Origin: a virus
DNA length: 30,501 nt
IMG/VR virus record: IMGVR_UViG_3300042691_029653
Coordinates: 1-30,501 of that record
Direction: 5' to 3' (one strand)
The notes beneath the pieces are model-generated. The model made no database searches. It saw nothing but the letters and a program-made list of their open reading frames with translations, and had not been told where the DNA came from. Both the position numbers and the translations under genes were made by a program. Positions 1 to 30,501 of the stretch are shown here, piece after piece. The first letter of the stretch is position 1, and every line of letters starts with the position of its first letter.

Positions 1-1427
1 AGGGGCAAACAACCCCGGATGTGTTCGACGAAACGGCGGTTGTGGGCACGCAGGAGTTTGCCAGCCGTATTCAGGCGGGCCTAATCCCAAACTATGCGCG
101 CTGGGCTGAGTTGGCTGCTGGCAGCGACGTGGACCCCAACGAGGCGGGCGAGGTCAACAAGGCGCTCGAACAGGTCACGGACTACGTGTTCGAGATCTTG
201 CAGAACAGCAACTTCGCCCAGGAAGCCAACGAGTGCATGATCGACACCGCGATCGGCACGGCTTGCCTCGAGGTCAACGAGGGCGATGCCGTCAATCCAG
301 TGGTCTTTACCGCTGTGCCGCTGCCTGAACTGCTGATTGATACTGGCCCTGATGACAAGATCGACAGCTACTGGCGGCTGCGCAAGGTGCGCTTGTCGCA
401 CATTGAGACAGCTTACCCGGGTTCGGTTATCCCGCCTGACCTGAAACGCAAGATTGGCACGGCTGACGAGAAGGACACAGATCCACTGGTCGATGTAGCG
501 CTGTGCATCTACCGCGACTGGACCAAGCCCACCGAGGTCAATGAGCTGCGTGTGTTCCTGCCGCAGCACAAGGCGATCATTCGCAAGCAGACGCTGAGCG
601 GGATTGGCTCCAACCCCTACATTGGCTGGCGCTGGTCGAAGGTCGCCGGTGAAGCCTGGGGTCGTGGCCCGTTATTCAACTGCTTGCCTGCCGTGCGCAC
701 TGCCAACCTGGTCGTGCAGCTGACGCTCGAGAACGCTGAGATGGCGATCGCCGGGGTCTATACCGCCGAGGACGATGGGGTGATGCAGGTCGATAACATT
801 CGGCTTGTCCCTGGCACGGTGGTGCCGATTGCGCCGGGCAGCGCTGGGCTCCAGCAGGTGACTTCGGCGGGTGACTTCAATGTCGGCCAGCTGATCCTCT
901 CGGATATGCGCGCCAACATTAAGAAGGCGCTGTTTAACGAGACGCTGGGTTCGCCTGATACCACACCGATGAGCGCGACTGAGGTGGCGCAGCGCATGGC
1001 TGACCTGTCGCGCCAGATTGGTTCGGCGTTTGGCCGCTTGCAAGTCGAGTTCGTCAACCGGGTGCTGCAGCGCGTCATCTTCATTCTCAAGAAGCGCGGC
1101 CTGATCCAGCTTCCGACCGTCAATGGGCGCGAGGTCAAGATCGTGGCCACCAGCCCACTGAGCCAGGCGCAGGCGGTCGAGGATATCAACGCGGTGGACA
1201 GCTGGCTTGGCCTCGTTGGCCGCCATTTTGGCCCGCAGATGGTCAACCTTTACGCCGATGGGGCGCAAGTGGCTGCTTATACCGCCAAGAAGTTTGGTGT
1301 GCCCGAGCGCTTGCGCCGGGACGAGCGAGGCCGCGCCCAGCTGGCCCAGCAAATTGCCACGATCCAGCAAGGAGGAGAGAACCTTGGACCAGAAGTTGCC
1401 GGGGCCCCACCCGGTCTTGGGGCCTGA
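1..1427 (+). CDS. Portal (head-tail connector) protein, 5'-truncated
   Basis: The reading frame is open from the window edge (first full codon at base 3) to a TGA at 1425-1427, so the N-terminus is missing; about 474 residues are visible. The composition and position (immediately before a scaffold and capsid gene) fit the T7 gp8-type head-tail connector, the dodecameric ring at the capsid vertex that docks the tail and passes DNA. T7 gp8 is about 535 aa, so roughly 60 residues are probably outside the window. Late features include a long helical region with TPMSATEVAQRMADLSRQ, typical of portal stem/wing helices in this family. The end overlaps the next gene by 44 bp. The family call rests on reading the protein and on synteny. 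Confidence 0.88.
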   Translation, partial: GQTTPDVFDETAVVGTQEFASRIQAGLIPNYARWAELAAGSDVDPNEAGEVNKALEQVTDYVFEILQNSNFAQEANECMIDTAIGTACLEVNEGDAVNPVVFTAVPLPELLIDTGPDDKIDSYWRLRKVRLSHIETAYPGSVIPPDLKRKIGTADEKDTDPLVDVALCIYRDWTKPTEVNELRVFLPQHKAIIRKQTLSGIGSNPYIGWRWSKVAGEAWGRGPLFNCLPAVRTANLVVQLTLENAEMAIAGVYTAEDDGVMQVDNIRLVPGTVVPIAPGSAGLQQVTSAGDFNVGQLILSDMRANIKKALFNETLGSPDTTPMSATEVAQRMADLSRQIGSAFGRLQVEFVNRVLQRVIFILKKRGLIQLPTVNGREVKIVATSPLSQAQAVEDINAVDSWLGLVGRHFGPQMVNLYADGAQVAAYTAKKFGVPERLRRDERGRAQLAQQIATIQQGGENLGPEVAGAPPGLGA

Positions 1428-1719
1428 CGGCCTGCCGCGCACCAAGGCGCAAGAGGACGAGCTTAATCTGCTGTTTGCCACGGTGTTCCGCACCACGGCA
1501 GCCAAGCAAGTGCTGTCCTACCTGCGCGCCATCACGATCGAAATGGTGGGCGGTCCGGAAATCACGGACGCCCAGCTGCGTCACCGCGAGGGCGCGCGCT
1601 ACCTCGTCGGCATTATTGAAGCGCGCATTGCGAAAGGCATGAAGTATGACATTGGAGAGCAACACCCCGCCGCCCGCCGCCGATCCGGTCGCCGCGCCGC
1701 CCGCGCCGCCGGAGAATAA
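1384..1719 (+). CDS. Bbp19-like small phage protein
   Basis: A 111-aa product. The same frame is open further upstream, but the start is placed at TTG 1384 because a strong Shine-Dalgarno (AAGGAGGAGAG, 1369-1379) lies just before it and the upstream part is a shadow of the portal gene. The core (about residues 18-85: LNLLFATVFRTTAAKQVLSYL ... REGARYLVGIIEARI) resembles the Bbp19-like family found beside the portal in Bordetella phage BPP-1-type podoviruses. Its function is not established; position suggests a virion or assembly role. The C-terminus is Arg/Ala-rich and overlaps the scaffold gene by 74 bp in another frame, so its last 25 codons are constrained by two reading frames. Confidence 0.72.
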   Translation: MDQKLPGPHPVLGPDGLPRTKAQEDELNLLFATVFRTTAAKQVLSYLRAITIEMVGGPEITDAQLRHREGARYLVGIIEARIAKGMKYDIGEQHPAARRRSGRRAARAAGE

Positions 1720-2416
1720 CGGCACCCCGCCGCCCGCCGAGCGGCCTGACTGGCTGCCTGAAAAGTTCTGGACGCCGGAGGGCCCGAGCGTTGAGAACCT
1801 GGCCAAGAGCTATGTCGAACTCGAGCGGATGCGTGGCGCGTCGATTGACGACCTCAAGGCGCAGTGGGAAACCGAACGTCTTGCCGTGCGCCCGGAAAGC
1901 CCGGACAAGTATGAGCTGCCCACCCACGATGCGCTCGATGCCGAGCAGCTGGCCGCTTCTCCGGTAGTCGGCCTGTTCCGTAAGGTGGCGCACGAAGTCG
2001 GCTTGCCGCAGGAGGCTTTCACCAAGACCATCACCGAATATGCCGAAGCGGAAGTGGCGCGGATCGAGGCCCATGCGGCGCAGGAAATGGCCGCGCTGGG
2101 CGAGAACGCCAAGCAGCGCACCGAGGCGGTGGGCCTGTGGGCTAAGCAGCGGTTTGGCGACAGTCCCAAGTTCCAGGCAATTGCCCAGGTTTGCACCACG
2201 GCAGCAGGCGTCGAGGCGATTGAGGAGCTAATGCGCGAGGCTGGCACCCCAGCCACGACCGGCGACACCGGCCAGACCACGACCGATCCCGCGCAGGAAG
2301 AAGCCGAAATCCGCAAGCTGATGGACAGCCGGGCCTATTGGGATCCCAAGCAGCGTGACGCCTCGGTGGTCGCCCGCGTCGAAGCCTTCTTCGCCAAGAA
2401 GTATGGTGGCCGGTGA
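1646..2416 (+). CDS. Scaffold / capsid assembly protein (T7 gp9-type)
   Basis: A 256-aa acidic, helical protein starting at ATG 1646 inside the preceding gene. The N-terminus is a Pro/Ala-rich linker followed by RPDWLPEKFWTPEGPSVENL, a motif commonly seen at the front of T7-like capsid assembly proteins. The middle (about residues 120-200) is a predicted coiled-coil or helical rod. The C-terminus (about 215-256) has a short charged helix and a basic end (FFAKKYGGR), the kind of tail that contacts coat protein in scaffolds. Scaffolds guide coat polymerisation around the portal and then leave the procapsid. Its location between portal and major capsid gene agrees. The stop overlaps the next start (GTGA). 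Confidence 0.82.
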   Translation: MTLESNTPPPAADPVAAPPAPPENNGTPPPAERPDWLPEKFWTPEGPSVENLAKSYVELERMRGASIDDLKAQWETERLAVRPESPDKYELPTHDALDAEQLAASPVVGLFRKVAHEVGLPQEAFTKTITEYAEAEVARIEAHAAQEMAALGENAKQRTEAVGLWAKQRFGDSPKFQAIAQVCTTAAGVEAIEELMREAGTPATTGDTGQTTTDPAQEEAEIRKLMDSRAYWDPKQRDASVVARVEAFFAKKYGGR

Positions 2417-2871
2417 TCACGGTCCGCGAGATCGAGCCGCTTGACCTGCACCAGACGCTCGACCTTGGGCGTTTGATGCAGGCTGAGGCTCCGGCCTATC
2501 GGGATTATCCCTTCGAGGATGAGCGGTTTTCCGCCTGGTTTGCGCTCTGCCTCGAGAACCCCGACTGGCTGGGGCTGGTTGCCGTCGATGACCTGTGCGG
2601 CGTGATTGGTTTCCTGGCGATGGGCTGCGCGCCCATGATCTTTTGCTCGGCGCGCACGGCAGATGACCTGGCCTTCTTTGTCCATCCCAAGTGGCGCGGC
2701 ACTACGGCGGCGGTGCGGCTGATCCGGTCGATGGAAGCCTGGGCTCAGGCCAAGGGCGTTGCGCAAATCCGCATGGGCCTGACTACCGGCACAAATACCG
2801 AAAGCGCGCGCAAGTTCCTCGAGCGGTTTGGCTACCAGCTTGAGGGCCTGGTGCTGGTCAAGCGCAACTAG
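2413..2871 (+). CDS. GNAT-family N-acetyltransferase
   Basis: A 152-aa protein starting at GTG 2413, translationally coupled to the scaffold gene by a 4-bp overlap. It shows the GNAT layout: an N-terminal strand and helix (ITVREIEPLDLHQTL), central beta strands (GLVAVDDLCGVIGFLAM), the acetyl-CoA-binding segment near residues 88-105 (FFVHPKWRGTTAAVRLIRSM, a variant of the Q/RxxGxG/A loop), and a C-terminal FLERFGYQ motif typical of the family. Acetyltransferases occur inside the morphogenesis operon of several T7-like and alphaproteobacterial phages, but the substrate is unknown; a capsid protein or a host target is possible. The TAG stop lies inside a 13-bp motif repeated elsewhere (2866-2878). 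Confidence 0.85.
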   Translation: MITVREIEPLDLHQTLDLGRLMQAEAPAYRDYPFEDERFSAWFALCLENPDWLGLVAVDDLCGVIGFLAMGCAPMIFCSARTADDLAFFVHPKWRGTTAAVRLIRSMEAWAQAKGVAQIRMGLTTGTNTESARKFLERFGYQLEGLVLVKRN

Positions 2872-2878
2872 TCCATTG
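2866..2878 (+). promoter_or_regulatory. Late-gene intergenic motif, copy 1
   Basis: AACTAGTCCATTG, overlapping the stop codon of the acetyltransferase and 122 bp before the major capsid gene. Near-identical copies sit at 14544-14556, 29090-29102 and 29875-29887, all on the + strand and in gaps before late genes. A role in late transcription is inferred; no sigma-70 hexamers are evident around it. The rest of the gap up to 3000 shows no gene and no terminator. Confidence 0.4.
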
Positions 2879-3000
2879 CTGGCAGCGGCTTGCCGCGCGA
2901 AATCACGCGCAGGCCCGCACGGCGACACCGGCCCGCAAGGACAACCGGACTGGACCCAGGCAGCGGATAACCGGACCCCACCAGCTCAAAGGATTTTCAC

Positions 3001-3825
3001 ATGGCTATCGACATTTCCGATGCTTTCGTGAAGCAGTTTGAGAGCGAGGTTCACATGGCTTATCAGCGCATGGGTTCCAAGCTCCGCAACACTGTGCGCA
3101 CGAAGAACAACGTCAAGGGCAGCTCGACCACCTTCCAGAAGGTCGGCAAGGGCACCGCTGGCACCAAGTCGCGTCACGGCAACGTGCCGGTCATGAGCAT
3201 CGACCACACCCCGGTCGAGTGCACGCTCGCTGACTTCTACGCCGCCGACTACATCGACAAGCTCGATGAGCTGAAGGTCAACCATGACGAACGCAATGTC
3301 GTCACGCAGTCGGCTGCTGCCGCGCTGGGTCGCAAGACCGATGACCTGATCATCACCGCGATGGACGGCACCACCAACACCGCCACCGAAGCCGGCACCA
3401 CCGGCCTCAACACCACCAAGATCAACACGGTGTTCGAGTATTTCGGTAACAACGACGTGCCGGACGATGGCCAGCGCTTCTTCTGCATCAGCCCGGGTGG
3501 CTGGACGGATATGCTGGGTATCGCTGCGTTCACCGATGCCGACTACGTTGGCTCGGATGACCTGCCTTACAAGGGCGGGATGGTTGCGCGCCGCTGGATG
3601 GGCTTCATGTGGTTCGTCCACTCGGGCCTGCCGGTTGCCTCGAACATTCGCAAGAACTTCGCCTGGCACAGCTCGGCTGTCGGCCACGCCTCTGGCGCGG
3701 AAGTCGTGACCGAACTGAACTACATCCCCGAAAAGGTCGCGCACCTCGGAACCAGCTATATGTCGCAGGGCTCTGTCCTGATCGACGCCACTGGCTGCTA
3801 CGAAGTGCAGGCTTACGACGCGTAA
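3001..3825 (+). CDS. Major capsid protein
   Basis: A 274-aa product with an AAAGGA ribosome site about 8 bp before ATG 3001. The N-terminal 125 residues (for example SDAFVKQFESEVHMAYQRMG and AAALGRKTDDLIITAMDGT) are characteristic of the short HK97-fold coat proteins of temperate T7-like/BPP-1-like podoviruses (Phage_capsid_2 type family). Length is shorter than T7 gp10 (about 345 aa) but usual for this subgroup. Several hundred copies would build the icosahedral head with the scaffold at 1646-2416. Its codon use is strongly biased to C-ending codons, consistent with high expression. A small capsid-associated gene follows within 12 bp, and a terminator separates both from the tail genes. Confidence 0.9.
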   Translation: MAIDISDAFVKQFESEVHMAYQRMGSKLRNTVRTKNNVKGSSTTFQKVGKGTAGTKSRHGNVPVMSIDHTPVECTLADFYAADYIDKLDELKVNHDERNVVTQSAAAALGRKTDDLIITAMDGTTNTATEAGTTGLNTTKINTVFEYFGNNDVPDDGQRFFCISPGGWTDMLGIAAFTDADYVGSDDLPYKGGMVARRWMGFMWFVHSGLPVASNIRKNFAWHSSAVGHASGAEVVTELNYIPEKVAHLGTSYMSQGSVLIDATGCYEVQAYDA

Positions 3826-3837
3826 GGAGCACGGACC

Positions 3838-4098
3838 ATGCCGCTGACTGCATCCACTCTGTTCAAGGTGGCGGGCGCCAATCCGGGCCTGCACATCTAC
3901 AAGACCGCTGACGCCATCAATACGGTGACGGGCTCGGGTTACTTCAACGCGGTGACTGACAACCTGCGCCAGCATGATGTCATCATCGTTGTTTCGGAAA
4001 CCGGGGGCACGCCGAAGATCGACAACATCTTCGTCACCAGTGCTGATGGTGCGGCAACTGTTACCACCTCGGCCACCGAGGGTGTGACTGGCACCTAA
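3838..4098 (+). CDS. Small capsid-associated (possible decoration) protein
   Basis: An 86-aa product with TAAGGAG overlapping the coat-gene stop as its ribosome site. The sequence is rich in Thr, Val, Gly and Asn with alternating hydrophobic residues (DVIIVVSETGG, TVTGSGYFNAV), suggesting an all-beta fold. Small genes directly after the coat gene in this phage group often encode head decoration or cement proteins; that is an inference from position. It is the last gene before a strong hairpin terminator, so it would be co-transcribed at the same high level as the coat protein, as expected for a stoichiometric capsid component. Confidence 0.6.
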   Translation: MPLTASTLFKVAGANPGLHIYKTADAINTVTGSGYFNAVTDNLRQHDVIIVVSETGGTPKIDNIFVTSADGAATVTTSATEGVTGT

Positions 4099-4132
4099 TC
4101 CCTGGGGCCGGCCACCGAGGCGGCGTCAGATC

Positions 4133-4168
4133 GGGCCGGCTGCGTTCTCTCCCGCAGTCGGCCCTTTT
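4133..4168 (+). terminator. Rho-independent terminator after the capsid genes
   Basis: A 12-bp stem (4133-4144 with 4153-4164, one G-U pair) with an 8-nt loop, followed by TTTT. It lies between the capsid-associated gene and tail tubular protein A and ends 15 bp before the next start codon. It would lower tail-gene transcription relative to coat protein. Confidence 0.8.
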
Positions 4169-4183
4169 CGTATGGAGGCATAG

Positions 4184-4780
4184 ATGAGCACAACGGCCAT
4201 CGACATTTGCGCGCAGGCACTGGTGATGATTGGTGCCGCGCCGATCAGCTCGTTTGACGATGGCACGACCGAAGCCACGGTATCGTCCGTGCTTTACGAG
4301 CAGACTGTGCTGGATCACCTGTCGCGCTATCGCTGGCGCTTTGCGATCGGTCTTGAGCAACTGAGCCGCCTGGTCGATGCACCAGCTGCGCGCTGGGATG
4401 CGGCTTATCAGCTGCCGACCACCTGCCTGCAGCCTTTGACCGTGCTGGTAAATGACCAGCCAATCGACTTCGACCGTTACGAGGATCGGATCTTTTGCAA
4501 CGCGGTCGAGGCTGACGAGGTGTTTCTCGAGGGTGTCTATCGCGTCAATGAGACGGCGTTCCCGGCGTGGTTTGCGACCCTGCTGCAACTGCAGATGGCC
4601 AGCCATTATGCCTTGGCAATCGCGGCCAAACCTGAGCTTGCGGACTATCTCGACAAGAAGGCGCTGCGTCAGGCGGCGCTTTGCCGCAACATTGACAGCC
4701 AGGCGCGCACCGCGCCGGATCTGCGCACCAAGACCTTGATCACTGGCCGTGAAGGCCGGACGCGGATTGGAGGCCGGTAA
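4184..4780 (+). CDS. Tail tubular protein A (T7 gp11-type)
   Basis: A 198-aa protein, essentially the same length as T7 gp11 (196 aa), with GGAGG ahead of ATG 4184. It begins with TAIDICAQALVMIGAAPI, the typical opening of gp11-type adaptor proteins, and carries the YRWRFAIGLEQLSRL and LPTTCLQPLTVLV segments seen in the family. A ring of this protein forms the upper tail tube (adaptor) between portal and nozzle. It is coupled to the next gene by a TAATG overlap, matching the usual gp11-gp12 pair. The ribosome site lies immediately after the terminator at 4133-4168, so its mRNA depends on readthrough or another promoter. Confidence 0.88.
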   Translation: MSTTAIDICAQALVMIGAAPISSFDDGTTEATVSSVLYEQTVLDHLSRYRWRFAIGLEQLSRLVDAPAARWDAAYQLPTTCLQPLTVLVNDQPIDFDRYEDRIFCNAVEADEVFLEGVYRVNETAFPAWFATLLQLQMASHYALAIAAKPELADYLDKKALRQAALCRNIDSQARTAPDLRTKTLITGREGRTRIGGR

Positions 4781-6939
4781 TGTCGATGCACCAGCTGCAG
4801 ACCAACTTTGCGAGCGGTGAGGTTGATCCGCTGATGCAGTTCCGGGTGGACACCGGGGCTTATCAGAACGGGGCTTCGTCTCTGCGCAATGGCCTGCTGC
4901 TTTCAACGGGTGGTGTTGCGCGGCGACCAGGCACACTGCATCTGGCCAACCTCACTGGCCAGGCGCGGCTCTTGCCCTTCGAGTTCTCTGCTGGCGAGCG
5001 TTATGTGCTGGCGCTCTGCAATGCTCGGCTTGACGTTTATTCTACAGCGGGCGCGCTGCTCACCAGTGTTACGACCGGCTGCAACTGGACCACGGCCACG
5101 CTGTTCGAGCTGACCTATACCCAGGTGGGCGACGTGATGATCGTCTGCCACAAGGACTGGCAGCCCCAGGTTATTCGCCGCACCGGAGCAAGCAGTTTTA
5201 CTGTGACCAACTTTGCCTTCGATCAGGCTTCGAATGGTCGCAAGGTGTATCAGCCCTACTACAAGTTCGTCGATGACGCGGTGACAATCAGCTGCTCGGG
5301 CACGACGGGCTCAGTCACGGTCACGGCCAATGCGGCTGTCTTTACCAGCGACATGGTGAACCAGCGGCTGCGCTGGAAAGACGTCGAGCTGGCAGTCACA
5401 GCCTATACCAGCGCCACCCAGCTTACGGCCACGGTGCAGGGCACGATCATCGGGCGCTATGACCCCGATCCCTTTCGCACGACTGGTGGCTCGACCACGG
5501 TGGAAGTGACCCATGTGGCCCACGGCTTTGCCAATAGCGCCAGCATCACAATCAGCGGCGCGGCTGATGTTGGCGGGATTACGTCGGCCAACCTCAATGG
5601 CACCCGCACGATTACGGTAGTCGATGATGACCATTATACGATTGTGGCGGGCGGGGCGGCCACGACCAGCGCGGACGGCGGCGGGCCTTCGGTCGAATAC
5701 ACAGGCTCGAACCTGGCCACGACCGATTGGAGTGAGCCGGTGTTCTGTGCGCGCAATGGCTGGCCGAATGCGGTTTGCTTCCACGAAGGGCGGCTGTGGT
5801 TTGGCGGCACGGGCGGCATTCCTGATGGCCTGTGGGGTTCTTCGCTCTATCGCTACTTCAACTTCGATGTGGGCGAGGGGCTGGACAACGACAGCATTCA
5901 GGTGACGATTGGGGCCGAGGACATTTCCAATGTCCGTCACCTGGTGTCGCACCGCGATCTGCTGATTTTCACCGCGCTGGGCGAGTTCTTTGCCCCAGTG
6001 GCGAGCAGCAACACTTTGACCCCGGCAACGATGCGGGTGCGCCGTCAGACGCCCTATGGCTCCTCGACGGTCAATCCGCAGCCGCTTGATGGGGCGGTGC
6101 TTTACGTCCAGGGATCGGGCACGGCAGTGCGTGAGTTCATCTACAACGATGCTCGCGGCGGCTACGAAAGCACGAACCTCAATATCCTGGCTGGCCACCT
6201 GTTGAGCCAGCCCAAGGACATGGCCGTGCTGTTTGGCACGACCGATCGCTCTGAGCAGTATGCTGTCCTGGTCAACGGCAATGGCTCGGCAGCGGTGTTC
6301 CATTCGGCCCGAGCGGAAAACCTCGCGGGCTGGGTGCCGTGGGACACCGATGGCGACTTTGACAGCGTGGCCGTGGTGGGCGAGGCAATCTATTTTGCGG
6401 TGCTGCGTGGCGGCAGCTATCGCCTCGAGCGCGTGGCGGCTGATCGCACGCAGTCACTGGATGGGGCAACGGTCTACACGGGCGCTTCGAGCACAACCTG
6501 GACAGTAGGCGCGGCCTATTATGGCAAGACGGTGCAGGTTAATTCAGGCAACCTGCACATTGGCACCTTTACGGTGGGCGGTGCTGGCCAGTTGGTTTTG
6601 CCGGTGGCCGTGACCACGATCACGGTGGGCTACGACTACACTTTTGCGGTGCGCACTTTGCCGATCAATGTGCAGCTCAATACTGGGCCGCGCACTGGCC
6701 TACCCAAGCGGATCAACCGAGTGATTGTCGGGATCTATTCGACGCTTGCCGTGTCCATTGATGGCAACCGGCTGTTACTGCGACAAGTCAATGATGACCT
6801 TTCGCAAGCGCCCGATCCTGTGACGGGAACCTACGAGTTCTGGTTGCTAGGCTGGCAGAAAAACGCGGTGGTCGAGATTACGCAGAGTGAGCCGCTGCCC
6901 TGCATCATCATGGGGCTGCAGCTGGAGGTTATGGTCTGA
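4780..6939 (+). CDS. Tail tubular protein B / nozzle (T7 gp12-type)
   Basis: A 719-aa protein starting one base inside the previous stop. It opens with MHQLQTNFASGEVDPLMQFR and has YQNGASSLRNGLL and GGVARRPGTLHL, features of the gp12-type nozzle of podovirus tails (T7 gp12 is 794 aa). The body is rich in beta structure, consistent with the beta-propeller nozzle. A segment around residues 170-310 is Thr/Ser/Gly-rich and looks like an inserted beta domain. Six copies would form the lower tail tube, holding the DNA channel closed and binding tail fibres. A TGATG overlap leads into the internal core gene. Confidence 0.87.
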   Translation: MSMHQLQTNFASGEVDPLMQFRVDTGAYQNGASSLRNGLLLSTGGVARRPGTLHLANLTGQARLLPFEFSAGERYVLALCNARLDVYSTAGALLTSVTTGCNWTTATLFELTYTQVGDVMIVCHKDWQPQVIRRTGASSFTVTNFAFDQASNGRKVYQPYYKFVDDAVTISCSGTTGSVTVTANAAVFTSDMVNQRLRWKDVELAVTAYTSATQLTATVQGTIIGRYDPDPFRTTGGSTTVEVTHVAHGFANSASITISGAADVGGITSANLNGTRTITVVDDDHYTIVAGGAATTSADGGGPSVEYTGSNLATTDWSEPVFCARNGWPNAVCFHEGRLWFGGTGGIPDGLWGSSLYRYFNFDVGEGLDNDSIQVTIGAEDISNVRHLVSHRDLLIFTALGEFFAPVASSNTLTPATMRVRRQTPYGSSTVNPQPLDGAVLYVQGSGTAVREFIYNDARGGYESTNLNILAGHLLSQPKDMAVLFGTTDRSEQYAVLVNGNGSAAVFHSARAENLAGWVPWDTDGDFDSVAVVGEAIYFAVLRGGSYRLERVAADRTQSLDGATVYTGASSTTWTVGAAYYGKTVQVNSGNLHIGTFTVGGAGQLVLPVAVTTITVGYDYTFAVRTLPINVQLNTGPRTGLPKRINRVIVGIYSTLAVSIDGNRLLLRQVNDDLSQAPDPVTGTYEFWLLGWQKNAVVEITQSEPLPCIIMGLQLEVMV

Positions 6940-7505
6940 TGTGCATTTCGCTCGGGGTTCTGGCCATTGGCAGCCTGGTCACAAGTGCGGCCAGCACGGT
7001 CATGGGTATTTCCGGGGCCAACGCCAACGCTGCGGCCCAACAGGAAATGCTCGATTTGCAGCGCAAGCAGATGCGCGACCAGATGGAAATGCAGGTGCTG
7101 CAAGCCAAGGAGGCCGCGCTTAACCGGATGGAGGAATACCGCCGGGGCCGTGCCGCAAATCTGGCGGCAATGGCGGCATCGGGTGTAACCAACATCAGTT
7201 TCTTGCAGGGCATCATCCCGGCTGAAGAAGCAGCGCTGCGCACCGATTTGGCAAACATTCGCCTGGGCTTTCTTGGCAACCAGAACCGCATGGTTGAGGA
7301 AATTCGCGTCAATCGCTTGAACAGCGCTGTCACAGAAACGAACCGCAAGACTGCGATTGCTGGCTCGCTGATCAACTTTGCCGGTTCGGCCATGCAGATT
7401 GGCAATTTCTACCAGACCTACAAGACGCCAAGCGCCATGCCCAAGGGCAAGGTGTCGGTTGGCGGCGGTGATCCCGGCCAAATCGTTGTGACGCGAGGGA
7501 AGTAA
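6939..7505 (+). CDS. Internal virion protein (T7 gp14-type)
   Basis: A 188-aa protein (T7 gp14 is 196 aa) coupled to the nozzle gene by TGATG. The N-terminus (about residues 4-22, SLGVLAIGSLVTSAASTVMG) is a hydrophobic, small-residue-rich segment that could cross a membrane. It is followed by an Ala/Gln-rich helix and a charged amphipathic region (residues 40-75). In T7 this ejection protein forms the outer-membrane end of the channel through which DNA enters the cell. Order and size agree with gp14, then gp15, then gp16. The C-terminus is basic and Gly-rich. Confidence 0.78.
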   Translation: MCISLGVLAIGSLVTSAASTVMGISGANANAAAQQEMLDLQRKQMRDQMEMQVLQAKEAALNRMEEYRRGRAANLAAMAASGVTNISFLQGIIPAEEAALRTDLANIRLGFLGNQNRMVEEIRVNRLNSAVTETNRKTAIAGSLINFAGSAMQIGNFYQTYKTPSAMPKGKVSVGGGDPGQIVVTRGK

Positions 7506-7510
7506 ACAGC

Positions 7511-10156
7511 ATGGCAATCGAACCTTTCCGGCAGCGCATTGGCATTCCCGATGGGGCGGGCGTCACTTCGCAGGGCGTAGGCCGTGTTGCTGACTTGAGC
7601 AACGAGCTGTCTGGCCTGGCTGGCACAGCCATGCAGATCATGGAGCCGCGACTTAAGCGCAGGGCGCAGGAGCAGGCGGTGCAGGATGCAGCGCGCACTC
7701 TGATCGGCAAGGACGAAAATGGCAACTATGTGATGCCTGACACGCCGGCCGGTGCTGGGGACGTTTACGCGGCAACCTTCGATGGCGCCAAACGCGAGCA
7801 ATACAAGCTGGCCGTGCTCAACGATGCCGAGCTGCAGTTCAACCAGATCTATTCCGATCCAGCCAACATCGGCAAGCCGCCCGAGGAAATGCGCCTGCTG
7901 GCCGAGAACGTGCTCAGTGGGATCATGGGCGCAGTCGATCCGTTTGTCGAAACCGAGATCTACGAAAACCTGACCCGGGAAATCCGCCAGCGTGACCTGG
8001 CCGCCAACAATGCCTGGCTGCGTCAGGAAACCGAGCTGATGGAGAAAGGCTTTGCCAGCAAGGTCAGCGAGGCGACCGAGAAGGCGACCGAAGCCTTTGC
8101 CAATGGCAGCGAGGAGGACGGCGCGCGCGAGGCGGCCAATGGCCGGGCGGCGCTGCAACAGCTGGTCAATCTGCGCAGGGCCCCGCGCGAGGCGCTTGAC
8201 GCCTTTGACCGCCAGTTCGAGAGCGTGCGCGCGGCGGGCCTGTTCCTGCGCGATGTGCGCGCCGATTTGGGCGAGGGAACGCTGTTTGCTGACGATCTGC
8301 AAAAGCTGCAGTCGATGCTCGATGGGACCAGCGACGAGACGGTAATTGTCGGCGGCAAGGAATATACCGGCGATGCGCTGCGCGCATTGATCCCGGACAC
8401 GGCTATGCGCACCCAGTTGATGGCCAAGCTCAATCGGCGCGAGGCCGAGCTGCTCAAGGACGAAGCCGCCCGCGCCGCCGAGGATGAAGCGATTGGCCTG
8501 ATGGCTGGTGTGCCGATGGGCGGCAACCGGCCTTATGGTGTGAGCGACGAACAGTGGACGGATGCGTGGACCGCCTGGGCCACGCAGGAAGGCGTGGACC
8601 TGATGAGCCCGGAGGGCGTGACGCGCGCGTTCCATCGCTCTCCCGATCTGCCCGAGGGGCTTTACAAGCGGGCCTTTGCCAACATGAGCGCGCGCACTCC
8701 GCAGGAGCTCGAGCGCATTCTGCCGCTCTATCAGACGATGCAGAATATGCTGGGCCGGGACGGGCAGACGGTTCCCATTGCCGAGGGCTTGATGGACCCG
8801 GATGACAGCGCGTTTCTTTACCACTATTCGGCCGCGCGCCGGATGCAGGCCGCGCCGCAGGATGCTGCGGCCCGCGCACGCACTGCTGTCGCGGCAAAGG
8901 TTGGTATGCCGTCTGACCAGCTGCGCGCCATGCTGCGCGAACGCGGCGGCTACAAGGACAACACGGTCCTGTTCGACAAGCTCGATGATGAGGTTGGGGT
9001 CAACTGGGAATACCTGAATGCGCGCGCCCAGGATGCGATCCAGCTCGACGTGGCACAGCAAGTGGCGATGGGTGTCGATCTCGACACAGCGCGCAAGTCG
9101 GCCGGACTGCGGTTTAAAGCCGGTTGGGAAAAGCAAACCTTTTCGCTTGAGAGCGCGATCCAGCAGAAGCGCGGGCGCGGCAACGCCTGGGTGGAAAAGG
9201 GTGCCACCGTTCCGAAGATCATGGACCCGCGCAACCCGCGCGAGAAGAATGACGGATGGGTGACGAATTATGTGCAGGAGGCGATCCGGCAGTGGGGTGG
9301 AACCCAGCTGCCCGGCGTTCCGGCTGCCAAGGATCTCATGTTTGGCACCAACGTCTGGCTGCAGCCGACCGGCCGGCGCACCACCAACGGCGGCACGCAG
9401 TTCGCGCTGATGTATTGGGACCCCGAAAAGGGCAATGCGCCGACTGCACTGATGAACAAGCAGGGCGTGCCGATCCAGCTCGAGTTTGATCGGGCGGCCA
9501 AGAAGCAGCAGCTTCACCTCGAAAGCGAGTTCAAGCGCCGGTCCGAGCGCGCTTCAATGCGCACGCCTTCCACGCCTGTCACCTATATGCCGGGATCAAG
9601 CAGTGCGGCGGGCAACCTGTTGACGCCCAGCCCGGCGACCCTTGGCCTGCGCTATGCTCCGGTGCAGCTGGACGATGTTGCGCCGCCGGGATTGGAGCGT
9701 GGTCTCCTTACCAGCTCGGCAAACAACTGGCCCGGCGTGGCGCGCGCTCTGGCCTCTCGCTACGGGCTGCGGCCGGAACACGTTGCGGCTGTGATTTCCT
9801 ACGAAACCGGCGGCAAGTTCGATCCCGATGTGTGGGGCGGCAAGAACAACAACCACTTTGGCCTGATCCAGTTTGGCGCGGCTGAGCGGGAGAAACATCT
9901 GCGCCCCCTGCTGGGCAAGCGCCGGTTCGAGGACGCGACCCCGCAGGAGTGGGCGACGGCCATTGGCAGCTTCCTTGACGAGCGCGGGTTCAAGCGCGGG
10001 ATGAGCGTGCTCGATCTCTATTCGACGATCAACGCTGGCCGCCCAGGGCTTTACAATCGCTCGGACAATGGCGGCAAGGACACGGTTCGCAGCCATGTTC
10101 AGCGGATGTTGCGCGATCACGTGGGCCCGGCAAAGCGGTGGCTGGCAACCGGCTAG
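7511..10156 (+). CDS. Internal virion protein (T7 gp15 position) with C-terminal lysozyme-like domain
   Basis: An 881-aa protein with GAGGGAAG upstream of ATG 7511. The first about 700 residues are mostly helical, Ala/Glu/Arg-rich, like T7 gp15 (747 aa). Residues about 730-865 differ: AVISYETGGKFDPDVWGG followed by HFGLIQFG is a lysozyme/transglycosylase-like core, with Glu765 as the probable acid catalyst and a FGLIQF substrate-loop motif. In T7 the muralytic domain is at the N-terminus of gp16 instead. The likely role is to form the ejected periplasmic tube and locally open peptidoglycan during infection. It ends in a 4-bp convergent overlap with the minus-strand gene at 10153. Confidence 0.82.
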   Translation: MAIEPFRQRIGIPDGAGVTSQGVGRVADLSNELSGLAGTAMQIMEPRLKRRAQEQAVQDAARTLIGKDENGNYVMPDTPAGAGDVYAATFDGAKREQYKLAVLNDAELQFNQIYSDPANIGKPPEEMRLLAENVLSGIMGAVDPFVETEIYENLTREIRQRDLAANNAWLRQETELMEKGFASKVSEATEKATEAFANGSEEDGAREAANGRAALQQLVNLRRAPREALDAFDRQFESVRAAGLFLRDVRADLGEGTLFADDLQKLQSMLDGTSDETVIVGGKEYTGDALRALIPDTAMRTQLMAKLNRREAELLKDEAARAAEDEAIGLMAGVPMGGNRPYGVSDEQWTDAWTAWATQEGVDLMSPEGVTRAFHRSPDLPEGLYKRAFANMSARTPQELERILPLYQTMQNMLGRDGQTVPIAEGLMDPDDSAFLYHYSAARRMQAAPQDAAARARTAVAAKVGMPSDQLRAMLRERGGYKDNTVLFDKLDDEVGVNWEYLNARAQDAIQLDVAQQVAMGVDLDTARKSAGLRFKAGWEKQTFSLESAIQQKRGRGNAWVEKGATVPKIMDPRNPREKNDGWVTNYVQEAIRQWGGTQLPGVPAAKDLMFGTNVWLQPTGRRTTNGGTQFALMYWDPEKGNAPTALMNKQGVPIQLEFDRAAKKQQLHLESEFKRRSERASMRTPSTPVTYMPGSSSAAGNLLTPSPATLGLRYAPVQLDDVAPPGLERGLLTSSANNWPGVARALASRYGLRPEHVAAVISYETGGKFDPDVWGGKNNNHFGLIQFGAAEREKHLRPLLGKRRFEDATPQEWATAIGSFLDERGFKRGMSVLDLYSTINAGRPGLYNRSDNGGKDTVRSHVQRMLRDHVGPAKRWLATG

Positions 10157-10467
10157 GTTCCAGCGCACATCAGCGCGCGGATGCGCGGGGTGTGAGGTCC
10201 GTTGACCTGCTTGCCGACCAGTTGGGGTGGCCCGTCGACTGGCGCACCGCCGGTGCTCATGGCGGTCTTGACCACGCGCACGATGCCGGTCCGGCAATTG
10301 ACGCTGTATTCGGCATAGATCGCGGTGTGGTCATCGATTGCCGATATGAGCAGGGCGGTGCGCCGCGTGGCCGGTCCCTTGATCGTGTCGGCTACTAGGA
10401 CGGTGCGCGGACCAACCTCGATCATGGTGTCAAGCGGCGCGGCGGCCAGCAATAATGGCAGAAGCAT
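10153..10467 (-). CDS. Probable moron: small exported protein, Surface-adhesin E-like
   Basis: A 104-aa product encoded against the surrounding late operon. The start at 10467 is chosen because AAGAGAGAA precedes it and because it gives an N-terminus MLLPLLLAAAP, a short signal-like segment. The body has a strand-rich pattern with two Cys (SVNCRTGIVRVV and RALMCAGT), which could pair in the periplasm. The layout recalls small periplasmic Surface-adhesin E-type proteins of sphingomonads; this resemblance is weak. The gene lies exactly between two internal virion genes that are adjacent in T7. A lysogenic conversion or superinfection-exclusion role is a guess from location and export signal. 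Confidence 0.65.
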   Translation of the reverse strand: MLLPLLLAAAPLDTMIEVGPRTVLVADTIKGPATRRTALLISAIDDHTAIYAEYSVNCRTGIVRVVKTAMSTGGAPVDGPPQLVGKQVNGPHTPRIRALMCAGT

Positions 10468-10475
10468 AGGGTTCT

Positions 10476-10488
10476 CTCTTGTCCTTTG
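10476..10488 (+). promoter_or_regulatory. Weak copy of the late-gene intergenic motif
   Basis: CTCTTGTCCTTTG differs from the GTCCATTG core by one base and lies 57 bp upstream of the large internal virion gene, in the gap created by the minus-strand gene. It could restart + strand transcription after the insertion. Support is weaker than for the four better copies. Confidence 0.25.
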
Positions 10489-10544
10489 CGAAAGCCCGGC
10501 GGTGATCGCAAGCTGTCCAGCAAATTGCAACGAAAGGTTTTCTC

Positions 10545-13500
10545 ATGGCCTCCTCGCCGCCTGTCTATACCAACACGCCTTATGACGTTGCCTCGTTCGA
10601 TACGGGCGATGGTAGCTGGCGCAATTGGGGTAGCGCCGTGTGGGACGCGATTGCCTTGCAGCCAGTTTATCAGGCGATGGGCCGCAGCTACGACATGATC
10701 ACCACGGCCAGCCCGGAGCGGTTCAACCCGTTTCGGGGCGACTACCTCAAGGGCTACGAGGGATACGCCGACGAGTTCATCAACACCTATTCGCGCGCCG
10801 AGGCTGACGCCATGAAGGCGCGGATCGAGAAGAACAATGTGCGCCGCGCCAATGTCGAGCAGAACCTGGGCTTTGGCGGGATCATGCTGGCCGAGCTGTT
10901 CAACCCGGTGAACCTCATTCCGTTGCCAGGCGTCACCGGCGTGGGCTTCGGGCGCGGGCTGGTGCGCGGCATGGCGGGCTTTGGCGCAACCCTGGCTGCG
11001 GAAGAAACGCTGCGGCAAGTTGTCGATCCGACTGCGACCAGCGAAGAAAGCTGGAACAACATGGTCTATGGCACGCTGTTCGGCGGGATCGTGTCAGGCG
11101 GGCTGGGTATGTATGGCGCGGCTAATGCGCGCGAGCTGGGCGAACGCTTTGCCGCCGAGATCCGGACGCAGGCGCAAGGCGATGGCGGCGCGGCGGTAGA
11201 CCTCGAACCGATCACGCACTCGGGCACCAACTTTGTCGCCCGTCCGACCGGCAACGTCGAGACGGGCGTGGCGCGCGCCTATGGCCTCGAGAACCAGACC
11301 AAGCTGACGCTGTGGGGACGGCTCAAGGCCAGTGGCGTCCGGGCAGTCGAGGATTTTGCAGACGCCCTGGCCGGCGACTATGGCACCATGTCGGCGCGTA
11401 ACCGTCAGGGATTGGCAACCGAGACATCTGCCTATCTGGCTTCGCAGCTGTGGCGTGGTCAGGCCGCGGATTTCACCACCAACCTCAAGCGCGTATATGC
11501 TCGCTACCTCAAGGGCGGCGATGGCGGTGTCGAAGTGATGGGCGTCAACCTTGCAACTGCGCCGCAGGAGCTGCGCGAGGTGTTTGGACGCGGCGGCCGC
11601 GCCGATGGCAAAATGACCTTCGAGGAGTTCAAGGACGCGATTTTCCGGGCGCACAAGCGCGATGGCATCGAGACGGACAACCCGTTCGTGCGCGAGGGCG
11701 TAGACCTGACCCGCAAGTTCTTCGACGGGGCAATGGAAAAGGGTGTGGCATCCGGCGCGATCCGGTCGGCCGAAGGCTTCAAGGTGCTGTTGCAGCGCCG
11801 GGCAGCGGCGGCGCGCTCCAAGCTGGCCCGGTTCGATGAGCTGGCAGCCAAGACCGATCGGTCGGTCAACGAAACCGTCGAGCTAATGGAGCTTGCTGCC
11901 CAGCAGGAGAAGATGCTGCGCTGGTTTGACCAGCAGCTTGACGCCGATTTGCCGACTGACGAGGGCCTGGCTGCCGTGCTGGACGAGATCGAGCGCGCGG
12001 CTGCCGAGCGACTGGCGCAAAAACAAGCAACCCGCGACAGCCTTGTCGCCAAGGGTGAGCAGCGCCGGAATGAGGTGGCTGATCTGCTCAACCAACTGAA
12101 TGCCAGTATCGAGGCTCGGGCGGCCAAAGATGCGCGGCTGCTCGAATACTTCAATCAGAAGGAAGCTCAGACTGGTTTGACCGAGCGAGAGCGGGCTTAT
12201 CAGGAGCAGCTGGTGGCGCGGCTTGGCCAGCTGCAAGGGGAGCGGGCTGGCCGGATCTTCATCGAGTATGCCCCGCCCGAGGTCGACGGGATCAAGATTG
12301 CCTATGGCCCCACTGGCAAGCGGGCTTCAGCCTATTTCGATCGTTCGACCGGCACCGTTCATTTCGACCTGACGGCTGTTCTGGAAAGCTGGCAGGCAAA
12401 GCCCTGGCGCGAGCCCAAGGTCGAGGGCGTCAAGGCGCTGACTGACGACATGTTCCCGACCCCGGAGGCATGGGCCGAGTTTGTCCTGCGGCATGAACTG
12501 GCGCACACCCGCGTCGAGCGGTTCAAGGCGAAGGGCAATCAGGCGGCGGCCTATACCAAGGCCGATTACGAAAACGCCATGAACGCCATCGCGTTTGAAG
12601 AAATGCGTCACCTGTTCGATGTTCCGGCCATTGAGCGCTTTGCCACGCCTAAGCAGCAAGAGCTGGTGGCTAAGCTCAAAAGCGAACTGGCGGACAACCC
12701 GGGGGCCATCCTGACCAAGCGCCAGCGGGAATACCTTGACGCGCTCGAGGCCGAGCTGGCGGGCAAGGCAGATAGCTATGCGGGCCCCAAGAACGAGCCG
12801 AACTATATTAGCCGCGTGTGGGACATTGACGCGGTGCGGCACGACCCTGAGCGCCTGACGACCATCCTTGAGCAGTGGTTCAAGGAGAACCCCCTGCCGG
12901 GCGCGTCGATGAATGATGGCGCAATTCGCCGCCGCGCCGAGGAAGCGGTAAGCCAGATCATGCGCGAGGCCGAGCTGGGCGAACTGCAGATTGCCAGGGG
13001 CGGGGGCGGGGCCAGCTTCCTCTCGAGCCGCAAGATCGACATTCCCAACGAGCTGGTGGCCGACTTTCTTGTGACCGATGTGGAGCAGATCGTGCGCCAT
13101 TACAGCCATCGCTTCGGGCTGGTGCATGAGTTTGCCCGCAAGTTTGGCACCTCGGACGCCGAGGATGCGATGGACGATGTGATCCTTCAGTCGATCCGCG
13201 AACTCGACATGGCCGATGTGACCGAGGGGATGAACCAGATCGGCAAGCTGCGCCAGGACATGACCACGCTGCGCGACACTGTGACTGGCGCGATCTATTC
13301 AACTGACCCGGCCATGATGAACCGCCGCCGTCTGGCAGCTGGCTTGCGCGCCTATGGCACAGTGACTTCGCTGGGCCGCGCGGCGCTGTCATCCGTGCCT
13401 GAGCTGGCGCGTGGCATGATGGTGATGGGGGCCAGCCGCGTGTTCGGCTTTGCGCTCGATGGCTTGCTGGCCAATCGCAAGGCGCTGGCCGAGGTAGGCG

Positions 13501-14549
13501 AGGAAATGCGCGCGCTTACCGGCGAGGGTGTTGATGCCGTGCTGTCGACGGCTCCCGATCGCATTGTCGAGACAGGCGGGCCAACCGGGGCTGCCAGTAA
13601 CAAGCTGGGCCGGATGATGCAGAAGGGCGTTGACTTCGTGCATGGCCCTTATTTCCTGCTTAACGGCCTGGCCGCGTTCACTGACATGACCAAGCGTCTC
13701 AACATGACCTTTATCAACCAGTTCATGATCGAGGACATGGCCAAGCTGGTCGAGACAGGTGATCCCAAACTGGCCGAACGACTGGCCAGCTACGGCCTGT
13801 CGGCGGATGATGCGCGCCGGATTGTGCAGGAAATGCCGATCGAGAAAGAGGGCCGGATCTATCTTCCCAACGTGGGCGAATGGAGCGATGGCGACCTGGC
13901 CACGCGTTATCTTGCCGCCGTGACCGGGATGAGCCGCCGGATCGTGCCGACTGCTGGCGTGGCCGACCTGCCACAATTTGTGAAGGGGTTCATCGCCGGA
14001 CGCGAGTTTCCGCTGCTTACCCTGCCGTTCCAGTTTATGAACTATGGCTTTGCGGCTGTGAACAAGGTGCTGCTCTCGAGCCTGCAAGGGCGCGACCAGT
14101 CTCCTTTGACTGGCATGGCCATGATGATCGGGCTGGGCTGGATGTCGCAACAGCTCAAGACCGATGACGAGTATTGGCACCGGCTGCCGCTCGAGGAGAA
14201 AGTGCTGCGTTCGTTCGACTCTGCGGGCGTTCTCGGGCTTTACCAGGACTTGCCGCACAAGCTCGAGGTAATGACCGGCGGCACTCTTGGTGTTCGGCCG
14301 GCGCTGGCTGGACTGGGGCTGGATGTTAAGCCGTTCAACAGCGATCCAAACTATGCTGACTATGCCGACCTTGGCGGTCCGGCAGTGGGCAAGATTGCCG
14401 ACCTCACGCGCATTCTGGCGGGCGATGACATGGGCGACCGGGAAATGGCTGGGATCATCCGCCGATCGGTCCCCTTGAACGATGTGCTGTGGTGGCGCGA
14501 CAGCCTGGTCAGCGCCGAACGCTATGCCTTTGAGGCCATGGAGGACTAG
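10545..14549 (+). CDS. Large internal virion protein (T7 gp16-type) with HELAH motif
   Basis: A 1334-aa protein, very close to T7 gp16 (1318 aa), with AAAGG before ATG 10545. The N-terminus lacks the gp16 transglycosylase but has a hydrophobic Gly/Ala-rich stretch at about residues 105-195. Residues about 400-560 are coiled-coil. Around residue 650 the sequence reads FVLRHELAHTRVERF: H650, E651 and H654 make an HExxH zinc-metallopeptidase signature, with a nearby FEEMRH as a candidate third-ligand region. The C-terminal third (about 900-1334) is helical, with amphipathic and hydrophobic segments. By analogy it is ejected and forms the inner-membrane end of the DNA channel. Proteolytic activity is unproven. 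The TAG stop is inside the repeated late motif. Confidence 0.83.
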   Translation: MASSPPVYTNTPYDVASFDTGDGSWRNWGSAVWDAIALQPVYQAMGRSYDMITTASPERFNPFRGDYLKGYEGYADEFINTYSRAEADAMKARIEKNNVRRANVEQNLGFGGIMLAELFNPVNLIPLPGVTGVGFGRGLVRGMAGFGATLAAEETLRQVVDPTATSEESWNNMVYGTLFGGIVSGGLGMYGAANARELGERFAAEIRTQAQGDGGAAVDLEPITHSGTNFVARPTGNVETGVARAYGLENQTKLTLWGRLKASGVRAVEDFADALAGDYGTMSARNRQGLATETSAYLASQLWRGQAADFTTNLKRVYARYLKGGDGGVEVMGVNLATAPQELREVFGRGGRADGKMTFEEFKDAIFRAHKRDGIETDNPFVREGVDLTRKFFDGAMEKGVASGAIRSAEGFKVLLQRRAAAARSKLARFDELAAKTDRSVNETVELMELAAQQEKMLRWFDQQLDADLPTDEGLAAVLDEIERAAAERLAQKQATRDSLVAKGEQRRNEVADLLNQLNASIEARAAKDARLLEYFNQKEAQTGLTERERAYQEQLVARLGQLQGERAGRIFIEYAPPEVDGIKIAYGPTGKRASAYFDRSTGTVHFDLTAVLESWQAKPWREPKVEGVKALTDDMFPTPEAWAEFVLRHELAHTRVERFKAKGNQAAAYTKADYENAMNAIAFEEMRHLFDVPAIERFATPKQQELVAKLKSELADNPGAILTKRQREYLDALEAELAGKADSYAGPKNEPNYISRVWDIDAVRHDPERLTTILEQWFKENPLPGASMNDGAIRRRAEEAVSQIMREAELGELQIARGGGGASFLSSRKIDIPNELVADFLVTDVEQIVRHYSHRFGLVHEFARKFGTSDAEDAMDDVILQSIRELDMADVTEGMNQIGKLRQDMTTLRDTVTGAIYSTDPAMMNRRRLAAGLRAYGTVTSLGRAALSSVPELARGMMVMGASRVFGFALDGLLANRKALAEVGEEMRALTGEGVDAVLSTAPDRIVETGGPTGAASNKLGRMMQKGVDFVHGPYFLLNGLAAFTDMTKRLNMTFINQFMIEDMAKLVETGDPKLAERLASYGLSADDARRIVQEMPIEKEGRIYLPNVGEWSDGDLATRYLAAVTGMSRRIVPTAGVADLPQFVKGFIAGREFPLLTLPFQFMNYGFAAVNKVLLSSLQGRDQSPLTGMAMMIGLGWMSQQLKTDDEYWHRLPLEEKVLRSFDSAGVLGLYQDLPHKLEVMTGGTLGVRPALAGLGLDVKPFNSDPNYADYADLGGPAVGKIADLTRILAGDDMGDREMAGIIRRSVPLNDVLWWRDSLVSAERYAFEAMED

Positions 14550-14556
14550 TCCATTG
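14544..14556 (+). promoter_or_regulatory. Late-gene intergenic motif, copy 2
   Basis: GACTAGTCCATTG overlaps the stop of the large internal virion gene and lies 48 bp before the tail fibre start. It shares 12 consecutive bases, through one base further (ACTAGTCCATTGC), with copy 1 at 2866. Confidence 0.4.
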
Positions 14557-14603
14557 CGATAAAAGGCTGCGTGCCGTTCTTCGGGCCCAACGGAGAACGG
14601 CAC

Positions 14604-15887
14604 ATGGCTCTTGCAATCAACGACACTGAGGCTCGACGCCAATACACGGCGACCAACGGCCAGACGCAATTTACCATCCCGTTCGAGTTCTTCACCGCCA
14701 GCGACATTGTGGTCTATGTTGATGGGGTCGAGCAGGTCAGTGGCTATACCGTCTATGGGGCCGGGGCTGAGGGCGGCGGCTACATTACCTTTACCAGCGG
14801 ACGCACGGCAGGCGAGATTGTTACGCTTGTTCGGGACATTCCGGTCGCACGTTCAAGTGATTTCCCACTGTCCGGCCCGTTCTCGATCGAGGCGCTGAAC
14901 GTTGAACTGTCGCGTCTAACGGCCATTGTCCAACAGCTTGAAACGGTCATTCAGAACCGCTGCTTGCAGCTGTCGGCATGGGACACCGCCATTGGCGTGA
15001 CGGTTCCCGAAGTGGCCAACCGCAAGGGCAAGCTGCTCAAGTTTGATGACACGACCGGCGAGCTCGATGTGATCGGCGTCGATGCTTGGACGATCCCAGC
15101 AATTGGCCCGACTGGCCCGGCAGCCTGGGCTGCTCCAGTCGCCTGGCAAACCAGCACCGCCTATACCGCAACAGCTCCGCGCTCGACTGTGGTGCAAGCT
15201 GGCGAGACTTATGTGTGCCTTGTCAGCCACACCTCAGGTGTTTTCGCAACTGATCTGGCCGCAAACCGCTGGATCAAGGTGGCGTCCAAGGGCGCTGATG
15301 GCGCGGGTTCGCCAACCTGGGGCGGCATCGGCGGCACGCTTTCTAACCAGACCGATCTGCAGGCCGCGCTGGGCGGCAAGGCAGCGCTCGGCGCTAACGG
15401 CGATATCACTTCTCTGACGGGCTTGGGCAACGGTTCTGCCTCGGCAGTCTCGATCCGTTTTGGCTCGGCTAACACGGGTCTGTTTCGCCCGGCTACCGAC
15501 ACGGTGGGCGTGGCCACGGCGGGAACTGAGCGGCTGCGCTTCCTGGCAGCAGGTGGGATTACCAGCGAAAACGTGGCGGCAGCCGTGGGCTACAAGGGCA
15601 TTGTTTCGAATGCCAAGACTGGGGCCTATCAGATTGCGGCGGGCGACATGGGTATGTCGATCGACATTACCACGGGCGGCATCACCATTCCTGACAGCCT
15701 GCCTGATGGCTTTGCCTGCCAGGTGTTCAACAACTCTGGCTCGACGCAGACCATCACTAAGTCGGGCAGCGAAGTGATGCGCAAGGTTGCCGGGGCGACG
15801 GCCACCAGTGTGACGCTGGCTGGCTATGGCAAGGCGTTCATTGAGAAGCGCGGGACGGTCATTCTCATTGACGGAAACGTCACGTGA
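14604..15887 (+). CDS. Tail fibre / receptor-binding protein
   Basis: A 427-aa product. ATG 14604 is preferred over an upstream in-frame ATG because CGGAGAA precedes it and because the protein then starts with the standard domain. Residues about 1-115 (RQYTATNGQTQFTIPFEFF, VYVDGVEQ, SRLTAIVQQLETVIQ) match the T7 gp17-type virion-anchoring N-terminus, ending in a coiled coil. Residues about 180-225 (WQTSTAYTA ... GETYVCLVSHTSG) look like a small carbohydrate-binding module. Residues about 265-320 carry the NTGLFRPATDTVGVATAGTE module that recurs in tail fibres. The end is beta-rich. It would bind the host surface. Stop and next start overlap (GTGA). Confidence 0.8.
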   Translation: MALAINDTEARRQYTATNGQTQFTIPFEFFTASDIVVYVDGVEQVSGYTVYGAGAEGGGYITFTSGRTAGEIVTLVRDIPVARSSDFPLSGPFSIEALNVELSRLTAIVQQLETVIQNRCLQLSAWDTAIGVTVPEVANRKGKLLKFDDTTGELDVIGVDAWTIPAIGPTGPAAWAAPVAWQTSTAYTATAPRSTVVQAGETYVCLVSHTSGVFATDLAANRWIKVASKGADGAGSPTWGGIGGTLSNQTDLQAALGGKAALGANGDITSLTGLGNGSASAVSIRFGSANTGLFRPATDTVGVATAGTERLRFLAAGGITSENVAAAVGYKGIVSNAKTGAYQIAAGDMGMSIDITTGGITIPDSLPDGFACQVFNNSGSTQTITKSGSEVMRKVAGATATSVTLAGYGKAFIEKRGTVILIDGNVT

Positions 15888-16240
15888 GCGGTGTCTTGAT
15901 CGCTGCAGCTCGAGGGCGCGCAGCCAGCGGCCCGGTTAGCGTGTCGATCAGTCCTGTCAGCCAGACCGAAAGCGGGCTCACCAACGCTTATACCATGAAC
16001 AGCTGCGCCGTTACCGTCACCAACGGCACGGCCAGTAGCTACACCTGGTATTTTGCCAACCAGCTTGATGGCACCTGGGCAATCAATGCCGGGCAGGGGA
16101 CGGCAACTGCCACGCCCCGCGTGACCGGCGTGCTGCCGAGCACAATCGCATACGCCGACTTCAAGTGTGACGTGGTGGTCAACGGCGTCACCTACACCGT
16201 CACCTGCGCTTTGTCCTACGAGAACGCCAATGTTGAGTAA
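15884..16240 (+). CDS. Ig-like small tail accessory protein
   Basis: A 118-aa product starting at GTG 15884 within the fibre-gene stop. Residues about 18-115 form alternating strands (VSISPVSQTESG, AVTVTNGTASSYTWYF, FKCDVVVNGVTYTVTCALSY) with the W and paired Cys arrangement of an immunoglobulin/PKD-like beta sandwich. Such domains on phage tails or fibres help weak surface binding. The tight coupling with the fibre gene suggests a fibre-associated protein or chaperone. No closer assignment can be made from the sequence. Confidence 0.62.
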   Translation: MSGVLIAAARGRAASGPVSVSISPVSQTESGLTNAYTMNSCAVTVTNGTASSYTWYFANQLDGTWAINAGQGTATATPRVTGVLPSTIAYADFKCDVVVNGVTYTVTCALSYENANVE

Positions 16241-16520
16241 CGAAATGGTCAGCCACGAAGATCTCCAACGCTCTCTCGGCCGCGTCGAGGGTAATCAAGA
16301 CGGGTTCCGCGAACGCATGGATCGCTTTGAACAGCTGCTGGACAAGGGCTTTAGCGAAATGCGCGAGGCGCATGGCGAGATGATGAAGCGTCTGGCCGTG
16401 ATCGAGGACAAGGAAAGCGAGCGACGCGGAGCCTGGAAGGTCATTGTTGCCGTGTCGAGCTTTGTCGCGGCCATTGTCGCGGCGCTGGTGGCCGGGCTGC
16501 TCAAGACCTTCCTTAAATAG
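16230..16520 (+). CDS. Coiled-coil protein with C-terminal membrane segment (XhlA/holin-like)
   Basis: A 96-aa product. ATG 16230 overlaps the previous stop; ATG 16245 is an alternative start and gives 91 aa. Residues 6-65 are charged and heptad-like (RSLGRVEGNQDGFRERMDRF ... MKRLAVIEDKESERR), followed by one hydrophobic segment at about 70-92 (VIVAVSSFVAAIVAALVAGLL). This topology resembles haemolysin XhlA-type lysis accessory proteins. It opens the lysis cassette, 9 bp before the endolysin. A holin or holin regulator is likely; a spanin is less likely because no signal or lipobox is present. Confidence 0.65.
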   Translation: MLSNEMVSHEDLQRSLGRVEGNQDGFRERMDRFEQLLDKGFSEMREAHGEMMKRLAVIEDKESERRGAWKVIVAVSSFVAAIVAALVAGLLKTFLK

Positions 16521-16529
16521 GAGACCGTC

Positions 16530-16928
16530 ATGCCGATTGCATTGAGCGAACGCTCGCTGACCAAACTCGAGGGCGCGCACCCGGATCTCGTTAAGGTGAT
16601 CAAGCGCGCCGCAATCCTGTCGGACATGGAGTTCACCGTGCTCGAGGTGCTGCGCACGGTTGCGCGGCAGAAAGAGCTAGTGGCCAAGGGCGCCAGCAAG
16701 ACCATGAAGTCGCGGCATCTCCCTGGGCCTGACGGCAAGAGCCGGGCGATTGACATTGCTCCGCTCGATGGCGGGCAGGTGTCGTGGGCCTGGCCGCAGT
16801 ATCACCGGCTTGCGCCAATCATCAAGCAGGCTGCGCGTGATGTGGGTGTGCCAATCGAATGGGGCGGGGATTGGCGCACGTTCAAAGACGGCCCGCACTG
16901 GCAACTGCCGTGGAAGGAATACCCATGA
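16530..16928 (+). CDS. Endolysin, M15 L-Ala-D-Glu peptidase type
   Basis: A 132-aa zinc peptidase of the VanY/phage T5 endolysin (M15) group. The motif SRHLPGPDGKSRAIDIAP supplies His63 and Asp75, and WGGDWRTFKDGPHWQL supplies His123; together these are the three expected zinc ligands. Length is typical (T5 endolysin is 137 aa). There is no signal peptide, so release through a holin is expected. The ribosome site (TAGGAGA) includes the stop of the preceding gene, and the ATGA overlap couples it to the holin gene. It would cleave peptide stems of peptidoglycan at the end of the lytic cycle. Confidence 0.9.
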   Translation: MPIALSERSLTKLEGAHPDLVKVIKRAAILSDMEFTVLEVLRTVARQKELVAKGASKTMKSRHLPGPDGKSRAIDIAPLDGGQVSWAWPQYHRLAPIIKQAARDVGVPIEWGGDWRTFKDGPHWQLPWKEYP

Positions 16929-17161
16929 AGCTGATCGAGAACTGGGCGGAAACCTTGTGGCGTGCCTGGTCGGTGCGCCTTGCTGCCATTGCTGGCGTGC
17001 TGGCTGGCTATCTGGCAGCCAATCCTGATGTGACCCAGGCGCTGCTCGAGCTGCTGCCTGATGGCCCGATGCGCACGCTGGCAGCCGCAGCTGTCGGCCT
17101 GTTTGTGTTCAGCGTGGCAACCGGCACCCGGATTGTTCAGCAACGCAAGCGAGGAGAGTGA
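16925..17161 (+). CDS. Holin-type small membrane protein
   Basis: A 78-aa product starting at ATG 16925 inside the endolysin stop. Two hydrophobic segments are visible at about residues 17-33 (VRLAAIAGVLAGYLAAN) and 51-69 (TLAAAAVGLFVFSVATG), separated by an acidic loop, and the end is basic (QQRKRGE). The opening ENWAETLWRAWSVRL resembles small holins of alphaproteobacterial podoviruses. Its position just after the endolysin supports a holin role: forming inner-membrane lesions that let the endolysin out. Confidence 0.75.
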   Translation: MKLIENWAETLWRAWSVRLAAIAGVLAGYLAANPDVTQALLELLPDGPMRTLAAAAVGLFVFSVATGTRIVQQRKRGE

Positions 17162-17163
17162 CG

Positions 17164-17337
17164 ATGTTCAAGGGACTGCTGCGCAAGCTGGGCCTCAAGG
17201 GGCCTGCCGTTGATGTGGTCGATACTATTGCCAGCCAGGTTGCTGACAAAGCAACAGGCGGTGCGGCAACTGAAGTCGATGAGGCGGTTCAGGCGGTGAG
17301 CCGCGAGGTCAAGAAGCGGAAGAAACCCAAGCCATAG
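17164..17337 (+). CDS. Small basic protein of the lysis cassette, unknown
   Basis: A 57-aa product from ATG 17164 with a strong GAGGAGAG site. Sequence begins MFKGLLRKLGLKGPAV, an amphipathic basic helix, and ends with a very basic KKRKKPKP tail; the middle is Ala/Val/Asp-rich. It has no clear membrane segment. It is the last + strand gene of the late region and ends 6 bp from the convergent minus-strand gene, with no hairpin terminator visible between them. Function is unknown. Confidence 0.7.
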   Translation: MFKGLLRKLGLKGPAVDVVDTIASQVADKATGGAATEVDEAVQAVSREVKKRKKPKP

Positions 17338-17339
17338 GG

Positions 17340-17357
17340 TGTGTCAAGATTTGTGTC
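17340..17357 (+). repeat. Arm-type repeat 1 near attP
   Basis: TGTGTC-AAGATT-TGTGTC, two TGTGTC half-sites 12 bp apart. Related copies are at 17521 and 17722, all in the same orientation and flanking the tRNA-like core. They are probable integrase arm-binding sites (inference). The stop codon of the 55-aa minus-strand gene lies in this copy. Confidence 0.6.
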
Positions 17358-17511
17358 CTGACAACATCCGCTCAATTTGTGCAGCAGCCTCGATGTTGAG
17401 CGACATACGCCACCGATCGAACCACTGGCTCAGTGCAGCACGAAGCTGATCGTCGTTGGAAACCACCGGCTCGGCAACGGAAACGGGGGCGGGCTTCTTC
17501 TTGCTCGGCAT
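17344..17511 (-). CDS. Small hypothetical protein beside attP
   Basis: A 55-aa product. The frame is open further upstream, but the start at 17511 has a clear AGGAGCT site and avoids the attP region. The N-terminus is basic (MPSKKKPAPV); the rest is helical (LRAALSQWFDRWRMSLNIEA) and ends HKS. It sits between the lysis cassette and attP, and in a lysogen it would be close to one prophage end. Function is unknown; a small DNA-binding or accessory factor is possible. Confidence 0.6.
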   Translation of the reverse strand: MPSKKKPAPVSVAEPVVSNDDQLRAALSQWFDRWRMSLNIEAAAQIERMLSGHKS

Positions 17512-17520
17512 GGTAGCTCC

Positions 17521-17538
17521 TGTGTCAATCTTTGTGCC
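17521..17538 (+). repeat. Arm-type repeat 2 near attP
   Basis: TGTGTC-AATCTT-TGTGCC, a diverged copy of the arm-type repeat with the same 12-bp period, on the left side of the tRNA-like core. Confidence 0.5.
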
Positions 17539-17623
17539 TGCGTGGATGCAGTTTAAATGCTGCATCGGTGCATGACAAGCGTGATTGAATGGCGGAATAC
17601 CGTGCTTTTCTGCGTTTGCTGGC

Positions 17624-17677
17624 GGCGACTGCAACGGTTTTCAAGACCGCTGCCTTAAACCACTCGGCCACCTGTCC
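17624..17677 (-). other. attP core: 5' half of a tRNA-Ser(UGA) gene
   Basis: Read on the minus strand from 17677 this is a tRNA-Ser 5' half. It has acceptor strand GGACAGG, TG, D arm GCCGAGTGGTTTAAGGC, then anticodon stem GCGGT, loop CTTGAAA (anticodon UGA) and ACCGT, then a short variable-arm-like stretch. No T arm (GGTTCGA) or acceptor 3' strand follows, so this is not a complete tRNA gene. It lies just downstream of the integrase between arm-type repeats, the standard place for attP. The crossover is probably in or next to the anticodon stem-loop (about 17634-17650). Carrying the 5' rather than the 3' part of the tRNA is unusual. Confidence 0.75.
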
Positions 17678-17694
17678 AGCCTAGGAAATCCGCC

Positions 17695-17708
17695 GTTTCA
17701 CGTGGAAC
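17695..17708. promoter_or_regulatory. parS-like ParB-binding site
   Basis: GTTTCACGTGGAAC matches every specified position of the parS core GTT-N-CACGTG-N-AAC bound by chromosomal ParB. Of the outer bases of the 16-bp form, the right one (A) matches and the left one (C instead of T) does not. It lies 18 bp from the tRNA-like core, inside the attP region. Binding is not shown. Confidence 0.5.
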
Positions 17709-17721
17709 AGACCGCTGTGGG

Positions 17722-17739
17722 TGTGTCCAGATTTGTGTC
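17722..17739 (+). repeat. Arm-type repeat 3 near attP
   Basis: TGTGTC-CAGATT-TGTGTC, 17 of 18 bases identical to repeat 1. It overlaps the 3' end of the integrase gene and lies on the opposite side of the core from repeats 1 and 2. Confidence 0.6.
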
Positions 17740-18754
17740 ATCGGCGGGCCTGCTCGGCCTGCTCGGGCGTCAGGTAGGTGAGATACCATTCCGTCTGCCC
17801 GATGGTCGAGTGGCGCAGTAGCTTCTGCAGCTGGTAAAGGGAACCCCCATCCCGGAGGAACCGGATCGCGTATTCGTGGCGCAGATCATGGAAGCGCAGA
17901 GGCGTAAAGGGCACGCTGTCTGCACTGGCCTTGGCGGCGGCACGCTTGACCACCTCGCGCCACATTTCGCTGACGCGCTGGTAGGGGCCGCCATCGCGGG
18001 TCTGGAACAGGTAGCGCTGCCCGGCGGGCTGGCGGGCTACGATAGCCTTGGCAGCATCGGACAGCGGCACAACAGCAGCCTGACGGTTCTTTTGGTCGAA
18101 CAGCTGCACCTCACCGCCGACACAATGCCGCCGCTCGAGCTGGGCTATTTCATCGCGCCTCAGGCCGGTGAGCAAGGCAAAGCGGCACAGGTCGCCAAAG
18201 GTGCCATGCATATGGGCAAAGATCCGCTCGATACATTCCGGTGTCGGCCGAACGAAGGGTGCGCGTTTCTCTTTGCGCTGGCGCCGGGGCAGTCGGGCTA
18301 CCGGGTTTTCGTCCGGCCAACTGTCGAGCTCGCGCACGGTGTTGGCGATTGCGCTGATGACGGCCAGGTTGCGGTTGATGGTAGCGACTGACGCACCCTC
18401 GGCACGGCGCTCGGCCATGAAGGTGAGCAAGCGTTCTTTGGTAATGGACGCCCATGCCGTGCCAGCAAAATGCCGGTCGAGAATGGCAAGGATCTTGCGG
18501 TAGCCGTCCTCGGTTTTTGGCTTCCACTGGCTAACATGGGCGTCCCACCACAGGAGAACGGCTTGCTCCCAGGTGTGTTCGATTGAGCCGTGATAGGGTG
18601 ACAGGCTGGCAAGCCAGCTGGTCAGGCGGCGTTCTGCCTCGCGCCGATCAGCTGTTTGTAGCGAGCGGCGATGCTTGGTGCCAGCAACGGTGACACAGCC
18701 ATACCATACGCTGCCCCTCTGATAGAGGTGGCGCGCTCCTTTGCCTCGAGCCAT
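17738..18754 (-). CDS. int: Tyrosine-family integrase
   Basis: A 338-aa site-specific recombinase. Catalytic residues are visible: Arg199 in TGLRRDEI, His289-x-x-Arg292 in RFHDLRHEY, His315 in LLRHST, and Tyr324 in TEWYLTYL as the probable nucleophile. Residues 1-40 form a small basic domain suited to arm-site binding; about 60-145 form the core-binding SAM-like domain. The start at 18754 has GGAGAGAC upstream. It overlaps the excisionase-like gene by 133 bp in a different frame, and its stop lies within arm repeat 3, next to the tRNA-Ser attP core. It would integrate the phage at the host tRNA-Ser(UGA) gene. Confidence 0.93.
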   Translation of the reverse strand: MARGKGARHLYQRGSVWYGCVTVAGTKHRRSLQTADRREAERRLTSWLASLSPYHGSIEHTWEQAVLLWWDAHVSQWKPKTEDGYRKILAILDRHFAGTAWASITKERLLTFMAERRAEGASVATINRNLAVISAIANTVRELDSWPDENPVARLPRRQRKEKRAPFVRPTPECIERIFAHMHGTFGDLCRFALLTGLRRDEIAQLERRHCVGGEVQLFDQKNRQAAVVPLSDAAKAIVARQPAGQRYLFQTRDGGPYQRVSEMWREVVKRAAAKASADSVPFTPLRFHDLRHEYAIRFLRDGGSLYQLQKLLRHSTIGQTEWYLTYLTPEQAEQARR

Positions 18755-18927
18755 GTCCGAAGTCTCTCCACGTCGAACGTCCAGAGGCGGCCCAGCTTGG
18801 CAGCGCCGGGCACCTCACCGCGCGCGGCCATAGCGCGGAAGGTGCGCTCGCTCAATCCGCACATGGCGGCAGCATCGGTCAAGCGGATGCGAGCGGTGAT
18901 TGTGGTCTTGATAACGACCTGGCGCAT
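18622..18927 (-). CDS. Excisionase-like / AlpA-type HTH protein
   Basis: A 101-aa protein with a MerR/excisionase-like winged helix at about residues 14-62: RLTDAAAMCGLSERTFRAMA followed by GEVPGAAKLGRLWTFDVERL. This is the pattern of AlpA/Xis small DNA-binding proteins that bend attachment DNA or activate int. It starts at 18927 with a TAATG overlap to the upstream gene and extends 133 bp into the integrase gene. The C-terminal about 40 residues, encoded in the overlap, are Ala-rich and may be dispensable. An excisionase role is inferred from fold and adjacency. Confidence 0.72.
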   Translation of the reverse strand: MRQVVIKTTITARIRLTDAAAMCGLSERTFRAMAARGEVPGAAKLGRLWTFDVERLRTWLEAKERATSIRGAAYGMAVSPLLAPSIAARYKQLIGARQNAA

Positions 18928-19109
18928 TATCGACCTCGTTGATCCTGGCGGACAGTTGCCTTGCCCTTGAGAGTGATTTGGATTTCAAACTGGTGGCCGC
19001 ACCATTCGAGCGGAAAATAGGCGTAGCAGTCTGGCACAAACAGCCGCAGCTTGTCGGCATCGGCCAGGACGCGCCGGCCGATGTAGTCGGCCAGTTCATG
19101 TTCGGCCAT
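18927..19109 (-). CDS. Small hypothetical protein upstream of xis
   Basis: A 60-aa product. The start at 19109 (GGGGAAG site, TGATG overlap with the gene before it) is preferred over an upstream extension rich in Arg/Thr. Visible pattern: ADYIGRRVLADADKLRLFVP then CYAYFPLEWCGHQFEIQITL, a mixed alpha/beta protein with two Cys; the C-terminus is basic. Both ends overlap neighbours by a few bases, so it is a unit of the leftward operon. No function recognised. Confidence 0.6.
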   Translation of the reverse strand: MAEHELADYIGRRVLADADKLRLFVPDCYAYFPLEWCGHQFEIQITLKGKATVRQDQRGR

Positions 19110-19522
19110 CACACTTCCCCGCGTTCGATTGCGTCTGCGCGAAGGCGTAGTTGTCCAGCGATTTCGTAACCGTCCTCGTCGCAAAATGATTTGGCAATAT
19201 CGCGCATGATAGTCACAATCTGCGCCAGAGCATCCTTGAGCGCGGTAATCTCGCGCTGGGCTGCGACCAGAGCCTCATCCTTCCGCGCCACCTCTGCCTC
19301 AAGCTTTTCAATCTCATGATGCAGACGCATATTCTCATCACGATAAACTTGTGCGTTCATGAAAAGCACCGGAAGGTTTTGGCAATCGGCCAAGCTATTC
19401 TCACGGAAGTTCATTTTCACTGTGGCGACAAGTTTATGCTCTCCCTTATGCGGAAGGTGATGCTTGCCGTAAATTTCATAGGTGTGCGGCCCGACCTGAT
19501 CCACTCGATTAAGTTCAACCAT
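19109..19522 (-). CDS. Hypothetical protein with coiled-coil C-terminal half
   Basis: A 137-aa product; the start at 19522 has GGGAGG seven bases upstream. The first about 60 residues look beta-rich (VGPHTYEIYGKHHLP, HKLVATVKMNF). Residues about 68-112 are a heptad-like coiled coil (NMRLHHEIEKLEAEVARKDE, LVAAQREITALKDALAQ), followed by an acidic region. It may oligomerise or act as an adaptor. The gene overlaps its neighbours on both sides (8 bp upstream, 1 bp downstream). Confidence 0.6.
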   Translation of the reverse strand: MVELNRVDQVGPHTYEIYGKHHLPHKGEHKLVATVKMNFRENSLADCQNLPVLFMNAQVYRDENMRLHHEIEKLEAEVARKDEALVAAQREITALKDALAQIVTIMRDIAKSFCDEDGYEIAGQLRLRADAIERGEV

Positions 19523-19784
19523 TGGCACCTCCCAAAACACTAGCAATAAAGGCATCAATGCAACCTTCGCATGGCTCATACATCCAAGCGCCATGAACGC
19601 ACCTGTCATGCTTGCTGGATGTCATATCCATGCGCCAAGGCTCACCAAGGGGACGAGGCATCGTGCCATCCGCAATCTTCGCCAACGCCTCCCGCAGCCG
19701 CTCAACCTCGGCGGTCAGGGCTTCGATGCGGTCGGCTTGCTCCTTGCAAGTGGCGCAAAAATTGGTGCGGATGTTATCGGTCAT
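19515..19784 (-). CDS. Hypothetical protein with paired Cys motifs
   Basis: An 89-aa product with a strong AAAGGAG ribosome site before 19784. An N-terminal CATC (CxxC) is followed by a coiled-coil segment (ADRIEALTAEVERLREALAK), a Pro-rich turn, and a C-terminal HGAWMYEPCEGCIDAFI with a second CxxC. The two CxxC pairs and nearby His residues could bind a zinc ion. Similar short proteins occur in the small-gene runs of alphaproteobacterial phages, without known function. Confidence 0.65.
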   Translation of the reverse strand: MTDNIRTNFCATCKEQADRIEALTAEVERLREALAKIADGTMPRPLGEPWRMDMTSSKHDRCVHGAWMYEPCEGCIDAFIASVLGGANG

Positions 19785-19971
19785 GGCCTGCTCCTTTCAC
19801 GATGCTCGCCTCCCAATTGCCCGGTTCTGCATTCCCAATCACCCGCACAACTGTCTTGTCAGAGCGGATAGCTTTCACGATTACGTAAACCCCTGCCATG
19901 ATGACCGCATGGGTGTGATCCCACAGGCCAAGGCCCACGAACAGGATCGTGCAGATGGTGTCATTGTCCAT
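19774..19971 (-). CDS. Small membrane protein, unknown
   Basis: A 65-aa product starting at 19971 within the end of the preceding gene (11-bp overlap). One long hydrophobic stretch at about residues 6-34 (ICTILFVGLGLW ... VIMAGVYVIVKAI) could span the membrane once, followed by a polar tail. The ribosome site is poor, so translation probably depends on coupling to the 47-aa gene upstream. Function unknown. Confidence 0.5.
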   Translation of the reverse strand: MDNDTICTILFVGLGLWDHTHAVIMAGVYVIVKAIRSDKTVVRVIGNAEPGNWEASIVKGAGHDR

Positions 19972-20104
19972 TGCCGCCGGCCTTCATCTGCTCCGCCCGC
20001 TCCTGCGCCACCTGCCAGGCGGGCTTGCCGTTGATGGTGGCACCGCGCCGCCCGGAGGGCTGACGCGGCGCGTAGTACTTCTTGCTGTGTCGCTCGAATG
20101 CCAT
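19961..20104 (-). CDS. Very small basic hypothetical protein (47 aa)
   Basis: A 47-aa frame reading MAFERHSKKYYAPRQPSGRR and ending MKAGGNGQ. It has an excellent AAGGAGAGTGAC leader before ATG 20104 and fits between its neighbours with only a short overlap downstream. The first half is very basic and aromatic, the second half helical (WQVAQERAEQMK). It is likely a nucleic-acid- or protein-binding small phage protein, but no family is recognised. It is easy to miss because of its length. Confidence 0.6.
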   Translation of the reverse strand: MAFERHSKKYYAPRQPSGRRGATINGKPAWQVAQERAEQMKAGGNGQ

Positions 20105-20105
20105 G

Positions 20106-20246
20106 TCACTCTCCTTGCAACAGGTCTGTCATGCCCAGACGGGTCGCTTCATTGCGGAGCATCTGATACCGGCGACGCGCGCGCTCGAGCTGGTCAGGCA
20201 GCACACGCAACCGGTAAGCCAGATACTTGAGCTCTCGCTCGCTCAT
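20106..20246 (-). CDS. Small helical hypothetical protein (46 aa)
   Basis: A 46-aa product. An in-frame upstream ATG at 20294 exists, but the start at 20246 is preferred because it forms an ATGA overlap with the gene upstream, the spacing used throughout this operon. The sequence MSERELKYLAYRLRVLPDQL and following residues are a highly charged pair of helices rich in Arg and Leu. No function recognised. Confidence 0.5.
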   Translation of the reverse strand: MSERELKYLAYRLRVLPDQLERARRRYQMLRNEATRLGMTDLLQGE

Positions 20247-20386
20247 GCCTGGGTGGGGCGCTCGGCGGGGAACGTCAGCCATGTCGGGATCCATGTCAGT
20301 GCTGCATCACAGTCAGCGTTCGACAGCTGTTTCCACACCAGGTTGACCTGCGCACTGCACAGGTCATGCAAAGACGGATCGTCCAT
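20243..20386 (-). CDS. Small hypothetical protein (47 aa)
   Basis: A 47-aa frame starting at 20386 with GGAGCT upstream and ending in an ATGA overlap with the next gene. It reads MDDPSLHDLCSAQVNLVWKQ and ends in FPAERPTQA; it is acidic at the front with several Trp. It accounts for the interval between two better supported genes and keeps the close packing of the operon. Function unknown. Confidence 0.5.
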   Translation of the reverse strand: MDDPSLHDLCSAQVNLVWKQLSNADCDAALTWIPTWLTFPAERPTQA

Positions 20387-20389
20387 AAG

Positions 20390-20590
20390 TCAGCTCCGTG
20401 ATGCGCGCCGGATTTGCGCGACGACGTTTTTGGTTGCGCGGTCTGCCTCGATGCTCCTGCCCAAAGGCAGGATGCCGACGAACCGATTGGCGAGGATGAT
20501 CTTGCGGTGGCGATTGCCCAGCTCGATAGCCCAGGGTTTGCCGGTAGCATCGAGCGCACGCCGGATTGCAGCAGGCAGGCGCTTGGTCAT
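20390..20590 (-). CDS. Small protein, possibly HicA-like fold
   Basis: A 66-aa product, TGATG-coupled to the HTH gene upstream. The pattern LPAAIRRALDATGKPWAIEL, then NRHRKIILANRFVGILPLGR and VVAQIRRA is a helix, two or three strands and a helix, as in the small double-stranded-RNA-binding-like HicA fold. It resembles a common uncharacterised prophage protein (PWxIExGxxHxKxxLxGxxVGILP pattern). The HicA active-site context is only partly present, and there is no HicB partner next to it, so a toxin role is not claimed. Confidence 0.6.
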   Translation of the reverse strand: MTKRLPAAIRRALDATGKPWAIELGNRHRKIILANRFVGILPLGRSIEADRATKNVVAQIRRASRS

Positions 20591-20877
20591 CAGTGCCGTC
20601 CCTGCAGCACCTCGGCCACGCGTCCGATGTTGACGTTGAACCGACTGGCCAGCTCTGACTGCGTGATTTCGGGATCATCTTGGAAGGCTTGCCGAATTGC
20701 AGCAGCCAGGGCAGGGGTCATGGGCTGCGAGGCATTGGGGCGGCGACCATTGCGCATTCGCTTTTTGCGATAAAGCGCCAGCCCCCGTTGCTCGAGCAGG
20801 TCACAGATTAGTTTGGCCCGAGTGCGACTGCACTGCAGGATGGCAGCCAGTTCCACTTCGGGGTGAACGTCATTCAT
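20590..20877 (-). CDS. Helix-turn-helix DNA-binding protein
   Basis: A 95-aa product; the start at 20877 overlaps the ArdC stop (ATGA). Two helical DNA-binding-like units are visible: residues about 5-35 (EVELAAILQCSRTRAKLICD) and about 58-95 (AIRQAFQDDPEITQSELASR followed by FNVNIGRVAEVLQGRH), the latter a good HTH. A basic linker (KKRMRNGRR) joins them. It may regulate the operon or act in replication; nothing in the sequence decides between these. Confidence 0.65.
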   Translation of the reverse strand: MNDVHPEVELAAILQCSRTRAKLICDLLEQRGLALYRKKRMRNGRRPNASQPMTPALAAAIRQAFQDDPEITQSELASRFNVNIGRVAEVLQGRH

Positions 20878-21710
20878 GCGGCGAGCCTTTCTTCCTGTGG
20901 TTGGATTGCTTCGAGAAACTCGACTGCTTTGCTGGCCTGGCTGGCTGCCTGCACGATGAACCGCTTGTCGCCGCGCAAGGCTTCGAGCCAGCTGGCGATG
21001 TAGTTCACGTGGTCGTTGCGGGTGGTCTGCTCGATCCCGAACTCGGCGCACAGGAAGGCCGCTCCCAGCTCGGCAATCAGCTCCTCGAAAGCTACACCGC
21101 CCGCTTGCTTACGCGCTTCGAGCCGGTCGAGCCGGTGCTTGGCTCCGGTCCAGTGGGTCGCTTCGTGGAACAGCACCGAGTAGTAATGCTCGGGCGTGTG
21201 GAACACCTCGAACGGTGGCATATGGATGGTGTCGGTAGCCGGGCGATAGAAGGCAGAGCCGCCGCCCGTCTCGAGTTGGATGGCATGGCTGCGATCCATC
21301 AGCCAACGGTCGAGCGCCTCGAGCCGCTGGTCAGCCGACAACATGGTCGGCACCGGAACCTCGGGTGCGCCTTCGACCTGGGCTTCGTTGAATACGTAGC
21401 TGCCCCGCAAGATTAGGCGATCGTCCTTGGCCGTCTCGCCTTTGATCACCTTGTAAAAGATGATCGGGGTGCCGCGTTCGCCTTTGCGCACCTGTGCGCC
21501 GAGCTCCTGCCATTGCTTGAAGGTGGCCCAGCGATTGCTGGCATAACCTTCGGTCCACAATGAAAGGACATTGACGCCACGGTAGCGCTTCTTGGTGACA
21601 GCATTAATTGGCAGGCCGCTGGTCATGCCATGCCAGCACGGACGCCACTGACCGGCAGTGTCTATGCTGGCCAATATGCGGTTGGTCATGGTTTCGTGAA
21701 GGTCACGCAT
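20874..21710 (-). CDS. ardC: ArdC-type anti-restriction protein with zinc metallopeptidase domain
   Basis: A 278-aa product; the start at 21710 is set by GGAGAGAG, two bases upstream. The N-terminal domain (about 1-110; PINAVTKKRYRGVNVLSLW, RWATFKQWQELGAQVRKGER) is the ssDNA-binding ArdC/DUF1738 domain. The C-terminal domain has LFHEATHWTGAKHRLDRLE (His182, Glu183, His186) with FEELIAELGAAFLCAEFG as third-ligand region, the metallopeptidase fold of polyvalent proteins. ArdC proteins coat or protect entering DNA and counter restriction. Here the gene follows ssb and a hairpin terminator. Length is close to plasmid ArdC (about 300 aa). Confidence 0.88.
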   Translation of the reverse strand: MRDLHETMTNRILASIDTAGQWRPCWHGMTSGLPINAVTKKRYRGVNVLSLWTEGYASNRWATFKQWQELGAQVRKGERGTPIIFYKVIKGETAKDDRLILRGSYVFNEAQVEGAPEVPVPTMLSADQRLEALDRWLMDRSHAIQLETGGGSAFYRPATDTIHMPPFEVFHTPEHYYSVLFHEATHWTGAKHRLDRLEARKQAGGVAFEELIAELGAAFLCAEFGIEQTTRNDHVNYIASWLEALRGDKRFIVQAASQASKAVEFLEAIQPQEERLAA

Positions 21711-21724
21711 GGCTCTCTCCAAGG

Positions 21725-21774
21725 AAAAGGGGGGCTCCGCCGGATCGACAGGAGGGGGAGGTGGCGAAGCCCCC
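21725..21774 (-). terminator. Rho-independent-type terminator between ssb and ardC
   Basis: On the minus strand, a 12-bp stem (21763-21774 with 21729-21740, one mismatch) with a loop of about 22 nt ends in TTTT at 21728-21725. It would partly separate ardC and the small genes downstream from the recombination genes. The interval 21711-21829 holds no gene. Confidence 0.6.
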
Positions 21775-21829
21775 AAGGTGGCGGCGCTGAGGGAGGGCGC
21801 GCCGCTAGATCCCGACTTGGGAAGGGTCG

Positions 21830-22234
21830 TTAGTCCCAGCCAGGAATGTCATCATCGAGCTTGTCGCCCGGCCAGTTGTTGCTGCCAGAGCTGGTGGCTC
21901 CAGCATTGTCAGCTCGTTCGCTCGAGAGGATCTCAAGCTTGGAGCCGAACGACATGGTGAGATCGAGCGAGGACTGCGGTGCGCCAGCATCGTTGGTAAA
22001 AGCACGGGCCGAGGGCTCACCTTCGACAAACAGCTTGCTGCCCTTGCGCACGTAGTCCTTGAGGAACTTGATCTTGTTCTCGTCGAACACGGTCACGTTC
22101 ACCCAGGTCGTGATCTTCTCGCCCTTGACCTTCTTGTTGGAGGCAAGGGAAAACCGGCACAGGTTGGTGCCACGTTCAGTTGTCTTGAACTCAGGGTCTT
22201 TCCCGAGATTGCCGATCACCTGCATCGTCAGCAT
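21830..22234 (-). CDS. ssb: Single-stranded DNA-binding protein
   Basis: A 134-aa OB-fold protein with a perfect AAGGAGATAAACC leader. Typical SSB features: MQVIGNLGKDPEFKTTERGT, RFSLASNK, TTWVNVTVFDEN, FVEGEPSARAFTNDAG. The C-terminus is a Ser/Gly/Asn linker followed by DDDIPGWD, an acidic tip close to the bacterial consensus DDDIPF that recruits repair proteins; the final F is replaced by GWD. It sits next to an annealing protein and an exonuclease, forming a recombination module. It would coat phage single strands during replication and recombination. Confidence 0.92.
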   Translation of the reverse strand: MLTMQVIGNLGKDPEFKTTERGTNLCRFSLASNKKVKGEKITTWVNVTVFDENKIKFLKDYVRKGSKLFVEGEPSARAFTNDAGAPQSSLDLTMSFGSKLEILSSERADNAGATSSGSNNWPGDKLDDDIPGWD

Positions 22235-22342
22235 GGTTTATCTCCTTTTCGTCACTGGTGATGGTTGCCCCGCCCGTTTCGTAGATCTTCGGGGTGGTCC
22301 CCTATTAGGCTAGAGGGACGGGCGGAGCGGGTTGTCCTGCGG

Positions 22343-23026
22343 TCAGCCCGCCACAGGTTCGGGTTCCTTGGCCGGGGCAAGCGCCTGCTTGCGGGCGGCA
22401 TAGTGCTGGCGTGCAGCGGCAACCTGAGCGGGGTGGCTCTTGGCCAGCGCATCGACAGTGGGGCGGTGCTTGGCCAGAGCCAGCTCGAGCATCTCGAGCG
22501 AGGTGGCTGCGTTGATCGACGCCTTGAAATCGTCGAGCGCTTCGATGTTGGCGACCCGGGCGCTGGCCGCAAACTCGGCACCGACCTGCTCGACATATTT
22601 GCTGTCGTCGAACTGGCCCATGTGCACGTCGGCACCTACGCCGACGAACTTGAAGGCGTTGTTGATGGCATCGGTGTATGCCTTCTTGAACGCCTCGTCG
22701 TCGTGGAACAGTTGGCCAGAGCTGCGCTTGGTGATCACCTTGTCACCGCCCACGCCGTAGAAGAACTGGCCGGGGTTGGTGTGCCAGCAGCGCACGTGGC
22801 AATAGACCAGCACCTCACCGTCCTGGCCGTGGACCAGGTGGAAGGTCGGCTCCTCCATGCCCCAGCCTTCACCGACCGGGCCGAACTGCTCGGTCAGGCG
22901 CTGGACAATCCAGATCGGCTTGAGGGCGGTGCCCTTGAAACCGCCAGCCCGGCTGAACCCTTTGGTGTGGGCGGGATCGGTCTTGCCCAGCGCGTCCCAT
23001 AGGCGCGTGTTCGATTGCTTGGTCAC
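22343..23026 (-). CDS. Rad52-like single-strand annealing protein (probable)
   Basis: A 227-aa product starting at GTG 23026 with AAGGAGACAAGACA upstream. The core (residues about 5-145) contains LWDALGKTDPAHTKGFSRAG, FGPVGEGWGM, and KKAYTDAINNAFKFVGVGAD. The last resembles the TDAxKRALxxFG segment of Rad52/Sak-type annealing proteins. The C-terminal 80 residues are Ala/Lys-rich and may be a protein-binding tail. The gene lies between ssb and an exonuclease, the place occupied by annealing proteins in phage recombination modules. The family is usually annotated as hypothetical; the Rad52 relationship is inferred. The interval 22235-22342 before ssb has no gene. Confidence 0.6.
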   Translation of the reverse strand: MTKQSNTRLWDALGKTDPAHTKGFSRAGGFKGTALKPIWIVQRLTEQFGPVGEGWGMEEPTFHLVHGQDGEVLVYCHVRCWHTNPGQFFYGVGGDKVITKRSSGQLFHDDEAFKKAYTDAINNAFKFVGVGADVHMGQFDDSKYVEQVGAEFAASARVANIEALDDFKASINAATSLEMLELALAKHRPTVDALAKSHPAQVAAARQHYAARKQALAPAKEPEPVAG

Positions 23027-23322
23027 TGTCTTGTCTCCTTGATGCGCCAGACCTTGGCCATGCGCCCGCTGTTGTTGGGGCGGCGCAGGCCGGTATCTTC
23101 GATTTGCTTGAGCTTCGAGAGCTCGGTGATGCGGGGCCGGATCGAGAGGATCGACAGGCCCAGCTGCTGCGCCACCTCATCTGGTGTGGCGGGCTGACGG
23201 GCGATGACCCGAAGGCACGCCGCACGAAGGCGAGGCGTGTTCGGGGCGATCGCCTCGGCAGCTGCTTTTGCCGTTTCGTATTCCTTGAAGCCCGGCTGAT
23301 TGGGGTAATCGAACAGGTCCAT
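23023..23322 (-). CDS. Winged-helix protein in the recombination module
   Basis: A 99-aa product (start 23322, AAGAGGG site). Residues about 30-92 form a winged helix: LRAACLRVIARQPATPDEVA, QQLGLSILSIRPRITELSKL, then LRRPNNSGRMAKVWRI as the wing. The frame stays open upstream to a GTG at 23409 that overlaps the exonuclease stop. That longer form (128 aa) would add a hydrophobic N-terminal segment (LYGLLLLFVWAALGLA) predicted to cross the membrane. The shorter start is chosen because winged-helix proteins are cytosolic, but the coupling at 23409 is typical for this operon. Confidence 0.65.
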   Translation of the reverse strand: MDLFDYPNQPGFKEYETAKAAAEAIAPNTPRLRAACLRVIARQPATPDEVAQQLGLSILSIRPRITELSKLKQIEDTGLRRPNNSGRMAKVWRIKETRQ

Positions 23323-23405
23323 GTCATCGGCCCTCTTGGCTAGGCCCAGTGCTGCCCACACAAACAGCAGCAACAGGCCGTAAAGCCCGGCGCACAGCCA
23401 GGCGG

Positions 23406-24206
23406 TCACGAGAAGCGGAGCGCGCCACGCTTGTCGCGCTTGATGGTGATGCCGCTGCCGGTGCACTCGCTGGCGTCGGCCGGCACCAGTTCCTTGAGGC
23501 CAGCCTTGGCCTGGTCGAACAGGCGCGCAGCCTCGGCGTGAGTGATGTAGTCTGCCGCGTGCACGGCCCACTGGTTGTTGCCAGTCATGTCGTAGGGACG
23601 CAGCCCGTCGATCTTGGTGGTGACACCGATGCGCTGCACCTCTGCGAGCTTGGCGGTCGGGGTGATTTCGGGCGGCACCTGGTTCTCGACGTGCCACCAG
23701 AAGCTACGCTCGATCTGCAGCAGCTCGTTGATGTAGTCCTCGTTGCGCGTCACCTCGCACCACTCGGGCTCGGTGTTGCCAGCAATGATCGAGAACAGGA
23801 TGAACGGCGCGCCGGTCACGGCCATCGTATGCTGTAGCTGCGGCATATAATAGACCGCTTTGTCGCGCAGGTTCTGGCCGCTGCTGGTGTGCTTGGTCTC
23901 GACCGGCACGGATTTGGCGGTGTGCCAGCCGTCGAGGTGAGCGAACATGAAGGCGTGTTCGGCATGATAGTGCCGATGCGCCGGGCGCTCGAGGCGGCAG
24001 TCATACTTGCGCTCGAGCCAGTCGAGGTGGAACGCTTCGGTGTGGATGCCGAGCTGCACCCGGAACACGCCGGACAAATCTTCCGGCTCGGCTTCGCCCA
24101 CTTTCTCAAGATAGAGGCGGTGCCAGTCACCGTCGATCAAGCGCTTGGCGTCCGATGAACCGATGCCTTCGCTGCGATTGGAACGGATGGTGTCGAGGGA
24201 TGCCAT
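23406..24206 (-). CDS. YqaJ/lambda-exonuclease-type recombination nuclease
   Basis: A 266-aa product with AGGAGAGACAC before ATG 24206. The PD-(D/E)xK fold is visible: GIGSSDAKRL near residue 14, LGIHTEAFHLDWLE with Glu57, AHLDGW with Asp92, PVETKHTSSG with Glu103-x-Lys105, and YYMPQLQHTMAVTG as the YqaJ-type motif. These match the alkaline exonuclease family that resects double-stranded ends. With the annealing protein and SSB downstream it forms a Red-like system for repair and genome circularisation or concatemer formation. Its promoter region has a perfect palindrome 24 bp upstream. Confidence 0.88.
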   Translation of the reverse strand: MASLDTIRSNRSEGIGSSDAKRLIDGDWHRLYLEKVGEAEPEDLSGVFRVQLGIHTEAFHLDWLERKYDCRLERPAHRHYHAEHAFMFAHLDGWHTAKSVPVETKHTSSGQNLRDKAVYYMPQLQHTMAVTGAPFILFSIIAGNTEPEWCEVTRNEDYINELLQIERSFWWHVENQVPPEITPTAKLAEVQRIGVTTKIDGLRPYDMTGNNQWAVHAADYITHAEAARLFDQAKAGLKELVPADASECTGSGITIKRDKRGALRFS

Positions 24207-24229
24207 GTGTCTCTCCTGTATGCAGCATC

Positions 24230-24249
24230 ATACTGCATATGTGCAGTAT
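24230..24249. promoter_or_regulatory. Perfect palindrome (operator candidate) before the exonuclease gene
   Basis: ATACTGCATATGTGCAGTAT: 8-bp arms around TATG, 24 bp upstream of the exonuclease start. Its inner part is CTGC-N6-GCAG, also found at 26406-26419 upstream of the rightward regulator. A run of eight T (minus strand, just upstream of the palindrome) may end the replication transcript. Operator function is inferred. Confidence 0.5.
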
Positions 24250-24268
24250 CTCAAGCCAAAAAAAAGGA

Positions 24269-24709
24269 TCAGCGCAGCGCAAGAAGTGCGCGCTCAGCAT
24301 TGCGGCGCGCATTTCGCAGCGTCAGCTGAGCCGTGTTCATCACGGACTGTTCGTGCTTGCCTGCTTCTACAAAGTCGGCAGGCAAAGGGAGGCGCGGCCA
24401 CTTGTGGGTTGTGACCAGCTCGTTGCGTGCTGCCCGGAATACGGGAGCAGGCATCCGGGCCAGCGCCATGATGTAAAGGTCAAGGCCAACGCCATCGGGC
24501 ACGGGCGCCTGGAACAGAGCGGCCATAGCCTCGATGGTCTTGATGATCTCGGCTTTGCCTGCCGGACGCATGGCCTCCTCGATGGTAGCCAGGTCGTTAT
24601 CCAGCGTCGAGATCACTTCCTGCAACAAGCTGGAGCCGTGGCCGATCAGCTGGTCGGTCGTCTTGTAATACTCCGTGGCGAGCCATCGCTTCGTTAATGC
24701 GCTGAGCAT
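24269..24709 (-). CDS. Helicase-loader-like / replication accessory protein
   Basis: A 146-aa product from ATG 24709; an earlier in-frame ATG at 24859 also has a GAGGA site but would lie deep inside the upstream gene. The body is helical: LTKRWLATEYYKTTDQLIGH, then ALFQAPVPDGVGLDLYIMAL, and FRAARNELVTTHKWPRLPLP followed by ADFVEAG. The last motif recurs in proteins next to phage replication initiators and is thought to be replication related. It overlaps the DnaT-like gene by 113 bp in another frame. The call depends on context and is tentative. Confidence 0.5.
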   Translation of the reverse strand: MLSALTKRWLATEYYKTTDQLIGHGSSLLQEVISTLDNDLATIEEAMRPAGKAEIIKTIEAMAALFQAPVPDGVGLDLYIMALARMPAPVFRAARNELVTTHKWPRLPLPADFVEAGKHEQSVMNTAQLTLRNARRNAERALLALR

Positions 24710-25313
24710 TGGTTCGACGGACGCCTTCAATGCGGGATATAGGACGGGAGCGCGCGGCGAACCGGGCAGCGTTGCGGATCCAGTTGCGCCAGCTGGCACG
24801 CCAGTCTGCTCGGCGCTCGGCTTTGCTAATCCAGTGATCACGGAACCGATCTGTTTCATGGGCAAGATCCTCAAGGGTGAGCAGCGGGTGGTGTTCAGCT
24901 GCCCAGGACAGCAGCCCCTCGTCAGCACACCAGTTCTCGGTCATGGCCGTCAGCTTGCTGCGTTCTGCCTTCTTAGGCTTCATTGACGGTTCACTTGATG
25001 GTTTGGGTGTCATGGTGACACCAGGAGAGAGCTCAATTTGAGCACTCTTTGATGTCATGGTGACACTAGGTAAAAGATAGCTGTTGCTGGTTGGGCCACG
25101 CCGGGTGCGCACAATCAGGCGCAGCTTTTCAAGCTGGGCCAGGGCACGGATGACGGACGAGCGGGACAGGCTGGTGCGCTGTTCGATCCGGGCGATGCTT
25201 GGCCAGCACAAGCCATGCTTGTCGGCATGGTCGGCCAACGCCAGCAGCACCAGCTTACACGAGGGGTTGGGCAGGCATTGCTCGAATGCCCACTCGATGG
25301 CAGCGATAGCCAT
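24597..25313 (-). CDS. Replication protein: N-terminal HTH plus DnaT-like C-terminal domain
   Basis: A 238-aa product starting at 25313 with AGGAGAGAACCGC. Residues about 5-80 are a winged helix of the phage replication initiator type (IEWAFEQCLPNPSCKLVLLA, LADHADKHGLCWPSIARIEQ, SRSSVIRALAQLEKLRLI). A Ser/Thr/Pro linker follows. Residues about 150-195 (FRDHWISKAERRADWRASWR, NWIRNA) match the DnaT C-terminal ssDNA-binding motif. Such proteins bind an origin and recruit the host primosome; no phage polymerase or helicase is in view, consistent with host-dependent replication. Confidence 0.78.
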   Translation of the reverse strand: MAIAAIEWAFEQCLPNPSCKLVLLALADHADKHGLCWPSIARIEQRTSLSRSSVIRALAQLEKLRLIVRTRRGPTSNSYLLPSVTMTSKSAQIELSPGVTMTPKPSSEPSMKPKKAERSKLTAMTENWCADEGLLSWAAEHHPLLTLEDLAHETDRFRDHWISKAERRADWRASWRNWIRNAARFAARSRPISRIEGVRRTNAQRINEAMARHGVLQDDRPADRPRLQLVAGSDLDAG

Positions 25314-25324
25314 GCGGTTCTCTC

Positions 25325-25825
25325 CTAGGGAATTGTATCCGCCCATTCTTTCACCTTGCCTGCCGGGATCTCGATGATGCGGATGGAATGCTGGGCCTCG
25401 ACCAGCTTGCGCTTCAGCTTGTAGAGGTCCATCACCATGCCCTTCACGTCTTCGACGTTATCGCGCAGGGTGCGGCCGAGCTCATCGACCACGGTATAGG
25501 CAAAGTCGGCAATGTAATTGCAGATGTGCACGTTGTTCAGGGCCACGGCATACTTGACCTGGCACCGTAGGTTTTCGATCCGGCCCTGCCTCTGCAGCTC
25601 GACCAACTGCAGATAGCGATCGGCCTCTGCCGAGCTGGCAAACCAGATGCCGTCGATGTGCTTGCCCTTGGCGTTATACTTGCCCTTCTTGGGGCCGGGC
25701 TTCTTGGCCCGGGCGATGATCCGCACACGTCCATGTTCGTCCGTAATCGAACGACCACGCCGGGAACGCTTCACAGCCGGGGCTGGTGCAGCGGCGGGAA
25801 GCGGGCTGGCGGGGGCGTCGGTCAA
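25325..25825 (-). CDS. DUF1064 protein (predicted nuclease)
   Basis: A 166-aa product with a TTG start at 25825 preceded by GAGGAG nine bases upstream and coupled to the HTH gene by TTGA. After a Pro/Ala-rich basic leader, residues about 45-160 carry the DUF1064 pattern: KYNAKGKHIDGIWFASSAEA, RYLQLVELQRQGRIENLRCQ, ADFAYTV, DVKGMVMDLYKLKRKLVEAQ. The family has the layout of an endonuclease VII/VRR-type PD-(D/E)xK nuclease, with E in SSAEA, D in ADFAY and D-x-K in DVKG. A Holliday-junction or branch resolvase role in phage recombination is inferred. Confidence 0.83.
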   Translation of the reverse strand: MTDAPASPLPAAAPAPAVKRSRRGRSITDEHGRVRIIARAKKPGPKKGKYNAKGKHIDGIWFASSAEADRYLQLVELQRQGRIENLRCQVKYAVALNNVHICNYIADFAYTVVDELGRTLRDNVEDVKGMVMDLYKLKRKLVEAQHSIRIIEIPAGKVKEWADTIP

Positions 25826-26109
25826 TTTGCTTTCTCCTCATGGATCACCGTCAGTTTCACACCGAGTGCAGCGCACCAGCACATGAGAAAGAAAGCACCA
25901 GGCAGACGAGCTGCGGTTTCCCACTTGGCAACCAGCCCGTCAGATACACCCAGCTTGTAGTCGAGCTGCGCCTGGCTCCAACCCAGCGCCTTGCGCCGAT
26001 GAACCAGCGCCTCGATCAAGCTCGAGTAATAGCTGCGCTCCTCATTGGACAGCTGCCTGCTCACAAGCGATGGCCGCTGTGCCGTTTCGTGCATCATGCC
26101 TATTCCCAT
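25822..26109 (-). CDS. XRE-type HTH regulator
   Basis: A 95-aa product. A start at 26109 is listed; ATG 26097 is nearly as good. Residues about 32-80 form an XRE helix-turn-helix: LIEALVHRRKALGWSQAQLD, YKLGVSDGLVAKWETAARLP. The C-terminus (GAFFLMCWCAALGVKLTVI) packs as the end of the domain. It overlaps the preceding HTH gene and the DUF1064 gene, so it is co-translated with them. It probably acts as a Cro-like or early regulator near the divergent control region. Confidence 0.72.
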   Translation of the reverse strand: MGIGMMHETAQRPSLVSRQLSNEERSYYSSLIEALVHRRKALGWSQAQLDYKLGVSDGLVAKWETAARLPGAFFLMCWCAALGVKLTVIHEEKAN

Positions 26110-26317
26110 TTCGTTTGATCTGGTTGCGAAGATAGGATGCCACCTTGATTGCGGTCTCGAACCGGAGCTCCGCTCCGTTCAGGGTCCGGTAGTAGGTGGA
26201 CGAAGGCACGCCTGCCGCAATGAACGCATGAAGCAGCGAGATCCGGGCTTGAATAGCGAGCGCATCGAGCTGCTCGAGGTAAGAAACAAGGCGGACAGGG
26301 GCAGTAATCGTGCTCAT
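26042..26317 (-). CDS. HTH protein, first gene of the leftward operon
   Basis: A 91-aa product; ATG 26317 has no strong ribosome site, and a TTG at 26365 is an alternative. Residues about 25-70 contain a helix-turn-helix (ARISLLHAFIAAGVPSSTYY, RTLNGAELRFETAIKVASYL). The C-terminus is basic then polar. As the promoter-proximal gene opposite the regulator at 26448 it is in the Cro or anti-repressor position. It overlaps the next HTH gene by 68 bp in another frame. Confidence 0.6.
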   Translation of the reverse strand: MSTITAPVRLVSYLEQLDALAIQARISLLHAFIAAGVPSSTYYRTLNGAELRFETAIKVASYLRNQIKRNGNRHDARNGTAAIACEQAAVQ

Positions 26318-26447
26318 GGCGGCACGAATAATGCACGAATGCAGCACAGGCAAGCGTCTATGCAATTAGCCTAGGGACAAATACCTATTGTATTGAAAAT
26401 AAACGCTGCGCATATGCAGTTGTATCCAGCAGACAAGGAGAGACGTC
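26318..26447. promoter_or_regulatory. Divergent early control region (lysogeny switch candidate)
   Basis: A 130-bp AT-richer gap between the leftward early operon and a rightward HTH regulator. It contains an inverted repeat AATAC-N5-GTATT at 26380-26394, the palindrome CTGC-N6-GCAG at 26406-26419, and AAGGAGAG for the rightward gene. A TTGAAA at 26393 could be a -35 box, but no convincing -10 at normal spacing was found on either strand. Confidence 0.5.
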
Positions 26448-26804
26448 ATGCGGGATTACGGGGAATGGGCACGCAACTCGGTGCGTGTGTGGATGCGTAA
26501 CGTAATGGCTGATAAGGGATGGTCAGCAAATGAGTGGGCCAATCTTGCAGGCACCAGTGCAACGAACATCACCAGGATGTTGTCGCCTACCAACAAGACT
26601 GTCCCATCCATAGATACCATAGCCAAGTTAGCAATGGTGGCGGGCAGCCAGCCCGCACTCTGCACGGCAGAAGCAGCGCAGCAGGCGGCTGCCTTCAACG
26701 CTAACTTCTGCCCGCAGTGCGGCTATGATTTGCGACTGGTGGCTAAGCCGCCGCAGCCGAACGATCAGACGCCTCGAGCTGGCTCCGCAGTTCGTCGGCG
26801 CTAG
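26448..26804 (+). CDS. HTH regulator with C-terminal zinc-ribbon motif (repressor candidate)
   Basis: A 118-aa product with AAGGAGAG before ATG 26448. Residues about 13-68 are an XRE-like HTH (WMRNVMADKGWSANEWANLA, GTSATNITRMLS). Unlike classic CI repressors there is no LexA-type peptidase domain. Instead residues 84-97 read NANFCPQCGYDLRL, half of a zinc ribbon (Cys88, Cys91), followed by a disordered basic tail. It is the only + strand gene in the early region and faces the leftward operon, as a lysogeny repressor would. Its 3' end overlaps the convergent gene by 62 bp. Confidence 0.7.
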   Translation: MRDYGEWARNSVRVWMRNVMADKGWSANEWANLAGTSATNITRMLSPTNKTVPSIDTIAKLAMVAGSQPALCTAEAAQQAAAFNANFCPQCGYDLRLVAKPPQPNDQTPRAGSAVRRR

Positions 26805-27024
26805 CCTGGGTATAGGTAATCGGCAGAACGTCGAAGCCCTGCGCAACCTTGCCGTCGGTTGCATAGACCGGGCCGTTTTCAAAGCGGTCATCCCAGACAG
26901 TGGTATACTGCGTGAGCTGGGTCAGCGTCCGGGCAAACTCGAAGTTCTCCGGCGTGGCATCGAGCAGCAGATAACGATAGCCGATCGGCACCTTGATCAT
27001 CAGGGTTGGGACAGTCAGAGGCAT
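26743..27024 (-). CDS. Hypothetical protein
   Basis: A 93-aa product with GGGAGAATACCCC before the start at 27024. Sequence begins with short strands (MIKVPIGYRYLLLDATPENF), then helix (EFARTLTQLTQYTTVWDDRF) and ENGPVYATDGKVAQGFDVLP. The end is Ala/Ser-rich. It resembles small alpha/beta phage proteins without known role. It is the last gene of the far-right leftward set, and its 3' end converges on the HTH regulator, overlapping by 62 bp, so antisense interference between the two transcripts is possible. Confidence 0.62.
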   Translation of the reverse strand: MPLTVPTLMIKVPIGYRYLLLDATPENFEFARTLTQLTQYTTVWDDRFENGPVYATDGKVAQGFDVLPITYTQASADELRSQLEASDRSAAAA

Positions 27025-27037
27025 GGGGTATTCTCCC

Positions 27038-27280
27038 TCAGAAACGGCGTGACAATTGCTGCACCTTTGCGCTGATCACGCTCAGCTCTGCGCAAAGGGA
27101 ATGGGCGGTGTCCAAACTGCGGCCACGCAGTCCAGCACTGCATAAGCGCAGCACTAATTGCTGTGCATCAGCTTGGCAAGTGGCGATTGCATCGCTCATC
27201 GAGATGATTTCGTTGGCGATTTCCAGTTCGGCAGCGGCGATCAAGTCGTCGGCATCGTAAGCCAGGGCCAGGTGTGCCAT
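27038..27280 (-). CDS. Small helical hypothetical protein
   Basis: An 80-aa product; the start at 27280 is fixed by AAAGGAAAACCA, with an upstream extension rejected as out of place. It is almost entirely helical (LALAYDADDLIAAAELEIAN, DAIATCQADAQQLVLRLCSA), Ala/Leu-rich, acidic at the front and basic at the end (QQLSRRF). It could be a coiled-coil dimer. No family is recognised. Confidence 0.6.
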   Translation of the reverse strand: MAHLALAYDADDLIAAAELEIANEIISMSDAIATCQADAQQLVLRLCSAGLRGRSLDTAHSLCAELSVISAKVQQLSRRF

Positions 27281-27291
27281 TGGTTTTCCTT

Positions 27292-27471
27292 TCAGCGTGG
27301 GCTGCTCAGCGCAGCGACAAGAAGTGCGCCGATCACGGCAAGTGCGGCGCACATCGCAGTCGCCAGCAGCAGCCGGATCATTTCATTTCGTCGCTGCCTG
27401 AGCTTGATGGCCCGGCGCTTGGCGCGCTCGGCCATGATTTCCTCGAAGCGATAGGAACGGATCTCAGTCAT
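27292..27471 (-). CDS. Small membrane protein (59 aa)
   Basis: A 59-aa frame from ATG 27471 (GAGG seven bases upstream) to a TGA at 27292. The first half is very basic and helical (MTEIRSYRFEEIMAERAKRR), the second a single membrane span (MIRLLLATAMCAALAVIGALLVAAL). An N-in single-pass inner-membrane protein is predicted from the positive N-terminal half. Several ATG codons in a row (AATGAAATGACT) make the exact start uncertain by three codons. Function unknown; superinfection exclusion or lysis control are possibilities for such proteins. Confidence 0.55.
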   Translation of the reverse strand: MTEIRSYRFEEIMAERAKRRAIKLRQRRNEMIRLLLATAMCAALAVIGALLVAALSSPR

Positions 27472-27513
27472 TTCATTGACCTCGATTTCATTTCATTGGG
27501 CGCAGCCGATCAG

Positions 27514-27599
27514 CGCTGGGTGCCCAGCGTGAAAGGCCCGCCGCATGGCGGCGTTGTGTGCGAGCCTGGTCCCGGCCTTGGTTCTGGCTGAGAGCCAGA
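27514..27599. other. Cluster of three perfect hairpins
   Basis: Three tight inverted repeats in a gene-free stretch: CGCTGGG-TG-CCCAGCG (27514-27529), CGCCGC-ATG-GCGGCG (27539-27553) and TCTGGCT-GAG-AGCCAGA (27583-27599). A fourth, longer hairpin (27604-27648) follows directly. The interval 27472-27658 contains no convincing gene. The series could be a structured RNA, a processing region or a set of protein-binding sites. Confidence 0.5.
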
Positions 27600-27600
27600 C

Positions 27601-27648
27601 AAAAAAGGGGAAGGGGCCTGGCCGTCAGGCCAAGCCCCGTTCCCCTTT
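27601..27648 (-). terminator. Strong terminator after the 220-aa gene
   Basis: On the minus strand a stem of about 20 bp (27648-27628 with 27623-27604, small imperfections) ends in six T (27606-27601). It starts 11 bp after the stop of the 220-aa gene. The arms are GC-rich with AAAGGGGAA/TTCCCCTTT ends, so it may also act weakly on the other strand. Confidence 0.8.
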
Positions 27649-27658
27649 GTCGCCCAGC

Positions 27659-28321
27659 CTAGCGGCTCAGGCGAGCCATGCGCTCAGCGTGCGCATCGTG
27701 CACCTTCGGTGCGGCGAGACGCTGTGCCCGCGCCTTCTGGCGCTGCGCCGCCTCGCGCATCGCCTTCGTCTCGAACTCCTCACCGATCGTCTCGGCATAG
27801 GCGTCCTGCGCCGCAGTGAAGGCGATGGTCAGCAGTGCCCGCTGGTATTCGTAGTTCTCGACCCAGCGCTGTGCCGTCTCGACATCATGCTCGGTCGCCC
27901 GACCATCGCGTTCAGCCATGCGGCGCTGACGCAGCTGCGCCTGCGCCTGGGCGACACGCTGCGCATTGTAGTCGAGCATCAGCTCGAGACGTTGGCAGAC
28001 GGTGCCGGTCAGGAACGTCTGCAAGGACCGCAGCGCGTTGACCATCTCGAGCTCGCCGGTGTCCTCGGCACCAGCAGGCAGGTCGACGTTGACCGGGTAT
28101 AGTTTGCCGTTGTCAGCGCGGCGGCGCAGTTCCATTTCGGTAAACACTGAGGCCAGCCCGTCGACTGCCTGCGTGATGCCGGCGGTGATGCTCTCGACGG
28201 TGGGCGCTGCGGTTATGTCAGCGTGTGCCTCGGCAGCGCGAACGGCGCTGTTCACAGCGAGTTCGCCCGGCAGCTCGGCGGCAATGGTTTCGATGGCGGT
28301 GGTGTTGTTGCGCTTCGTCAT
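27659..28321 (-). CDS. Hypothetical helical protein (220 aa)
   Basis: A 220-aa product; the start at 28321 has GAGAGACAG upstream, and an Arg-rich upstream extension is rejected. It is nearly all helix: Ala/Glu-rich N-terminus, a middle region (YPVNVDLPAGAEDTGELEMV, NALRSLQTFLTGTVCQRLEL) and a long Gln/Arg/Ala-rich C-terminus (YNAQRVAQAQAQLRQRRMAE). The pattern suggests an elongated oligomer. A strong terminator follows, so it forms the end of its own transcript. No function recognised. Confidence 0.65.
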   Translation of the reverse strand: MTKRNNTTAIETIAAELPGELAVNSAVRAAEAHADITAAPTVESITAGITQAVDGLASVFTEMELRRRADNGKLYPVNVDLPAGAEDTGELEMVNALRSLQTFLTGTVCQRLELMLDYNAQRVAQAQAQLRQRRMAERDGRATEHDVETAQRWVENYEYQRALLTIAFTAAQDAYAETIGEEFETKAMREAAQRQKARAQRLAAPKVHDAHAERMARLSR

Positions 28322-28422
28322 GATCTGTCTCTCTTTTCTATCAAGTGGTGGTGATGTGAGGCGTCCGTCGCCTCGCCTGCCGGGGTGACGACGCCTTACA
28401 GCGCCGCCACCTCTCTCTTTTC

Positions 28423-28617
28423 TCAATGAACCTTCTCGATCTTGCTCCCGCACATCGGGCAGCAGAGCTTCGCAGCACCCTGCTCTATTTCGGTCAGCAC
28501 GAACTCTTCGTCCTGCATCAGATCGAAGTGGTAGTCCTCGATCTCGTTCCAGTGCGTCCGCAGGGTGCCGTTCAGCTCTGCGAAGGCGGCTTCGATCTCG
28601 GCGGTCAGGATTGTCAT
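28423..28617 (-). CDS. Small protein with C-terminal zinc-ribbon motif
   Basis: A 64-aa product with GGAGAAC before the start at 28617. The first 48 residues are acidic and helical (IEAAFAELNGTLRTHWNEIE, DYHFDLMQDEEFVLTEIEQG). The end reads LCCPMCGSKIEKVH, a CxxC knuckle that could bind zinc as a dimer. It is the first gene of the far-right leftward transcript; its promoter should lie within 28618-28800. The 100-bp gap to the next gene contains a small GAGGCG/CGCCTC hairpin only. Confidence 0.62.
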   Translation of the reverse strand: MTILTAEIEAAFAELNGTLRTHWNEIEDYHFDLMQDEEFVLTEIEQGAAKLCCPMCGSKIEKVH

Positions 28618-29168
28618 GATCGTTCTCCTATTCAGCGCTACCAAGCTCGTCCCGGTAACGCAGCCGCCACTCACACTGCGGACAGCGAGGCGGTCACCGA
28701 AGGCCGAAACGAAGTGGAGGAGCCCGTTAACCGTCACCACGGTTGGCGGGCTTGACTGCCGACGCCCGAAGGGACCGGCCCATCGTGTGCGCCGCGTCTG
28801 CAAGAGCTGCGATCCACGCTCCCAGGACATAGCAAGCGCAAAGAGGGGCCGGTCTGCCGCAGTGTATTGGCGGCCCGAAGGGGTTACAGGGGACAGAGCT
28901 TTGGTGTGTGTGGTGTCCCCTCGCGCAGCGCGGGCGCCAGCCTGGCGGCGGTTAACAGCCGGGCCCGTCCGAGGTAAGGAGGACACAAGAGATCAATCCG
29001 CTGTCGGCCAACAGGCCCGGCCCGCCGCCATGCCAGCACGCGCGAGCATTCGATCACGCGCGCGGTAGCGCGTCCTTTCAAGGACTTGCAACCAGTCCAT
29101 TGACGCGCATTCCCGTTACCGGCTTCCTCGCGCGCGCGCTCTCTAGCTAACTCACTCTTAGGATCATC
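28618..29168. other. Gene-poor divergent region with repeats
   Basis: About 550 bp between a leftward gene and the rightward small terminase. Open frames here have no ribosome site and no protein-like pattern. Visible structure: a 10-bp direct repeat GCCCGAAGGG (28764 and 28873), a 9-bp inverted repeat GACCGGCCC/GGGCCGGTC (28773-28781, 28846-28854), GGGGACA/TGTCCCC (28889-28895, 28914-28920), GTCCTTTCAAGGAC near 29072, and a late motif at 29090. It could hold divergent promoters, a structured RNA, or a packaging or replication site. Confidence 0.4.
29090..29102 (+). promoter_or_regulatory. Late-gene intergenic motif, copy 3
   Basis: AACCAGTCCATTG, 66 bp before the small terminase gene. One base differs from copy 1. 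Confidence 0.4.
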
Positions 29169-29561
29169 ATGCTCCCAACCATCACCACCGCCAGCCCCGA
29201 TAGCGGCAAGCAGCTAACCCCCATGCAAGCCGCTTTCGTCGAGGCTTTTGTCAGTAACGGCGGACAGAAAGAAGCCGCCGCTATCGAAGCTGGCTATTCC
29301 CCAGCTACCGCACGCTCCCAAGCCTATGAACTCCTTAGCAAACCTCACGTGATCCAAGCCGTCATGAGCCGGACCATGCAGGAACTGGTCATGCAGTCAC
29401 CGGCTGCAGTCCAACGCCTTCATGATCTTCTCTCAGCCAAATCTGAGTATGTCCGGCTCCAGGCGGCACAGGATCTGTTGAACCGGACAGGGATGAAGGT
29501 TCCCGACCGTGTAGATCACCGTGTTACTGGAGATGTTAGTGTGCACATCGACCTGAGTTAG
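29169..29561 (+). CDS. terS: Terminase small subunit
   Basis: A 130-aa product. Residues about 16-75 form the DNA-recognition domain typical of small terminases: LTPMQAAFVEAFVSNGGQKE, AAAIEAGYSPATARSQAYEL, LSKPHVIQAVMSR. The middle (about 78-112; SPAAVQRLHDLLSAKSEYVR, LQAAQDLLNRTG) is the oligomerisation helix pair, and the end is an acidic strand (DVSVHIDLS). It would bind the packaging site and deliver the concatemer to the large subunit, which is not in the window. The ribosome site is weak (TTAGGA). It starts the + strand late region, wrapping round to the portal gene. Confidence 0.85.
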   Translation: MLPTITTASPDSGKQLTPMQAAFVEAFVSNGGQKEAAAIEAGYSPATARSQAYELLSKPHVIQAVMSRTMQELVMQSPAAVQRLHDLLSAKSEYVRLQAAQDLLNRTGMKVPDRVDHRVTGDVSVHIDLS

Positions 29562-29684
29562 GGGAGGGGGGGTTAAAAAACAGTCTGCTGGTGTTGCGAG
29601 GGGTCCAACTCACGGATTTTTTCCCCCAAAGGTCCGCAGTATTAGAGACGTAACACGGTTAGTTTTTGGTGAGAGGAAGGTTTG
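29561..29684. other. G-run/A-run inverted repeat after terS
   Basis: After the terminase stop there is GGGGGGG-TT-AAAAAA (29566-29580), then TTTTTT-CCCCC at 29617-29627. These pair as a 6-bp AT stem plus a 5-bp GC stem with a TT bulge and a 36-nt loop. This could terminate transcription on either strand or mark a cos-like site; neither is shown. No gene is seen in the gap. Confidence 0.35.
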
Positions 29685-29876
29685 ATGGGTTTGTCGTCGA
29701 TGATGAAGTGGGAGGATCGTCAGCGGTTGCGGGCGATTGTTCGGCGGGTTCATTTGCGGTGGATGCCGGAGAGTTTGTTGACGGATTATGAGTGCGACAA
29801 GTTGATTGATAGCTTCTCGGAGGAGGTGATCGAGGCGAACTTGAAGGCTGGCCGGGAGGTTGGGTTGGTGCAGTGA
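29685..29876 (+). CDS. Small hypothetical protein
   Basis: A 63-aa product from ATG 29685 with GAGAGGAAGG upstream. It is basic at the front (MKWEDRQRLRAIVRRVHLRW) and acidic helical behind (YECDKLIDSFSEEVIEANLK). Codons end mostly in G or T, unlike the C-rich codon use of the coat gene. The TGA stop leads into late motif copy 4. No function recognised; it lies between packaging and spike genes. Confidence 0.65.
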   Translation: MGLSSMMKWEDRQRLRAIVRRVHLRWMPESLLTDYECDKLIDSFSEEVIEANLKAGREVGLVQ

Positions 29877-29887
29877 CCTGTCCATTG
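29875..29887 (+). promoter_or_regulatory. Late-gene intergenic motif, copy 4
   Basis: GACCTGTCCATTG overlaps the stop of the 63-aa gene and lies 55 bp before the spike base gene. Two bases differ from copy 2. Confidence 0.35.
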
Positions 29888-29942
29888 TGTGGATGGGGTT
29901 GATTGGGGATGAGGGCTTCGTTTTGTAGATGGAGGCCCTTTC

Positions 29943-30188
29943 ATGGCTGGATCGGTGATGATGGATGTGGCGGCCGTTCCTGGGAACGCTGCTGCGGTGA
30001 CGCCGAGCGATAGCACGGTTCTTGATTGTGTTGGCCTCTATGTGGGCGGGACTGGCAATGTTGTGGTTGAGACGCAGCAGGGTCAGTTGGTGACGTTTGC
30101 GTCTGTTCCTGGTGGCAGTTGGATTTGGCTCCAGATTGCTCGGGTGCGGGCTGCGACGAGCGCGACCAGCATTGTGGCTCTCTGGTGA
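29943..30188 (+). CDS. Spike base protein, RCAP_Rcc01079-like
   Basis: An 81-aa product with GGAGG before ATG 29943. The sequence AAVTPSDSTVLDCVGLYVGG, then TGNVVVETQQGQLVTFASVP and RVRAATSATSIVALW follows closely the pattern of the spike base family named after Rcc01079 of the Rhodobacter capsulatus gene transfer agent (TPSDSTxL...ALYVG..GD..V....GQ.VTF..VPAG...P.RV.RV.ATGTTA..IVAL). In that particle the protein anchors head spikes that bind host capsule. Here it is followed by GTGA-coupled and further spike-like genes. The assignment is from pattern recall and is fairly secure. Confidence 0.78.
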   Translation: MAGSVMMDVAAVPGNAAAVTPSDSTVLDCVGLYVGGTGNVVVETQQGQLVTFASVPGGSWIWLQIARVRAATSATSIVALW

Positions 30189-30397
30189 GCCGGAACGCGT
30201 TTCAGACTGTTCGGCGCACGACGCGCACTGGCGGGTTTTCTCCTGCTGGCACTGCGACGTTGATCCTTGATTTTGTGCCGAGCGATCCGGCCACGGATTT
30301 TTCGTTACGCCTGGATTTTTTGGGCCAGGCTTACGTGGTCCACACTGACGACCCGGTTCAGGCGGGTGCCTATATCAACCTCCAGGTTTGGAAATAG
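30185..30397 (+). CDS. Small spike-associated protein
   Basis: A 70-aa product starting at GTG 30185 inside the spike base stop. It reads RNAFQTVRRTTRTGGFSPAG, then TATLILDFVPSDPATDFSLR and AYINLQVWK: short strands with Thr and Asp-rich turns, so an all-beta protein is likely. The coupling to the spike base gene suggests it is a second component of the same surface structure. No family is recognised. Confidence 0.6.
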   Translation: MSRNAFQTVRRTTRTGGFSPAGTATLILDFVPSDPATDFSLRLDFLGQAYVVHTDDPVQAGAYINLQVWK

Positions 30398-30400
30398 ACC

Positions 30401-30501
30401 ATGCCTCTTGTCCCCCAGAGTTTCAGCCAGCTCATCGACTTCACCCGCACCTCTGCGGCGACCTTCGTGAACTCTTCGGGCAACATCGCCTCGACGCCCC
30501 A
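30401..30501 (+). CDS. Tail/head-spike fibre protein, 3'-truncated
   Basis: ATG 30401 opens a frame that runs off the window (33 complete residues). The start MPLVPQSFSQLIDFTRTSAA followed by TFVNSSGNI matches the short DFTRASTATYV.S.G motif that begins many phage spike or fibre proteins and large tail proteins. With the spike base gene upstream this is probably the spike fibre. No ribosome site better than a weak purine stretch (GGAAATAGACC) is seen. The rest is outside the window. Confidence 0.65.
   Translation, partial: MPLVPQSFSQLIDFTRTSAATFVNSSGNIASTP

Follow-up and report, generated by a model that had tools for sequence, protein, structure and literature searches.

The window, a viral record (G000) analysed over its full 30501 bases, has no terminal repeats and encodes head-tail connector, capsid, tail and internal virion proteins, a terminase small subunit and proteins of recombination/replication type. 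An ArdC-like antirestriction protein with ArdcN and zincin-like MPTase-PolyVal domains is also present, at 20874–21776. The features considered here lie in and around the attP region (Table 1), where a tyrosine integrase gene (int) and a probable excisionase gene are found. The integrase keeps the FHDLRHE motif and the terminal Tyr region. The attP site lies 60 nt downstream of int and outside it; the preliminary description had placed an integrase gene adjoining and upstream of a partial tRNA, on the same strand, and this is how the genes are arranged.

The partial tRNA is read on the minus strand. From 17677 down to 17635, its letters GGACAGGTGGCCGAGTGGTTTAAGGCAGCGGTCTTGAAAACCG are those of nucleotides 1–43 of sphingomonad tRNA-Ser(UGA), that is, the 5′ strand of the acceptor stem, the D arm and the anticodon stem-loop. 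Host genes for comparison were collected with a degenerate pattern from 120 Sphingomonadales genomes, 21 of which yielded tRNA-Ser(UGA). In seven of those 21 (L119, L120, L123, L124 and L134–L136) the intact gene matches the window at all 43 positions, which excludes a chance match, and ARAGORN confirmed a complete tRNA-Ser(tga) in the host examples checked. Window and host genes cease to match after tRNA position 43, which belongs to the 3′ strand of the anticodon stem. The segment does end before the T arm, as had been described, with its boundary about 11 nt short of the 17624 first proposed. No complete tRNA was found in the window by ARAGORN or Rfam, and a search of both strands found neither T-arm-like sequence nor 3′ acceptor; on these results, the idea that the window has a 3′ half or a complete tRNA at another place was rejected. 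The alignment and the searches together bear out the original observation that attP carries the 5′ half of tRNA-Ser(UGA) and not the 3′ half.

Pairs of the form GRCACA-N6-GRCACA flank the core on both sides and, judged by their sequence, look like putative arm-type Int sites. Nearly all relatives (introduced below) have GGCACA-N6-GGCACA directly after int, in the same 12-bp register as the P pair of the window, and five of them (L005, L089, L108, L109 and L117) have P′ pairs in near-identical position to the first P′ pair of the window, at core +98/+110. Between int and the tRNA half, inside attP, lies a parS-like near-palindrome whose minus-strand letters are TGTTCCACGTGAAACG; the expectation was 0.07 matches at up to two mismatches. 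It occupies the spot where relatives hold a promoter-like element, and was not seen in their spacers. Among the proteins scanned, none matched a ParB family. The 55-aa ORF on the P′ side, for which no family match was found, would sit downstream of the host tRNA promoter in a lysogen.

Table 1. Coordinates of features in and around the attP region of the window
Feature	Position	Strand	Evidence or remark
Second P′ arm-type repeat pair, GACACA-N6-GACACA	17340–17357	−	20/21 match to P arm copy; window only
55-aa ORF, P′ side, codirectional with tRNA	17344–17511	−	GGAG ahead of ORF
P′ arm-type repeat pair, GGCACA-N6-GACACA	17521–17538	−	core +97/+109
tRNA-Ser(UGA) 5′ half, attP core block	17635–17677	−	43/43 identity to host genes
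Segment holding putative strand exchange (tRNA positions 26–42)	17636–17652	−	limits from related lysogens, moved to window by alignment
parS-like near-palindrome CGTTTCACGTGGAACA	17694–17709		1 mismatch to TGTTNCACGTGNAACA
P arm-type repeat pair, GACACA-N6-GACACA	17722–17739	−	right after int stop; register shared with relatives
Tyrosine integrase, 338 aa	17738–18754	−	Pfam PF00589 E=3.6e-15; phrog_1 E=2.6e-50
Probable excisionase/RDF, HTH_17, 101 aa	18622–18927	−	PF12728 E=7.5e-9; phrog_66 excisionase E=4.9e-7

Junctions in related lysogens

Megablast of the window against phage records gave no match, and tblastn against phage records gave, among the matches listed, only integrases below 30% identity. 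A broad integrase alignment was dominated by generic integrases, and an alignment of fragments was used instead. A scan of viral contigs for the integrase found a second contig of the same phage (L003) along with relatives whose integrases share about 49–56% identity with it. Five other phage contigs (L005, L006, L009, L089 and L094) have the 5′ half of tRNA-Ser(UGA) at the identical place after int. In L094 the integrase reading frame appears broken, with attP intact. The 43-nt phage half of L009 equals the tRNA-Ser(UGA) 5′ half of genome G024 (L118), making G024 a candidate host.

Four related lysogens present both attL and attR: Rhizorhabdus histidinilytica UM2 (L097/L107) and Sphingomonas baiyangensis L-1-4 (L096/L108), where L096 and L097 came from a genome scan; G353 (L111/L117), where L111 came from a survey of Sphingomonadales; and a viral contig, L004 (L004/L109). 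Their integrases are about 49–56% identical to that of the window, int is open and whole, and attL and attR are about 41–46 kb apart. The order at attR is the same in all four: int, arm sites, phage 5′ half, host 3′ half. ARAGORN called an intact tRNA-Ser(tga) at each of these attR junctions. At attL the host upstream region with its promoter is followed by the host 5′ half and then by phage P′ DNA. A pattern search of the three whole lysogen genomes recognised the tRNA-Ser(UGA) 5′ half at attL and attR only, and the intact gene therefore appears to be single-copy.

In L004 and L111, six of 42 positions distinguish the half at attR from the host half that was displaced, and this identifies the phage half as the one that is used in the attR tRNA. 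All six differences are in the D arm; the acceptor strand is the same. In these two cases (L004:7065–7154 and L111:1332–1421) lysogeny has converted the D arm, and has done so in the one tRNA-Ser(UGA) that was recognised.

No lysogen of the exact window phage was found in genome contigs or in three partly overlapping draws of about 400 Sphingomonadales genomes each, nor was a closer lysogen found in the family of G123, a genome carrying the 43-nt half of the window. The preliminary description had proposed that after integration the functional tRNA would take its 5′ half from the phage, as well as the region upstream, where int lies on the same strand. This is the arrangement in the four related lysogens, where the host promoter has been left at the other junction; for the window phage it is carried over from them.

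The lysogens also bracket the point of strand exchange. D-arm mismatches extend up to position 25 (L004, L111) and P′ sequences diverge after position 42 (L107 versus L097), confining the exchange to tRNA positions 26–42, so that by sequence comparison it is placed within the anticodon stem-loop. The anticodon loop CTTGAAA occupies 17645–17639 of the window, with the anticodon TGA at 17643–17641, and the anticodon stem (GCGGT/ACCGY) and 7-nt loop together have the form of an inverted core of the usual kind, the overlap being 7 bp. The window site fits an att site of a tRNA-targeting tyrosine integrase of the anticodon sublocation, the putative exchange point being taken from the relatives. Crossover at the anticodon loop is reportedly among the sublocations recognised by Williams in 2002 (sublocation A).

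Transcription of the rebuilt tRNA

We consider it very probable that the tRNA is rebuilt at attR, with its 5′ half from the phage and its 3′ half from the host, and that this tRNA is transcribed from phage-supplied DNA. The junctions are read directly in four relatives, and sequence comparison brackets the exchange; we infer that the promoter is active, that RNase P trims the transcript and that the window phage itself integrates. Because the half on the phage is the 5′ and not the 3′ one, integration would bring phage P′ genes up against the host promoter and host 5′ half at attL, and the attR tRNA would join a phage 5′ half to a host 3′ half. Since the host promoter stays at attL, the essential single-copy tRNA would have to be transcribed from DNA that the phage supplies. 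In most relatives it probably has a dedicated promoter of sigma70-like type, situated in the stretch that separates the tRNA from the int arm sites, and the phage leader would then be trimmed by RNase P.

The candidate promoter is a pair of blocks that align in the int–tRNA spacer of eight of ten related elements, one TTGCAG(A)-like and the other TATAGT/TATGAT/TAAGAT/CATAGT/TATGCC-like, the conserved type being TTGCAG-16-TATAGT. The second block ends 27–28 nt ahead of the tRNA in seven elements. Position weight matrix (PWM) scores were about 8–13 in 7/10 elements (in L097 by way of a different hexamer pair) and 0.3, equal to background, in the window; host tRNA-Ser upstream regions mostly scored 0–6 with the same PWM, which is an approximate E. 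coli sigma70 matrix, not specific to sphingomonads, and scores host tRNA promoters poorly. Shuffle p-values for the seven, taken one sequence at a time, were 0.01–0.14; L111 and L094 were not significant. The aligned pair of blocks suggests that most of the relatives bring their own dedicated constitutive promoter for the tRNA. It also qualifies the earlier proposal that expression of the tRNA could come under prophage control: the DNA upstream is indeed from the phage side in the relatives, but a promoter-like element between int and tRNA in most of them suggests autonomous expression.

The window departs from this pattern: it lacks the promoter-like element, and the alignment shows a gap of 12 nt in just the place of the −10 block. 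A sigma70 promoter in its spacer was rejected, because the −10 candidate CTAGGC ends 1 nt before G1 of the tRNA and cannot give a leader. Lysogens of the window phage could make the tRNA by read-through from int or from an atypical promoter; another possibility is that the site is defective.

Read-through could in principle apply more widely, with the tRNA in lysogens made mainly from the int operon and the supply of tRNA-Ser(UGA) following prophage gene control. The gene order would allow it, int being immediately upstream on the same strand, with no terminator detected between int and the tRNA half and no recognisable dedicated promoter in the window. We nonetheless consider it unlikely, given the promoter-like element that lies between int and tRNA in most relatives. 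Moreover, int is usually near-silent in lysogens, so that read-through from it would starve the cell of its only UCA reader. In favour of read-through there is a precedent in archaea, where the integrase promoter of pTN3-like elements is said to drive the recombinant tRNA (PMC8371274).

Alternatively, what is conserved in the int–tRNA spacer could be additional sequence bound by Int or Xis, with the tRNA expressed from another source. The −35-like TTGCAGCGGT resembles, and in effect repeats, the core half-site GCAGCGGT and may therefore have been conserved for Int/Xis binding rather than for transcription; the block also abuts the arm repeats. Yet the −10-like TATAGT/TATGAT/TAAGAT is unlike either core or arm sites, promoter spacing is kept, and the tRNA of a lysogen needs transcription from somewhere on the phage side. 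We regard this explanation, too, as improbable, and a dedicated promoter in most relatives as the preferred reading.

At the other junction, most relatives have an ORF codirectional with the tRNA that begins no more than about 60 nt from the P′ arm sites, so that the host tRNA promoter at attL points into phage genes. The products of such ORFs include YspA-like SLOG (L005, L117) and T5orf172/MUG113 (L009, L108) proteins. A reciprocal exchange of promoters can be imagined, although we think it quite unlikely: the host tRNA-Ser promoter would drive the P′-side ORF, the tRNA would pass to a phage promoter abutting Int/Xis arm sites, and occupancy by Int or excisionase could thereby tune UCA decoding.

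Precedents and the wider integrase group

The preliminary description had held that most tRNA-targeting phages carry the 3′ part of the tRNA, and counts from Islander agree: among 3919 islands, 3760 have a 3′ tDNA fragment and 159 a 5′ fragment (PMC4383910). With 3′-half carriage the usual case, conventional 3′-end integration might be supposed here as well, the half in the window being a relic and the true site elsewhere, but this is extremely improbable, as the window has neither T arm nor 3′ half and the junctions of four relatives fall exactly at this place. A review states that target tRNAs in bacteria keep their original promoter with very few exceptions, and that 5′-half cases are seldom met in bacteria (PMC8371274). 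Carriage of a 5′ half is thus a rare and already known class, to which the window phage and its relatives are a well-documented addition.

The Islander 5′ class resembles the four related lysogens in that the element restores the 5′ part of the tRNA and displaces the host 5′ fragment; what sets the present case apart is that the phage integrases form one group, found in Sphingomonadales, and that a promoter-like element is conserved with them. The archaeal pTN3 site also lies in a tRNA 5′ half, and the recombinant tRNA is expressed from element DNA (PMC8371274). By contrast, pTN3 integration splits int, while attP here is outside int, which stays whole in the related lysogens. Prophages and islands at dusA likewise replace the 5′ end of their target, and putative −35/−10 elements are found upstream of it after integration (PMC4482086), but dusA codes for a protein, a tRNA-modifying enzyme, and is not a tRNA gene. 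In the tRNA-dependent lysogeny of mycobacteriophage Fionnbharth, integration would disrupt an essential single-copy tRNA, which phage DNA rescues from a phage promoter (PMC10865867). Loss of such a tRNA would be averted by phage DNA here too; phages of the Fionnbharth type encode a whole tRNA in trans, whereas here only half is carried and the tRNA is rebuilt at attR in the relatives. We searched the literature for prophages at tRNA-Ser in sphingomonads and for tDNA accompanied by a promoter, and found nothing relevant.

The phages, together with four lysogens in which both junctions are available, form a natural set of cases where phage sequence has taken the place of the promoter, the leader and sometimes the D arm of an essential tRNA in its only copy. 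How 5′-half integrases keep their target tRNA expressed becomes directly testable with this set, and the relatives and the window supply integrases and att sites for sphingomonads.

The same arrangement occurs at tRNA-Ser(GCU) in two genomes, G549 and G617, whose integrases are more distant (E about 1e-61 to 1e-64). The host promoter and displaced 5′ half adjoin int, and the intact tRNA lies behind phage DNA; TTGACN-N17-TAGGNA is common to the phage DNA ahead of it. In G549 each of the two junctions is on a contig of its own. G617 has attL and attR and, in addition, the attP junction in excised form: L153 (G617:C2, 4210 bases) joins both prophage ends over the common core at the tRNA-Ser(GCU) 5′ half (compare L154 and L155). 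An excised junction assembled beside the integrated copy suggests spontaneous excision. The tRNA half of L153 differs by 1 nt, and the contig also has several indels; these may be errors of sequencing. The 5′ half of a tRNA-Arg(CCU)-like gene lies next to a third integrase (L115, 32% identity).
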